NCBI GenBank assembly: GCA_020975725.1
Contig: QXJR01000020.1
Coordinates: 310,001-374,000 of the forward strand
Direction of reading: 5' to 3'
Length of the DNA: 64,000 nt
From: Picocystis sp. L7
Lineage: Eukaryota > Chlorophyta > Picocystophyceae > Picocystales > Picocystaceae
Positions 1 through 64,000 of the stretch are shown here, piece after piece; position 1 is the first letter of the stretch; each line of letters starts with the position of its first letter. A program made the translations under genes and the position numbers. A model generated the notes under the pieces. That model was not told the origin of the DNA, did no database searches, and saw only the letters and a program-made list of their open reading frames with translations.

Positions 1-624
1 GAAGTGCGCTTCACGCACAAGAAGCAATCTGGTGGGGCAGGCCAATTCGCAGATGTTCAAATTCGCTTCGAGCCACTGGAAGCTGGGAGCGGGTTCGAGT
101 TTGTGTCTGACATCAAGGGCGGAGTTGTACCAAAGGAATATATCCCTGGTGTGCAGAAAGGTCTTGAAGAGATGATGAGCGGCGGTGTGATTGCCGGTTT
201 CCCGGTGGTGGATGTCCGCGCTACCCTCTTTGACGGCTCGTACCACGATGTCGATTCGTCCGTGCTTGCCTTTCAGCTCGCTGCGCGCGGCGCGTTCAGG
301 GAAGGCATCCCCAAGTGTGGGCCACGTCTTTTGGAGCCCATCATGAAAGTGCAGGTGCTCACTCCGGAGGAACACATGGGTGACGTCATCGGTGATCTCA
401 ACTCTAGGCGTGGGATGGTCACGGAACTGGCAGACAAGCCTGGTGGTGCCAAGGTCGTCAATGCTTTGGTTCCACTGTCAGAGATGTTCCAGTACGTGTC
501 CACTTTGAGAGGGATGACCAAGGGAAGGGCAAATTACACCATGTTTTTGGAGAAGTATGATGTCGTTCCATCCAACATTCAGAAAGAACTTTCCGAAAAG
601 TTCAACTCGAAGGTCAGTGCTTAG
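1..624 (+). CDS. fusA: Plastid-type elongation factor G, C-terminal part (5' truncated by window)
   Basis: The reading frame is open from base 1 and ends at a TAG at 622-624, giving 207 residues of the C-terminal part of a translational GTPase. It covers domains IV and V of EF-G, which drive ribosomal translocation. Diagnostic runs are [13 protein letters not shown] near the start, then [36 protein letters not shown] and LNSRRGM, the last two typical of domain V. The GSYHDVDSS stretch is closer to bacterial and plastid EF-G than to eEF2. The GTPase domain, any transit peptide and the promoter lie outside the window, so plastid location is inferred from sequence character. The gene runs tail-to-tail with the PIG-X gene, whose stop is 93 bp away. 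Confidence 0.93.
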
Positions 625-717
625 GAGTAGCAGCAATGCTGGTGCGTTCTCTTCCGCATAGGGTTCGGAGGTACGAAAGAACTGCATCGCTTGTGTCAAT
701 CCAAATTTCATTTCTTT

Positions 718-1518
718 TCACCGCCCATCCGAAGCCCCGGCCAAGCGTGCTGAAGAATTGGGAGTGTTTCTTCCCGGTGTCTCTTTCACTGAAGAAGGCT
801 CTCGTGTGACTACCTTTTTCTCATCACAGCGGTCTGTGATCCAGAGAGCACCCAGGAAGTTGCAGAGCAGTGTGATTGCCACCACTAGGTTCCCGAACGA
901 GTCCCCGCAGCCTGGCACGGTCCAAGGCGATGGCCAGAGATGGCCTTTCAGTGGTACGCGCCGCCATCCTTGTCCGCAATCTATCATGGCCAGTGGTCTG
1001 TGCAGCATCACAGTTCTTGATCCAGATCCGGGCGCTGGGTAGCGCGCATGGATGGGCCAAGCTGCATCCCAACTCGCATTTCCAGAGTAACTCGAAAGGT
1101 GGCAACTGGTGGCCAGGTGCGCTGGCACTTCAATGGCCGCATCGCCACATCCTTGCGCCATTTGTGAGGATCGTATCCCACGAAGCAGCTCGAAGTCGTC
1201 TGCGTACAGCTCCTTGGGCAGTGGTTGCAGCACGGCGTAGATGCAGTGTTTCCTGTTTCCCGACACCACCAGCTGTGGTGCTTCCTTGGCGGCACGACAT
1301 CGCACAGATGCCTTCCAGGTGCGATGAAATCCCCTTCCTTCCACCTCCCAACGGTCCAACACGCACGCTTCCCCTTCTGGTTCGTCCTCTACGACGTCGG
1401 AAGCCGCCATCGCCTGCGCCGAGGAGGACGCGCGCCTCGACGCCGTCGATATTCCGCCCCTGTGGCAAGGCGTGGATGGTGGACATGGGAGGATGGAATC
1501 CCGCATCCTGTCCACCAC
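718..1518 (-). CDS. PIGX: PIG-X-like subunit of GPI mannosyltransferase I
   Basis: PIG-X stabilises the PIG-M catalytic subunit that adds the first mannose to GPI anchors in the ER. Family hallmarks visible are EVEGRGFHR, then QPLPKELYADDFEL, then WPIHARYPAPG (the conserved P-x-H-x-RY signature), and HRPLAMIDC. A single hydrophobic segment near the C-terminus (LVVAITLLCNFLGALWI) is followed by a polar tail, giving type I topology. The frame begins at 1518; an internal ATG at 1410 (MAASDVVEDEP) is an alternative. Neither start gives an obvious signal peptide, which the family normally has, so a 5' exon upstream of about 1420 may be missing. Several other genes here have an intron close to the start codon, so this would not be unusual. 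The domain call is sound; the 5' end is not. Confidence 0.75.
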   Translation of the reverse strand: MVDRMRDSILPCPPSTPCHRGGISTASRRASSSAQAMAASDVVEDEPEGEACVLDRWEVEGRGFHRTWKASVRCRAAKEAPQLVVSGNRKHCIYAVLQPLPKELYADDFELLRGIRSSQMAQGCGDAAIEVPAHLATSCHLSSYSGNASWDAAWPIHARYPAPGSGSRTVMLHRPLAMIDCGQGWRRVPLKGHLWPSPWTVPGCGDSFGNLVVAITLLCNFLGALWITDRCDEKKVVTREPSSVKETPGRNTPNSSARLAGASDGR

Positions 1519-3382
1519 GAATGGTGCAAGTGGACGTGGTGGTCATGACCACCACGGGATTCGTAGACGAGGACCATAGATGTGGAAGGTACAAGTGGAA
1601 GGCGCAAGAAAGGAAACGCGGCCTCGGGCGTTCTCGCGTGGGCGTTGCCAGGTCCAACAAGGGAAGCATGGGGAGCCCATCTCAATCGTACGACGTGTGA
1701 TAGGTGAATCCATGGCACACGCGTCATGGACGGTCTGTCCATCTCACCAAGGGACGGAGATGAGATGCAAGGAAGCGAGGTCCGTCCTCGGATGGACATT
1801 GTGCCCGATTAATGGAGAGGAACGGTCCACCCCACCTCCCTCTCCATCAGGATAGACACCCAAGGGCCTTGGCTCGTCGCGTTCGAGACACTCTTTGCGC
1901 CTCTTTCCATCCCCGCCATCCATCCACACGCTCGACCATGCCACCTTGGATGGCACGTGCCTGCTCTCTAGCTTCTCCTCCACCTTGTACCTTGTATTCC
2001 CATGGTATGGGGTTGTGTCCCCCAGGGATGGGGTCGGGGCGAGTTTATTCTGCAGGGTTGGTGTGGTGCAGCCAACAACCGCCACCACCAAGCGTCGCAA
2101 GGCGCACCATGCTGCGTGCATCGACCCTGCGCGGTGCCTATCGTGCCACCGTGGCCGCAGGACTCACGGCAGGTGCTGCTGGAGGCATGTGGTGCGGATG
2201 GCGCGTCGCCAAAGGCGGATGCGACGCCTGAAGGGAGTCCCAGGCACATGTGCAGGAAGTTTCACACCTTGTCAACGCCAGTGAAAGGGGAGACCATCAA
2301 CGCGAATCTGGACCTGGCGAACCCGAACCCGTCGGTCGGACGACGTCAACTGGTCCTGTGGATCTTACGGTCGAGATGGCCGAGCAAGGCGCGTGCACCG
2401 GGGAAGCAGGTCAGGAGGCTTGGTCAAAGGTACCTGATGTACCTCCTGCCACGATGGTACTCACACGCGCGAACGAACGGGAGACGTCCCGACGCAAAAA
2501 ATGGGGAGCCACGGTGCGAAGACGGATCTCTCCTGACCGTTCGTCCAACCCATGATGCAAAACTTCGCAACAACAATGGTCCCTCTCTCATGCTTGCTTA
2601 CAAAAATGCAAATGCATATGAAAAGAATGGTAGATAGGGGGATACGCAGCACCCCCTGCAGTTTATTCCATACATTATACAGCCCCTGCCATTCCTTCTT
2701 TTTGCCTTGAAGCTCTCCCTTTTCCCAAGCCACGAAGCGTTCCCGACTTCCATCCCGGCCGTGTCCTGGGCCATCCTACCTACCGTCACCTTGGTCCACC
2801 TGCATCCAGGACGGAACCATCACGAACGGTCTGCAGCCATCTGCCCCTCCGATGCCCTGGAAAATCCTGTCCTCTGGCATCCAGTTCCCGTCTTGAATCG
2901 TCGCCAGAGCCATCCTTCTCGTTCCCACCTTGTGCACGGATGCTGTCCCTTCCCATGCTTTGTCACCGCTGGTTCTGCTCCACTCTTTGAAGCGTGCTTT
3001 CTCGCATCCATGCCGCTCCTTGCGTTCCCGGTTCGTCCTTGCACCTTGGTTGGATCCACGTGGTGGCGCTTCCCACGCTCGCAGCATCGACACGTTCTAC
3101 GAGCCTCACACATGGATGGTCGGGCTTGCGTATCCATCTCCTTGGACGTGTTTGTTCGGGTTGCACCGCATCTGTCCATTCCAGGTGGTGACGGTGATGT
3201 TCTTTTGGATTGGGGTTGCATCACCACCCGAAGCAGCATCAGGAGTTGGAAGAGACGGAGCGCATCCCACCTCTGGTTCTTCCATCGGTTTCCGTCCATG
3301 CCACTTGCGCCATCCACGGGCAAGCTGCATCTTCCTCCCTGCCACGTTTCCAAGTTCGGTGTTCGTGCAAGGAGCGTTCCAT
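1519..3382. other. Intergenic stretch, no supported gene
   Basis: About 1.9 kb between PIG-X and the doubtful small gene at 3383. All six frames hold medium-length open stretches, but none shows a recognisable domain, and their composition is low-complexity (runs of Arg, Pro, Ser, His). The first few hundred bases on the 1519 side are where a missing first exon of PIG-X would be expected. I see no repeat or element boundary. Confidence 0.4.
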
Positions 3383-3892
3383 TCATGCGATGGTGCAGCA
3401 GCTTTTCCGTTCTCCGAAGAGGTCTTCGTCGAAGTCCGATTCGCCGTCGCTTTCGTCGGTGGGCACGTATTCTCGTACGGTGGTGAGATCTTTCCCGCTT
3501 TCGATGTCCTTCCATCGCACGCTTCTGCTGCTTTCTTTCCTCCGACATGGCGCACAGCTCCCTTTTTTCGCGTGGGTTTCCGGCTGCGCCTTTCCATGGC
3601 CAGGCAGGAGGGACATGGCCAAGGCCATCGATCGACGCTCCTGTCGAGCCGCCTGGGCGCTTCCTTCTCCACCTCCTGCACGTGTGGACGCTTCCTTTTC
3701 CACCGTTCGATCGTGCCACGCCATCGCTCGAGACGCGCGAAAGTGCGCCACCGTCGATGCACCGATGCGGCGATTCTGGTCCGAATTCGACGTGTGCCGA
3801 CGAGGATCGGGTCCCTTTCTCCTGCCATCCTCCCACGAGGACGGGACCACGTCCTCGATGGAAGGGGCACGTCCATCCATGGGAAGCGACAA
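3383..3892 (-). CDS. Doubtful small protein: PP1-docking-like motif and CaaX-like end
   Basis: A 169-residue open frame on the minus strand. Its last third looks protein-like: SRSVRWKDIESGKDLTTVRE resembles the K/R-V-x-W docking segment of protein phosphatase 1 regulators. An acidic stretch (DESDGESDFDEDLFGE) follows, and the C-terminus KSCCTIA has the form of a CaaX prenylation signal with an adjacent cysteine. The first 110 residues are low-complexity and basic, and the other two minus-strand frames are also open here, so the start and exon structure are uncertain. It lies just downstream of dnaJ on the same strand. No promoter palindrome of the kind seen at other genes lies upstream. The motif reading is inference; no family was recognised. 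Confidence 0.35.
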   Translation of the reverse strand: MSLPMDGRAPSIEDVVPSSWEDGRRKGPDPRRHTSNSDQNRRIGASTVAHFRASRAMAWHDRTVEKEASTRAGGGEGSAQAARQERRSMALAMSLLPGHGKAQPETHAKKGSCAPCRRKESSRSVRWKDIESGKDLTTVREYVPTDESDGESDFDEDLFGERKSCCTIA

Positions 3893-3968
3893 GTGGACCA
3901 GGTTGGGAGTTGGAGCAGCAGAAGGAAGAGGTGTGTGTGGTGTATTGAAAGAGTACCTGCCACACCAT

Positions 3969-3989
3969 CACACACACACACACACACAA
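3969..3989. repeat. (CA)n microsatellite
   Basis: About ten CA units, followed by a short GCAA/AGCA-rich stretch. It lies about 75 bp beyond the dnaJ stop codon, in its probable 3' untranslated region. Confidence 0.95.
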
Positions 3990-4064
3990 GCAAGCGAGCA
4001 ACCTAGCAAGCAAGGGTGTGTGCGACTGCGTGGGAGAGACAGGGGGACAGAGTGCGTGGGGAGA

Positions 4065-5409
4065 TCAGAAGAAACGACCCGCCGGCTTCTTCTCCTTCAG
4101 CTGCTTGAGCTCCTCCACCAGCTTCTTCTCCTCCTTGGAAAGCTTCTGGGGGATCTCCACCTTGACGTTCACCAGGTGATCCCCGCGCAGGGTCGGATTG
4201 CCCAAACGGGGAACCCCACGCTTGGACATCAACAGGGTCGTGCCCGGCTGAGTGCCGGACGGAATCTTCAAATCCACCTCGCCATCCACCGTGCGCACCT
4301 TCACCGTGGTGCCCAAGATGGCGTCCACATAAGACACCTGGACCGACGAACGGATGTTGTTGCCCTCCCGGATCAACTCCTTGTCCGACTTGACGCTGAT
4401 GAAAACGTACAGGTCCCCCATCGGACCCCCGCGGAGGCCGGCGTTGCCTTCCGACCTCACGCGCAGGCGCGAACCGTTGTCCACGCCCGGGGGGACCCTC
4501 AAACTGATGCGCTTGGTGCGTCGGACCCTGCCGTCGCCGCCGCAGGCTTCGCAGGGCTGGGAGATCTGACCGGTGCCACCGCAGGTGCCGCAGGTGGAGA
4601 TCTGCTGGAAGTTACCCAGCGGCGTCCTGGCCGTGGTGATGACTTGTCCGGAACCACCGCAGGTGGTACAGGTGGTGGGCGTGGTGCCCGCCTTGACTCC
4701 GCTCCCGTCGCAGGTCGCGCAGGTCTCCAGGCGGCTCACCTCGATCTCCTGCTCGCATCCGAAGACCGCCTGTTGGAATTCCAGCTGGATGTCGAACCTC
4801 TGATCGTCCCCTTGCACGGGACGGTTGCGTGCACGAGCTCCGCCCATGCCTCCCATGCCACCCATGCCACCCATGCCTCCGAAGAAGGATTCGAAGAGAT
4901 CGAAAGGGTTGGATGCGCCCATGCCACCCATGCCTCCCATGCCTCCCATTCCGCCCATGCCACCCTTGAGTCCAGCTTCGCCAAACTGATCGTAGACCGC
5001 TCTTTTATTCTCATCACTCAGCACCTCGTAGGCGTTGGAGATGTCTTTGAACCTCTCTTCTGCGTCCGGTTCTTTGTTCACGTCCGGGTGGTACTTCCTG
5101 GCCAGCTGGCGGTAGGCTTTTTTGAGTTCTCTCTTGTCTGCACTCCTCGACACGCCCAAGATTTGGTAGTAGTCCTGGTGGGGACGTCGGTGGGTTGGTT
5201 TACGTTCCGTGGTACCGCGTCGTCAGCCATGCGTTCTTTTCGTTCCTTCGTCCTCGATCCTCCGCGTCTCCGTTGCGCACCTTTTCCGCTCTCACGGCCA
5301 CGCATCCTCTCCTGCACCTCTTTTCCTCTTTTTTCCTGGGAAACCGAGCCATGGCCGGCGTCCTTGCGGCGCACCACGTCCTGCTTCGCACCTGCGTTTC
5401 CTCCCGCAT
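4065..5409 (-). CDS. dnaJ: Plastid DnaJ (Hsp40, type I) co-chaperone, two exons
   Basis: A type I J-protein that would deliver clients to plastid Hsp70. Exon 2 (4065-5174) begins [10 protein letters not shown] and holds the J domain with HPD (KYHPDVN). A (GGM)n-rich linker replaces the usual G/F region, four CxxCxGxG zinc motifs follow, and then the C-terminal substrate domains. The reading frame closes before the J domain. A GT-AG intron at 5175-5280 (106 nt, AAG|GTGCGC to CACCAG) joins exon 1 at 5281-5409. The joined N-terminus is Arg/Lys-rich and ends in CVAVRAEK directly before the J domain, as expected for a plastid transit peptide cleaved after VRA. Total is 412 residues. The start is the first ATG (5409); 5352 is an alternative. 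A TATCGATA box lies about 250 bp upstream. Exon 1 is my inference from splice signals. Confidence 0.85.
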
Positions 5410-5660
5410 CCGTCGCCGTCAGCCTCGTCTCCTGCAGCATCCTTCCTCCACGTGTGCCTTCCCACGCACCTGCGGCATGGCCATGCTCGTTCCAAGCACG
5501 TGCTTCCCTGGTCGCGAATTCGCCAAGCACCGAGGACGTCCCCTTCGACCACGTACGTCTGAGAGGGTCCTCCCTGCCCCTGCCTCACCCCCCTCAGGGC
5601 CAGTGGGGGGGGGGAGCCGCCACCCCCGACGAGGGAAGAACACAGGGAGGAGGGGCGAGA

Positions 5661-5668
5661 TATCGATA
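5661..5668. promoter_or_regulatory. TATCGATA box upstream of dnaJ
   Basis: A perfect TATCGATA palindrome about 250 bp upstream of the proposed dnaJ start. The same word recurs upstream of at least seven other genes here. Function is inferred from recurrence and placement only. Confidence 0.5.
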
Positions 5669-6426
5669 CGAACGGGGGAGGCGTTCGAGACGAGGCGAAG
5701 GCGAGGGGGGGGGAGGGAAGCCCAACGCCACCAGGCGGAGGGGTGGGCTCCAGCCAAGGCATGAAGCGAAGCGAAGCGGTGCGTGTAGGACCCCCCCCCC
5801 CCGCGGCCGTGCGTCCATCCGACCAAGGAGAGGGCCAGGTTCGTCGTGGCAAGGCGCGGCGCGCGGGACGCGAATGTCCACGCCAATTGGAATGGTCGAT
5901 GTCACGCGTCCAAGAGGGAAAAACGTGTGGCGGCAATGGGGAAGATGCCCGTGCACGACCCTCCAAAACAACCGATGCTCCTACGAGCCGATACGGGTGG
6001 AGGTCGCTCTTCGCAAAGGACTCGGCACTAGCTCCCGGAGCGATGGGGAAGGGAAGGATTCTACGATAGGAAGCCAACGAATGGTGCAGAGCTCGCCCCT
6101 TGCACGCCTTCGCTTGCGCGGGCATCCGTGCAACCCAAGCAACGGAGGGAAGAGACTGCCTTGTGCCGGAATGCGAGGAACTCAGGCTCCCATTCCCTCA
6201 CCCACAGCTATCCATGCGCTACAGCAAGAAAGCCTCCTGCTCCTATGAAAGTGGCTCCGAGTAGGACAGGCCCGTTGGCAACGAACTCGAGGACCAGAGG
6301 AAACGAAGCTCCCGGATAGTCCCGGGGATCGATTGGCCGGTCGGGAACGGATCCCGGTCAAGAAACGGATCAGTTGGGCGAGTCGGGCTCGGTCAATCCA
6401 GAGCAGAACCAGGATCCTCCGGGTGC

Positions 6427-6444
6427 GAACCTTCTCGAAGGTTC
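6427..6444. promoter_or_regulatory. Heat-shock-element-like palindrome
   Basis: The 18-bp sequence GAACCTTCTCGAAGGTTC reads as four alternating GAA/TTC modules with exact 2-bp spacing, the canonical binding pattern of heat-shock factor. It lies about 1 kb upstream of dnaJ and 1.1 kb upstream of the histidine phosphatase gene, on the divergent region between them. DnaJ is the more natural target, but the distance is long. Confidence 0.4.
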
Positions 6445-7455
6445 GCTCAAGGGGAAGCAAGGGTGGAGAGGACCGGGAAAGAAACGGACGTGTATGACGC
6501 GACTCCAAAGACGCCCGATGGACGACGAGAGTCCACGTCAGCCTCACATAGCAATGTAGTCGAGGTACGCCATGTACGGTGCTTCTCCTTTGGGACAACC
6601 CATAGAGCGAGCACCTCCCCTTTTACTTGAACCGACCTGAGAACTTGCCAAGCAAGGTACGTCAGCCACCTCCACGTCCGACCCTAACCCAAGCGCGAAC
6701 AACCAACCTGGAGGATGCCTCGGTACGCTTGTTTGAGCCTCCCACAGCGGCCAAGGCAGAAATAGAGCGCAAGGAGAGAGAGGACGGAGAAGAACCTTTC
6801 CTAGGGAGGGGGGGGGTGCAAGGTCGTTCCTTTACGAAATGTAACTCACCACTGAGGGCGCACGTGTATACAAAGACATTCATGGACGCTTTCCCATACT
6901 ACACGGGCTGGTTTAGGGAAAAAGGGATACATAACTTCCCTCCACACCTAACGCAATCGAGTTGATTTTGCCCTCGAGTGCAGTAGGTTGCCTTTCATGC
7001 GCCTCTTCCCTCCGTGGCAACTTCTTTCACACGTACAAAGTTCAAGTCTGGAGGAACGACCTCCCAACACCTCCTCTTTTGCCTACAACGAAAGCAGCTG
7101 CCATTCGATACAATGTACCATGAGCAAGAGAAAAGGGTCGATTCTTTGGAGCGAGCCCCTCATGCCAATGACACGTCCGAAAACGAGAGGACCTTCCATG
7201 AGCCGCGTGAACGAGCTTCGACATTCCCGGCGAAATAAAGCCGCCGACGTGGTTCGGACGTTCGCGTTGGCTTGCATCGGATCCTTTCGCACGGTCGGGC
7301 GGGCGTTCGGCGCGTCTCTCGTTGGCGAGCACGGACGGATGATCTTCGTACCTCGGATCCAAGACGCATCGTGTGCCTCGCCCCTTGGACGGCTTGCAGT
7401 TGTGCTTGCTGTTGGGTTCCAAGTCGGACGGCCCCCTCCCCTCGAGGCCGAAGGC

Positions 7456-7511
7456 ATCGATATTTGATCGAGCGGTTGTGGAAGATATCGATGGGAAGGG
7501 AACGAGATCTC
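7456..7511. promoter_or_regulatory. Palindrome cluster upstream of the histidine phosphatase gene
   Basis: ATCGATA at 7456-7462, TATCGAT at 7486-7492 and GAGATCTC at 7504-7511. The cluster ends 33 bp before the ATG at 7544, which argues for that start over more upstream in-frame codons. Confidence 0.5.
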
Positions 7512-7543
7512 GAACGCGCGAGGATCGAGGTCGAGCGTGGGCG

Positions 7544-8374
7544 ATGCGGCGAAGGTGGCTGCAAGTCGCGAAAGACGTCGGATCCGAAACGTCGAGGATG
7601 CGCCCGAAACGGATCATCCTCATCCGACACGCCGAGTCCCAGGCCAATGAAGACGAGAGCATCCTCTCCCAAGTGCCGGATCCCAAGGTAGGGATCACCA
7701 GGCGCGGCACGAGACAAGCCCAAGAGCTGGGACAAGAGCTGAAGAACATCGTGCAGGACGAGAAGGTGTTCTTTCACTGCTCGCCGTATATGAGGGCCAA
7801 GAGAACGCTCGAAGAGGTCGTTTCGCAGCTCGGAGGTAATCAGTACCTCGCCAGGGAGGAGCCCAGGATACGTGAACAAGATTTCGGGAACCTGCAGTGC
7901 CATGATCCACACCTCACTGGGAACAGGCTGGCTGCCAAGATGAGCGAAATAAAAAAAGAAAGGGAACATTTCGGGAGGTTCTTCTATCGGTTCCCCAACG
8001 GAGAGTCCGGTGCAGACGTGTACGATCGTGTGTCCACCTTCCTGGAGACTCTGCATCGTGACTTCGAGAAACCAGGATTCGGACCGTCGCTCTACAACAA
8101 CATAGGACTTGTTTCACATGGCATATTTATGCGGCTCTTCCTCATGAGGTGGTATCGGTGGTCCGTGGACGAGTTCGAAGCCTTGGAGAACTTCAAAAAC
8201 GCAGAGTACGTGGTCATGGAAAGGCAGGACAGTGGACCGAACCGCGACCAGTACGAAATCCTGGACAAGAATCGCAAACTCAGGTCCTGGAAAGCAGTCA
8301 ACATGCCATCCTGGTCCGGACACCAAGCGTACCTCACCGTACGCCAGAGTCCCGTGTATGCTCCTTGGGATTGA
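7544..8374 (+). CDS. Histidine phosphatase (phosphoglycerate-mutase-like family)
   Basis: A 276-residue protein of the branch-1 histidine phosphatase fold. The catalytic phosphohistidine motif is RHAES (residues about 27-31, in PKRIILIRHAESQAN), where most family members have RHGE. The second arginine lies in YMRAKRTLEE, and the second catalytic histidine in NIGLVSHGIFMRLF. It resembles plant and bacterial phosphoglycerate-mutase-family proteins of unknown substrate rather than glycolytic PGM. The start at 7544 sits just after a palindrome cluster; an ATG at 7598 is the alternative and would begin right at the domain. A longer in-frame extension to 7373 is less likely because it would put the promoter motifs inside the coding region. 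Substrate is unknown. Confidence 0.85.
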   Translation: MRRRWLQVAKDVGSETSRMRPKRIILIRHAESQANEDESILSQVPDPKVGITRRGTRQAQELGQELKNIVQDEKVFFHCSPYMRAKRTLEEVVSQLGGNQYLAREEPRIREQDFGNLQCHDPHLTGNRLAAKMSEIKKEREHFGRFFYRFPNGESGADVYDRVSTFLETLHRDFEKPGFGPSLYNNIGLVSHGIFMRLFLMRWYRWSVDEFEALENFKNAEYVVMERQDSGPNRDQYEILDKNRKLRSWKAVNMPSWSGHQAYLTVRQSPVYAPWD

Positions 8375-9625
8375 CACAACCACCGCTGCAGACCCTACTG
8401 ATGCCGCACACGGCCAGCTTGGTACGACCACGGTCTACACCGTTCTTCCCCAAGGCCGTGCAGTAGAAGCGTGACATCCTGCAGTTTGAGGGTCAGTGAA
8501 ACGGGTGGTTTCGTGTGAACATCTACCCTTCTGGGAAGAGTGCGGTTTTGCTTAGCATACCTGGGTTGCGCACGCCAAGACGAACTTCCAAATGGCCTCC
8601 TTCTTCACCGTGGATCCCTCAAAGATTCTTTTTACCACGTATGCACGCTTCAAGGGTTCCTGGCCCTCGATCTGCTGGGTAATTGCATGCAAATGCATCG
8701 ATCCGGCCAGACAGCACATGGGAATAAAAATACTGGTTCATGACCTCGTCGCTTTTTCAGGGGATCACAGTGCGCAGGTGCGATACGCGGCACGAGGTAG
8801 AAGGGATCGTGTTCTCGCTCTGTTTGGTGTTGGACATGACGATGTGGATTCGCCTTTCTGGAGGAAGAACGCAGGTGGATTTCAAAGCACCGTGTCCACG
8901 TCCACGGTTTTCGTGGCATCGCACATGGTGGAGCCGTTCTGCATCGTACACCCCCCCCCGTCGACGACTCCTCGAGATGGCACAGGAATCCATGGTGCCA
9001 TTTCAGCATCCTTTTCCATCCACCTTCACAATCATTGGTAGGTTCTGGACGGTTGGTCAGCGTTCCCCCGCCTGTCCTCCTTGAACCATTCCTTTGTGGG
9101 GAGGCACAAGGCCAGGAAGTGAACCCACATCGATCCCCCTTCTTGTCCCTAGAACGAGCTGGACACCGATGTGCATTCATGGGTGGCCTGGCATCCGTTC
9201 TTGTTTCCCACCACACGTTCCACGTTTTCATTCGAAAGCTTCAAAGGTCTCCACTCGTCTCCTCGTCCCACTGGGCCAAGGCATCGCCCCAGGTTCCCAT
9301 CGTACGGCAGGGCCTCCTCCTCCCCTCCTCCTGCACGCCTTCTTCCCGCCCGCCCATTGGTCCGAGAACCCTCCACGGAGCATCCCCACCGTCCGTTCCC
9401 CCCCGATCCTTCCTTTTCGATCGATCCCCCAGGAGCCATCCTCCCAGGTTCCTTTTTCGAAGGTTCGAACGGAGCTCCCCCCGACCCCCGCTCCATCGAT
9501 ACCTTCGGACGGAAGATCGAGAGGACCTCCCCGGGACGGGGGGATCCGTATCGGTATCTTCGGAGAGAGATCTCGATGTCCTTTCGAAAGCGACGTCGGT
9601 CGACGACCAGTCGAAGGTTTGAAGC
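8375..9625. other. Intergenic stretch with promoter palindromes at its right end
   Basis: About 1.25 kb between two plus-strand genes. Nothing recognisable is encoded: open stretches around 8592-9041 (plus) and 8650-9231 (minus) lack domains. The last 130 bp carry the promoter-type palindromes listed separately. Confidence 0.45.
9495..9589. promoter_or_regulatory. Palindrome cluster upstream of the GT64 gene
   Basis: ATCGATA at 9495-9501, GAGATCTC at 9567-9574 and TTTCGAAA at 9582-9589. This region has all three of the recurring words and ends 36 bp before the ATG at 9626. Confidence 0.55.
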
Positions 9626-10813
9626 ATGCGCGCGTCTCGCAGGCAGAACAACGCACAACACGTGTCCGTCTCATGCGTTGCAGGAGGAGAGGAAGGAATG
9701 GCGAAAGGTGGGAAAGACCTGCTGCCCACGGATTGCTTCCCAGAGGACAAGGTGCGACAGGACGCCAACTCGTTTCGGAGGAAGCTGTGGCTGCTCAGGA
9801 AACGCGGAATCAAAGCCGTGGAGATCAGGAACCTCTTGATGCCTCTCGTGACAATGGTGTGGTTGATACACTATCTGAGAAGTCCGCTGGAGTTCCACGT
9901 GCCGCACGAAGAGATGGTGCCCGTGGATGAGAGCCAAATGTACACGGTGCAAATCATGACCTACAGGAGGCCCACGACGCTCGTCCAAACCATCACCTAT
10001 CTCATGCAAGCACCGTCCATGGAAAAAATAATCGTGATCTGGAACGACGTTGATACGCCCGTCGCCGATACCGATCTACCCAGGCTGCTTCATGCCTGGC
10101 CCAAACCGGTGGAGATTGCTGTGTCGCGCAGGAACGACGTCACCGCAAGATGGAGGTGGAACCAGCGTTGCACCACCGAAGCGGTCTTCAACATCGATGA
10201 CGATGCTTATGTCAACGTAGATGCCATCGAAGCAGCATTCAAGGTCTGGAAGCACTACCCGGATCGATTGGTCGGACTCTACAGCAGGGCCATCTACCTA
10301 AATGAGGAAACCAATTCGTGGGACTATTCCCTGAGGCCAAGAAAGGTGAAGGACGCATCAAGGGTATTTGGGATGGTCATTGGGAAGACTTGGTTTGCGG
10401 GTAAAAGGATCATGAAAGCAGCTTCGGACAATGGGAACCCTCTGTACAAGCAGCTGCAGACGTTCCTGCACGATCCCCACCACGAACGAAAGGGATGCGA
10501 CGACATTGCCTGGAACATGTTCCTTCACGCGGAGGGGTTTCCCCAACCCGTGTCCCTCACCGGTTTGCCGGTGTTTGGCGTAGGGCAACCTGGTGCCACA
10601 GGGTACAATGTCAGTAGCGACAAGGACCTGAAGGGGTGGCTTCAATACCGCAAAAAGTGCGTCGAGGACCTCATGGTGCTCTTCGATGTGGTGGAACCTC
10701 CTCTTAGCACGGGGCTTCTGCACACCGTGCCGGTGGACTTTCCCTTTTTGAAGTACTGGTTGAGGTATCACAAAGAAATGCGACTCGTCAGGCAGCTGTT
10801 GGGTAACATCTAG
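9626..10813 (+). CDS. Type II membrane glycosyltransferase, GT64 (exostosin-like)
   Basis: A 395-residue Golgi-type glycosyltransferase. One hydrophobic anchor (LLMPLVTMVWLIHYL) lies near residue 75, followed by a GT64 domain. That domain opens with YTVQIMTYRRPTTLVQT and continues with KIIVIWNDVDTP. It then shows the metal-binding acidic motif NIDDDAY near residue 188 and PDRLVGLYSR. In animals GT64 domains transfer N-acetylhexosamines in heparan sulfate; in plants single-domain members act in glycan synthesis. The acceptor here is unknown. The ATG at 9626 follows a palindrome cluster; 9698 (MAKGGKD) is an alternative start and sits after a TTGCAG that could be a splice acceptor. The gene converges on the SDR gene with only 15 bp between the two stops. 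Confidence 0.85.
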   Translation: MRASRRQNNAQHVSVSCVAGGEEGMAKGGKDLLPTDCFPEDKVRQDANSFRRKLWLLRKRGIKAVEIRNLLMPLVTMVWLIHYLRSPLEFHVPHEEMVPVDESQMYTVQIMTYRRPTTLVQTITYLMQAPSMEKIIVIWNDVDTPVADTDLPRLLHAWPKPVEIAVSRRNDVTARWRWNQRCTTEAVFNIDDDAYVNVDAIEAAFKVWKHYPDRLVGLYSRAIYLNEETNSWDYSLRPRKVKDASRVFGMVIGKTWFAGKRIMKAASDNGNPLYKQLQTFLHDPHHERKGCDDIAWNMFLHAEGFPQPVSLTGLPVFGVGQPGATGYNVSSDKDLKGWLQYRKKCVEDLMVLFDVVEPPLSTGLLHTVPVDFPFLKYWLRYHKEMRLVRQLLGNI

Positions 10814-10828
10814 CAATAAGCAGGACAC

Positions 10829-11758
10829 CTAGAGAAACCCACCACCTGTTACCTCCAAAGCCTGTCCGGAAATGTAAGAAGCGTACGGGCTGGCCATCAG
10901 GAGCATGGCGCCAGCAGCCTCCTCCGGGGTCCCTGCCCTCCCTAGAGGTATTTTCATGGCCGCGGCAAGTTTTTCAAGCCCTGCTCCAGGGATGCCCAGC
11001 TGTATGTCCTTACCTTGGACCTGTATTTTGTTGCCGTCGGACTTTGCCCCCACCAGGCGAGTGCCGATGAGACCGAAGACGAGGGCGTTGCACCGCACAT
11101 TGAAGGGTCCCCATTCCTTGGCGATAGTCTTGGTGAGACCCACCACTCCCATTTTGGCCGTGCTGTAATTTGCCTGTCCCGGATTCCCATGCGTGCCCGA
11201 GGTGGACGAAACATTGAGTATACACCTTGATTTGGCCTTTCCTGTTCCTTCGATTTCCAGCTTGGCAGCCCCTCTCATGTAGGGTTCGGCGGCTTGCACG
11301 AGCAGGAAGGGTACGGTGCAATGTATGTGCATCATCGTCTCCCATTGTTCCTTCGTGGTTTTGTGGAGGACAGCGTCCCAGGTGAACCCTGCATTGTTGA
11401 CCAGGATATCGATTCCGCCGTAAGTCTCCACTGCGAACTCCACCAGCTTCTTGGGCACCCCTTCTTCCATGAGATCGCCCACGAAGGGTTTCGATTCGCC
11501 GCCCATGCCTCGGATCTTGCGTTCCATCTGTTCGCATTTGTCTCGATCCACGTCTGCCAGGACCACCTTCGCACCGTGTTGGGCGAACAGCGCGGCGGTG
11601 GCGGCTCCGATTCCGTTTCCTGCTCCTGTGATCAATGCCACTTGTCCTTGCAGCATCCCATCGTCCTTGGAAGCGCACGGTTGCGCCTGTACGTCCTCCT
11701 GTGCGCAGATTTGGTCGCGCAGCGTCGAAACGCGTCGCCTGGCCGCCTCCATCGACAC
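10829..11758 (-). CDS. Short-chain dehydrogenase/reductase, FabG-like
   Basis: A 309-residue classical SDR. The Rossmann motif TGAGNGIG is at residues 44-51, NNAG follows in DILVNNAGFTW, and the catalytic Ser and YxxxK are in SSTSGTHGNPGQANYSTAK. The protein ends GQALEVTGGGFL, as in 3-oxoacyl-ACP reductases. The family reduces 3-ketoacyl substrates with NADPH, but the substrate cannot be settled from sequence. About 34 residues precede the domain; they are not strikingly basic, so organelle targeting is unclear. A longer loop (KSRCILNVSS) falls before the catalytic Ser. The gene shares an upstream region with the divergent CMD-like gene; that region has three ATCGATA-type boxes. Confidence 0.9.
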   Translation of the reverse strand: MSMEAARRRVSTLRDQICAQEDVQAQPCASKDDGMLQGQVALITGAGNGIGAATAALFAQHGAKVVLADVDRDKCEQMERKIRGMGGESKPFVGDLMEEGVPKKLVEFAVETYGGIDILVNNAGFTWDAVLHKTTKEQWETMMHIHCTVPFLLVQAAEPYMRGAAKLEIEGTGKAKSRCILNVSSTSGTHGNPGQANYSTAKMGVVGLTKTIAKEWGPFNVRCNALVFGLIGTRLVGAKSDGNKIQVQGKDIQLGIPGAGLEKLAAAMKIPLGRAGTPEEAAGAMLLMASPYASYISGQALEVTGGGFL

Positions 11759-12236
11759 GAAACACGAAGTAAACTTCGTCTCCTTCCCTCACGGTCCATA
11801 CGAATGCGGGGGCTTACATCGAGGTTAACCTTTGGGAGGAGGAAGGGGGAGGGGCACGATCGGCAGAGAAGAAACTCCCCTGTGGTGGACCTGGACGAAC
11901 CGGGTCCACAGGGGAGAGGGGGACCGGGACGTCCGCTTGCCCCATCGAGATCCCAGGGGGTATCCATCGATACCTAGGACGGGCAACCATCGATAGCTCG
12001 AAGGGAAGGTATCGATCGAAGGGGGGGAAGAAGCTGGACCCCACCCCCACCCCATCCGACCGTTGGGGGGCACGTGGCCGGGCGGAGGCGGGTGCGATGC
12101 CTCCGCCGGTGAGCCGTGTCGGACCTCGACGGGAGGAACCATCCGTCGTCCTGCGGGACGTGCGACGGCATGCAGGGAGGTGTGGCGAAGGAACGGTAGA
12201 GGCCACCGTCACAACTGCACCACCACACCTGAAACC
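11759..12236. promoter_or_regulatory. Shared upstream region of SDR and CMD-like genes
   Basis: A 478-bp head-to-head region. It holds ATCGATA at 11966-11972 and 11989-11995 and TATCGAT at 12010-12016, roughly central between the two start codons. This placement suggests one bidirectional promoter. No other gene is visible here. Confidence 0.5.
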
Positions 12237-13179
12237 ATGGTGCTCTCTCCCAAACAAGAATGCCTGCTGAAGCTTTTCTGCACTGCCGATGCCAAGAAGT
12301 GGAAGATGCTGCCAGGTTCGAACGGGATCGAGAAAACGGGAAGAGGAGAAACGAACCGCGGACGGCCCCGTCGCTGACCGGTGCCCATGGACCTACTCGC
12401 AGAGTGCGCGGAGAACGCAATCAAGGCAGGTGCAAGCCCTGGAGAATTGAGATCCACGCTGAGGCAATTGGTGATGTACGTCGCTCAAGACTCGATGCAA
12501 CACTCGCTGTCCGCGAAACAGGACCTGACCTTATGAGAGAACGAACGCGTGCAGGTCTGCAGGATATGGGCCCACCCTGAAGGCATTCCTCGTGCTGAAG
12601 GGGGCTGGGAAGCTTCCAGAGTCATCTCCTGGCAAAGTAGGTGGTCTTCCAGGAGACGCGTGGCAGCAAGTTTACAAGAACCGCTCGGACAGGGTGAAGC
12701 GAATCATGCATGATGCCGACGAAACGCTGCATGACTGGATGCTCCTGCATGCCTACGGGGATGTGATGAGCTCCCCAGGATTGGATCTTGCGCAGAAAGA
12801 GCTCCTCATGGTCTGTTTCCTGGCCGTGTCCGATATGCCAGACCAGTTGTTTGGACACATCTTGGCAGCCGTACAGAACGGAAACACTGTGGCTGCGGTG
12901 AGACACGCAATCGAAATTGCTTTTGAGTGTTACCAAGGACCAGACAAAGCAAAGCACCAGGACGAGACCGAGAAAATCGTGGAGAAAGCGGCATGTCACC
13001 CAGACTGCATGCGAGACTCACCAGAAGCTCTGCACAAGAAAGGAAAGGAGGAACTCCTGCATTCCAGATCTTTGGAGAAGCTGCAGGAAGCTCCGGTGGC
13101 TCCACTGCTGACCAAGCAATCCTCAACTCCGCCAAGGGAGCTCAAGATGCAACGCCGGCTTTCTGCGGTACTTGCATAG
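12237..13179 (+). CDS. Carboxymuconolactone-decarboxylase-like (AhpD-fold) protein, three exons
   Basis: Exons are 12237-12315, 12403-12475 and 12555-13179, joined by GT-AG introns of 87 and 79 nt; the phases match and the product is 258 residues. The joined sequence reads LSPKQECLLKLFC, then AENAIKAGASPGELRSTLRQ, VMSAGYGPTLKAFLVLKG, and a second copy in YGDVMSSPGLDLAQKELLMV and SDMPDQLFGHI. That is the duplicated CMD fold (LD-x-K-x-REL, AIKAGA, YGG-like). The AhpD CxxC pair is not present where expected: only one cysteine precedes AENAIKAGA, so peroxidase-partner activity is unlikely. Family members are decarboxylases or redox proteins; the function here is unknown. The C-terminal 50 residues are polar. 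Exon structure is inferred from splice signals and domain continuity. Confidence 0.8.
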
Positions 13180-13194
13180 ACAGCATGTCGTCTT

Positions 13195-14046
13195 TCAATC
13201 GAGCTGAACGGCCCATTTGATCACTTCGTCGAGAATCCTTATGATTTCCTTGGCGTTATCTCGTAGGATGACGATTCCGTCGATGTTCCAGAGCAAGGAC
13301 ATGCAGCGGACCAGCTTCGGTTGGCTGTCTTGGGGAATCAGTCCCTCGCTCGTCAGCAGACGCAAAGATGTTTCTCCTTCACACTCCCTGCTGGACAGTT
13401 CTGTGTCCAGATCTGCGTCCACGTTGTCTAGGCACAGATCGTACAGGATTTCTTCCATCGCCAGGAGTGCCTCTCTTCCCACTTCATGTGGATTTTCGCT
13501 CTGTTCTAGCTTGGCCAGCAGGAGGTTTGCAAGTCCTTTGTGGACGGTGGGATGGGGCAGGGCGATCTTCACGAGCTCGGCACGTGGAGAGGATCGGCCG
13601 TCGTTCGTCGGACGTTCTTCTTCTGCGTCACCTTCCATTTCCTCTTCCTTCCCTTCGTCGTTCGTGGGCAGCATCCGGTACAGTTCTGCAGCTTTTGGAT
13701 TGATGCTGGTTTCCAAGCGTCGCTTCGGGGTCATGCCGTCGTCGTTCTTGAGGTCTGGATCGGCCCCTCGTCGGAGGAGCAGCTGGAACGTTTCTTTGGA
13801 CAGGTTGAGACACGAGAACATCAACGCTGTGTCTCCTGTTTGAGTCTTCTGATCCACTTCCGCACCGTTCTCCAGCAGGATTTCGACGGCTCTGGCCTGT
13901 CCTGCGATGGCGGCACGATGCAACGCCGTCCTTCCGACGTGATCGGCGCGGTTGGGATCCAGGCCCTTTTCCAGGATCAGGAACTTCATCCTCGACAGGT
14001 TTCCTGTGCGTGCGCATCGATGCAGCTCCTCGTCGCGCTCGTCCAT
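13195..14046 (-). CDS. Ankyrin-repeat protein with armadillo-like C-terminus
   Basis: A 283-residue protein. The N-terminal half holds three to four ankyrin repeats, for example GRTALHRAAIAGQARAVEIL, NGAEVDQKTQTGDTALMFS and GADPDLKNDDGMTP. An acidic linker (KEEEMEGDAEEE) follows. The C-terminal helical part (GLANLLLAKLEQ, LLAMEEILYDLC, KLVRCMSLLWNIDGIVIL) looks like short armadillo/HEAT-type helices. Such proteins serve as protein-binding scaffolds, and no partner can be named. The start at 14046 (MDERDEELHRCARTGN) is chosen because it begins at the first repeat and leaves the TATCGATA box outside the coding region. The stop is 15 bp from the stop of the CMD-like gene. Confidence 0.8.
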   Translation of the reverse strand: MDERDEELHRCARTGNLSRMKFLILEKGLDPNRADHVGRTALHRAAIAGQARAVEILLENGAEVDQKTQTGDTALMFSCLNLSKETFQLLLRRGADPDLKNDDGMTPKRRLETSINPKAAELYRMLPTNDEGKEEEMEGDAEEERPTNDGRSSPRAELVKIALPHPTVHKGLANLLLAKLEQSENPHEVGREALLAMEEILYDLCLDNVDADLDTELSSRECEGETSLRLLTSEGLIPQDSQPKLVRCMSLLWNIDGIVILRDNAKEIIRILDEVIKWAVQLD

Positions 14047-14421
14047 CCTTTCGCCGATTCGGTTTCTGCCGACGCTCCAGCTCACCCCTCGAACTCACAA
14101 CCGTGCCTGCCCCACGATTTCCCCCCGCTTCCACGTTGTCTTCACAACTACATCCTTTCTGAGGATGATCTCTGCGAAGGTATCGATACGTGTGGGGTTC
14201 TTTCGGTTCCTTCCTTTCGGACCTCGGATCGAAAGGGAGTTCTTCCCTTACTGTTCTTCGGTTCGATCGGATGGAGAAGGGAGGCATCCGTCCCGCTTCG
14301 ACCTCCTCGCGCGTTCGCGTCGACGCGTCCGCGCACTTGCGCGCCTTCTTGCCTGTCCTTCGATCGCAAGGGATCCTCTGGGTGCAGAGGAGGACCTCCC
14401 TGGCCGCGCACGTGTCCTGGG
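14047..14421. promoter_or_regulatory. Shared upstream region of ankyrin and BSD genes
   Basis: A 375-bp head-to-head region with a perfect TATCGATA at 14181-14188. A TTTCGG...TCGAAAG pair lies around 14215-14240. It probably serves both genes. Confidence 0.5.
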
Positions 14422-15339
14422 ATGGAGGAGAAAGGGACGTCCAGCTTGGATTCGTGGCTCAAATGGACGGCACAACGCGTGCAGGATTCGGCACGGGAAG
14501 CAGCCGAAAAGGCCAGCTTCGCAGCCAAGCGGTTCGCCACAGACGTCAAGGAGAACACCAGAGCCACCGCAGATGCGGCAGAGAAGACCTTCAAGCGGGT
14601 GGTCACCGGGGTGGAATCCATGCGCGTGGAAGGAGCACAAAGCAAAACGGAAGACCAGGAGATACAGGAACGTGTCCAATACGGGATCGGAAGCGAACTG
14701 CTGGAGTTCTTGGACGAAATGACGCTGCAGACCTTCCGAGACTTCCCCGATCAAGACACCGAACAGAGCAGAAACGAAGATCCCGGATCGGACGGATCCG
14801 CCACCTACCTCACGGACTGGCAGGAGAAACATGCCATACTGGTCCTCCAAGCATCGCCCAGGCTCAACAACTTCAGGTACAGGCTCGTCCCCAGGAAGAT
14901 GTCCGACAGAAGGTTCTGGGACGTCTACTTCCGAATCACGGACAAGCACCTCGAAGGTGGCGATCGGATCGAACCAGAAGAACAGGGAAACGCGATCGAA
15001 AAGGGGACCATCGCATCCACCGGAGGAGATGGAGAGCCAGCGGAGGCAACCCCCACCCAATCCGTCATCAACACCGATCCGGACTCGGAGGCGTACCTGC
15101 AGGATGTGCTGGGGCAATCCGACCCGTCCGAGGGTGAGGACGAAGATCATCGTAGGACAGAAAGCTGGTCCAATGCGGAGGAAGCTGACAGGTCGGAGAA
15201 GGTGGACCTGGACGAGGAGCTGGACATGGACAGCTTAGGGAGACTTGCGGAGGAGGTCGACACGGATGGAGAGGAAGAGGAGGAGGGCGAACAGGGAAAA
15301 CAGGACGCACAAAAAGAAAGAGGTGGATCCGTGATATGA
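14422..15339 (+). CDS. BSD-domain protein
   Basis: A 305-residue protein. The BSD domain is clear: LTDWQEKHAILVLQASPRLN, then FRYRLVPRKMSDRRFWDVYF, with the invariant W/F pair (FWDVYF). An amphipathic Ala/Lys-rich helix precedes it (REAAEKASFAAKRFATDVKE), as in plant BSD proteins related to synapse-associated protein 1. The C-terminal third is acidic and disordered (DEELDMDSLGRLAEEVDTDG and a Glu run). BSD domains occur in TFIIH subunits and in SYAP-like cytoplasmic proteins; the helix and acidic tail favour the latter. The start follows the shared upstream region. The gene converges on the ubiquitin-like gene, whose stop is 89 bp away. Confidence 0.85.
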   Translation: MEEKGTSSLDSWLKWTAQRVQDSAREAAEKASFAAKRFATDVKENTRATADAAEKTFKRVVTGVESMRVEGAQSKTEDQEIQERVQYGIGSELLEFLDEMTLQTFRDFPDQDTEQSRNEDPGSDGSATYLTDWQEKHAILVLQASPRLNNFRYRLVPRKMSDRRFWDVYFRITDKHLEGGDRIEPEEQGNAIEKGTIASTGGDGEPAEATPTQSVINTDPDSEAYLQDVLGQSDPSEGEDEDHRRTESWSNAEEADRSEKVDLDEELDMDSLGRLAEEVDTDGEEEEEGEQGKQDAQKERGGSVI

Positions 15340-15428
15340 CACCATGGAGCATCGATCGTTGCACCGTTTCGATGCCTGTAAAGAGCACGCGCACAGAGGC
15401 ACCCCTTTGCACCGATTCAACGAGGAGT

Positions 15429-15960
15429 CTATTCTTCCATGAGGACGTTGGGATCTTCCACATCCTTGCCATTGAAGGCGAGGTACCCTTTCGTGTGTGG
15501 TTCCACGTTGTCGCATCCCTTGACCGGAAAGTCGGGGGTGACAATCCTCAAGCTCCCGTCTTCTTCTTTGGTGACTCCTGGAAAGTAATGCGGCGGTTTT
15601 CTCATGTCATATCCTCCGATGGTGAATCCTGTGTGCATGTCCAACTCATACAAGGTTCTTTTGGCGTGCACGGAGTCTACCAGCTCCTTCTTGTGCCAGA
15701 AGAACTGGATCTTGTCGGCGGGTACGCCCAGCTTCTTCTCCACCTTCTTCTTGATGTCGGCGAGCGTCTCGTCGTAGGAAACCCTTCAGGTTCCAACCGT
15801 CAGCTGCTTGTCAGACCGCGAAACCCGCTCTCTCTCTCCTTCGCATCGTGGTTTCGACGCACCTGAGGTTCGTGCATTTGGGCGGATACTCGTCTCCACA
15901 CTGCAGCTTCACGAAGATTTGCGGCGCCAGCGCTCCACCTGGTCCAGCAGTGGACGCCAT
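15429..15960 (-). CDS. Ubiquitin-like-fold protein of unknown family, two exons
   Basis: Exon 1 is 15863-15960 and exon 2 is 15429-15783, joined by a 79-nt GT-AG intron (CTCAG|GTGCGT to CTGAAG) with matching phase, giving 150 residues. The first 60 residues have a ubiquitin-like pattern: PQIFVKLQCGDEY, then VSYDETLADIKKKVEKKLGV, ADKIQFFWHKKELVDS and TLYELDMHTGFTI. The rest (GGYDMRKPPHYFPGVTKEED, and PDFPVKGCDNVEPHTKGYLA) is not familiar. There is no C-terminal diglycine, so conjugation is unlikely. Palindromes at 16142-16190 sit about 180-230 bp upstream. The exon join is inferred; the exon 2 frame is certain. I cannot name a family. Confidence 0.7.
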
Positions 15961-16141
15961 GTCGATCGGTCAGGCCTCCCAGGACCTCCTTCCTCTCTTG
16001 CACGATCACCAAAGGCGCGAAAGAACGCGGTTTCGTGTCCTTTCGCGTGTCGGATGTGGAGTCGATTCGCGTTGCAGAAGCGTTACGAGGCCACCATCGA
16101 GACCCACCCCTGTCCCGATCTAGGAACGTCTCCCACGAAGA

Positions 16142-16190
16142 TATCGATTAGCGATCGATACCTTCCCCCCGAGGAAAGGGGAGAGATCTC
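16142..16190. promoter_or_regulatory. Palindrome cluster upstream of the ubiquitin-like gene
   Basis: TATCGAT at 16142-16148, ATCGATA at 16154-16160 and GAGATCTC at 16183-16190. They lie in the 334-bp gap (15961-16294) between the ubiquitin-like gene and the 3' end of the WDR74-like gene. Both genes are on the minus strand, so the cluster belongs to the ubiquitin-like gene. Confidence 0.5.
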
Positions 16191-16294
16191 GAAGGGAGGA
16201 TGGATCCCGGGTGGGGAGATGCCCAGCTGGCAGGATGGCAGGGGAGGACGGTGGTGGATCGAAGAGGTTATTGTTGTTGCGTGAAAGAAACGCC

Positions 16295-17365
16295 TCACGA
16301 CCGGTCCCGATGAGGACCTCTCTCCTTCTTCTTCTTCGCGGGAGGCCTACCGACCGAATCGAGGGACGACCTCGATCGCCCGTGCAGTGCTTTCGTGCGT
16401 GCTCCATCCGACTCCTCCTCCACCCGAGGCTCGTTGCCTTCCTCGGGAAGGAAGCATACCGCGGTCAACTGGTTCTTCAGGTAAGACTTGAAAACAGTCT
16501 TTCTGGTGACCGTGTCGTGGACCCGACAAAACCGGTCCAGGCCTGCAGAGGCGAGGAGCATCCTCTCTCGATGGTGACAGAGAGAACGGATGCTTGCGCA
16601 GGGTCCCCGCAGACAAGAGTCCAGCTGGTGCTTCCTCATGTCTAGCTTCTGCAGGGTGCCTATGGCATTGGCCAACCAAACCACCGATCCATCCGGCTGC
16701 GAAGCGACGTTCGTCACTCGGCTCTCGCCAAATCGCATGGCCATGACGGGTCCCTTGTGCGCCCTCGTGTCGTACAGTCGAATTTCGTGATCAGCGGTGC
16801 CGACCAGCACCATGCGAGGGTCTCCACCCACAAAATCGACGGCGGACAACCAGGCCCTCGGTCGCACGCCCACCTTGTTTGGCTCTGCCTGCTTCGCACG
16901 CCACGGTTTCGTCCCTTCACGCGCCAGATCGAGGATGGACAGTTCCCTTCCTTCGCCCCCGTATGCCAGGTACGCCTTGGTTCCATCCACTTGTGCACAA
17001 TCCACGGGACCGCTCACGTCGAATTTAGAGACAGACTCCCAGCTGTCCTTCGTGGAGTGCACTGCGATTCCTCCACCTCTGGAGCACACCACCAACTTCT
17101 GATGGTCTTCGAGGAAGGCCATGCCTCTGACTCTTGCGTGCTGCGAGACCGTCGTTTTTCCTTGGTTGCATTCGAAGCTGGTCACCACAGCTCCTCCCAT
17201 CCCTTCCAGGACGTCTACGGTCCCGTTTTTCCGACCCACGGCGATTCGACACCCGTCCGATCCACCCATGGACATTGCCACCAGCTTTTCCACGCCTCTG
17301 CTTCGATCCATGTCCCCGTACTTGTTCACCACGTTCGATCCGTCCGGTTCCTGTCCCGCCGCCAT
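16295..17365 (-). CDS. WDR74: WDR74/Nsa1-like WD40 protein, 60S ribosome biogenesis
   Basis: A 356-residue WD40 propeller related to yeast Nsa1 and human WDR74, a nucleolar factor for pre-60S assembly. Telling segments are GCRIAVGRKNGTVDVLEG, WLSAVDFVGGDPRMVLVGTA with DHEIRLYDTR, and GPVMAMRFGESRV. The family signature near the C-terminus is LRGPCASIRSLCHHRERMLL, then SAGLDRFCRVHDTVTRK, YLKNQLTAVCF. A basic tail (KKKKERGPHRDRS) suits nucleolar location. The start at 17365 (MAAGQEPDG) is the first ATG close to the propeller; the frame is open much further upstream but without protein-like content. It is head-to-head with the PP2C gene across a region holding a TTTCGAAA box and tandem repeats. 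Confidence 0.85.
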   Translation of the reverse strand: MAAGQEPDGSNVVNKYGDMDRSRGVEKLVAMSMGGSDGCRIAVGRKNGTVDVLEGMGGAVVTSFECNQGKTTVSQHARVRGMAFLEDHQKLVVCSRGGGIAVHSTKDSWESVSKFDVSGPVDCAQVDGTKAYLAYGGEGRELSILDLAREGTKPWRAKQAEPNKVGVRPRAWLSAVDFVGGDPRMVLVGTADHEIRLYDTRAHKGPVMAMRFGESRVTNVASQPDGSVVWLANAIGTLQKLDMRKHQLDSCLRGPCASIRSLCHHRERMLLASAGLDRFCRVHDTVTRKTVFKSYLKNQLTAVCFLPEEGNEPRVEEESDGARTKALHGRSRSSLDSVGRPPAKKKKERGPHRDRS

Positions 17366-18717
17366 CACTTTCGGACCGTTCCTTCCGCCCGTCAGCGTCT
17401 CCTCTCGCCACCGTTCACGTCGTCCCGTTCTTCGCCATGGACGTGGCGTCTTTCCTCTCCCTTCCACGCACCTCTGACGATCCCGTTCTCGTCTCCGACC
17501 GCCATGAACAGCCCTGAACGCGCCGCCATCGTCGCCTTCCCCTTCCCGCTTCCCTTTCGCGAAGGGATGCCTTTCCTTTCCCCCCTTCCGATTCCCCTTT
17601 CGAGCACTCCCTTTCGAAAGGGGACGTCCGGTCCGACAGAAGGAGGAGAAAGCGGAAGGATCCCGGTTCGAATCGGCTCGACGAAACCGATGGGGATGGC
17701 GTGGATGGAGACGAGGGAAGGGGATGGCGATGGGCGTGGTGGACCTGTCCTGGATGTTTGCAACGTAGAAGGATGGGCATGCAATCCATGTGGCACGGAT
17801 GTGCGTCCCCGTCCTTTTCTCTTCACCGGATGTGACCCCATCGAGGCGAGATGCGACGGAAGGAACGGCAGGTGCGTGTGCACGTTGTCCTGTCCTTCCA
17901 TGCACCGGTGCCGAGTTCCGTCTCGATCCAGGGCAGGTCGACCTCGTGGCAGGAGCGAGTAGGCAACTGGTTTCCTCCCTCCTCCTCGGACCCCGGTTTC
18001 CGTCCTGGGGTCGCCCTCCCCCATCACGTGGGTGGGTGCTGGCATCCAGCTCGACCCTCCAGGTGGGATCCGAGGGGTGTCTTTTTCCCCCTGTCCCCCC
18101 CCGTCACGTGGGTGGGTGCTGGCACCCAGCTCGACCCTCCAGGTGGGATCCGAGGGGTGTCTTTTTCCCCCTGTCCCCCCCGTCACGTGGGTGGGTGCTG
18201 GCATCCAGCTCGACCCTCCAGGTGGGATCCGAGGGGTGTCTTTTTCCCCCTGTCCCCCCCCGTCACGTGGGTGGGTGCTGGCACCCAGCTCGACCCTCCA
18301 GGTGGGATCCGAGGGGTGTCTTTTTCCCCTTGTCCCCCCCCCATCACGTGGATCCCCTCGACCCACGTGGGAGGGGGGTTGCGGCAGCGGCTGAATCCCC
18401 ACCGGAGGGGAACCCGGGTGGAGAAAGGGATCGGGGTCCCTTTCGATCCCGGATCCGTCCCCTTCTATCCCCGCGGGCTACGAACCCGATCGGGAAGGAT
18501 TTCAGACGCTCCCCGTGCCTCGATCCCACCAACCCTAGCCCGAATCCCTTCCCTTTTTCCAACCGGGGTAGGTTCACCCGAACCCGAAACCGGTTTCGAA
18601 AGGGAACCCTTCGGGTCGACCTTCGGGTTCGAACGGGGTTCGAAACCGAAACAGACCCGAGACGAAAGGAGAAAGGTGGGTCCAGAGGCCAAGGAAACCG
18701 TCGTCGGTCGCGCCGCG
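17366..18717. promoter_or_regulatory. Shared upstream region of WDR74 and PP2C genes
   Basis: A 1.35-kb head-to-head region. TTTCGAAA boxes lie on each side: 17612-17619 (about 250 bp from the WDR74 start) and 18594-18601 (about 120 bp from the PP2C start). Between them is the 79-81-bp tandem repeat. Long open frames here (for example 17392-18402, minus) come from the repeat and are not genes. Confidence 0.5.
18026..18350. repeat. 79-81-bp tandem repeat with a G-box in each unit
   Basis: Four complete units start with CACGTG at 18026, 18105, 18184 and 18264, and a fifth CACGTG at 18345 opens a truncated copy; spacings are 79, 79, 80 and 81 bp. Each unit continues with GGTGGGTGCTGGCA and later holds CGAGGGGTGTCT and a C-tract. 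Units 1 and 3 read GCATCCAG where units 2 and 4 read GCACCCAG, so the array looks like a duplicated dimer. Confidence 0.95.
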
Positions 18718-20163
18718 ATGGGATGCAGCGCTTCCGCCGTCGCAAGGGAAGAAGCGGAGGAGGAGGGCGAGCATGCAGGTGGAGAGACGTACCATGTGAT
18801 GCCTCCGGGACGTGGAGCGGCGGGACAGAGCGTGTACAACCAAGACGGATGGGAAGGATCGAAAGGAGAAACCCAAGGGGAAACGACCGAACCCACCGCT
18901 GCAGGAAGGAGCGTGTACGCACAGAACGAGTACCAGGCGTACGTGGAGTTCGAAATGAAGGTGGAAACCACGTGCACCATCAGCGTCAAAACCATGGCCG
19001 AAGAACTCTCCGTCAAAGCCACCAAGACCAAGACCGTGCATCACAAGCTGCCCTGGGTGTTTGAGGACGTGCTCCTGCAGCTCGACAAGAACCTCTACCG
19101 AGCGCTCTTCCACGACTGCAGATGCACCATGCCGTCCCTCGCCTATGGAGAAGGAGGGATCCGATCCTCCTCGGGACTGGCCAAGGGAAGCAAACCCGTC
19201 AACCAAGACTCCATCCTCACCTGGACCAACTTCCATCGAGCCATCGGACTCGAACATCCGGAAGGACTGCACCTGTTTGCAGTCTTCGACGGACACGGAC
19301 CGATGGGACACCACGTGTCCCAGATAGCGAGGGATATGCTCCCGCTGGTGATGGCGCAAGAAGTCAAGTCCTCCAACACGGTGCTCATCACGGAGGTGCC
19401 GGAAGAAGGGAAGGAAATGTCCAAGAGCACGCATGCCGGTCTCAACGAGTACGCGTGGGACATCATCCTCCCGGACGTGATGGAAAAGGTGGACACCATA
19501 TTCACCCACGAGTACGTGGCCACCTTGAATACGCGAGAGATGAACGTGGACGCAAGGTGCAGCGGTTCCACCGCTTCGGTGATTGTTGTAGAAGGTAGGA
19601 AGCTCGTCTTGGCTTCGCTGGGAGACTCGAGCACCCTGCTTGTCAAGGTGAAGAGGAAGGAGAAGCGTGGAAGGTTTTCCTGCCTGTCGCACAGCATCAT
19701 GGCAAAGTTGCACAAGCCGGAACATCCCATCGAAAGACACAGGATACAAGCGGCTGGCGGCATCGTCGACAACGCCCCCAACGAGCCCTACATCAACAGA
19801 CTCTGGCCGCCCAGCTTCGCCGAGGCTCTGAACGGGCACGGGTGCCTAGAGGCTCCGGGCGTGGCCATTTCGCGCGCGCTGGGGGACGTCGTGCTGAAGA
19901 AGTACGGGATGAGCAACATTCCCGACGTGTACGTAGAATACTTGGATCACAACCCGGACGAGGACGAGGGGTACATAGTGGTGATCGGGACGGATGGTTT
20001 GTGGGATGTCATCACAGTGGAGGAGGTCGTGTACAAAATTTCAAAGTGCGGGAAGGAAAACATTGCCGAGCACTTGGTGCAGATTGCTCAGGGGCGGTGG
20101 CGGGCCCGCTACGGCGGCATGATGGCAGACGACGTTGGGGTGGTATGTGTCCATATCCCATGA
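18718..20163 (+). CDS. PP2C-type protein phosphatase, probably N-myristoylated
   Basis: A 481-residue PPM/PP2C Ser/Thr phosphatase. The N-terminus MGCSASAV fits N-myristoylation at Gly2 with palmitoylation at Cys3, so membrane attachment is likely. About 150 low-complexity residues precede the catalytic domain. PP2C motifs in order are SKPVNQDSIL, FAVFDGHGPMGHH (near 190), RCSGSTASVI, LVLASLGDSS, APGVAISRALGD, VVIGTDGLWDVI (near 423) and MADDVGVVCV. All metal-binding aspartates appear present. The layout resembles plant PP2C clades with an N-terminal myristoylation site. Substrates are unknown. The start follows a TTTCGAAA box and an array of G-box repeats. The gene ends 144 bp from the convergent Fe-SOD stop. 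Confidence 0.92.
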   Translation: MGCSASAVAREEAEEEGEHAGGETYHVMPPGRGAAGQSVYNQDGWEGSKGETQGETTEPTAAGRSVYAQNEYQAYVEFEMKVETTCTISVKTMAEELSVKATKTKTVHHKLPWVFEDVLLQLDKNLYRALFHDCRCTMPSLAYGEGGIRSSSGLAKGSKPVNQDSILTWTNFHRAIGLEHPEGLHLFAVFDGHGPMGHHVSQIARDMLPLVMAQEVKSSNTVLITEVPEEGKEMSKSTHAGLNEYAWDIILPDVMEKVDTIFTHEYVATLNTREMNVDARCSGSTASVIVVEGRKLVLASLGDSSTLLVKVKRKEKRGRFSCLSHSIMAKLHKPEHPIERHRIQAAGGIVDNAPNEPYINRLWPPSFAEALNGHGCLEAPGVAISRALGDVVLKKYGMSNIPDVYVEYLDHNPDEDEGYIVVIGTDGLWDVITVEEVVYKISKCGKENIAEHLVQIAQGRWRARYGGMMADDVGVVCVHIP

Positions 20164-20307
20164 ATGCCGCGCCGGTGCGCGTGGAAGTGGAAAGAACGCC
20201 ACGGATGGATTTCTGTCTGGCGTGCGAGTTGTCAGGAACTCTGAACGGGTCCTGCTTGTACAGTTGTCAAAATTTGAGTCTCCTCTTCATAACAACCAAC
20301 TCTGGGT

Positions 20308-21090
20308 TCAACCCAGGCGCTCTGCGACCTTGTCCCAGTTGACAAGCTTATCCACGAAGGTCCCGATGTAATCTGGGCGACGGTTCTGGAAGTCCAGGTA
20401 GTACGCGTGCTCCCAGCAGTCGTAGGTCAACAGGCACTTCTCTCCCTGCACGAGCGGATTGACGGCATTGGGCGTCTGACGGATGGCCAGCTTCCCATCT
20501 GCCGCTTCCACGAGCCACACCCACCCGGAGCCGAACACTGCACCGGGCGCACCAGCGGCCTTGAACTTGGCCACGAAGTCATCAAAGCTTCCGAAGCTCT
20601 CCTCGATCTTCTCCAGGAGCTTTCCCGTGGGTTTTCCGCCCCCGTTGGGCGACATGGACTGCCAGAAGAAGTCGTGGTTCCAGACCTGACCTGCGTTGTT
20701 GAACAGGGGTGTGGGATTGCCATCGTTCCAGGCTGCCTTCATCACCTCTTCCAACGACAGGTTTTCTTCGGGTTTCCCTTCGATCTGTCCGTTCAAGTTG
20801 TTGACGTAGGTCTGATGATGCTTTCCCCAGTGGAACTCCAGGGTACTCTTGGACATGTGTGGTTCCAGCGCGTCCTGCCGTTCGTTCGACCGTCCATTCC
20901 CACGTCAGCTTCGTCGCCTTCCCTCGTGTCTCGTCTTGTTCGCGTGCGGACTCGTACGCACCAGTTCGTAGGGAGGCGCTTCCAGGGCGAATGCGGCGCA
21001 GGTCTGCGTTCCATTTCGCTTGGCCTGCTTCGACGTTCGGTTCCTTCCCGCTCCGAACGAGGTCGCCACGGTGGATCGTACGGCGTGCAT
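20308..21090 (-). CDS. FSD: Iron superoxide dismutase, plastid-targeted, two exons
   Basis: Exon 1 is 20962-21090 and exon 2 is 20308-20874, joined by an 87-nt GT-AG intron (CTG|GTGCGT to GGCAG), phase 0, giving 231 residues. The joined start of the mature enzyme reads [10 protein letters not shown] then [20 protein letters not shown], the classical Fe/Mn-SOD opening. Metal ligands are His in FHWGKHH, His in WNHDFFW, and Asp and His in [23 protein letters not shown] and NRRPDYI are like plant FeSODs. The first 33 residues ([20 protein letters not shown] onward) are basic and hydroxylated with no acidic residue, as in plastid transit peptides. Iron preference and plastid location are inferred from similarity. 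Confidence 0.92.
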
Positions 21091-23141
21091 CGCGTTCCTG
21101 TCGTTCCCTTGCTTCACGAATCCGTGGACGGACGGTCGGCTTCCTCCTTCACCAGATGCCGAAGGCAAACAGACAAACGCACTCCTTCGTGTGCTCGAAA
21201 GTGGCACCAAAGCACGCGTCGATGAGCACGGATGGGATCGAATGGACCTTCGCGACCTTCCAGAACCGACCCCAAGGGAGATCCGCGCGTCTCAGATCCA
21301 TCCCATCACGGGAGGAAGGAACAGGGAGGAATCGAGGAAGTGAGGCGCAAGGGACGGGGACGGCGTCTCAAACCCGATGGTTAGGTCGGAGGGAAGTGGG
21401 GGGATGGGGGAGGAAGTGAGGTGGAAGGAGGTACGGTCGAGGGCATCCTCATCCGAACCTTCGACGTGGTTCCCCATTCACCCACCCTCTCCAATCGATT
21501 CATTGCCTGTGGCAGGGTGCAAGGTGGACGTGGGACACGGATCCAACACCACCACGGGGAGGAAACCAGGAGAAAGGAAGGTCCACGAGGACGTTCCTCC
21601 CAAAACCCAACGGACAGAAGGGAACGCCGCCCCGAAAGGAGGGACGAAAGGCATGCAAGAGGGAGAGCGCGAGAGGGGGGGGGTCGAGGAGGATCGAATC
21701 CCCGCGGTGCTCGTCCGAGATGTGTGGCAATCTTGATCGCTACGGATGGACCGTGAGGAAACCTCCGGGTGGTTGTAACACCCCCTTGGATCGATGAATG
21801 CATTCCAAGAGAGGATACGCGAGCATTTGCCAAGACCTCGGAGAAATGCGCGCAAATGAAACGGTCTTCCTATACGTCACCAAACAAAGGAATCCAAACG
21901 CATGGAGCCAATGCTTGAATGGACACGGGGGAGGCAAGCGACGGTGGGGAGTCTGCACGTGCAGATGCTTGGGTCGGAAGAAACGAGGCGTTCGTACGGG
22001 TGGAGAGGCTTGAGAGCATGAACTGTAATGCGGACGAGGAATCGGAACCTATGCTTTCGAAGCATGATCCTTTCCGTGTTTGTATTAAATGGGAACCTTT
22101 TGCACCCGACCTCTAATAGTTTAGTCCGCATGAAACTCGTTCTCCTTTCAGTGGATGGACGACAAGTCCAAGTGGACAAGACCTCGTGAAAGGTTCGTTG
22201 AAGCAATAAGTATGCACCCCCCCTGCATCTGGGTTCAGCTTGCTTGACCAACAGAGCCCTTGTTGAGCGAAACGTCGTTTTGGGGGATCGTTTTGATAAC
22301 CACAGCCAATTTGAGGAGCGATGATTCGAATACTTTGTGCGGCAAGGTCCACACACGCGGGGAAGAGCCATCCTTGCTGTGAAAGAACTTACAAGATGTG
22401 AATAAGTGGCGCGCTCGGGTACCCACATGGTGAACGCTCCCCAACGGATGCAAGAGGGGATGCCCTAGGAGGGGACGAGAACACAAGGGGCACAAAGAGA
22501 GCACGGGTGGCCCTCGCTTCCGAGCGTCTTGCTATCTTGTGCGAGCCTCTTGCCCAAACGTGCTCTCCCTTGCACTTCCCAATCTCGAAGCGAGTCCCAT
22601 CCCGATGGCTGGAAGAACCAACAAGCAAGGACAGGCACGTCACGCAAGGTGGTAGCCTTCAGACGCCCTCTTCGCCCGTCCATGTTGGTCTCTCGTGGGT
22701 TTTCAGACCCACTTCCGGATGACCAATTCTAGGGCTCGGCATTGGACCCAAACACACCTCCCATGAGCCGTAGATGCATACTCTTTCAAATGCGGTCCAT
22801 CGTGTGATTGGACCGGGGGCTGTCGAGCGCGGGGTGCAGAAATTCCTTGGCCACGAGAGAGAGTCGGAGAGATAGGTTGAGAGAGGAGAGAAAGGGAATG
22901 GCTGGGGAGGGAGGAGATTCATGACTGGGAGCTGTGGGGATGAAAGGATAGTGGTTGTTGGACGTTGCAGCCCTTCCTGGACGCTCCTGTATTGAGTGCA
23001 AAGAAGAGGGAGAGGCGCGTATACGGCGCCCTTGGGAAACGTGCGTGGCGCGGTGGGGATTTATTTCACGCGTGATGGTGTCCACATGGGACGCATATTC
23101 GTCCTTCCATCCCAGAGGTGGAGAACGAACGAAGAGGCACT
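21091..23141. other. Intergenic stretch, no supported gene
   Basis: About 2 kb between the Fe-SOD start and the 3' end of the CBS gene. The part from about 21.8 to 22.4 kb is AT-richer than its surroundings. No domain, RNA gene or element boundary is recognisable, and short open stretches on both strands are unconvincing. Confidence 0.4.
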
Positions 23142-23813
23142 TCACACGTCGTCCACCAAAGTGGCCGCCATGCAACGCATGACGTCCAGTCGTGTGATGA
23201 TGCCCATCATCTTCAGTGCGTTCCCTTCCCCTTCCACGACAACGGGCAGACGGCTGACGTGGTTGGCCAACATCGTCTTGGCCGCCTCGCTCACCAGCTC
23301 GTAGGGTCCTACAGTCACCAGGTTGCGGTTCATCTCGTCCTTGACCGTCCCGTTCAGGATGTTCTTGGCCTCCTCCGCCCAGTGCTTGGTCCCGTGCGCT
23401 TCTGCCGCTGCTTCGTGCCAGATGAGATCGGTCATGGACAGCACGCCCACCAGTTCGTCTCGATCGTTCACCACCGGGCATCCGGAGATCTTCTCTTTCA
23501 TGAAATAATGGAGGGCTTTCTCGAGGGTCATGTTCTCCTTCAAGCTCTTGGCGGGCGTGCTCATGACCTGTTCCACGTACAGCACGGGGGCAAGACCGCG
23601 GTGTTCGCAGATGGGCGACCATTCGGCTTCGAGTGGGAGCCCGTCTGCCCCTCGAACGTAGCATCCATCTTCGTCCGAGAAGGACGACTTGGGCGCTCGA
23701 GCCAGCACCCTGGCCTTGACTTCGTGCCTCCCTTCCTTTCGGCTTCTCCCCATCGCACGCGTCCACCTCCTGCCGATCGGTCCACGCACGGCCATCCGGA
23801 CGGTGCTGTCCAT
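23142..23813 (-). CDS. CBS-domain pair protein, probably plastid-targeted (CBSX-like)
   Basis: A 223-residue protein. The N-terminus is Arg-rich with few acidic residues (MDSTVRMAVRGPIGRRWTRA), consistent with an organelle transit peptide. Two CBS domains follow: VEQVMSTPAKSLKENMTLEK with GCPVVNDRDELVGVLSMTDL, then VKDEMNRNLVTVGPYELVSE with VSRLPVVVEGE and MMGIITRLDVMR. CBS pairs bind adenosyl ligands. Stand-alone plastid members in plants (CBSX1 and CBSX2) regulate thioredoxins. The adjacent head-to-head gene encodes a thioredoxin-fold protein, which fits but does not prove that role. The start at 23813 is chosen because upstream in-frame ATGs overlap the promoter palindromes at 23944-24002. 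Confidence 0.8.
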   Translation of the reverse strand: MDSTVRMAVRGPIGRRWTRAMGRSRKEGRHEVKARVLARAPKSSFSDEDGCYVRGADGLPLEAEWSPICEHRGLAPVLYVEQVMSTPAKSLKENMTLEKALHYFMKEKISGCPVVNDRDELVGVLSMTDLIWHEAAAEAHGTKHWAEEAKNILNGTVKDEMNRNLVTVGPYELVSEAAKTMLANHVSRLPVVVEGEGNALKMMGIITRLDVMRCMAATLVDDV

Positions 23814-24218
23814 GCCTTCGACCACGTGCGAGGATGTGTTGTGGCGCCTTTGCGCGCCTGTGGTTGTCCTGGAGTTGGGAATGTGCGTCCAACCGTTGCA
23901 GTCCACGTCGGGGTGCAAGACGTCTTGCCTCCCCCCCTCGTCCATCGATACCTTCCGCCCCCCCAAACCGACCGAGATCTCGATCCGACGGGAGGAGATC
24001 TCGAAGAAAGACATCGAGAGCTTCCCCGAACCCCCCACCCCACCCATCGAGACCTCTTCTCCCGCACATCGATGCCTCCGAGGAAGATATCGATGCGTTT
24101 TCATCGAAACCCCGTCCCGCGAAGATCACAGACGTCTGTGAGACAAGAGGGAGAGATAGCGATGCATTTGGATCGATATCTTCGAGTGGGAGGCTCCCAC
24201 GTGGGATCCGACGGGACG
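23814..24218. promoter_or_regulatory. Shared upstream region of CBS and thioredoxin-fold genes
   Basis: A 405-bp head-to-head region dense in the recurring words: ATCGATA at 23944-23950, GAGATCTC at 23974-23981 and 23995-24002, TATCGAT at 24088-24094 and ATCGATA at 24172-24178. The last ends 40 bp before the plus-strand ATG. This is the richest such cluster in the window. Confidence 0.6.
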
Positions 24219-24761
24219 ATGCGCGCGACGAGGCGCGCCGCCATCTCGCTGCCATGGCTGAGCCTCGCGCGTCCCGTGCGAGCGGAACCGCGCCTGGAAG
24301 ACGTCCAGAAACGGATGGCGTCGATCCAGGTGCGCCTGGCGGAGGTGCAGGACGAAGAGCGACGCCTGCGGGTCGCGCTGGACGAAGCCACGGCCGAGCG
24401 ATCCGCAGCCGTCGCAGAGAAGAAAGGTGTGCTGCCGAGGCGTTCCGGCGTGCTGGAGCTGGTGCCGGAGACGTGGGACGAAACGGTGGGACAGAACCGA
24501 CGCACCTTCGTGGAACTCTACGCGCCTTGGTGTCCCTATTGCAAGCGACTGGAACCCACCTGGGATGAATTGGCCAACCAAGTGGATGCTCGAGATCTAG
24601 ACGTGCAAATTGCCAGGATCGACGGAGACGAACACGTGCAATTCATGGACAGATACAGGGCAGAAGGGTTCCCCACGCTCATCCTCTTCCAACGCGGAAA
24701 GGCCCTGAGCTATTACAATGGCAGGGCAGACGTCGAGAGCCTGCTGGAGTACATTGCATGA
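24219..24761 (+). CDS. Thioredoxin-fold protein (PDI-like), secretory or organellar
   Basis: A 180-residue protein. The N-terminus has basic residues and a short hydrophobic part ending in an A-x-A-like site (MRATRRAAISLPWLSLARPV, then RAEP), possibly a signal or transit peptide. A coiled-coil segment follows (LEDVQKRMASIQVRLAEVQD, EERRLRVALDEATAE). The thioredoxin domain has FVELYAPWCPYCKRLEPTW with active site WCPYC near residue 103, and the cis-proline in GFPTLILFQRGK. The WCPYC site differs from WCGPC of thioredoxins and WCGHC of most PDIs. There is no KDEL-type tail. Compartment is open: ER, plastid or thylakoid lumen. The gene shares its upstream region with the CBS protein gene. Confidence 0.85.
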   Translation: MRATRRAAISLPWLSLARPVRAEPRLEDVQKRMASIQVRLAEVQDEERRLRVALDEATAERSAAVAEKKGVLPRRSGVLELVPETWDETVGQNRRTFVELYAPWCPYCKRLEPTWDELANQVDARDLDVQIARIDGDEHVQFMDRYRAEGFPTLILFQRGKALSYYNGRADVESLLEYIA

Positions 24762-25057
24762 CGCTCAATCCCACCTCGATCGCCTCGGTTCCGTGCCGAA
24801 CCAAGGCCATTGCCTCGACCCCTGGGGTTCCCGTGCCACCGAACCAAAAGGATGGCAGTGCCAGCAGGAGAGGGTGGAAAGAGCCGGAGGGCCGCGGGCG
24901 AACACTCCTGGGTATACCGTGCGTCGTAGGAGGCTGGCCCTATCGAGGCCAAAACACCAGGTACCTGCATAATGAATGGAGCGTTGACCGCCTCATGGAA
25001 AAAGGAAGGCCTGGTTTATTCCACGTGAACGTGTCCGTCAGGGTCCTTGATGCGTCG
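24762..25057. other. Convergent 3' region of the thioredoxin-fold and symplekin genes
   Basis: A 296-bp gap between two stops. A minus-strand AATAAA lies at about 25016-25021, just beyond the symplekin stop, and would serve as its polyadenylation signal. Confidence 0.45.
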
Positions 25058-28000
25058 CTACCGATCCAACCCCAACAGCTCCCGGTGTGCTGCGGAAAGG
25101 CCAACACGTGCCTTCCTTGCGTAGCTCGCCAGTGCAGACTTCAGATTCGCTACCTTTTCCAGTACCTCGCTAAGCTGGGGTGCAGGCAACTGCAGCAGGA
25201 TTGGATACGAGTCCGGTGCTGTTTGCTGACAGCACCGGACAAAACCCTGCCACAGCTGCGGGACCTTCCACACTTGCTTATTGACCAACTTTGGCAGAAT
25301 GTCGTTGACAATGAATCGCTTCAGTGTGGGAGCAACACTGAGCGTCTGAATGACCGTGCGCATAAGAAGAAGCGGTAGAGTCCTCTCGTCGGAAAGCCTC
25401 TGAGTGGCAATCGCCAGCAACTCGGGCTGGAAGATGCCTTTCAAGGCAAAGCAATAATTGCAAGCCTCCACCACCTTCTTCAACGGCAGTTCGTGCCTTT
25501 CCAGATCCACCATGTGCAAGAAGATGAGAATCTCCGGTGGATCAATGCATGCGCGTGCTGGAACTGCCGTGGCTTCTTGAATCTGATCCAACGAGTCCAC
25601 AGGTCTACCGCCCATCGCAATGATGAGGGCGTTGTGAATGGCGAGAGGGTCCAGATCTCTCACGATGGCTGGTAGGATACCCAGAAACTCTTTCTTTGTC
25701 ATTGACGAACAGGCTGGGGGTAGGAGGCGGGGGTCGTTGCTCCGTTCGTAATGGGCCACCACAGCTTCCTTCAAGGGAGCTGCCAGGGGCCCAACCTCTG
25801 ACAGACAGTACAGGCAACTTCGCGCAAAATCCTCCGCTCCGTCCGGGAGCTCTTTCAGCAGTTGCAAGAAGACGTCTACATCATCGCTGATGGTTCTAAC
25901 CAAACCAGGAACGTTCTTCCCAATGATTTCTTGGCGATAAGAATCCACTTTCGAGAAGCTCTCTGCCAACCGAAGCAGCAGAGTGTGCTTCTTTGTGCAG
26001 AGGGCCATGAACAAGGAAATGCGCGATTCCACAACCTCGGCAAGCGTGGGTTTGCCAGGCTTGTCCTCTTCGACCACCATCCCTTCCTCGTCTTTCTCCC
26101 AGCCCCCTTCGGCAGCATCGTCCTCCTTTTCCGCGGTCGAGCCCATGATAATCTCTTCCTTCAGTTCAGCTGTTTTCAGTAGGCTCTCTGCAAAAACTTC
26201 AATCTGCTCCTTGATGTGATCCATGGGGAACAGGATGTTCACTGTCAATCTGATGGCCCTGCTTCTCATCGCCGGATCTAGATCCGCAGTAAATTCAAGC
26301 ACGTAGTTCAACGCATCCTCTCTCACAAGGGGTCTTGAAAGAATAAGGTCGCGTAGGACTGTGAGCCCCAGCACCGACCAACCGCCGGTGTTCTGCTTAT
26401 CGAACTGACAAATATCTGCGACCACATCCACCGCACTCTTCGTGACCCAAGGAACTTCCATCAGAAGCTGGCTGAGAGCCTTGTCCTTTGGGGAAAGCCT
26501 TTCCAAAAGCCCTTCACACGCAGCACTCAAAATGGCATCGTATTTGACTGCGTTCAACCTTTCACTACCTTCGAGCAGTTTTCCATCGTTCTTGAGGTCC
26601 TTCCCACAAAACTTCAAGAACAAGGCACTGAGCCACCGAACGAGGAGCTCGTGGCCGTATCTCCCGTACCAATCTCCCAACGCATATTCCAGGACTACCT
26701 GGGCGTTCCCTTCCCCACCCACCTCTTCATCCAAAGCCAAGTCAATCAAAATGCCATGCTTCAGAAACTCTGAACTCTTGTCTCCAAACTGAACACCGAC
26801 AATGCGAGATACAGCGGCTCGACCCAGAGCGGCTATGTCCTCCGAATTCAGGTGACTGACATAGTCTGGAGTGTGTAACACGTCAGGGGGCTCCGCCACA
26901 AATGCAGTTAACACGCCTTCTCCTCCAGAAAGAGACTTCGTATCCGTAGCTACCGCCTCCACGTCGACTGCCTCGACGTCCTCCTCGACTTGGGCAGCCT
27001 CATCTGTGGCTTTTTCAATTGTTTGAGCTGCCACCAACTGCGATAAAGGATTAGCGACTGCAGGTTCCCCAGCCATTCCAGTAGCCACTGCAGCAGCTAG
27101 GTTGGACGTCAGGTATCTCATGTTATGAATCACAACGTCTGCCAAAGCAACAGGAGACATGTTATCAATAAACGTGTGAATCTTTCCGAATTCACTGCCT
27201 TTGGCAAGCCCGGCCAACAAGATGAGGATTTGCTCCAGCTGAACTTGATCAGTACGGGGATACACCTTACCCGAATCAGTAGGCGGATCGACTCCGTCGA
27301 ATTTAGTCCGTTTCATATTTTCGTGTTCGTTCATCTGAGAAGTGCCCCCCTTTCGTTTATCCCGGGCTCCTGCATCCTTTCCACTAGCTGTTCTTGCGGA
27401 ATCTTTCCCATCCTCCTTTCCATTTGCATCGCCCAATTTATTCAATGCCTCCAATATCTTGGGGTGCCAATATGCGTGTTCATGAACCTTATTCCTGGCA
27501 ATCAAGTCCAGACCCGTCTTCAGCGCATGTTTTGCGCTTGCAATTTGGCTGGAAATGGAGGGCTCGTCAAACAGGTCGGAGTTCGCCAGCTCAATCAAGG
27601 CGGGAAGGCACAAATGCTCCAGATCGGTTCTGTTCTTGGCCACCCCGCTGAGCAGATTGATGAGCACAATAACCACCGGGCCTGGCAAATTCCGCCCGTT
27701 TTCGGCTTTCATCAGTTCTGAGAGCTTCGTCAGCATTTGTATGGCTTCTTCTTGAAGATCGGCTTGCTTCAGCAATGAATTTTTCGGCGATATCCTGGAG
27801 GCGATGAAATCTTCCTCCTTCCCCTGTTTCTTGACGGACGTGTAGGTCATTATGATCACTTCGCAGAATTTGATGGCATGCATTTGGAGGGATTGCCCGT
27901 CTTTTCCCATGGCCTTCTGGACCAGTTTCTCTTTGAGCCATCGGAAGTTGGTCCAGGTTTCTTTGGTGTTTTTGGTCACCCTAGATTTAGGTTTGTTCCC

Positions 28001-28455
28001 CTGTTCATTGATGTATCGCAGGCACACTTTGGCCAACGCAGTGCAACTGAGGCATGCTTTTTTCGCCACTGTGCCTTGCGGATCTTCGAGCAGCACCCCC
28101 AAGACGGGAAGCCAGGTGGCCAGCAGTTGAGGATGCTTCGTGCAGCAGGATTCTGCGAATCCGGCCAAGAACTTCCTCACTGGTGCGCATGGATCCACTT
28201 GGAACGGCACCAGTTCTCCTGCGAACTTGTTGAGCAGCGTCGGTTCGCGATGCAGCAAGATTTCGCTCACCTGTTGCAGTGCGTGCACCTGCACCACCGG
28301 GACGGTCCGTGGCGTCGGTTCTTCCACGTCAGCATCGATGCATCCAGCACCCTCCTCCACCCTCCCTTCTCGTCCGGTTCCGTTCGATTCACCTTGTGGC
28401 TGGCATCCGTGGCCATCATGCATTCGTTGAGGAGCTGTGTGGCCGCGTCTTCCAT
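25058..28455 (-). CDS. SYMPK: Symplekin, mRNA 3'-end processing scaffold, two exons
   Basis: A 1,097-residue HEAT-repeat scaffold of the cleavage and polyadenylation machinery (Pta1 in yeast). Exon 2 (25058-28288) begins VHALQQVSEILLHREPTLLN and continues through the N-terminal HEAT domain (PVRKFLAGFAESCCTKHPQL). Middle markers are LCLPALIELANSDLFDEPS and RYLTSNLAAAVATG. The symplekin C-terminal domain follows (KEFLGILPAIVRDLD, PPEILIFLHMVDLERHELPL). Exon 1 (28393-28455) is short: MEDAATQLLNECMMATDASH plus K. It joins through a 104-nt GT-AG intron (AAG|GTGAAT to GTGCAG) in phase 0, matching the family N-terminus. An acidic insert lies near 26.1 kb and a low-complexity insert near 27.3 kb. The exon 1 start is inferred; in-frame ATGs exist further upstream. 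Confidence 0.9.
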
Positions 28456-30136
28456 GTCGGCATCCCGTCGCACACTGCGAAACCCTACGTGCACCCATGC
28501 GTCCCCTCGATCCATCCCCGGTCCATTGGAAGAGTTGAAAGGGAACACCGCAGAAACAGTAAGGAAGATAGACCGGATACCCATCGGATGAAGGTAGGGA
28601 AACGAACCACACCGGTCGTGGACCGAGGACGCAAGGAGGGTCAGGGAGGAGAAGAAAACGTACATGAGCTCAAGCGAGCTTCTACACGGGTTCCCGTGCG
28701 AGCTCCTTCACCACACCAGCCTGGATGCCTGCCCATGCAAGGATGTGTTTTCACCAAAGAACGTAGAGGATGGGAGGACCGCGACAAAGGGAAGAACGAG
28801 AATACACGCCTCCATGGGACGTGTCATGGAGGACACAGAGGATAAAAGGGAAGATGGTGAAGATGCGAACGATCACGTGCGCGTGGCTGTCGTGCGCTCG
28901 CCACGCGGTCGTCCGTCGTTGCAGCACCAAGAGCAGACGACCGAGTCGCCAATCCCTCGCCCCCTCGAGGTCGAACGACCCGTTCACACAACGCAACGCA
29001 CGTGATGGAGGACCCACACCTTCTCCGGTGGTGGATGACGAATGTGGATTCCGGCGGATTGAACACAACCTACAGGAGCGCTCGAGTGGAACGACTTTTT
29101 GGTGGTGTTGTGCCCTCGGTCATCGTTGACAATCGTCCCATGCGTGTGAAGGGTACCTTGCGTCCATTGCAGTCTTGTAGATGGGAATCCAACGTCCGTC
29201 GTCCAAGCACCCAACCGCGAGGTACGGCGCATGCTGGCTTTCTCCTTGTCATTTTCACGTGCGCCCTCCTTCTTCGAAGTAGACGTCACATCCACTCGAT
29301 GTGAAGCATGGCCTTGTGCATTGCGGAGAAGCACGCACCTGGAGGTAGAAAATACCGAGACGGAAAGGACGACCGCTTTTCCCCAAGGGTAGGATACTCC
29401 AAGGACAAGCCCAGGCTTCTCTCTCGATCGTCCTCCACGGGGATGCGTTTGACGGAAAGGACTTCGATGCGTTGGCTTGCCTACGTCGGGTCGCCTTCGG
29501 GGCGGGACGCGGGGAGCGAATCCCCCGATTTCTCTGCCGTTGCTTTGACGAGTGCGAGCGTTCCAACTTCTTGACCGGGTACGCGCGATCGAGGAAGGGA
29601 CCTCGTTCGCGTGCGCCTCGTGTATGTGGGCGAGGCCCTTCGGACCGGTCGACGCAAGGATTGTTTTCGAGGGATCGGTTCCTCGGACGTGACGTTTCGC
29701 GTCCTTGGGTCCGTCCCCCTTTCGTTGGCGGGAACGGTACGGTCCTGTTCTCGGGAGGATCTCGTTCGCGTCCATGGCCGGGGTCGCGGGTGCGTGCCTT
29801 GGTTGGGATCCCTCGTCCATCCATGGCTCGGGACCGAATTTCCTTCCCTCCTTTCTTTCTTTCTTCCCGTTCGTACCCTTTCCCCCTCCCACTGGACCGT
29901 TGGGTGTCCCTTCGGACCGTCCGAGGACGCCCCCCTCTCTCTCTCTCGTGCCACCGGGTCGATCGATGCTTCCACCTGGACGGTGGGTGGGTGATGGGAG
30001 GGTGGATCTCTCTCTCTCTCTCTCTCCCAGGGGGGTGGGTCGAAAGGGACGTGAAAAGGGGGGGTTGGGTCGGACCCACATCTCCGGTCGAGTCGCGAAC
30101 AGGAAGGAACCGCTTTGAGAAGGTGTGGAAGAGGCC
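28456..30136. promoter_or_regulatory. Head-to-head region of symplekin and Cdc25 genes
   Basis: A 1.7-kb divergent region. CT-rich microsatellites lie at 29934-29947 and 30007-30028, the latter about 110 bp before the Cdc25 start. Long open frames on both strands (for example 28984-30138 minus and 29472-30347 plus) are Arg/Ser/Pro-rich without domains and are taken as non-coding. Confidence 0.4.
30007..30028. repeat. CT microsatellite upstream of Cdc25
   Basis: An uninterrupted CT run of about ten units. It is followed by a C/G tract and lies 109 bp before the ATG. A similar run sits at 29934-29947. Confidence 0.9.
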
Positions 30137-31114
30137 ATGGAGGCGTGGACGATCCCTTCGACCAGGAGGAACGCAGGAGTGGAGGAATGGAGGAACGAAA
30201 CCTACGAAAGGAGGAACAAAGTGCACCGTTGGACTTCGGAAACGACGCCCAACGGGACGAAGCAGGACGCATCCGCGAACTCCGTGCCGAAGGCCGTGGA
30301 ATCGCCGCTGGTGCGCATCCAAAAAGCGCTCTTCTGCAGCCCCGTGAAGCGATGCACGAACAACCACGAAAGGAAACCGCTCGCACACGTGCAGAGGAAG
30401 CAACACCCTGTCGAAGAAGAAGAAGAAGAAGAAGGAGAAGAAGAAGAGGCGAGGATCGTCCTCCGCGCGAGGTCCCTGCCGGAACCCCAAGCGTTCGAGA
30501 GATGCAAGGAACACATCGATCAGATCGTCGAACAAGCCTTGGAACGAACCAAGAGAAGGTCCAGCCAAAGCCTCGCGTTCAAAGAGCATCTGCTCCCGAT
30601 CGTGGACGACTGTCACTACGGACCGTCCAGAATCAGCGCCGAGACTTTGGCCGACGTCATCACCCAACCCGAACGATGGGAAGTGTGCGAATACCTCATC
30701 GTGGATTGCAGGTATCCGTACGAGTTCGATGGAGGACACGTCAAAGGGGCCATCAATCTGTTCGAACCGGCGGACGTGGAACATGCCTTCTTGAGCGAAG
30801 ACAGGAAGATCAACCGCAACACGGTCGTCGTCTTCCATTGCGAGTTCTCCTCGCAGCGTGCGCCGAAGATGTACGGACACATCCGCAACCTCGACCGGAA
30901 GATGAACCTCAAAAACTATCCGAAACTCGATTTCCCGCACATGTACATTATGGATGGTGGATACAAGGACTTCTTCTCCAAGTTCGAGGATCTCTGCGAA
31001 GGGGGGTACACCATGATGTGCGATCCGGATCACGGAGAGGAGCTCAAGGCGTGCCACACGCGTTACAAGTCCCTCTGGCAAGACAGAGGAATGTCTCATC
31101 GCGGGTCATATTGA
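30137..31114 (+). CDS. CDC25: Cdc25-type dual-specificity phosphatase
   Basis: A 325-residue protein with a rhodanese-fold Cdc25 catalytic domain, which in most eukaryotes dephosphorylates the inhibitory Tyr/Thr of cyclin-dependent kinases. The N-terminal 100 residues are disordered and hold a pure acidic run of Glu residues. The domain starts around residue 165 (ISAETLADVITQ), then EYLIVDCRYPYEFDGGHVKG. The active-site loop is VVFHCEFSSQRAPKMY near 233, giving Cx5R as HCEFSSQR, identical to canonical Cdc25. MYIMDGGYKDFF and MMCDPDH follow. The Cdc25 signature is intact, so an active enzyme is likely. The start is the first ATG after the CT tract. An AATAAA lies at 31170. Confidence 0.92.
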   Translation: MEAWTIPSTRRNAGVEEWRNETYERRNKVHRWTSETTPNGTKQDASANSVPKAVESPLVRIQKALFCSPVKRCTNNHERKPLAHVQRKQHPVEEEEEEEGEEEEARIVLRARSLPEPQAFERCKEHIDQIVEQALERTKRRSSQSLAFKEHLLPIVDDCHYGPSRISAETLADVITQPERWEVCEYLIVDCRYPYEFDGGHVKGAINLFEPADVEHAFLSEDRKINRNTVVVFHCEFSSQRAPKMYGHIRNLDRKMNLKNYPKLDFPHMYIMDGGYKDFFSKFEDLCEGGYTMMCDPDHGEELKACHTRYKSLWQDRGMSHRGSY

Positions 31115-33377
31115 GAAAGAATAAGCATCTTGCATGAATGCAGTAGTCAGGATACACATCTTTTTGATTGCCAATAAATTTTGCATTCTCGAAAACTTTC
31201 CCACCCCCATCGATTCCGCGTGGAAGACACGTCGTCGAGCCAGCTGATCACGCATGGGTTTCCGGCAGGTGCTCAGAATGGGCACAGATGAAAGGGCAGA
31301 TGGAAGAGAAGACGAGCATGCCCAGGCGTTCATCCATGGACGCTTTTCGTTCGCTGGAAACTAGGAAGCACTTGCAGGCATTTCGAAGAGTGCTGCTCGT
31401 CACGACCGTGCATCCCTCTGGTCGTGGAACTGCTTCCATCCATCGGTTGTATTTCCACAGGTGCTTCCGTCGAGGCGTTCGATCGTGTGCAGGATGTAAT
31501 CGGATGAGAGGACGAGAACTTCCTGCTTGTCCGAACAGTAGGCTTTCGATGCGTGCCTTGTTCCTATGGACATGACAATCTCTAGCAGCCCAGAAGGTGG
31601 TTCTGGTGCTGGTCGCGACACTGGCTACACTTACGATCCCCTGGCGTCCAGTCCCAGATCCTTTGACCGCAAAACGTACTTCCAAGATATTTAGGAGGGC
31701 TCCCTTTGGAACCCTTCTCCGCTTTGTCGATCCACGTTCAGACTTGGTACGGGCAATTATTGAAGCCACGAAATGCATGAGAGGGCATCAACGGCAAGCT
31801 TCACGCGAGCGCTTTATAATGTTTTGCCAAGGGGCATCCGTTCCTGCCTTTTGTGTCCTGACCGCAGCCAAAGCGAGGACAAGAGGCCCGGTTCGATGCA
31901 AGAGCCATTTTCCAAGTTGCAGCGGCGATTCACGGAGCAGATACTGCATCCCTCGGTGCAAGGATCCAGCTCGTGTGGTTTCCACGAATAGGAGACATGC
32001 ACCTGCTCGAAGGATATCCTGGAGGAGGGGTCATCCTGTCCAATGGATACGTCCATGGGGATTGGACAGACCTGAGCAGGGCATCCGCCTCGAGGTGTTG
32101 TATCATCGTGCAACCAGGGGTCTCGTACACCCTCTCCATCGTGCCGAATCGGTAGAGAGCGTGTCACGACGGGAGAATGCTCGAGTTCCAAGACGTCTCG
32201 GAGCTCTCGACTTCTGTGCTGCCGACGTCCCAATCCCTGCGTGTGGGATGGTCGAGCCATCGTGGAGCGGTCGAGGGTGCCAATGGCCTGGAATCGGACG
32301 CGTTGAGCTCGTCCAATCGGTTTCGACGTTGCATCGGCATCCCACGGATTCTTCTCCAGTTGGATTCGAGCCGCAGGAACCGGTGGGATCGCTGGGATTT
32401 CGAAACGAGCTTCATCGAATGGATGGGCGAACGGGACGACCACCATAGTGGACTAGACATTGTCCTATGACTTGTGATGGAATCGCGTGGATCGGGAGCT
32501 CTTCTTGCAGCGCCGACCGGAGAATGCCGGGCTTGGCTTTCAGCAGAGCCTTCTTCCTGCCTGTTTTGGTTTCAACGGACGGATGGGAACGGCGTCTCGT
32601 TCCCTCCAGGATCCTTTCCTTCCACGGAGGATGCGTGTGCGATCCGTGCTCGTCTTCCTTGCCTTGTGGTATCGTCCTAGGACAGAGCCACGGTTCCACC
32701 GTGGTGTGAACAGATACACAACCCCATGCTCCTGGTCATTCCTCCCGGGAGTTCCTGGGATCTCCCATTCCTCTCCTTGGAGGTTCCGGTGAACCTTGTC
32801 CACCCTGGTTGTCCAAGCCTGGTTGCCATGCACGATGGATCCTCGAAGGGAGGGGGGGGTCGTTTACCCGGCGAGAGGGGATGCCACTGTCCCACTCGTT
32901 CCTTCCACGTCTTTGTTGTCTCCATCCTGTCCTTCCCCGTGGTCCATGGATCCTCTCCACTCCACTCAGGAAGGGAGCGATCCGGCGAGGTGCAGGACGA
33001 GGCGGGGACCGTTCGTCCACCTCGGTCGAACCCACCACCACGTACGAACGTCCATCAACCCTAAACCCTCCCCCCGGTTCGGGGCGGGGCGCACCGTGGG
33101 GGCGAGCAGGGGAGGGGAAGGGGGGCAGAAGACGCGGTCCGACCCTGGACGTGGTGGTGGGGTCCGACCCTGGTCCATCCAAGGACACCATCCACTCGTG
33201 TGCACGTGGACACCGTCGCACGTGGTCAGTTCCGAGACAAGAACGAAGCTTTGCAAGCGACCCTGCGGTTCCGGTCCGATCGAAACGCACTCCACGGCTC
33301 AAGACGAGTGGTGAAGAAAGGCATTCGAAAGGGAATCCGAAGGAGACGTCCCCTCCCAGGCCAAGAGGTTGGTCCTC
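31115..33377. other. Intergenic stretch, no supported gene
   Basis: About 2.3 kb between Cdc25 and MYB. Open stretches occur on both strands (31597-32448 plus, 31814-32446 minus and smaller ones), but I could neither recognise a domain nor build a convincing spliced frame. The final 100 bp before the MYB start carry a TTCGAA box at 33324-33329. Confidence 0.4.
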
Positions 33378-34820
33378 ATGTCTTCGCAAGGGAAGGAGAT
33401 GCAAACGCCAACGCCGAAGGATAAAAAACAAGGAGAAACAGCGAGCGAAGGAGAGAAAAACGTACACCGTGTCTTTGGAGAAGTGCGCGTGGAAAAGAGG
33501 ACGCGCGGCGTCGACCCTGAAGGCGCCGTGCAGGTGAACAACTGGACGGAAGAAGAGGATGAAATACTGTCCCGCATGCAGAAAAAGTTTGGAAACAGAT
33601 GGTCTATCGTAGCCAAACACATACCGGGTCGGAACGGTCAGCAATGCGCGCAAAGATGGAGACACAAGGTCAATCCAGAAATCAACCGTGACAAGTGGAC
33701 TTTGGAAGAAGACAAGGCACTCCTGGAGATGTACGCCAAGTATCCAGGTAAATGGGCACAAATCGCAAATGCGCTGCCAGGTAGAACCGATCAGCAGTGC
33801 ATGGGAAGGTATTTGCGCCACTTAGACCCGAACATCAGACGGGACATCTGGAGCAAGGAAGAAGACGAGAAATTGCTCAGCCTGAAGGTGGAACACGGTA
33901 CGAAATGGAGCGCCATTGCAAGGAACATACAAGGAAGGACGCCACAACAGTGCCGTGCACGCTGGTTCACACTCACGGGTTCCAAACAAGGTAAACCCCA
34001 CAACGCCCCCAGATCAATCGAGCTGAAAAACACTACTGCGACGGCCAAGGAATGGCCATCGCCCAAGCAGACGCTGGGAAATTTGGAGACAAGTAAGAAG
34101 AGGAAAAGCAATTGCCCACCGACGGAAACACAACGCTTAAACTTGGACGGTCACCTACCGCAGAAGCTGGACAGTCTGCGGGTGAACTCACTGCAATCGT
34201 CACCGACCACTTCCACATCACCCCGCCTTCGAGAGTTTGTGCCCATCACACCCGAAGGTCATTCAAGCCCCACTCTCAGTTTGCAGCATGGAGCCTCCAT
34301 AGCCACTATGCAGGGCTACGTTAGTCCTCTGAGTCCGATGCAGGTGTTTGAACCTATCAGATTGACAGAACAACACCTGACAACCTTGGATTGCTCTACA
34401 CCATCCGTCTCTGGCACATTGCTGGATGGAGCTGTGGCATACGCAAGCCAGCCAAACGAGGTACCCGTGCTAACACGAGTCAGTCCAATGCAGTTTGTTT
34501 ATCAGCGCAGTCCTGTCTTTCTGGAAACGTTCCTCGGGCACCCCCACGTGGACGTTGATAGCCCCGAGTGGGCGAGCTTGAGGGTTATCCTCGGAGGGGC
34601 TGTCAATGAAGCAGGAGTGTCCTACGAAAGACTAGAACAATGGAGGAATAAGTTCCAGCAACCTGCATCTCCGCTTGGACCTGGGAACCAGCAGGACAAG
34701 GATGCTGGCCAAACTCGTGTGATGATCTCGCAAGACTTGCTCAGCCCCCCACAGTTGCTCAACAATGGAATCAGCTACCAAGGAGCCGGTATAGATGGCT
34801 TGAATCTATCTGGATCCTAG
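33378..34820 (+). CDS. Three-repeat MYB transcription factor
   Basis: A 480-residue DNA-binding protein. Three tandem MYB repeats lie at about residues 53-210: NNWTEEEDEILSRMQKKFGN and RWSIVAKHIPGRNGQQCAQR, then KWTLEEDKALLEMYAKYPGK and WAQIANALPGRTDQQCMGRY, then IWSKEEDEKLLSLKVEHGTK and WSAIARNIQGRTPQQCRARW. The regularly spaced tryptophans are present in all three. The C-terminal 270 residues are Ser/Thr/Pro-rich with a basic patch (KKRKS) and no further domain. The repeat order fits 3R-MYB cell-cycle regulators or SNAPC4-like factors, and I cannot choose between them. The start at 33378 is the first ATG; a TTCGAA box lies about 50 bp upstream. The gene converges on the DTW gene (76 bp between stops). 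Confidence 0.9.
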   Translation: MSSQGKEMQTPTPKDKKQGETASEGEKNVHRVFGEVRVEKRTRGVDPEGAVQVNNWTEEEDEILSRMQKKFGNRWSIVAKHIPGRNGQQCAQRWRHKVNPEINRDKWTLEEDKALLEMYAKYPGKWAQIANALPGRTDQQCMGRYLRHLDPNIRRDIWSKEEDEKLLSLKVEHGTKWSAIARNIQGRTPQQCRARWFTLTGSKQGKPHNAPRSIELKNTTATAKEWPSPKQTLGNLETSKKRKSNCPPTETQRLNLDGHLPQKLDSLRVNSLQSSPTTSTSPRLREFVPITPEGHSSPTLSLQHGASIATMQGYVSPLSPMQVFEPIRLTEQHLTTLDCSTPSVSGTLLDGAVAYASQPNEVPVLTRVSPMQFVYQRSPVFLETFLGHPHVDVDSPEWASLRVILGGAVNEAGVSYERLEQWRNKFQQPASPLGPGNQQDKDAGQTRVMISQDLLSPPQLLNNGISYQGAGIDGLNLSGS

Positions 34821-34896
34821 AAGCAGGGGAAGTTCAAAGGATGCCACGAATGCAAAGGTTTTTCCCGGTGGGAAGTTTCAGAAGGCAAGCAGTGAT

Positions 34897-35746
34897 TCAG
34901 CTGGCCAAGCTCTGTCTTCGATACCTATGGCCCGACGCAACTCCATGGTTACAGGAGTGGGAAGATCTTTCTCGAATCCCCGGATCAAATTTCGATTGCT
35001 GGTCATGAAGGGTTTGAAGGAAATTCATGACCCACGTGCACGTGGATGCCCCATTGTCTCCCTCCAACACGTGAAGTGCCCTTGCAATGGCCTCGAGGGT
35101 GGTGATGCATTCCTTGTAGGGTTCTGACCAAAGAATGTGGCGAGACACTGGTTCCTCTCCAGTTTCCGTTCCTAGAGGGTCAACGAGCAGCTGTGCTCTT
35201 GTAGCTTTGGCTTCGCCCAACAATCTATTTTTCATTGCCGCGAACATCTCTCTTGCATGTTGCCAGGTCCCGTCAATTGCCACCAACACGTATTCCGCCT
35301 GTTCCAATCCTCCTTCATGATCAACGGCCGTGGATTTGTCTCGCGTTTGTCCTCGACCACCTTTTCTGGCAGTGGTGGAAGTTCTAGGAGTGTGCAAGCA
35401 CCAGTGCCTGGCCACCTCTTGTATGGGGCGCACGTCTGCTCCAGGGTAGAGCACGACGATGGGTTTGCCTTGGCTTCCCAGCTCCACCATTCGATCGAAG
35501 GTCTCGTTTTTTTCCACTTGGGAAGTCTCTCCCACGCAGCACATGCACGTTTTCAAGGATCTGTTCCACACACTGAAGGGTGCGAAGCTTCCTTCGTCGC
35601 TCCAAGGGATGCTGCAGTACGACAACGGCCCCCCTGGTGGACAGGGGTGTTTCCGGAATCCCTTCGCACAGACACACGGATGAAGGACGCGTGCAAGAAG
35701 CGCATCGTTCGCGCCTGCGACGCGTCGAACCGCCGACGTCTGCCAT
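34897..35746 (-). CDS. DTW-domain tRNA modification enzyme (DTWD2/TapT-like), frame broken at a 7-A run
   Basis: DTW proteins (TuaA/DTWD family) transfer the 3-amino-3-carboxypropyl group of SAM to uridine in tRNA. The first part, from the ATG at 35746, reads ERCASCTRPSSVCLCEGIPE, the Cys-rich opening of the family, then AVVVLQHPLERRRKLRTLQC. The second part, in another frame, reads GKPIVVLYPGADVRPIQEVA, then VLVAIDGTWQHAREMFAAMK, containing the DTW motif as DGTW. The two frames meet exactly at a run of seven A residues (T on the plus strand, 35507-35513). With six A residues the product would be one continuous 282-residue protein. This may be a sequencing error, a real mutation, or ribosomal slippage. 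No splice signals fit. Confidence 0.78.
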
Positions 35747-37630
35747 CGCCGAAACCCAATGCCCCCCTTCCTTCCTTCGACTCGTCCTTTCAATGCCCCC
35801 CTTTACCTCCCTTGTTTACCGTCGAATTAAGCCTGCCTCCGCCGACTCCTCGTCACCTGCGACACGAAACGGCTTTCGTATGGTACCCGTGTGCGCGTTT
35901 CTTCGTGCCCGGAACCACGGGGGAAAAGGCCGTATAAAGCTGGTCCAAGAAAGCCAACATAGGAGGTTCAACCGAACCCTCTTACGTTCACGTCGCGGGT
36001 GCTCTAAGACGCTTTCTCGGATGACGTCGATGCATGTAGGCTCTCATGCCATCCCGCCTGTCCAACTCCCATCCGAACGGTGAGCTTTCGGAGATTGGAG
36101 GTATCTTTACCCGACACGAATGCGCTTGATCCTCTCTACGTTCACAGCAACGTTGAAGATAAGATATGAGGAGAACCAAGCAAGTCTATGGGAGGTCTAC
36201 TGACGTTCTTCTTGCTAAAATGTGGTGCTTTTATATTGGCCCCATTCATCTCGTTCGTTGGATCTTCGTGTTCATTCTCGAAAATTTTATCGTGAGGTTG
36301 GAATCGGATGATCCACGCTCAAAGGACGTATGTCTCTCGGCTACTCTTTATAGAGCGAGGAAGGAGGGACTTGGAGAACACTTCCATCTACCAACGAAAG
36401 CATCAATCCTCTCTTGTGCCACATCAAGATGTGGCATCAAAGCACATCATGCCTTTTCTCTACATTTGGCATTGGGCGTGTGAGATCAACAACGAGATGT
36501 AGGGCTCTCCGTGTGCTTTAAGCTTTGACTTTATCCACTGGGTGTTTCTTCACGTAGTCGCATTTGCCGACTTCTAGGTGAAGCTCTATTGCGAGCTAGT
36601 GTATGTTTGACGACTCCGTTTAAGCTTTGATCCAAGTCACGTTCCATGAACTTGCGTGTACAAGACATCAATCAAAGTTCGGTATACCCTCCAGGAGATG
36701 TCTCATGGAGGAGAGCCCCCGTCCATTCTACATGTGAACAAGTATACTACCTTGCTCTACATGCCATGGGTGATGAGAACCCATGATTTGTCGGAGCTCT
36801 TCAATTTCAACTTGTGTGTGGGAAGGATGCCTCTAGTCCCCTCACCGTTCGAAACCTTTACCTTCAATGTAGTAGGGATGCAAGATTCTGCGAGATAAAC
36901 CGGGTTACCATGCTTGGACATCATTCTTATTTGGCTCTTACGTATGGTAAAGAGGATCCCGTAATTGTGGCACTGAACTGTTTCACTTCGCGAACTCTTG
37001 GGTCCTCGCTCTTTTCATAACGAATCAATAGCGTGATCGATGGCGCACAAGGATGGAGAAGGGTTGCTAATTTTGAAAGATATGTTTTTGACAATGCAAC
37101 TTCTGGTTTGTTACCGTTTGTACTTCCAACTAGTTGATGATTCCAGATGCGACTTCAAAACTCGGTGTTCATGCAGGTGTGATTTGGATCTTGCTCTCCA
37201 AGTTCACATTCCAGCGGAAGGCGTTTTTCTTCGTTTGCTTTTAGATCGGTCAAGCAATCCTCTCCCGCACATCCATTGGGTTTGTGAGATAATTCAAAGT
37301 GTATCTTGGTTGCTTGTGTCCCGAACTCGGTGGTGCTTTGCTTGGGACAGAGCTGGTCTACGCATGCATGCCATCATCACAATTCACCGATTCCACGTCT
37401 GCTGGCGAGTCTCGATCGTTGGGCTTGTTATTCGAACACCTCGGTTGTTGGACCTTGTGCATCCTCAACCTGGCATTCGCCTTCTTTTCCAAACCCGGAA
37501 GGTCCGTACACCTCCCACCTGGAATGGACGGCCTTCCTTTCGAAGGTTCGGGTCCATCGACTACCACGAAAGGGATCCGATTCCCTTTCGAAAGGGAATC
37601 GAAAGGAAGGGAGAAAGGCGAACGGACGGG
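35747..37630. other. Divergent intergenic region with an AT-richer island
   Basis: About 1.9 kb between the DTW gene and NBP35. Bases from about 36.1 to 37.4 kb are clearly lower in GC than the rest of the window and hold short, unconvincing open frames. The right end carries TTTCGAAA-type palindromes just before NBP35. No RNA gene or element boundary was recognised. Confidence 0.4.
37579..37600. promoter_or_regulatory. Perfect 22-bp palindrome centred on TTTCGAAA, upstream of NBP35
   Basis: Two 11-bp arms, GATTCCCTTTC and its exact reverse complement, abut with no spacer. The palindrome ends 30 bp before the NBP35 ATG. It is the longest perfect example of the TTTCGAAA box in the window. Confidence 0.6.
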
Positions 37631-38692
37631 ATGGCGGACGACATGGACGTGCCGGAAGCGTGTCCTGGCGTAGGATCGGAACGAGCTGGGAAGGAAGACC
37701 CGTGCCAAGGATGTCCCAACCAAAGCGCATGTGCGGATGGAACGGCGAAAAAACAAGCCGAAACGGACGCACAAAAGGTGGCGGCCCGACTGAAAGAAGT
37801 ACGACACGTCGTGCTCGTGCTTTCTGGGAAAGGAGGCGTGGGAAAGAGCACCTTCTCCGCACAGCTGGCCTATGCGCTTGCATCCCAAGGCAAAGAGGTG
37901 GGACTGTTGGACGTGGACATCTGCGGACCTTCCATTCCCACCATGCTGGGATTGGAAGGACACGAAGTGCACCAGAGCAACCTCGGATGGTCGCCGGTGT
38001 ACGTGGACGACAACCTCGGAGTCATGTCCATCGGATTCCTTCTGCACAACAAGGACGAGGCCGTCGTCTGGAGGGGACCCAGGAAAAATAGCCTCATCAA
38101 ACAGTTCCTGCAAGACGTGGACTGGGGAGAACTCGACTACCTCGTCGTCGACACGCCGCCAGGCACCTCCGACGAACACATCTCCCTCGCCCAATTGCTT
38201 CATGCGACCGAATGTGTGGACGGAGCAGTCGTCGTGTCCACCCCACAAGACGTGGCTGTCAATGACGTGCGCAAGGAGCTGGACTTTTGCAAAAAAGTGG
38301 GCCTGAGGGTATTGGGAGTCGTGGAGAACATGGCAGGACTGCAGATGCCTTGGGAAGCCTGCCGAGTGATGGATCCAAGCACAGGGAAAGATCGCACAGA
38401 AGACCTCAAGCGTGCGCTTGTACAGGTCGATCCCAGCCTGCTGTCCAGCGTGGTGTGCACAGATGTCTTCAGTCCCGGTACCCGTGGGGTCCTGAGCATG
38501 TGCGAAGAGGCCAAGGCTCCCTACCTGGGAAAGATACCCCTGGATCCTGCCGTTTGCATTCACGCGGATCGGGGTGTACCCACCGCCGGTCCTGCCGCCA
38601 TTGCCCTACAGCACATCACAGCCAAGCTGATGGGAACCTTGGAAGGCACTGCGGCCGACCGTGGAAACCACCACAATGGCACCGCCAAGTAA
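37631..38692 (+). CDS. NBP35: NBP35/NUBP1-like cytosolic Fe-S scaffold P-loop ATPase, plant type
   Basis: A 353-residue Mrp/Nbp35 ATPase that would assemble 4Fe-4S clusters for cytosolic and nuclear proteins. The N-terminal cluster motif C-x13-C-x2-C-x5-C is intact (C11, C25, C28, C34). The deviant Walker A is [12 protein letters not shown] near residue 65. [34 protein letters not shown] and [14 protein letters not shown] follow. The C-terminal CPxC pair that bridges dimers in animal and fungal proteins is absent: the segment reads [14 protein letters not shown], followed later by [13 protein letters not shown] and [17 protein letters not shown]. This is the pattern I recall for land-plant NBP35. 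The ATG lies 30 bp after a 22-bp palindrome. AATAAA occurs about 35 bp beyond the stop. Confidence 0.92.
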
Positions 38693-39226
38693 ACACCCTG
38701 TGCTCAGGGACGCGTGCCAATGCTTGAATAAAGTGCCCCCTGTGGTTTTCGGATCACGCCGTGACTCCGCTTCTGTACTTTTGGATGGCTCCTGCCTTTT
38801 GGGTCTGCCGCGTCGCGAGGGATGCTTCATGGCAATCGCTTGTCCCGCGTAGGCACATCTGCTGGGTCCGATTGGCGATCCGCGGTGAATCCATGGTGCC
38901 GTCGGTGCACCCTACGAATGCGTCCAGCACGTGTGGTTTTGTTCGAGGTTGATGCCCTGCAGGTGGCATGGTACTTCCTCGTATGCATTGCATGTGCTTC
39001 GCACCTTTCTTGGCATCGAGCCTTCCACCTCCATGGTAGGAGCGTGTGCTTCACCACATCGCCCTCCATCGCATCCCGTCGACGTCCAGTCCCCCTCGGG
39101 TCGGATACGGTCCGTAACCGCGCGAAACGGTTGTCGCGAATCCTCCCCTTCCCTTCGTTTCCGCCCCTGGAGCAGCGGCAGGGGTAGGCGGGGGAGCCTC
39201 CCCTCTGCATTTGGGGAATTGGCGCC
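38693..39226. other. Intergenic stretch, no supported gene
   Basis: A 534-bp gap between NBP35 and the RAD51-paralogue-like gene. Apart from the polyadenylation-type AATAAA near 38727 nothing is recognisable. Confidence 0.4.
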
Positions 39227-40123
39227 ATGGACACACGCGAATGGACGGACGTACAAGCCTGTGCACGCATCGACGAGACCGCAAAGGAGCTGCTGGAACG
39301 TGTGTGGGCGAGGAAGGCACCCCCCCTGCGCACCCACGTGCCCGCACTGGACCTGAAGGGACCCCTTCCAGCTGGAGACGCCTTGGAAGTGGCGTGTGTG
39401 CTGGACGAAGGACACCGGAACGGCTTGGACGTGGATGGAGAGTGCGCAGATACGTGCCTGATGCGCTACGTGGCGGCCTGCTGCGGGCACCAGGACGCTC
39501 AAGGAATGGCCCAGGAAGTGCTGTGGATCGACTGCGAAGGGAGAGCGCAGCCCAGGCGATTGCGAGACCTGCTTCGACGATTGCATCGTCTCCACGCGCC
39601 GGACGAGGACACGTGCGAAGCATGGACGAGGGAGTCCTTGGCACGCGTCACGCTGGCGCGTTGCTATTCGTCCCGGGACGTGCATTCGTGTCTCCACCTG
39701 GCCAAGAACGCGAGGCTGGTGGCGGCGCAGGGTCTACACGCACACGTCAAGGTGGAACGCGCGCACGCCTCACCACACGGACCGGCGTCGCTTCGTGCTT
39801 CGGAACGCCTCCTGGCGTGGCTTCAGGCGGGTTCCCACGCGGTTCAGGCGAGCTTGGTCGCTTCTTCTCGCGTCCTGCACCATCCAGGCAGGCGTTTGCG
39901 CGACGACGCACCTCAGGCGTGGCGCGAACGCGTCGCCGAACGTCGCGCATTCGTCGATGGAACCCGTCTGTGGACTTCCCCTTCCCTTGCTGGTTCCACC
40001 CATCCCGGTCCTCCCTTTCCACATCGTTTTTGTTGGGGAGAGAACGCCTTCTATTCCGGTTGGGAAGGGTCGGTGATCGGGAACCCGGACGAAGACGGCC
40101 TCCCCTCCTTGGACCCACCTTGA
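39227..40123 (+). CDS. Possible RAD51 paralogue (XRCC2-like) without Walker A
   Basis: A 298-residue protein of uncertain family. Three segments line up with RecA/RAD51-fold paralogues: GPLPAGDALEVACVL (start of the core), QEVLWIDCEGRAQPRRLRDL (like the strand-plus-RL segment of XRCC2 and RAD51), and LARVTLARCYSSRDVHSCLH (like the following strand, often V/IRCYS). Where a P-loop GPxGxGKT should lie the sequence reads EGHRNGLDVDGECADTC, so ATP binding is unlikely; XRCC2 homologues are known to tolerate Walker A changes. The C-terminal 90 residues are not recognisable. Several out-of-frame stretches are also open here, so the coding claim rests on the pattern above. Confidence 0.45.
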   Translation: MDTREWTDVQACARIDETAKELLERVWARKAPPLRTHVPALDLKGPLPAGDALEVACVLDEGHRNGLDVDGECADTCLMRYVAACCGHQDAQGMAQEVLWIDCEGRAQPRRLRDLLRRLHRLHAPDEDTCEAWTRESLARVTLARCYSSRDVHSCLHLAKNARLVAAQGLHAHVKVERAHASPHGPASLRASERLLAWLQAGSHAVQASLVASSRVLHHPGRRLRDDAPQAWRERVAERRAFVDGTRLWTSPSLAGSTHPGPPFPHRFCWGENAFYSGWEGSVIGNPDEDGLPSLDPP

Positions 40124-40160
40124 AAGCCACTGAGAGGCACTGACAGGCATTGACAGGGAC

Positions 40161-40371
40161 AGGGAGGGAGAGAGATGGAGAGAGGGAGAGAGAGGGAGAG
40201 GGAGAGGGAGGGAGAGGGAGGGAGAGGGAGGGAGAGGGAGGGAGAGAGAGGGAGAGAGAGGGAGGGAGAGGGAGAGGGAGGGAGGGAGAGAGAGAGGAGT
40301 AGAGGGAGAGGGAGGGAGAGGAGTAGAGGGAGAGGGAGGGAGAGGGAGAGGGAGAGGGAGGGAGAGGGGAG
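40161..40371 (+). repeat. Polypurine (GGGAGA)n microsatellite upstream of the DHX57-like gene
   Basis: A 211-bp purine tract on the plus strand with only three pyrimidine interruptions (40176, 40300, 40324). It is built from GGGAGA and GGAGAGG units. It ends 47 bp before the helicase ATG. Longer open frames across it are artefacts of the repeat. Confidence 0.95.
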
Positions 40372-40418
40372 CTCGTAGCTGGGTGTGTTTGAGAGGGACA
40401 GCGAGGGGGGAGGGAGCG

Positions 40419-43400
40419 ATGGCGGCCTCGTCGGGCGATGGCGGAAGCAAGGGAAAGAAAGGGGGGCGTCGACACGTGTATCGTTCGGGTGCGACGGGAT
40501 GCGGTGGAGGAGGACCGGTCCAAGTGGACAAACGGATGGAAGAAAGACCCTGTCCCTATTGTGATCGCGTGTTCAAACAAGTGGGAAGATGGCAGGACCA
40601 TCTCCAGAAGAAACACCCACAGGAGCACCAAGAACAGCTGGAGAAAGAGAAACAAGAGAAAAGAGAAGAACAACCATCCAGTGCTTATCCCCAGAAAACG
40701 CCACGGCAATTCCTCCACGATTGGTGCCAGAAGAACAAAAGACCCAACCCAAAGTACAGCCCTAGAGAAGAAACTGGACCCGACGATAAACCGAGGTGGA
40801 AATGCAAGGTGGCCTTGCCCTCCACCAAGGCACCCAAAGATGACATAGTCAGGTTCACCCAACGCACCTACGAAACCAAAGAAGAAGCGATGCAAAGGGC
40901 GGCGTTGGCTGCCTTGCAACACGTCATGGGAGGGAGGTCAATGCACGTTATCCTGCCCCATGCTTATCGAGAAGAATGGCTGGATCTCGAACGCCAATCA
41001 AAAGAAAGGAGTGAGAGGCAGGAGAAAAACAAGGAAGTGAAAGAAGGCAAGAAAGAAAGGGAAAAGCGTCATGCTGATAGAGCTGCGAGGCAAGCTCCGC
41101 AAGTCGTGGTAATGACGGAAGAGCGGCGCAAAGAGGTGGAGGAGGCCCTAAAAGGTGTGCGGGGTCGACAAATCGCTAGCATTAAAACATCAAGCTCACA
41201 GGATGTACCCGGAGACGCTGGAAAACTGGTTGCCGAGGAGCTTGTGGCCCTTGGCTTTCGTGTGGAAGACGTCAATCTGGCCATTGCTGCACTGGAAGAC
41301 CGTGGAGCAATCGATTTGGAACCGGCAATCGACTGGATATGCCTTCATGCAGACGAAAGACATCTACCTCGTCAGTATGCGCCATTGGGGGCATCTGGGG
41401 CTCCTGTGCGTGTGCTGCATTCTGCAGAACAAGACGAACAGGAACGATTGGGAGAGAATCCAGATCTTTACTATCTGGTTTCATGTGGCTACCCAGTGAA
41501 GCTAGCCGAAAGCGCTTTGGAATCAGCACACGGAAATAGGCGTGTGGCCTTGTCAAGCCTCTACGATAAACTTGCTGGCATTCCAACCGGGGGAGAACGT
41601 GGCGATGGTGTAGATGAGACCTGGGAGGAGGAGTGTTGGGTTCTTAGGTCCGTGTACGGTGAAGATATGGAATACATACCTCCAGGGCTCATGACCATCG
41701 CCTTGGATTGTAGCGAGGACCAGTGGGAAGACACTGGAGGGGATACTTCTGTGCAGGTGGACGTGTTCAAACCGCTGTCAGGCACATATCCCCATGCCTT
41801 ACCAACTCTGGCATTGCGTTCGCCGGCACTGACAGCGGGGCAGCGCTTGCTCTTGACCAAATACCTGGCCGAGGCATCGAAGAAGCTGGTTGGTGATGTG
41901 ATGGTGTTTGCACTGCTAGATCAGCTTTCACAACTGTACTTTGAGGTTAAATCTCAAGAAATTAGCGCGTATTCGCTGCTATCGGATACAGCAAACACAA
42001 CCAGGACAAAGGCAATCAATGACCAACCTAAGCAAAGGAGGACCCCTGGGAACGTTGCCGGACGTAGCAGTAGGACTCATGGAAAACGTAGCTCTCAGCT
42101 AGAGAATGACAGGCTCCTTGAGTGGCATCGTCGCCTGGAAAGCTGCCCCAGCCACGCATTTATGAGGAAAATAAGGCAAGGTCTTCCAGCCTACCAAAAG
42201 AGGGAGGCAACACTGGAGCTCATCAGGGACAATCTTGTCCTGGTACTTAGTGGGGAAACGGGTTGTGGAAAGAGCACTCAACTGCCACAATATATTCTTG
42301 AGGAGGCGATTGAGAATGGAAGAGGATCCAGCTGCAACATCATTTGCACCCAACCAAGGAGAATTTCGGCCATCGGTTTAGCATCACGGGTCGCTGCAGA
42401 ACGAGCTGAATCTGTGGGGGAGGTGGTAGGATACTCTGTAAGGTTGGAGAACAGATCATCGCCTAAGACGAGGCTCTTGTACTGTACGACAGGTGTACTT
42501 CTGAGACGTCTGCTGAATGATCCTTCTTTGTCCGGCACTACTCACATTGTCGTGGACGAAGTACACGAGCGCTCGTTGGATTCAGACTTGCTTCTCCTCC
42601 TCTTGAGGGACCTGTTGGTTGTACGACCGGATCTGAAGCTGATTCTTATGAGTGCCACTGCGAATGCTGATCTATTTGCCGCATACTTTGAGAAAGTCCC
42701 TCGTTGTCGGGGATGTGTTGCAAAAGAGACCATTCCCGGGTTCACTTTCCCCGTACAAGACTTCTTCTTGGAGGACATCGTGGAAGCGTTCTCCTACAGA
42801 CCAACCCATCGATCAGGCACTTTTACAAAGGGGGATGCGCAAAGGCCGCGGGGAGCAAGCGAACGTGGTACGAAGAGCCCAGCATCACTGCATGGCTACC
42901 AAGAATCAACTGTTGAGAGCTTGAGAGCGATGAGTTTTGATTCCATTGATTACGAGCTTCTTGAACACACCATTTCTTTTCTCTGTACCCGAGAAGGACC
43001 TGCTCTCCTTGGAAGCAGACAAACTGCAGATTTGGAGCAAGGGGCATTACTGGTATTCTTACCGGGAGCGGCAGAAATAAGCAGACTGAAAACACGCCTT
43101 GCAAGTTCCACGAGCCTCTCCAATGCCCTGGGTTCCTCGTCCAAAGTCCAAATTTACGCCCTTCATGGAGCAATGCAGAGCTCAGAGCAGCAAGCAGTGT
43201 TTCAGAAACAAAAAAAGGGTGTGCGCAAAATCGTCATCGCAACCAATGTAGCCGAAACCTCCATTACGATCGATGATGTCACCTGTGTCATTGACACAGG
43301 CAAGCACAAGGAGATGACCTATGATGCAGAAAGGGGTGTGGCAACGCTGAAAGAAGCGTGGGTATCCAAGGCTTCTGCGAGGCAGAGGAGAGGACGTGCT

Positions 43401-44636
43401 GGGCGTGTCTGCGCTGGTGTATGCTTGAAACTGTACACGAGATCAAAGCATGATAGTTTGGAAGAATACCAAGAGCCAGAAATAAGACGAGTACCTCTTG
43501 AGTCGCTTTGTCTGCAGGTGAAGAAGATTTTGGGTGGATCAATCCATCGCCATTTGAATCTTTGTTTGAGCCCACCTGCCAACAAAGCAGTCGAGGAGGC
43601 TCTTTCAAACCTGGTGACTGCTCAGGCGATCGATCGGGAAGGAGAACTCACCCCTCTTGGGCAGCATCTTTCCTTGATGCCTGTAGATGTGCACATAGGT
43701 AAGATGCTCGTGTATGGCGTGCTGCTCCGATGCTTGGACCCGATCCTCACTATTGCTGCAGCTTTGTCTGGTCATTGGCCGTTTCTTTCCACCCTCGGCC
43801 GTGATGACGAGGACAGGAAAGCAAGGAACCAGCTAGCTGGAGCTTCGAATCAGAGTGATCATTTGGCAGTGGTTGCTGCATATAATGGTTGGCTAAGGTG
43901 CAAAACTTCATCCAAGAAGACGTCTAAAGCATCTCGTGAGTTTTGTGAAGCATACTTACTATCGGAGCAAGCCCTTGTGGCTATCCATAAATTAAGGCAT
44001 GACTTGGCCTCGGTTCTGGCCGACGTTGGATTTCTTCCGAGAGACCTCTTGCGCCAGCTGAATAGCAATGCAGTGGATGGAGAGGGATCTTCTCGAACTT
44101 TGCTGTCTGATTTCGGAGATGTAGGCAGGATCGTGAAGGCAGTAATCTGTGCTGCGTTTTATCCAAAGCTGGTGCGTGTTGAACATCCTGCTACAAAGTA
44201 CAAACAGACTCAAGGAGGAACAGTAGCAGAAGAAGCATCGCCCCAGAGCATCAAATTTTTTACGCGTGACCTGGGACGAGTATTTGTCCACCCGAGCAGT
44301 GTCAATTTCTCAAGCGGGCGCTTTGAGAGTGGATGGCTAGTGTACACTAACATTGTCCAGACTTCGAAAGTATTTGTTAGGGAATCTAGCATGGTTCCTG
44401 CGTATGCGATCTTGTTCTTTGGTGGAGCTATTACAGTGAAACATGACGAGGGGCTCGTGTTGGTCGATCAGTGGGCGAAGTTCCGTGCACCAGCTAGGAT
44501 TGCAGTCCTGGTCCGTGAGCTACGAGCAGAGGTTGATTCGTTGCTGTTGTCTAAAATAAGCTCTCCAACACTCGAACTTTCAGACAGCCCAGTCGTGGAG
44601 GTCCTCCTCGGCCTGCTGCAAAATAATGGTTTCTGA
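40419..44636 (+). CDS. DHX57: DHX57-like DExH RNA helicase with zinc finger, UBA and RWD
   Basis: A 1,405-residue DEAH/RHA-family helicase without introns. Domains in order: a C2H2 finger (C45, C48, H61, H66) after a Gly-rich start, a dsRNA-binding-like segment (TPRQFLHDWCQKNKRPNPKY), a UBA-like helix bundle (VAEELVALGFRVEDVNLAIA), an RWD domain (EEECWVLRSVYGEDMEYIPP), then the helicase core. Core motifs are GETGCGKSTQ (near 610), DEVHERSLDSD (near 711, DEVH rather than DEAH as in DHX57), SATANADLF (near 743) and QRRGRAGRV (near 987). HA2 and OB-fold domains follow. UBA plus RWD ahead of the core is the DHX57/DHX29 layout. The ATG lies 47 bp after a polypurine tract. AATAAA occurs near 44653. 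Confidence 0.93.
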   Translation: MAASSGDGGSKGKKGGRRHVYRSGATGCGGGGPVQVDKRMEERPCPYCDRVFKQVGRWQDHLQKKHPQEHQEQLEKEKQEKREEQPSSAYPQKTPRQFLHDWCQKNKRPNPKYSPREETGPDDKPRWKCKVALPSTKAPKDDIVRFTQRTYETKEEAMQRAALAALQHVMGGRSMHVILPHAYREEWLDLERQSKERSERQEKNKEVKEGKKEREKRHADRAARQAPQVVVMTEERRKEVEEALKGVRGRQIASIKTSSSQDVPGDAGKLVAEELVALGFRVEDVNLAIAALEDRGAIDLEPAIDWICLHADERHLPRQYAPLGASGAPVRVLHSAEQDEQERLGENPDLYYLVSCGYPVKLAESALESAHGNRRVALSSLYDKLAGIPTGGERGDGVDETWEEECWVLRSVYGEDMEYIPPGLMTIALDCSEDQWEDTGGDTSVQVDVFKPLSGTYPHALPTLALRSPALTAGQRLLLTKYLAEASKKLVGDVMVFALLDQLSQLYFEVKSQEISAYSLLSDTANTTRTKAINDQPKQRRTPGNVAGRSSRTHGKRSSQLENDRLLEWHRRLESCPSHAFMRKIRQGLPAYQKREATLELIRDNLVLVLSGETGCGKSTQLPQYILEEAIENGRGSSCNIICTQPRRISAIGLASRVAAERAESVGEVVGYSVRLENRSSPKTRLLYCTTGVLLRRLLNDPSLSGTTHIVVDEVHERSLDSDLLLLLLRDLLVVRPDLKLILMSATANADLFAAYFEKVPRCRGCVAKETIPGFTFPVQDFFLEDIVEAFSYRPTHRSGTFTKGDAQRPRGASERGTKSPASLHGYQESTVESLRAMSFDSIDYELLEHTISFLCTREGPALLGSRQTADLEQGALLVFLPGAAEISRLKTRLASSTSLSNALGSSSKVQIYALHGAMQSSEQQAVFQKQKKGVRKIVIATNVAETSITIDDVTCVIDTGKHKEMTYDAERGVATLKEAWVSKASARQRRGRAGRVCAGVCLKLYTRSKHDSLEEYQEPEIRRVPLESLCLQVKKILGGSIHRHLNLCLSPPANKAVEEALSNLVTAQAIDREGELTPLGQHLSLMPVDVHIGKMLVYGVLLRCLDPILTIAAALSGHWPFLSTLGRDDEDRKARNQLAGASNQSDHLAVVAAYNGWLRCKTSSKKTSKASREFCEAYLLSEQALVAIHKLRHDLASVLADVGFLPRDLLRQLNSNAVDGEGSSRTLLSDFGDVGRIVKAVICAAFYPKLVRVEHPATKYKQTQGGTVAEEASPQSIKFFTRDLGRVFVHPSSVNFSSGRFESGWLVYTNIVQTSKVFVRESSMVPAYAILFFGGAITVKHDEGLVLVDQWAKFRAPARIAVLVRELRAEVDSLLLSKISSPTLELSDSPVVEVLLGLLQNNGF

Positions 44637-46048
44637 ATTATGTCAGGAGAAAGAATAAAGGCGTCCCTGATTTGACACTGCCAAAGGCTCTTCAATCCAA
44701 TCCTGCTGTTGCGCCGAAGCATGTTGAAGGAAATGGGCCTACAAGCTTGCACAGAGTCTCTGCTACGTCTCTGAGCAATTATCCTCTGCAATCGCATCCA
44801 ATTGGATAAAATGATGGCCCGTCAGCCAACCCACCTCGAAATGCTTTACTGCTTAGTGCTTGAACCCCATTCTCTATGGCATCTTTGCCAAATAAACCGC
44901 TGGTTTCATGAAGCTTCGACTCCTGAGATTCAGGATTTGCAAAACTCGACGAAACAATGGCGCTAAAAGACAGGAAAGACCAAAGCCACTAGACCTTCGT
45001 AAGACATCTTCAGCAATGTCTTGGTGAAGGCACCTTTCCGTACATAGAAATGAAGATTGAACAGGCTAGAAGGGAGAAATACACCTTATTGTAGGTGCCA
45101 AAGGACAATGGCTGTGTCCAAGTTTTCACAGTTGTAGGATATTGCTGGAAAGTTGCACTTTACATTGCCCCCCTCTGCTGTTGATACTCAGGCAGTATGC
45201 AGAGAAAATTCTAGCATACATTGGCAGAGTCTTACCAAGCGATATGAAGTCGTAATCCTGCAAGGCTTGCAAGAAGATCAAAGACTTGGCGAAGCTACAA
45301 ACGTAGGTTGCTGCCCACAACTACTTGAAAGATGTTCTAAGCACAATGCAGGAAGGAAGCTGCTATGCCAACTTGTGTTGAAAGTCGCTTGCTTCACTGG
45401 AGTGGAACATCTGCAAAGTGCCTATTGCCCCAGTAAACCGGCTGGCTCCTTTGCAAGTTGTAGACATCCTGTAAATCCGCCTTCGCTGCCGGCATCTTTC
45501 GCACAATGAATGATTCAGCATTCTACGTCCCTACCCGTCCCTAAGGATGCCACTATCGATGAGATAATACACGCATGCCTTGCAGCATTCTGCATTGCCG
45601 TACACTGCACCAAGCCATGTCCCACAATGTGCGCCAAAGAATAGATAAGAACCAACAAATATGAAGGCGGGCCTCATCGCCAACAGATAACCTAAACCAA
45701 TCCAGCGTGGTGGCAATCTAGAAAGTCTTGTCGATGCATTCATGCCCTTCCAAAGATTGCCACTGACCGGGCCACTTCAGTACTAAAGCCTTTTTATTTA
45801 GTGCAACAAAGCGCAGGCCCCTCGCCTGTTCCAGATACAATGTTCATCAAGCCGGCGCTGCGGCGACCTAGTCCATGATGGAGAAGCCCTCTGCTTGGAT
45901 TGATCGTTTTGTTAGTAACCTCAAAAACGAGACCACTTTCCCTTTATCGGACAAACGGTATACTGGATTGATGTATCACATGCTTCATTCATTCCCCCTG
46001 AGTGCAAGTCCTACATTGTATACCTTGGTCGGCGAAGAAACAGCATCT
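44637..46048. other. AT-richer intergenic island downstream of the helicase
   Basis: About 1.4 kb, visibly lower in GC than its neighbours. Minus-strand open stretches at 45531-45743 and 45126-45320 have protein-like composition (hydrophobic and Cys-containing) but no recognised domain, and I could not connect them with splice sites. It could be a degenerating gene or simply 3' flank. Confidence 0.3.
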
Positions 46049-46768
46049 TCAGAGGAGTCTTGCCATTCCCCCAAGGAGTATGACAGCAAACGCCCACGAC
46101 AAGGAAAAAGAATTCCAAAGCATCGAGGCACCGTTTGGAGAAACACCCAGTAATGTTCCATTCAGCACGTTTGTGAATGTAAACCCAGCTTCGACAAACT
46201 GCAGATAGACTTGACTCCCCGCTCCTACCACACGAATTGGTAACCCCTCTTCCGCAGCGAGGATCAAATTTCTCTCCACTTGCTCCCCGCGGAAGGTGAC
46301 GCAAGCACAATCCTCCCAGGCGTTGCCCAACGGTGTAAAGAAGAGCACCTCGTTGGTTTGGGTCACGTTGTATCCTAGTCTCGAGCACTTGACCACGCAG
46401 TAGGGCCTCTTGCTCCTTCCTCCGCTTGCGAATGCAAGTGTGGCCACGAAGGAGGGCTTCGGTTCAGGCTTTTCCCCTTGTTCATCCAAGTGTCTCCTCT
46501 TTAGCCCGTGTCCGTTCCGCGTGGTTTGTTCCGGTTGGCACCATCTCGCACATCGGGTTTCCCATTCCGTGCAGGTGTAGGTGCAGTTGGACGTCGACGT
46601 ATGGACTTGCGTCACACAGGTTCCCATCGAACAGCACGTGGATCTTGCATCTTCCCAGCGGATCGCACAGGTCGTGTTTTCGTCCCACGTGTGGGTCCAC
46701 GGGATCCATCCCAGCCACAGGATCCACGTCCACCCCGATCCTCGCCCCGATCGTGTGCCACGTGTCAT
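46049..46768 (-). CDS. Cys-rich secreted protein with probable GPI-anchor signal
   Basis: A 239-residue protein of no family known to me. The N-terminus has basic residues then a Trp/Ile/Leu-rich core (GWTWILWLGWIPW), a plausible signal peptide. A Cys-rich region follows (NTTCAIRWEDARSTCCSMGT and on). Twelve cysteines occur in all. N-glycosylation sequons are NTT, NCT, NVT and NGT. The C-terminus has small residues (SPNGAS), a short spacer and a hydrophobic tail ending in VILLGGMARLL with no cytosolic part, the classical form of a GPI-attachment signal. A cell-surface GPI protein is inferred. The start at 46768 is chosen as the ATG just before the hydrophobic core. It is head-to-head with the multi-pass protein gene. 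Confidence 0.6.
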   Translation of the reverse strand: MTRGTRSGRGSGWTWILWLGWIPWTHTWDENTTCAIRWEDARSTCCSMGTCVTQVHTSTSNCTYTCTEWETRCARWCQPEQTTRNGHGLKRRHLDEQGEKPEPKPSFVATLAFASGGRSKRPYCVVKCSRLGYNVTQTNEVLFFTPLGNAWEDCACVTFRGEQVERNLILAAEEGLPIRVVGAGSQVYLQFVEAGFTFTNVLNGTLLGVSPNGASMLWNSFSLSWAFAVILLGGMARLL

Positions 46769-47438
46769 GGTACGGATGCCAGCACACCGGTGGTGGTGTG
46801 GGGGGAGATGGTGGTGGAGGGGACGGGTTGTGGGGCGATCCTTACAACGGATGGGAAGATATGGAACCCATCCATACAACGACGTGGTAGGAGGGGTCGA
46901 ACACACCACCGTTGGGCAAGCAAGGACGTCAAGGAAGGAAGGAAGGAAGGAAGGAAGGAACGCGTCGCGTGATTCCAACCTGCTGATCGGGGAGGTGTTC
47001 GTGGAAGCATGGCCGAGACCCACAGGGAAGGAGACGTTCGATGCCATCTGGGAAGGATCCATCCCTTTCCGTGGGATTCGCCCTTGGGCAGCCTACCCCA
47101 AGTGCATGCGGGCCATCGATCGTCCACCACGTGAGAAAGACACCTCTTGTTCCACCATCCTTCTCATCCACGTCGTGTCCAACCCCGTTCCACCCACGAA
47201 ACGCAGTAGAGATGGACACACCCTCCCTGTCCCATCGCCACCAACCCACGTCCATCCACGAGGACAGAAAGGGGATCGGGTCCGTTCCCAATGGGAACCC
47301 TCCCTTTCAACCCACCCTTGCTCCCGGTTCGGAGTGGGAACGAAACCGAAGACGGGAAGGGGAGGGGATGGATCGACCCGATTCCTCGACGGCACATGCG
47401 CCCGAAACGACGGACGTGCGGGTGCGTCGCGGCTCGCC
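46769..47438. promoter_or_regulatory. Head-to-head region of the GPI-type and multi-pass protein genes
   Basis: A 670-bp divergent region. It contains an (AAGG)n microsatellite at 46931-46960. TTCGG and GAAAC words near 47330-47350 recall, but do not match, the TTTCGAAA box. Confidence 0.4.
46931..46960. repeat. (AAGG)n microsatellite
   Basis: About seven and a half AAGG units, uninterrupted, in the divergent region between two genes. Confidence 0.95.
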
Positions 47439-48284
47439 ATGACCAGACAGGCGCGCGTGCAGCGGAGGAAAGAGGGCGTGCGATCTACGTTCGGTGTGTT
47501 GGAGACCTTCCATTTCGCACAAGGTGTGGTGTACACCACATGTGCACTGCTCCTGGCCTACGTGGTGGGCAGGGACGATGAACCACACCACCTGTATGGA
47601 TGGATCTTTCCAACCCTGGATCCAGTGGAAAAACACCTCATGACGGTCACTTGGATGTCGGTCGCCACCATTGGACTGGCCTATCTGCTCACCGCGGGAC
47701 ACAAGGAGACCATGTACAGCGCCACGGTGCAACTGGGCATCGTCACTGGATTCGCCATCTACCTCCTCCTGGCCACCCCGTGCACCTTTCTGGGAATCCT
47801 CATGATGGCCTCGGACACCTCCTCCTTCTTCTTCAAAGCGTGGCTGATCAAGAAATATCCGCAGGCCGTGCCAACCAAGCATCGCAAGCTCCTACTCGCC
47901 ATACCTCGGAGCAGGGCCCATGCGCTCCATCGCCGAAAAGAAACCTTGGTTCTGCTCAAGGGGATGTACTACTTTGCAATGGCTGTGCTTGCAGCCTCGT
48001 ACTTCGCACCGCTCTCGGGGAACTATTCCAGGGGTCTTGCCTCCGCGTTTTTCTTTTCCCAGTTCATCCTGGCGTTCCATTGCTTTCCTTCCATCCGAAC
48101 GGGCAAGGTGCTCACCTGGCAGCTGTTTGTCTTCCAAGAAGCCTTTGTAGCCTTGTTCCTGGCCAGAAACGCGATGATCACTTCCACGTTCCCCGACTTT
48201 CTGGTCGTTTACTACGGGGTTCCGGCCGCGTTGTACCCTGTGATCGAAGCCGTCGCCAAGTTGAGGGATAGCTTCAACGGGTAG
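47439..48284 (+). CDS. Multi-pass membrane protein of unknown family
   Basis: A 281-residue protein with six or seven hydrophobic segments: VVYTTCALLLAYVVG, LMTVTWMSVATIGLAYLL, GIVTGFAIYLLLATPCTFLG, YYFAMAVLAASYFAPL, LASAFFFSQFILAFHCF, WQLFVFQEAFVALFLA and FLVVYYGVPAALYPVIEAV. A basic cytosolic-type loop lies between the third and fourth (KYPQAVPTKHRKLLLAIPRS). The short N-terminus is Arg/Lys-rich, so it probably faces the cytosol. I do not recognise the family and found no transporter signature. The start is the first ATG after the divergent region and places the first membrane segment about 25 residues in. Function unknown. Confidence 0.75.
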   Translation: MTRQARVQRRKEGVRSTFGVLETFHFAQGVVYTTCALLLAYVVGRDDEPHHLYGWIFPTLDPVEKHLMTVTWMSVATIGLAYLLTAGHKETMYSATVQLGIVTGFAIYLLLATPCTFLGILMMASDTSSFFFKAWLIKKYPQAVPTKHRKLLLAIPRSRAHALHRRKETLVLLKGMYYFAMAVLAASYFAPLSGNYSRGLASAFFFSQFILAFHCFPSIRTGKVLTWQLFVFQEAFVALFLARNAMITSTFPDFLVVYYGVPAALYPVIEAVAKLRDSFNG

Positions 48285-48983
48285 TGGTGGGGATTGGGCG
48301 CCCTGCGAGGAACTTCAACCGGCTTACATGGCTCGGCTTTTCTGAAATATTTGTGTTTGAACGGGTCCATCGACTCGAAAGTCAGGTTTGGCAGGTCTGA
48401 CTGGAGCCTCCATCCGAGGCTCTACCTAAAGCTTGCTTGCTGCGCTCCCGGACTTCGGTGGTGCACGTGACTACCACAAAGACACCAGCAGTCCCCAGCC
48501 CAACCGCCTGGTCAAGGGGAAGAAAGAGCATTCAACAACGCCCCTGTTCCTGGTCGGAGGGCTGCTGCTGGGGAGTTCCTGGTGTAAAATACCTGTCCAC
48601 AGTGAGACATGCACCATGTATACACGGATCCGAATTTGAGGGTGACAGATCATGAGAGTGGATTGCTAGAAATGCCTCGATCCTACGTGTTCTCTGTTAC
48701 ACCCTCTTTGAAACCATTCGCCATCGTGAAGAATCCATGCAACGTGTCGGGTTCACACACTTTGATTGCTACCTTCATAGCCACTGGAACTGGCAGGGAC
48801 TGTGGATAGATTTGCAAAGGGCATGTGTTGGTCCTGGTACCCTGTACTCACAGCAGTCATCCGGAGCCCTGAGGTCAAAGCAATCATGATTTCGTGTGGC
48901 ATCAGCTCTGAAGAGGTCCAAGGGGTTTGCTAGACCTCCTGTCTGGGGAGCAGCTTTGTATAGTTCCGAACGCAGGTTGTCGC

Positions 48984-49691
48984 TCACGACAACCCTGTTG
49001 CTGTCAACACGGCAACATGCATGTAAAAAGCGGTACCCAGAAGCGTGGTCCTCCACATGGGGGCCAGCCTTGTCGCAATCCCGGAAGCATGAAAGGGAGT
49101 TCCTCGTGTAGCCACCATCACCAACATCGAACCCTTAAACCAGTACAATTCCTTTTGGGAGCAGGATGCACGACAGCCTTGTTGCTTCCGTACCAGCATG
49201 TGGCAGCCGTTGCACTTGATGAAAGTCGCACACGGGACCAAAAGTATGGTCTCGTCATGGCTTGTGGCATGCGAAATATTGCTCCCTCGGATGAATGGAT
49301 ATTGCATTGCTAAATCTCCATTCCATGCATAGTTGCAGAGAATTACTCCACTTGCTAACGTGGTCAAGAAACCAGACAAGACCTTGATTAAGCCTGCCCG
49401 CCAATGCATTGTTTGCGACCATGGCTGAGCGCTGTGGATCTGCCCTTCCTGCAACCCTGGGTTCGGGGCCATGGTCGGAATCGAAATGGTCAACGCAGAT
49501 CCTACCGTTTGGGGCGTATTTTTGAGCTGAGCGTTGTGTTTCCTGTCGGTTTCGTGTGCATGGGCTGGCTTGGCTTCAGTCCTCGGCTCTAGCCTGTCCT
49601 TCTGCCACTGGATCCTGATCCGATCGGTCGCTGGACTCGAGGTCAGATTTTTCCCAAACCACCCGTTGGACGTGCTTTCAACGATATTCAT
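48984..49691 (-). CDS. Doubtful membrane protein fragment
   Basis: A 235-residue open frame whose middle reads like a membrane protein: GLIKVLSGFLTTLASGVILC, then NGDLAMQYPFIRGSNISHAT, with a second hydrophobic stretch near the end (TLLGTAFYMHVAVLTATGL). The first segment plus the YPFI...S loop faintly recalls the Frag1/DRAM/Sfk1 membrane family. No further conserved helices follow in frame, so if real it would need splicing I cannot resolve, or be a relic. GC is lower than in neighbouring genes. Low confidence. Confidence 0.22.
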   Translation of the reverse strand: MNIVESTSNGWFGKNLTSSPATDRIRIQWQKDRLEPRTEAKPAHAHETDRKHNAQLKNTPQTVGSALTISIPTMAPNPGLQEGQIHSAQPWSQTMHWRAGLIKVLSGFLTTLASGVILCNYAWNGDLAMQYPFIRGSNISHATSHDETILLVPCATFIKCNGCHMLVRKQQGCRASCSQKELYWFKGSMLVMVATRGTPFHASGIATRLAPMWRTTLLGTAFYMHVAVLTATGLS

Positions 49692-49982
49692 CGGTCATGG
49701 TCCTGTTTCTCTCTGGCTCTGTTCCTCCACTATGGTTTCGATTCCGGCGTCCATGCGTGTTCCCTCCACCATCCCCTTTGAAGGATGTGGATGAACGGCA
49801 TGGATTGTGTCTGGGAGAATTCAAAGGGGAAATCCAAGGAAGGGAATCCTTCCCGTGTGTTCCATTCCGGTAGAGTTGATTATGATTCTGAATGTCCGTC
49901 GTGGATGGATCCATGAGACCTGCAACACCAGTGGTTCCACATTGGACATGGAAGACCCCAAGGACTCCATTCCCAGCCACAT

Positions 49983-50036
49983 GGGATCGAGACACCCCTC
50001 CTCTGTCCTCGTCCATACGAGGGGTGTCTCGATCCC
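49983..50036. repeat. 18-bp perfect inverted repeat, third copy nearby
   Basis: Left arm 49983-50000 (GGGATCGAGACACCCCTC) and right arm 50019-50036 are exact reverse complements with an 18-nt spacer. A further copy of the right arm with one mismatch lies at 50081-50098. The group sits 150-270 bp before the VWA gene. The arm shares the 12-mer CGAGGGGTGTCT with every unit of the tandem repeat at 18026-18350. Confidence 0.92.
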
Positions 50037-50250
50037 TGTCCAATTGGCATCGGGACCCCCCAGTCGAACCCTTCTCTGACGAGGGGTATCTCGATCCCTT
50101 GGATCTGTTGGGAGGTGGGGGCAGGATCTCCTCCCTTTCGGTTGGATCCGATGGGACGGGACAGGGATCCGGTTCGAAGGTGGGCTTGAAAGGGGTTCGA
50201 CCTCGGCTTCAACCGGAATCGATTGGGGAAAGGATCCAGGAGGAAGGGGA

Positions 50251-52254
50251 ATGGATCGATCTTATCTCGCAGCCACCATCGCTGCACCATTCGCCACGAA
50301 CAATCCGAACTGGTGGATACGAAACATGCAGATTTGTCATGGAAGTAGGATCCACGTGCATGGAAGAGGACGTGCACGACACCTGGAGTGGTGCACGAGG
50401 GAAGGAGGGATCGCCAGAGCCACCCTCGATCGTTCGAACACGACGTCACGTAACCATCGACAGAACCAAAACAAAGGACTCAAACGGGTGCCTGTGCCGC
50501 TCGTGCCCATCCTGCTGAGGTTGGAAGACGTCAAAGGACAAGTCAAAGACGTCCACATGGCTACGCTCGAACAAAACGCACAAGGAGTCGTGCGCATGGA
50601 AGAACTGCTCCTGGAAGGACTGCTTCCAGGAGAAGATCTCCAATGGCCCGTGGAACCACTCAAATCCAGGATCATGAGAAACATGGCCAGGATGAAGCTG
50701 CAGACCTTCGCCAAACAATACAAACCCGTGAGAGAAACGCTGCTCAAAGACCTGCTGGAAACACTGCTTGCCTTCGAGCTACACAGGAGAGGACTGCATC
50801 AAGAGGAAGAAGACAACGAACAAGACGGCGATACCTCCATGTTCTCCTCCAGCGGGGTCAAGGAAGAAGCAGTGGACTTCACGCAGACTGAACAGTACAA
50901 GAAATGGTTGGAAAAAAGACAAAAGAGCGAAGAAGAAGCGGCTGCCAGGGCAGCGAAGCAGGCCCAAGCAGATGCAGAACTCGCCTTCACCAGCGAACAG
51001 GTGCTGGGTTGGTGGGACAACCTCCAATATGATGGGCCGGAAGAAGAGGTGGTGCTGGCCAACGCCATGGCAGACAAGTTCTACGAGAGGTGGAGCCCGG
51101 CCATGGAGGCATTGGAAAAAGCAAGCCGGGCGTTCGACTTCATGGAAGAACTCCTGGGAGGAGCAGACGGCAGCTTCGAGTTGCAGAGCAACATGTGGAG
51201 ACGCAACGCATGGAAAGAGATGGACAAGCTCAGACGTACCTTGGAAAACTGCAGGCAGCTTCGAGATCTCGTGCGTTCCCTGGGCAGGAGCGCAGGCTGG
51301 GGACCACTGCGTCGATCTCCCACCCAGGTGCCAAAGGACAATGCCAAGGACGGCCTGCTGCGCACGGTTTTGGAGGCTCAGGAGACGAGGGGGCTCACTC
51401 GCAGTGATAACATCTCCAGCATGTTGCCCATGGAAGCGACGTTGCTGGCCAAAGGGCAGAAGATGAGGCAAGCAAAGCTCCTCTTTTTCCAACGCGTGGT
51501 GGAGCGGATGCTGCTCAGTTACGAGAGAGATGGCTGGGCGGAAATTCCCGCCATTGCCCCGGATCTCAACATCAGGGAGATCCGTCCCACTGCAGAGAGG
51601 GGTCCCATCCTGCTGTGCCTGGACACCTCAGGCTCGATGCGAGGAAAGAGGGAAACTGTGTCCAAAGCCATCGCTTTGGAATGCATGAGGGCAGCAAAGG
51701 TTCAAGAGAGGGGTTGTCACGTGTTCTGTTTCAGCGGGCCGAAGGTATGGGAACTCGAGCTGGGCACAGACCGGGAATCGCTGGTCAACCTGCTGGATTT
51801 CCTGGAGCGCATCTTTAACGGGGGGACCGAATTTTCAGAAACGCTCAAGCGATGCCTGAGCCGCTTGGAGACCGCAGAGTGGGCCAATTCGGACATTCTC
51901 CTCGTGACAGACGGGGAACTCCGTCAGCCCGAGCCGGGCCTCATGCGAAAGTTGACCGGGGCAAAGGAGGCGATGGGGCTTCGTGTCCACGGTTTGATCA
52001 TAGGCTCGCCAGAAACCCCCAAGGATCCGTTGGTGATGAAAAGCCTATGCACGAACTACACGAGGGGGGCGAAAGACGAGCTATTGTTGCACACCTTCGA
52101 TAACTGGGGACTGCTGCCCGACGACTTTGACTTTGACGATAAGGTCGCGACAGCGCTGAGGGTAGAGCGGTCCAAACGCCTGGAGAAGGCAAGGAAGGAG
52201 GAGGAAAAGCGCAGGCGCCTCGATGCTAAGGCTGCTGCAAAGAAGAAAGGGTAG
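50251..52254 (+). CDS. VWA-domain protein, CoxE/ViaA-like
   Basis: A 667-residue protein. The C-terminal half is a von Willebrand A domain with an intact MIDAS: PILLCLDTSGSMRGKRETVS (near 454, DxSxS), FNGGTEFSETLKRCL (MIDAS Thr), and DILLVTDGELRQ. The region before it is helical and charged, with a conserved-looking block (RIMRNMARMKLQTFAKQYKP) and a Lys/Glu/Ala coiled coil. The layout, long helical N-part plus C-terminal VWA, is that of CoxE-like proteins and bacterial ViaA, which partner MoxR/RavA AAA+ ATPases. Such a partner is not in this window. The C-terminus is a charged helix (KEEEKRRRLDAKAAAKKKG). The first 80 residues are not protein-like, so the true start could be later (for example 50557) or behind an unrecognised 5' intron. 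Confidence 0.78.
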   Translation: MDRSYLAATIAAPFATNNPNWWIRNMQICHGSRIHVHGRGRARHLEWCTREGGIARATLDRSNTTSRNHRQNQNKGLKRVPVPLVPILLRLEDVKGQVKDVHMATLEQNAQGVVRMEELLLEGLLPGEDLQWPVEPLKSRIMRNMARMKLQTFAKQYKPVRETLLKDLLETLLAFELHRRGLHQEEEDNEQDGDTSMFSSSGVKEEAVDFTQTEQYKKWLEKRQKSEEEAAARAAKQAQADAELAFTSEQVLGWWDNLQYDGPEEEVVLANAMADKFYERWSPAMEALEKASRAFDFMEELLGGADGSFELQSNMWRRNAWKEMDKLRRTLENCRQLRDLVRSLGRSAGWGPLRRSPTQVPKDNAKDGLLRTVLEAQETRGLTRSDNISSMLPMEATLLAKGQKMRQAKLLFFQRVVERMLLSYERDGWAEIPAIAPDLNIREIRPTAERGPILLCLDTSGSMRGKRETVSKAIALECMRAAKVQERGCHVFCFSGPKVWELELGTDRESLVNLLDFLERIFNGGTEFSETLKRCLSRLETAEWANSDILLVTDGELRQPEPGLMRKLTGAKEAMGLRVHGLIIGSPETPKDPLVMKSLCTNYTRGAKDELLLHTFDNWGLLPDDFDFDDKVATALRVERSKRLEKARKEEEKRRRLDAKAAAKKKG

Positions 52255-53015
52255 ATCGATGCGCAGGTAATTTCTGTCCATTCTCGTTCTGTTCCCGCAC
52301 CGACAAGTGCAGCAAAGCTTGCTCGATTGTTTCGAGCCATTCCTAGCAACTGCCTCCGGATTTGAGCGATGGCGGTGGACCTGGCATCTGGCACCCATTT
52401 CGGGGATTGAGGGCAGAGGATCCTTTCGAGTTTCCATTCGTGGCGTGCCCGGGGCCGACTTCGGTTGGGTCGCCATGCTGGATGCGTCACTTAAGCATGC
52501 AGATAGCATGTCTCGGATATGCGCGTTGATGTACTCCCATCTTTGGCTCTCAAGGCAAGTATGTTCCTTGTTTGCTAAGGTGTCGAAAGGATCGCGTTGT
52601 CACTGCCTTGCGATTGTGTCGGGGATGTTGGCAGGTGGGCTTCTCTCGTTTCGGACGCGTGATTTTTCTGCTGTCCCCTCCTGCCGTGCCTGGCCGTCTT
52701 CCTTTGCTTTTTTCGCTCCCAAATCAAACACACCTATTCGTTTCATCTTCCTTTCCGACCCTCCTTGTGTGTCCCATGGGGTTGTTTTCCCCTCTCACCA
52801 TCCTTGGACGTGGACCTGGAGGCGGGGCTGGGCCCCCTCCACCCCCCCCCACATCCGTATCCGATTCCACCCTTTCCCTCCCGTTATCGCTCGTATCCGT
52901 TCCATGGGGGCTGCTCCCAAGGTCTCCCTCTGTTCCTGTCGTTTTCTTCCTCCATTCGTCGTTCCAGGTCGAGATCGCACCGCTTCGTGCTTCGGACCGT
53001 CGATCGCTTCCTGCC
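52255..53015. other. Intergenic stretch, no supported gene
   Basis: A 761-bp gap between VWA and p24 on the same strand. C-rich tracts occur near 52830-52850. No repeated promoter palindrome was seen, and no domain is encoded. Confidence 0.4.
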
Positions 53016-53720
53016 ATGGCCAAAACACAAGCGAGGATGGGATGGATGGTCCTGCTCTTGTGCATGGCGAGGGGCATACACGCCTTGGAGTTCGACATGC
53101 TGTATCAGAGCAAGTGCTTGACCGACGAGATCGAGAAAGGCGTCCTGGTGGTGGGAGAATACGACGCACACGACAAAAACGATCACACCAAAGCCATGTC
53201 CATCAACGTCAAGGTGGGTGCCGAAACGTGAAGGAGAGGACGAGCAGATCAAAGAGGAATGAAGCTGACCGAACGCACCGACGCGCAGGTGGAAGATCCG
53301 TCGGGACAAGTCATCTACGATCAGAAAAACAAGGCAGATGGAAGGTTCAGCTTCAACACCAAAGTGGGAGGTGAATACAAGACCTGCTTCATGGCACCCG
53401 ACATCTCCACCTCCAGGAAAACCAAGATCTCCTTGGACTGGAAAACCGGCGTCGCCGCCACGGATTGGGACGCCATCGCGAAGAAAGAGAACCTGGATGC
53501 CATGGCGTTGGAACTGATGAGATTAGAAGAAACCATCAAAGAAGTCTACGACCAAATGCTGCTCATGAAGAAGCGAGAAGCTGAAATGAGAGATCTCAAC
53601 GAGGCGACAAACTCAAGGGTAGCGTGGTTCAGCGTTTTCTCTTTGCTGGTGTGCATCACGGTTGCCGGATGGCAACTGTGGTACCTCAAAAGATTCTTCG
53701 AAAGGAAAAAAGTCTTGTAA
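53016..53720 (+). CDS. p24 family (emp24/GP25L) COPI/COPII cargo receptor, two exons
   Basis: Exons are 53016-53213 and 53289-53720, joined by a 75-nt GT-AG intron (AAG|GTGGGT to GCGCAG) in phase 0, giving 209 residues. The signal peptide is MAKTQARMGWMVLLLCMARG then IHA. A GOLD domain opens with LEFDMLYQSKCLTDEIEKGV and continues with VEDPSGQVIYDQKNKADGRF and YKTCFMAPD. A coiled coil (MALELMRLEETIKEVYDQML) precedes the single membrane helix (VAWFSVFSLLVCITVAGWQL). The cytosolic tail YLKRFFERKKVL has the diphenylalanine and KKxx-type signals of the p24-delta subfamily, which cycles between ER and Golgi. p24-delta proteins help GPI-anchored cargo leave the ER in other organisms. Confidence 0.92.
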
Positions 53721-55261
53721 TAAAGCAATGCACGAGTTATTGGGAGGAACTTCTCACTGCTGGAGCCTGCGCGGGACGTCCTCAAGGCCCTGGAAGCTCC
53801 ATCCTAATCCACGCCCCACTGTCGGCTGCTAAATACACATAGACCAAATGCCCAATCCAAGGACCCTGGACCCACGCATGCTACGAGCCCATCAGGGTAC
53901 CGGCTGGAATGGAGTAAATGGGATGGACATGGTCGGTACAAAAAGCCCCAGATCGGATGCCAATTTGCACGACTTGCCATTACGGCAGGTGCAAATGTGG
54001 GATCCCGCACGCTCCTTCGAAACTGATGCAACAGATGGCAAACGATGCCGTGCGAGATATAGTAAATGGACCCCAAGGAATGTAGGGATTGGTTGAGGTG
54101 CTTCCGCTACTACATTACTTGCACAGCTTCATAGACCGGAGAAGGAGAACTCCAAAAGAGTTCCCCAGGTAGCTTTGTTTTGCTCCATCCGCTACGTTCG
54201 TGCTGATGCAGGGCCCCAGGCTGTCACTTGGACGACCACCCTGCCGTGCGTTCCACGAGCGCACACCATCTTGGACCGCCGCTGCATCGTCGCATGCTTC
54301 CGGCCGCCCTGGCATGCCGTCCGTAGGAGTGTTTCCGTTCGAGTGGCAGGTGTGTAAACATCGAATGCTTGAAGGATGGACGTATCGTACTGCTACCCCG
54401 TGGGGTTTGGCTACCTAGGACTTGGCGCATGCGAGAGGCGAGGTGGAATGGTTCGACGATCGGTTGGTTCCTTACTTGCGTTGTCTTTCGTACGTCAGGG
54501 ACTGTACGTGCGAGGACGGCGTGCCTTTCGAAGCCTGGGCGCACCAAGGTTCTTCCAGGTGGTCTCTTGTGCTCTCTCTTCGGTTGTTCCTTTCCGTCTT
54601 CCCACGCTGTGTATCAGGACGTGCCTGTTTCAGGGTTCCTTGGTTGGCGTGGGTCCGTGCTCGGGGTTGCGTCTTCGTGGGTGGCCGCGTTTCAGTTGTG
54701 TCCTTCCTTTGCACCTGTTCCCGTGCATCCGCTATGTTCCTTCCATTCGTGCTCGTTCGCGTCTGCTTCGTGGTCTTGACTGGTCTTCTTTCCTTCCCAT
54801 CCACCCTTGGATCCACCTGCACGTGGCGAGTGGGCGATGCAGGACGCTTTCTTCCTGGCCAGGAGGTGTGGGAACGCCGGCATGTCCACCACTCCACCGA
54901 TGACGAGAGGCGCGATCCGCTCTGCTCTCGTGGACGTGGCTCTGGTGCTGTGTCGTGGAACGACGTTTCGAAGACAGATTCGCATCGGTGGGTACCTTCC
55001 GACACGTGAAGCTTGGAATCGGGGCGAAAGGATCCCCGGGGCGGATATTCCATACTGGGGATCCCCCCCCCTTCCCCCCCGGGGTCGATAGCCCCCAGAT
55101 GCCTTTTGGGGCGATGGAATCCGACCGACATCGATCCATGGTGGACGTGAGGACACACCCATGGCGCCAAACCCCATCCGAAATTGCGCACACTTGCATC
55201 CACGAGGTGCGCCTGGAGGAGCTCGCCGCTGAACCAGAGACGGAAGAGAACCGAACGAAAC
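53721..55261. other. Intergenic stretch, no supported gene
   Basis: About 1.5 kb between p24 and BTA1. An AATAAA lies at the p24 stop (53719). C- and G-runs occur near 55070. A plus-strand frame at 54837-54990 (MQDAFFLARRCGNAG and on) ends near a GTGGGT that could be a splice donor, but I found no exon to join it to. Overlapping open frames at 54370-55010 lack domains. Confidence 0.4.
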
Positions 55262-57289
55262 ATGGGAAAAGGGAGCGACAGCACGCCGTCCTGGACGGAT
55301 CACCAGCATGGCGTGCTCACCAGCCTCAAGAGATCCGGATCACAGACCTTCCAAGGCATCGCAGAAGATCTGTCCTGCCTGCAAGCCATGTGGCTCAAAG
55401 GACCGCAACAGAGGCACGACGACCACAAACAGAGGCTGGATGCGTTCTACGAGAAGCAAGCGCACGCCTACGATCGCTTCCGAGAGCAGTTCCTCTGGGG
55501 GAGAAAACTCCTGCTGGCCGCCTGTGCCAAGAGGCTCGAAAAGCACTGCCACGACATGATCTGGGTGGACGTCGGAGGCGGGACCGGTGAAAACGTACTG
55601 TACATGTCGCAGTACATGGATCTCAGCCGATTCAAAGCCATCTACGTGGTGGACCTGTGCGAACCCTTGTGCAAGGTGGCCAGCAAGAAGGTCATCGAGC
55701 AAGGATGGTCCAACGTCCACGTGGTGCAACACGACGCCTGCCAGTTTGAACTCGAAGAAGGATCGGCCGATCTCATCACCTTCAGCTACTCCCTGTCCAT
55801 GATACCGTCCTTCCACGAAGCGGTGGATCGATCCCTCGCGTACCTGGCCGAAACGGGGCTCTTCGGGATCGCTGATTTCTTCGTGTCCTCCAAGTACGAT
55901 AACCCGTGCAGGCAGATGAACTGGGGATCCAGATGGTTCTGGCGCAGCATCTTCGACATGGACAACATAGACATTGGCCCCGAAAGGAGGCAGTACGTCG
56001 AGACGAGGCTTCGAAGAGTCTACGAGTACAACGGTTTCGGGACCATTCCCTACGTGCCAAAGACCATGAAGGCGCCCTACTTTGTGTGGATTGGAACCAA
56101 GATTGCGGTCAGCAGCGTGGAGCTGGAGGCACCCAAGCCGAAACCGGTCGCATTTCCTCCCACCTTCATCTACTCCGTCTCCTGGGAGGACCCTCAAGCG
56201 GACCGTCCGGTCTTGAACGTTGGGCCGGGCGACGTGGTGCTGACCTTTACGAGCGGTGGCTGCAATTCGATGCACATGATCGCTCAAGGGGCAGAGAGGG
56301 TTTACTCGGTGGACATCAACCCGGCGCAAAGTGCGTTGCTGGAGCTCAAGTGTTTGGCAGTCCAGCACCTCCCCTACCAGGACGTCTGGATGATGTTTGG
56401 GGAGGGCAGGCACGGGAACTTCAAGAATCTCTTCGAGAAAAACCTGGCACCCTTCATGACCCAGTGCGCGTACGACTTCTGGAAAAAACGAATGCACTAC
56501 TTTCAAGACGGGTTTTACTACCATGGATCGATGGGCAAGGTAATATTGACGCTGTACTGGGCGCAGTGCCTCTTTGGCATGCGCCGTTCGGTCTTGCGTC
56601 TTTGCGGTGCCCAGACGCTCGACGAACAGAAGGAGGCCTACAACGCCATACCCCTTGTTTGGCTGCTTAAGCGGTGCCCAAGCTGCCTGCACTTCCTGCT
56701 CCATCTGTTCTTTTCCTGGGCGGTATTTAACCCGGTGATCTGCTGGCTAGGCCTGGGTGTGCCCAAGTCTCAGCTGAGCCTCATCGAGCACGATAAGAGG
56801 ACTACCACCGAGTACGCATGCACGTCTGCGAACGGGGTCATCGAGCACTCGCTCATTTCCAAGAGCAACTACTTTTACTTGTTGTGCCTCCTTGGCCACT
56901 TCACTCGAGACTGCTGTCCTGCATTCCTCAAGGAAGATACCTTCCATCAGCTGAAGGCAGGGGGCCTCGATCGTATTCACATCAAGACATCCAGCTTCCT
57001 GGAGCAGCTATGCAAGCGTAACTACACCAAAGTCATCTTGATGGACCACGTAGATTGGGCGTGGCAGACCAATTATGTAGAGGAGCTTGCCCTGGCCTTG
57101 GAGAAACACGTGCTACCCGGTGGATGCATTATCTTCCGGAGCGCGTCCATCGATCCTCCATATGCCGATGTCTTTCGCGCACACGGGTTCGACGTTCGCT
57201 GTGTCAGCAGGATTACCGATGAAACGCGAGGCGGGTTTATTGATCGCGTGAACATGTACTCGTCTTTTTGGGTAGGGCGCCGCCAGTGA
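55262..57289 (+). CDS. BTA1: Betaine lipid (DGTS) synthase, fused BtaB-BtaA type
   Basis: A 675-residue bifunctional enzyme that makes diacylglyceryl-trimethylhomoserine, a phosphorus-free membrane lipid, at the ER. The N-terminal half is a SAM methyltransferase (BtaB activity): IWVDVGGGTGENVLYMSQYM near 100, then LEEGSADLITFSYSLSMIPS. The C-terminal half is BtaA-like, transferring the 3-amino-3-carboxypropyl group of SAM to diacylglycerol. It shows IYSVSWEDPQADRP near 305, LNVGPGDVVLTFTSGGCNSM, VYSVDINPAQSALLELK and MDHVDWAWQTNYVEELALA. This order, methyltransferase first, is that of Chlamydomonas and fungal BTA1. Both SAM sites look intact. The start at 55262 (MGKGSDSTPSW) is the first ATG close to conserved sequence. 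Confidence 0.93.
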   Translation: MGKGSDSTPSWTDHQHGVLTSLKRSGSQTFQGIAEDLSCLQAMWLKGPQQRHDDHKQRLDAFYEKQAHAYDRFREQFLWGRKLLLAACAKRLEKHCHDMIWVDVGGGTGENVLYMSQYMDLSRFKAIYVVDLCEPLCKVASKKVIEQGWSNVHVVQHDACQFELEEGSADLITFSYSLSMIPSFHEAVDRSLAYLAETGLFGIADFFVSSKYDNPCRQMNWGSRWFWRSIFDMDNIDIGPERRQYVETRLRRVYEYNGFGTIPYVPKTMKAPYFVWIGTKIAVSSVELEAPKPKPVAFPPTFIYSVSWEDPQADRPVLNVGPGDVVLTFTSGGCNSMHMIAQGAERVYSVDINPAQSALLELKCLAVQHLPYQDVWMMFGEGRHGNFKNLFEKNLAPFMTQCAYDFWKKRMHYFQDGFYYHGSMGKVILTLYWAQCLFGMRRSVLRLCGAQTLDEQKEAYNAIPLVWLLKRCPSCLHFLLHLFFSWAVFNPVICWLGLGVPKSQLSLIEHDKRTTTEYACTSANGVIEHSLISKSNYFYLLCLLGHFTRDCCPAFLKEDTFHQLKAGGLDRIHIKTSSFLEQLCKRNYTKVILMDHVDWAWQTNYVEELALALEKHVLPGGCIIFRSASIDPPYADVFRAHGFDVRCVSRITDETRGGFIDRVNMYSSFWVGRRQ

Positions 57290-57687
57290 CACTAGGATCG
57301 AAGCCCGCAATCAAAGACACGTCGGAGAAGCCTGCTTTGCACGGTCCATCGCCCTCGATTACATTTGGAATGACGCCCTTTCCATGGTGATTGTCGCAAG
57401 TCGGTACGGTCGGACATTCGAATGATCGTGGGCGGAAAGGCCATAGAAGCGGGAAGACCCGATGCCCCTCGTTCGCTCAACGCTGGCTCTCAGTGTGCAA
57501 TGATTCCTCCAATTTATTTCTATGCTTCCCTGCCATGAAACAGCTTTCCATTTTCTCTCCGGTCGAGGATCGCTCTGCGACGCATCAGCAACTGCACGCG
57601 GAAGCGTTGCGTCCTCTGACCGCTCGAAGGAAGATGTGGTCTTCCCGCTCATCGATGGATGCGTGACGTGCCTGACCCAGACATCGA
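57290..57687. other. Convergent 3' region of BTA1 and U2AF65-like genes
   Basis: A 398-bp gap. A minus-strand AATAAA at about 57514-57519 is placed to polyadenylate the U2AF65-like transcript. Nothing else is recognised. Confidence 0.45.
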
Positions 57688-58932
57688 TCATTCGAGGGCA
57701 CGTGCAAGGAACCGTTGTTCGTCAAAGAAGGAGGCATCCACGTGTCGTCCGTCAAACATCCTTCCATGCAACGCTTGCTTTGCCTTCAACGCGCTTTCCA
57801 GGCCTTCAAAATGAACAAAAATCTTTCCAACACCATGCGCGACCGTTCCAGATTTGCTGGGCCTGGGAATGAAGACTTCCAGGACTTCCCCGAACGTTTT
57901 GCATTCTTCCAGCACATCCTCCAGGATGTCTTGGTATTCCTGATCGTCCATGAGTTGCTCCTGCGTGACCATGTTCGATAGGACGACCGCACGGGAAGGT
58001 GGAACGATTGGCACCATGCTCAGGGGTGGACGTTGCATTCCTGGAGGTGGCGGTGGGACGGGGCCGCCGTGCCCGGGTGGCCTTTGCGAGGCTCTCCGTA
58101 CGGTGATGGACTTTCCACCCATATCCATTCCATTGAGATTCTCGCACACGGTATCGGTGATGGAGGTGTCCTCGTACAGCGCAAAGGCATATCCTCTTGA
58201 GTTTCCAGTGTCTCGATCCATCACCAGATCGAAGTTCTTGAGTTTTCCGAAGGCTTCCAGCAGTTCCCTGCCTTGCGCTTCGGTGAGGTAGTGTGGCAGT
58301 CCGCCCACAAAGATGCGATCCGGATGTGCATCTGCATCTCCGCTGGTGCGTTGCAATCCCACCGCTTCTAGGTGTAGGTTTGGATCGGGTTCTGTGGGTC
58401 CCAATCCTTGTGCTTCCACGGGGTTGTAATCGTTGGGACGACGCATCCTCACCGGCGTCCCATGCACCACCAGTCCGTCCAAGGCCAAGGCGTTGCTCGC
58501 GGCTTGCACGGTGGCGAATTCCACGAACGCGAACTTCTTGTCTCGATTGACGTACACGTTGACGACGCATCCTGTTTCCCCTTCTTTTCCGGCTCCTCCG
58601 ACGTCGTGCAGTGCTTTTGCGATGCACTTTCCCACTTGTTGTTCGTTGGTGTCGGCTTGTATCCCGCCCACGTACACCCTCCTCGCGTGTCTGGTCCCGG
58701 TGTGGATCACGTTCCATCCTTCTGGATGGACACGTGCTTCCTTCGACCACGTTCCCGTCCCGTGCACGTTGGCGGGAAGGGTTGGTTCGGATCCTTTTCC
58801 ATCGTTGTGTTCGACGAGGGATGCGGTCATCCCGACCCTGTGACCGGCATTCCTGGTTTCGAATCCGGTGGGACGTGCCCTCCTGGCCCTCCTCTCCAAC
58901 CACAGCTCGTAATGGTGGGATGCGCCTTCCAT
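57688..58932 (-). CDS. U2AF2: U2AF large subunit (U2AF65)-like splicing factor without an RS domain
   Basis: A 414-residue three-RRM protein that would bind the 3' splice-site polypyrimidine tract. RRM1 has RRVYVGGIQADTNEQQVGKC and FAFVEFATVQAASNAL. RRM2 has DRIFVGGLPHYLTEAQGREL and LKNFDLVMDRDTGNSRGYAF, nearly a U2AF65 fingerprint. The C-terminal UHM domain has VVLSNMVTQEQLMDDQEYQD and LEECKTFGEVLEVFIPRPSK. The N-terminus is short: MEGASHHYELWLERRARRAR, then PTGFE. This keeps something like the W...PPGFE segment that binds the small subunit but has no Arg-Ser repeats. The start at 58932 is the first ATG ahead of that segment. The gene is head-to-head with TFIIS. Confidence 0.9.
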   Translation of the reverse strand: MEGASHHYELWLERRARRARPTGFETRNAGHRVGMTASLVEHNDGKGSEPTLPANVHGTGTWSKEARVHPEGWNVIHTGTRHARRVYVGGIQADTNEQQVGKCIAKALHDVGGAGKEGETGCVVNVYVNRDKKFAFVEFATVQAASNALALDGLVVHGTPVRMRRPNDYNPVEAQGLGPTEPDPNLHLEAVGLQRTSGDADAHPDRIFVGGLPHYLTEAQGRELLEAFGKLKNFDLVMDRDTGNSRGYAFALYEDTSITDTVCENLNGMDMGGKSITVRRASQRPPGHGGPVPPPPPGMQRPPLSMVPIVPPSRAVVLSNMVTQEQLMDDQEYQDILEDVLEECKTFGEVLEVFIPRPSKSGTVAHGVGKIFVHFEGLESALKAKQALHGRMFDGRHVDASFFDEQRFLARALE

Positions 58933-59473
58933 CCTGGATCCGATCCATCCACCACCCACCAAGACCCATCCTTCCCCTCCTTGCCCAACCACGACCAAGA
59001 GAGGGGAACGAAGGAGGGGGGAGGGAGGGACGAAGCCCCGGGGTCTTCCCTTCCCCCCGCACCGGAACGAACGGAAACGGACGGTAACCGATCGAAGGGA
59101 CGCGGATGCCGTCGGAAACGGGGATGGGTCGCCAAAGGGGCGATGCGGACACGGTTGTGGAGGGTATCCGTCCGAAAAGCCCCCCCCTTCTGCCGTCGGG
59201 ACGGACCTCGCCTCGGGTCCTGGGGGTGAGATCGGGAGAGAGAGATTGGGAGGGTGAGAGATTGGCAGAGAGGGAAACAGAGGGAGAGATTGGGAGGGAG
59301 AGAGATTGGCAGGGAGAGAGAGGGAAACAGAGGGAGAGAGATTGGGAGGGAGGGAAACAGAGGGAGAGAGAGTGGCAGAGAGGGAAACAGAGGGAGAGAG
59401 AGTGGCAGAGAGGGAAACAGAGGGAGAGAGAGATGGGGAGAGGGAAAGAGAGGGAGAGGAGTCGCGACCGACG
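58933..59473. promoter_or_regulatory. Head-to-head region of U2AF65-like and TFIIS genes
   Basis: A 541-bp divergent region. Its TFIIS-proximal half is a long polypurine microsatellite, listed separately. The U2AF-proximal part is G/C-rich with a GATCGAAGGG word near 59091. Confidence 0.45.
59226..59461 (+). repeat. Polypurine repeat directly upstream of TFIIS
   Basis: About 236 bp, almost pure purine on the plus strand, built from GGGAGAGAGA, TGGCAGAGAGGGAAACAGAG and related words. An exact 30-bp unit is repeated at 59371-59400 and 59401-59430. The tract ends 12 bp before the TFIIS ATG, so it must include or abut the transcription start. Confidence 0.93.
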
Positions 59474-60337
59474 ATGGCGGAAGAAAAGGTGCTGTCGCTG
59501 CTGCACAAAGCGAACGAGTCCGCCAGGAGGATCGCCCAGGACGGGAAGGAAAAGGAGAGGTGCTTGGACGTGCTCCACGTGCTGGAAAAGACCGAGGTGG
59601 ACGCCCACACCCTCGTGAAGATACGAGCCGGCGCACACCTCAAGACCTTGACCGGACACGTAGACAAGGACGTCGCCCAACGCGCCAAAGGGATACGAAA
59701 CCAGTGGAAACAACGGGTGGCCAACGCATCCACCCTGCGTCTCTCCGAAACGAGAACCAAAAGCACCACGGAACCACACCGGACCGTCCCGCCACGAACC
59801 AAGACCCAAACCATCCTCACCGGAAGAGACCCACCGCCAAAAAACACGCGAGAAAAAGCCGTGGAACTCCTGAAAGACGCGCTGGACGGAACCACGCGAG
59901 AGGACGGGATCGAAACGGAGGACCTGGAACGCATCGCACGAGACATCGAACGCGGGCTTCAGGAACGCTTCCGGGACAACGAAAAGGGATACAAGGCACA
60001 ACTCAGGACCATCCTCTTCAACCTCCGCGACAAGCAGAACCCGGACTTCAAACGAAACCTGAGACGAGGGGATGTGCAGCCCGAAACCCTGGCCACACTC
60101 TCCCCGGAAGACATGGCCAGCGATCGCAAGAAGGAAGAAATCCAACAGATCAGAGCCCACGCCCTGTGGGAGTGCGAACGCGGACAAGCCCCCCAACAAA
60201 CCACCGATCAGTTCCAGTGCGGGAAGTGCAAGCAAAGGAAGTGCACCTACTACCAGATGCAGACCCGCAGCGCGGACGAACCCATGACCACCTTCGTCAG
60301 CTGCGTTCATTGCGGGAATCGATGGAAGTTCTGCTGA
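59474..60337 (+). CDS. TFS1: Transcription elongation factor TFIIS
   Basis: A 287-residue TFIIS, which rescues backtracked RNA polymerase II. The N-terminal LW/TND helical bundle has KERCLDVLHVLEKTEVDAHT and IRNQWKQRV. The central domain has NTREKAVELLKDAL, YKAQLRTILFNLRDKQNPDF and LATLSPEDMASDRKKEE. The C-terminal zinc ribbon has CGKCKQRKCTYYQMQTRSAD, whose RSADEP acidic hairpin carries the catalytic Asp-Glu, then VSCVHCGNRWKFC at the terminus. All four zinc ligands are present and all three domains are intact. The ATG lies 12 bp after a polypurine repeat. Confidence 0.95.
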   Translation: MAEEKVLSLLHKANESARRIAQDGKEKERCLDVLHVLEKTEVDAHTLVKIRAGAHLKTLTGHVDKDVAQRAKGIRNQWKQRVANASTLRLSETRTKSTTEPHRTVPPRTKTQTILTGRDPPPKNTREKAVELLKDALDGTTREDGIETEDLERIARDIERGLQERFRDNEKGYKAQLRTILFNLRDKQNPDFKRNLRRGDVQPETLATLSPEDMASDRKKEEIQQIRAHALWECERGQAPQQTTDQFQCGKCKQRKCTYYQMQTRSADEPMTTFVSCVHCGNRWKFC

Positions 60338-61888
60338 ACCTCCGTCGCACGATTGATCCGTCACGCGACCCCACCCGCACCATGCACGTCGAGCCGGCAA
60401 AAGAGGGCCATGCCGGAGAAAAGAACGCGTAGACTCTCCTGCCGGGCCCCTTCTCCTGGCAGTCCTCGCGCGGCGGGCGTCGCGCACCACGCAGGGAACA
60501 AGAACGCGCGCCCTGCCGCCCGGGCATTCCTCGTATGCTCGGAGGAGGAGCTGGAACTCGAGCGGAATCGCCTAGACCCCCCTTCCCCGCGTTGGATCCG
60601 CGTCCAAGCACTTGCGGCGAATCCAGCATGCACCGTACTGTGCCAAGGTTGGTCTGTCTGGCCCGCGCCGGAAGGCCGCAATGGCCCGGGATCTTCCTCG
60701 TCGATGGCCGCGGGCGGTGCAGAGCATGGTGCGAGCGTCCTTGTCGTGGGGGAAATTGGGGTCGTTGAGCTCCCCCTTTGGGTCAGTCCTCGGACGACAT
60801 CGAAAACATGCTGGCTGGTGGCCCAGTGCATAGCGAGCAGTCCAAGGAAGTCCCGACGACACGGTGTTGGCGACAAACGGATGAGTCCTGCAGGTTCGGG
60901 CGACCAGGACCGGGTGAAGCACGGAGGGATCGCGAGTGCTGGCAGGGACTGCGCCCGTCACCGATGCGATGGGCGCCCAAGCACACGGTGGGCCAACGGC
61001 CATTAGTAGGTGGGAAGCTGGGCCCTGGCGACGGCTGCCGAAAAATCGTCCAGCTCCATCTTTGCGGAGAGGCACCCTTGCTGGTGTACGTGTGGACTTG
61101 TCCTCCGTGCGTGTGCGAGGGGCAAGAGGGCAACACGCAGCGACGTGCAGTTGCAAGGCTTGGCCTTGCTTCTTGCGACACACGGGAGGGTGATTGTTCC
61201 CTCGGATGTTGGTGCGGAGGGGTACGACTCCTGCCGTCCATGAAGGCGCGCGACAAGCAATGGCATTGGCTCATCGGACGCGAGGGGTACCTTTTCCACC
61301 CGTGTGCGACGTAGGTTTGGTTGGATCCGTGGAACGTGGTACGGAATCCGGCTCCTTCATGTGCCTCCCTGGGCGGATTCGCTCGTGTGGACCATGCACG
61401 AGTCGTGTATGCTGCGAATGAGCCTGGTGTTAGATTTGGGTGATTCCCATCGATCCTTTTCACGGTCATGGATCGTGCTCGTCCGTGAACGCTTGGTCCT
61501 CGATCCTGTCCCGCTCCATCCGTCTCCGTTCACACCCCATTTGTCGAAACCACCGCACGAGGATCGACGACCCTGGATTGGACAGCCGTGGGATCCATGG
61601 GCGTGTGGTGGTGCTCCCTCCTCCTCTTGTCTCCCCCTCTCCCAAGCCATTCGGCTGTGTTGCGCGTTGGGTCGATCCCCCCTCCTTCGACCCCGTTGGA
61701 TTGGAGAAAAGGGATGCGCACACGGACAAGAGAGCTGCGCGCAAACCGTGGAGGTGCAAAAGCGTCGTCCTCGCGTCCACTCCGGTGCTGAACACGCACG
61801 AAAGTGACGTGTACCGAGCGTTCGAACGATTGGACGGGAACGCGGGCGAGATCGACGTGCCGAAGAGATTCCCAACACAGACAGCAAT
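60338..61888. other. Intergenic stretch, no supported gene
   Basis: About 1.55 kb between TFIIS and the GT34-DUF579 gene. Several frames are open on both strands (for example 60361-60876, 60572-61183 and 61003-61299, all minus), but none shows a domain and no spliced model was convincing. Confidence 0.4.
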
Positions 61889-63640
61889 ATGTCGATGGCA
61901 AACTGGAGACGTCTTGGAAAAGATGTCCTCCTCTTCGCCTTGCTGGGATACGCAGTGTACAACCTACTTGACGGAAGAGTCCAGAAGACATTTAGGAGGA
62001 AGACCAACCGTGCGGATGTGCCGATGTACGGTTTCGAACGGAACCAGAGCGTCAATGAATCGGATCTTGCCAGCAAAAGGAGGGCATCGATCGAAATCTG
62101 CACCATGGAGACTCGAAAAAACCCCGCGTCCGACATGGCCAGGATGCTCTTGATGGAATACGCAACGATGCAGAACTACACTCTGACCAACTTTGATGTG
62201 AAAAACGCAGCGCGCCACCGTTCCGACCGTAGAAATCCCAAGTGGTTCAAATACCAGGCGTTGATGGATCGAATCGTGGCCCACAAGCACGCATCCGAGC
62301 TTGGAACAGTGGCTGAGGAGTGGACGTCCAACCACTGGGTCTTCTGGATGGATGGCGATGTTCTCATCACCAATGCAACAGTCAGACTTGAAACATTTGT
62401 CCGCAAATGGGCGGAAGCGAGCACCATGATCCTCGTGTCCAGGGATCCCTACGCCGCATCCACTGGAAGCGTACGGACACCTTTGAACGTGGGCGTTCTG
62501 GGAGTCCGTTCCTCCTCCTGGACGCACAGTTTGTTGGATCGTGTTGTCAAGCATGGACCCACTCTCACCAGGAAAGTCATCGGGAACCGCTGGACTCCTG
62601 GGCTGGTCGATCAACCCTCGTTCACCTACGTCCTTGAAGAAATGGGGGAGCTTTGCGATATTTCTACCAGCAAACCGTCCTTGCATCTTCACGTCACGGT
62701 TTTGCCGCTGCGTCAACTTCAGTCCATTTGCCGCTGGGGCTACAAGGACAAGAAGGATGTTCTATGGAAGCCCGGTGATTTTGCTGCACATGTCACCGGC
62801 ATGAGCAATTCTCCCAATGATCGTGAAAAAGTTATGAAGCTGTTATTAGACTACAGCCATGGCTCATCTACCGGAGGGCTGGAGGCGGAAACGACATGCG
62901 AGTTTGGGTTTCATAAGCCGCCTCCTGCGCAACCCTCCTCCATGAAAGGATTTGTACAATCTGCTTCAAACCTTCTAGCAAGGGTGAATGATAACGCGCA
63001 CACGCCAGCCTGGAAAGAGTTAGAACGCCTTGCAACCAGTCTGTTTCATGAAAACCCAGGACAAATGAGCTATGAGCAGTACATGGAGATTGTCCATGAC
63101 CTGTATCGCAAGCGCCCATGCAACATGCTTGTGTGGGGTGCTGGCAACGACATTTGGCTATGGGCGGCTGCAAATGCTCATGGTAACATAACAGTTCTTG
63201 AAAGTGACAAAGAATGGCTTCAGAAGTTTATTGGGAGGATTGGGCAGCATGTGGTCTTCGTGGCTGTCTCGTTCAAACAACAGCTCTTTGAAAGCCCTCG
63301 CCTCATCAAGCAGCCATCTTCAGAGGCTCTGCTGGTGTCTTTGCCTCAAGAAGTATCAACAAAGCCATGGGATACTATATTAATCGATGGACCTGCAGGA
63401 AATTCCCCCAACTCCCCTGGAAGAATGGAAAGCATCTACACAACTGGGACACTGGTTACTAACTCATCCCCATCTTCGCCAAGAAATGTGACTGTCTTTG
63501 TACACGATGCGTCACGGGAGGTTGAGCAGTCGTGGGCTGATGCAGTCCTTGGCAAGCAGTACACTGAAACATTTGGCAAGAGGAAATTGGACTCTGCCAC
63601 GAGTCTCCGGAAGTATATATTGGCAGCAGCGTCAAAGTGA
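61889..63640 (+). CDS. Fusion of GT34 glycosyltransferase and DUF579 polysaccharide methyltransferase
   Basis: A 583-residue type II membrane protein. A signal anchor lies at residues 10-26 (DVLLFALLGYAVYNLL). The first half is a GT34 domain: ATMQNYTLTNFDVKN, a DxD-type metal site in HWVFWMDGDVLITNATVR near 152, LNVGVLGVRSSSWTHSLLD, and DQPSFTYVLEE. The second half, from about residue 400, is a DUF579 domain of the plant GXM/IRX15 type: CNMLVWGAGNDIWLWAAANA near 412, TVLESDKEWL, then WDTILIDGPAGNSPNSPGRM and VTVFVHDASREVEQSWAD. GT34 enzymes add xylose, galactose or mannose; DUF579 proteins O-methylate glucuronic acid in xylan or act in related wall steps. One polypeptide could thus add and methylate a side chain in the Golgi. 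No stop or splice signal separates the halves. Confidence 0.85.
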   Translation: MSMANWRRLGKDVLLFALLGYAVYNLLDGRVQKTFRRKTNRADVPMYGFERNQSVNESDLASKRRASIEICTMETRKNPASDMARMLLMEYATMQNYTLTNFDVKNAARHRSDRRNPKWFKYQALMDRIVAHKHASELGTVAEEWTSNHWVFWMDGDVLITNATVRLETFVRKWAEASTMILVSRDPYAASTGSVRTPLNVGVLGVRSSSWTHSLLDRVVKHGPTLTRKVIGNRWTPGLVDQPSFTYVLEEMGELCDISTSKPSLHLHVTVLPLRQLQSICRWGYKDKKDVLWKPGDFAAHVTGMSNSPNDREKVMKLLLDYSHGSSTGGLEAETTCEFGFHKPPPAQPSSMKGFVQSASNLLARVNDNAHTPAWKELERLATSLFHENPGQMSYEQYMEIVHDLYRKRPCNMLVWGAGNDIWLWAAANAHGNITVLESDKEWLQKFIGRIGQHVVFVAVSFKQQLFESPRLIKQPSSEALLVSLPQEVSTKPWDTILIDGPAGNSPNSPGRMESIYTTGTLVTNSSPSSPRNVTVFVHDASREVEQSWADAVLGKQYTETFGKRKLDSATSLRKYILAAASK

Positions 63641-64000
63641 GCCGACCCACGAAACTGTGTATCATCCCCGAGGCCAGGGGTACTCGGGGTAACGTTCCAC
63701 GGCAACCAGCTTCAACAATAAATTTTGGGTTCGATAGATCACTGAGAACTTTGGTTTACTCTAGTGCTCATGAAATTAGTCGCGGCGTCTTGGATGACGC
63801 TTTTCCCTCGTCAAACTATTCGCGATTTCGCTTTGAAATGGACTTGTATTTGTCGATGGGTTCTAGTCTTTTTGTGGAGCAGACTCGAGAGGAAGAGTTT
63901 GTTTATACAAGGAAGCTACTTTGGTAGGAAGAGTTGACATCGACTTCCCTCCTTTGTGTCAGCTTGAACTTATGGAGGGCAATGAGGTATGCATTTTTGT
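63641..64000. other. 3' flank of the GT34-DUF579 gene
   Basis: A 7-bp stem hairpin (CCCCGAG at 63666-63672 and CTCGGGG at 63683-63689) lies 26 bp after the stop. AATAAA follows near 63718, suiting a 3' untranslated region. The remaining bases to the window end are AT-richer with no recognised gene. Confidence 0.4.

Follow-up and report, generated by a model that had tools for sequence, protein, structure and literature searches.

The closest worked example of one protein that both extends a glycan and methylates its end is A064R from a chlorovirus. As reported for this protein, its D1 domain (which has a GT-A fold that was likened to glycosyltransferase family 34, or GT34) adds one rhamnose and D2 adds a second, and the D3 methyltransferase was shown to methylate the terminal rhamnose, which is the one added by D2 (PMC9614988). 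In plants, GXM and AGM are reported to act in the Golgi, where they 4-O-methylate the glucuronic acid (GlcA) of xylan and arabinogalactan, and GXM, IRX15, and AGM1 are described as Golgi proteins (PMC6508755). For their family (DUF579), the earliest ortholog has been listed in Chlorophyta, and GXMT1 orthologs are reported in chlorophytes that make no xylan (PMC5902652). For the green and red algae that have been sequenced, GT34 was reported as largely or wholly absent (PMC3797821).

Here, we describe a gene from the green alga Picocystis sp. L7 that joins a GT34 domain to a DUF579 domain. The gene lies in a stretch of 64,000 nucleotides (the window) on contig C18 of a genome of 20.5 Mb in 30 contigs.

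One reading frame with two domains

An initial annotation of this DNA had described one uninterrupted frame with GT34 at its N-terminal end and DUF579 at its C-terminal end. The frame is as described: it runs from an ATG at 61889 to a stop ending at 63640, encodes 583 amino acids, and has no stop between the halves. (In a scan of the genome, the open frame was 610 codons long.) The motifs that had been quoted are also present: DGD at residues 155-157, LNVGVLGVRSSSWTHSLLD, and IDGPAG...PGRM. The features of the gene are:

61889..63640, + strand: whole open reading frame, with an N-terminal hydrophobic segment, GT34, a linker, and DUF579/GXM (ORF list, Pfam, and genome scan)
61922..61975, + strand: N-terminal hydrophobic segment, about residues 12-29, with basic residues before it (Kyte-Doolittle)
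62153..62800, + strand: GT34 glycosyltransferase domain, residues 89-304 (Pfam and leave-one-out profile)
62351..62359, + strand: DGD (D155 and D157), the DxD metal/NDP-sugar motif (sequence and GT34 alignment)
62789..62791, + strand: H301 in GDFAAHVTG, invariant in the GT34 alignment
62876..63019, + strand: linker, about residues 330-377, with no hydrophobic peak and coding by codon usage
63095..63565, + strand: IRX15/GXM (DUF579) methyltransferase domain, residues 403-559 (Pfam and leave-one-out profile)
63131..63157, + strand: VWGAGNDIW, a glycine-rich motif; both glycines are invariant and the aspartate is nearly invariant in 27 rows
63368..63427, + strand: WDTILIDGPAGNSPNSPGRM, a family signature (27-row DUF579 alignment)
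63497..63526, + strand: FVHDASREVE, a second family signature (27-row DUF579 alignment)

Pfam bears out the assignment of the C-terminal half. PF21729 (IRX15/IRX15L/GXM, which is DUF579) matches the whole protein with E = 3.8e-29 and 102 bits, well above the curated cut-off of 27.8 bits, and the half scored by itself reaches 106.3 bits. A profile of the other 26 rows of the DUF579 alignment, with the algal row left out, gives the algal half 136.3 bits, and none of 200 shuffled copies scored higher than 4.7 bits. The signatures of the family are kept as well. The GxGxD site, D-G/A-P-x-G, PGRM, and HD..R..E are all present, and these positions are mostly invariant or nearly so across the 27 rows. 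Within WDTILIDGPAGNSPNSPGRM, W, D, D, P, G, G, and R are invariant and M is nearly invariant; within FVHDASREVE, D177, R180, and E183 (in the numbering of P0002) are invariant. All 14 invariant columns are intact in the algal row, which is among the 27 rows aligned. Based on the class I methyltransferase fold, we take VWGAGNDIW to be a probable SAM-binding motif. The half scores 98.3 bits against NCBIfam TIGR01627 (domain model A_thal_3515), below the cut-off of 149.85; by this score, it is a relative of that narrower model and not a member of it. Neither the whole protein nor the DUF579 half had a match in a sequence search of the PDB.

The GT34 assignment of the N-terminal half also holds, with a score moderately above the curated cut-off. 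PF05637 matches the whole protein with E = 1.4e-6 and 28.7 bits (cut-off 23), the half alone scores 31.7 bits, and in a six-frame scan of the genome this part scored 24.5 bits, which is still above the cut-off. A profile of the other 17 rows of the GT34 alignment gives the algal half 84.1 bits (best of 200 shuffled copies, 3.4 bits), but most of those rows were themselves found through their resemblance to the algal proteins, which makes Pfam the more independent of the two tests. Across the 18 rows, D155 is invariant and D157 is nearly invariant, and the algal row retains W119, D155, D157, and H301. The W-x-K before the DxD (W119 and K121) is kept despite just 14-23% identity to the other rows.

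The GT34 half is nevertheless divergent. Its branch in the tree has a length of 3.03, and its placement is not settled. In a phmmer search of solved structures with this half alone, XXT5 reached no better than E = 1.2 and ranked behind unrelated chains. A profile of the three algal GT34s matched XXT5 (E = 1e-9), XXT1 (2.4e-5), and XXT2 (1.9e-4), but these matches are driven by all three sequences together. Plant XXTs have a lysine after HFxGC (HFxGCK), and this lysine is not seen in the algal HVTGMSN. The GT34 half may use another donor or none.

The N-terminal segment is moderately hydrophobic: the highest 17-residue Kyte-Doolittle window in the protein has a value of 1.6, at residue 13. This segment is likely a type II Golgi signal anchor, from which we infer placement in the Golgi. 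The protein also has seven N-glycosylation sequons, which would weakly fit a lumenal protein.

We also considered whether the two halves belong to one gene. From 62750 to 63100, there is no stop in this frame, compared to 3 to 9 in each of the other five. No donor-like site (GTRAG, GTAMG, or GTGAG) was found between residues 310 and 385. When codon usage was modeled on eight of the window's genes or parts of genes, it favored the ORF's frame in 16 of the 19 windows (forty codons each) that are inside the ORF, among them all three within residues 301-400. (The exceptions start at residues 181, 241, and 481.) Outside the ORF, in two windows upstream and in the windows past the stop, its frame was not preferred. 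GC3 is lower in the DUF579 half (0.49) than in the GT34 half (0.63), a difference that is not decisive because six other genes in the window range from 0.50 to 0.75. In ten long ORFs elsewhere in the window, the family domains each lie in a single frame; since these ORFs were picked for their length, they show only that single-exon genes occur here. Finally, none of the six most hydrophobic windows of the protein is in the linker (they are N-terminal, apart from one at residue 447, inside the DUF579 domain), so a DUF579 product that started internally would probably have no anchor.

The genome around the fusion

In our scans of the genome for the two families, only the best candidates were scored. 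Among these, GT34 was found at C18:194513 and C24:664089 as well as in the fusion, and DUF579 was found in the fusion and at C3:206431-206877 (L004 and L022). The fusion is the sole full-length copy found in the genome. The match on C3 has five stops in 149 codons and is apparently a relic of a decayed gene. A GT-A-like gene at C18:198304-199197 (L023:8305-9198) lies some 3 kb away from the GT34 gene that stands alone on the same contig (C18:194513-195070); it matches the GT34 profile made in this work with E = 3e-9 and scores 19.1 bits for DUF273 (cut-off 30).

The genome encodes UDP-glucose 6-dehydrogenase, so glucuronic acid is possible. The genome had no match to GT43, in a search that had no positive control, and no match to Cellulose_synt. 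Together, these two results are mild evidence against a xylan or cellulose wall of the plant type. The chlorophyll a/b-binding family has 18 matches in the genome, and one of these, when compared to solved structures, matched chains named as chlorophyll a-b binding protein and LHCI, which places the alga in the green lineage.

The surroundings include a few other genes that we describe for completeness. A GT64 glycosyltransferase ORF of 395 amino acids is at 9626-10813 of the window. Another ORF (55262-57289, 675 amino acids) combines a methyltransferase with DUF3419, a layout shared with the betaine-lipid synthase BTA1. Downstream of the window, on the minus strand, is a Ty3/gypsy-like element (C18:379439-384984; L021:4440-9985). 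By eye, it has a segment like a C5-cytosine methyltransferase between its reverse transcriptase/RNase H and integrase parts; retrotransposons that carry such methyltransferases are known.

DUF579 and GT34 in viruses and prokaryotes

To look beyond this genome, we used viral contigs from IMG/VR, whose viral status is as given by that collection. Searching these contigs with the whole fusion or with the DUF579 half alone gave no match. Viral DUF579 genes were instead found via a DNA pattern for D[AG]PxG-x5-PGRM and via alignments. The pattern gave 18 loci. DUF579 is encoded at 11 of them, which by eye amount to seven distinct sequences, and the remaining seven loci are out of frame or unrelated. 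The alignment searches gave overlapping sets of 48 loci and 62 loci. When grouped by shared 5-mers, the sequences formed 34 clusters, of which 33 are viral and one is bacterial (ORF counts include contigs that were fetched repeatedly). Of 11 viral clusters that were scanned with Pfam, eight, among them L156 with its two domains, had DUF579 scores of 105.0-134.5 bits, as compared to 102 for the algal protein, and three (L103, L157, and L158) scored 71-79 bits.

Most viral DUF579 ORFs encode 100-232 residues (the one in L104 ends at the edge of its locus), and long ORFs of 449-1289 amino acids are present in six of the 33 viral clusters (L076, L103, L114, L156, L157, and L158). Two of the long proteins contain both families of the algal fusion. 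L103 (908 amino acids) has RXYLT1_C (51 bits), GT8 (88.6), DUF579 (79.1), and GT34 (28.5), and L157 (988 amino acids) has GT25 (72.2), GT8 (81.9), DUF579 (71.1), and GT34 (31.1), all above their cut-offs. The two are alike along the GT8-DUF579-GT34 stretch, so they should be counted as one case. Like the algal protein, they have DUF579 and GT34 in one polypeptide, but DUF579 comes before GT34, which is the reverse of the algal order, and they have the additional GT8 and RXYLT1-like or GT25 domains. The initial annotation's author knew of no such fusion and had put it forward as a candidate for an undescribed biochemical unit; the fusion stands, but given L103 and L157, it is not an isolated case. 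At the level of titles and abstracts, we did not find a GT34-DUF579 fusion named in the literature (most subscription papers and all bioRxiv preprints were outside this scope).

Other proteins join DUF579 to a different glycosyltransferase. L105, from a bacterial contig (G091), has GT2 (100.3 bits) and DUF579 (138.8 bits); its contig is short and could be foreign to the bacterial genome. L076 has a GT8-like region (18.3 bits, below the cut-off of 24.3) and DUF579. These two share the algal order, with the glycosyltransferase N-terminal and DUF579 C-terminal, but the glycosyltransferase family differs, and in L076 it is below the cut-off. L156 has glycosyltransferase and Stealth matches below the cut-off only, and Pfam named no partner domain in L114 or L158; by eye, the partner regions of all three look glycosyltransferase-like. 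The ORF in L156 (2666-6532, 1289 amino acids) has two tandem DUF579 domains and several weak glycosyltransferase or Stealth-like matches.

GT34 is also joined to methyltransferases of other families, in five of 12 viral GT34 loci. Three of these have Methyltransf_24 (L025, L055, and L026, which is the same ORF as L025) and two have FkbM (L029 and L034). In the four that were scanned, the methyltransferase was above the cut-off, and these proteins form two groups in the tree. Counting the DUF579 of L103/L157, three methyltransferase families are joined to GT34, as judged by these domain matches. L034 lacks the second D of the DxD, so fusions of GT34 to a methyltransferase need not all be active. 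An unfused GT34 from a Lokiarchaeota record (L053) is very close in the tree to the viral L029; the L053 contig may itself be viral.

As for whether the algal gene came from a virus and whether the fusions share an origin, the algal protein sits on long, unplaced branches in both trees, and the DUF579 tree was without plant sequences. Holding the four fused DUF579 domains together (the alga, L076, L105, and L103, which represents the L103/L157 pair) was not rejected (p-AU 0.266), so the tree does not discriminate between a single origin and more than one. Several origins are favored by the differences in partner family and domain order.

Next, we asked which genes lie beside viral DUF579 genes, using a crude gene call (ORFs of at least 80 amino acids that begin with ATG) in 25 of 26 viral clusters (L104 was omitted). 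Among the 50 immediate neighbors, there were 7 matches to Nucleotid_trans, 5 to GT29, 5 to GT8, and 2 to GT25. Among 145 genes that are four or more away, there were 11 matches to GT2, 4 to GT1, and 4 to GT8, counting the best 25 of 88 families. The test is only suggestive because one protein can match two families. By the same count, RecA and T4 baseplate families matched 2 of the 145 genes each, so some of the contigs with DUF579 are T4-like phages.

In six of 27 viral clusters (L043, L044, L048, L065, L069, and L089), a stand-alone DUF579 gene adjoins an ORF that is GT34-like by the profile made in this work; in these, the DUF579 gene and the GT34-like or other GT-A gene abut or are a few tens of bases apart. 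Pfam scans of the neighbors in L043, L044, and L048 put none of the three above the GT34 cut-off. The L043 neighbor scored 22.5 bits for GT34 (cut-off 23) and 28.6 for Nucleotid_trans (cut-off 22); for the other two, GT34 was not among the Pfam matches listed, and other glycosyltransferase matches were below the cut-off.

A search of 50,697 named phage records with five queries gave no match at E = 1e-5, and nine proteins matched no PHROGs family at E = 0.001. In the phylum of the Caballeronia record, 1 of 398 genomes has DUF579 above the cut-off and one more has it below; the former, which is the source of L105, is also the only genome with DUF579 among 48 of its class. We found no DUF579 in 227 genomes from the phylum of the Lokiarchaeota record, where no positive control responded, or in 14 control genomes. 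DUF579 is rare in the prokaryotes that were sampled.

Proposed function and comparison with known systems

We lean towards the view that the gene encodes a single, Golgi-anchored, bifunctional enzyme, similar to A064R, in which GT34 extends a glycan and GXM caps it. In this proposal, a lumenal GT34 domain would transfer a sugar from a nucleotide-sugar donor to a glycan. The C-terminal GXM-type domain would then O-methylate either that sugar or an adjacent one, with S-adenosylmethionine as the methyl donor. One chain would thus extend and cap a surface or glycoprotein glycan. The observed basis is the single frame, the scores of both domains above curated cut-offs, the intact motifs, and the coding signal in the linker, and the viral genes with GT34 and DUF579 in one chain add to it. 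We count against it the divergent GT34 half (24.5-31.7 bits versus 23), the drop in GC3 between the halves, and the reversed order in L103/L157. The Golgi location, the activity of each domain, the order of the steps, and a common substrate are all part of what we propose and not of what was observed.

What sugar would be methylated? No GT34 enzyme is known to transfer uronic acids. Since plant GXM methylates GlcA, the two steps may not be consecutive, and the model of the initial annotation, in which a side-chain sugar is added and an acidic sugar of a wall or surface polysaccharide is then methylated, would need another enzyme to supply the acid. An acidic sugar is a plausible target of methylation by the algal protein, and so, to the same degree, is a neutral one of the kind that is methylated on algal N-glycans. 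The family name GMA12/MNN10 evokes galactosyl and mannosyl transfer, which makes a neutral sugar as good a guess as GlcA. Green-algal N-glycans are reported to bear methylated mannose, with the methyltransferase given as unknown (PMC6344472).

This question of substrate bears on an unlikely alternative, that each domain is active but that the two work on separate glycans or at separate steps, and that the fusion merely keeps them together in one Golgi cisterna. GT34 is not known to add GlcA, and this alternative would account for the mismatch with GXM and AGM. Their reported substrate is GlcA (PMC6508755). The partners of DUF579 also vary (GT2, GT8, GT25, and GT34), as expected of a portable methyltransferase module. 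On the other hand, GT34 is paired with methyltransferases of three families, which favors consecutive action, as does the worked example of A064R (PMC9614988).

Another alternative, which we consider quite unlikely, is that the GT34 half has lost its transferase activity and serves the methyltransferase as a glycan-binding or Golgi-targeting part. We would expect such decay to reach the DxD, W119, K121, and H301 too, and these are kept at 14-23% identity, even though the score near the cut-off, the long branch, and the missing XXT lysine are what a one-sided enzyme might show. It is very improbable that two separate genes have been taken for one, whether through an intron that preserves the frame, an additional promoter, or a fault in the assembly. 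Our reading of a single gene comes from DNA, GC3 shifts between the halves, and the five stops in the other DUF579 match illustrate that DUF579 sequence can decay in this genome. But the frame is free of stops with coding-like codon use through the linker, the linker has no donor-like site, the DUF579 half is not preceded by a hydrophobic peak, and GT34 and DUF579 share a chain elsewhere (L103 and L157).

We also offer, tentatively and with a little less than even confidence, a broader reading. GXM/DUF579 may be a widespread module for capping glycans, rather than a speciality of plant walls, that travels with glycosyltransferases in viruses, in algae, and rarely in bacteria, and that has been fused to them more than once. 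The algal GT34-GXM protein would then be a self-sufficient enzyme that extends and caps, and a candidate for making the methylated sugars that green-algal glycans carry. The fusions from viruses and a bacterial contig show the DUF579 family outside of plants, and they provide more constructs for asking if DUF579 generally caps the product of its partner glycosyltransferase. The algal gene points the GXM family to a role outside of xylan, in line with the GXMT1 orthologs that were reported from chlorophytes that make no xylan (PMC5902652).

How does the protein compare to the known systems? It belongs to the same Pfam family as plant XXT and fungal GMA12/MNN10 and shares their DxD and the surrounding motifs, but its GT34 is too divergent to assign to either. 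Similarly, it is in the same Pfam family as plant GXM, AGM, and IRX15 and keeps their signatures. In land plants, GXMs act as separate, stand-alone proteins, so a fusion is not required for the chemistry; the algal domain, in contrast, sits behind a GT34 and is below the TIGR01627 cut-off. With A064R of PBCV-1, the likeness is one chain that would add sugar(s) and then O-methylate the end of the glycan, with the methyltransferase at the C terminus; as described, A064R is viral, has two glycosyltransferase domains, and acts on rhamnose (PMC9614988). The algal protein has one glycosyltransferase and a GXM of the plant type and is probably anchored in a membrane, and its likeness to A064R is one of domain architecture.
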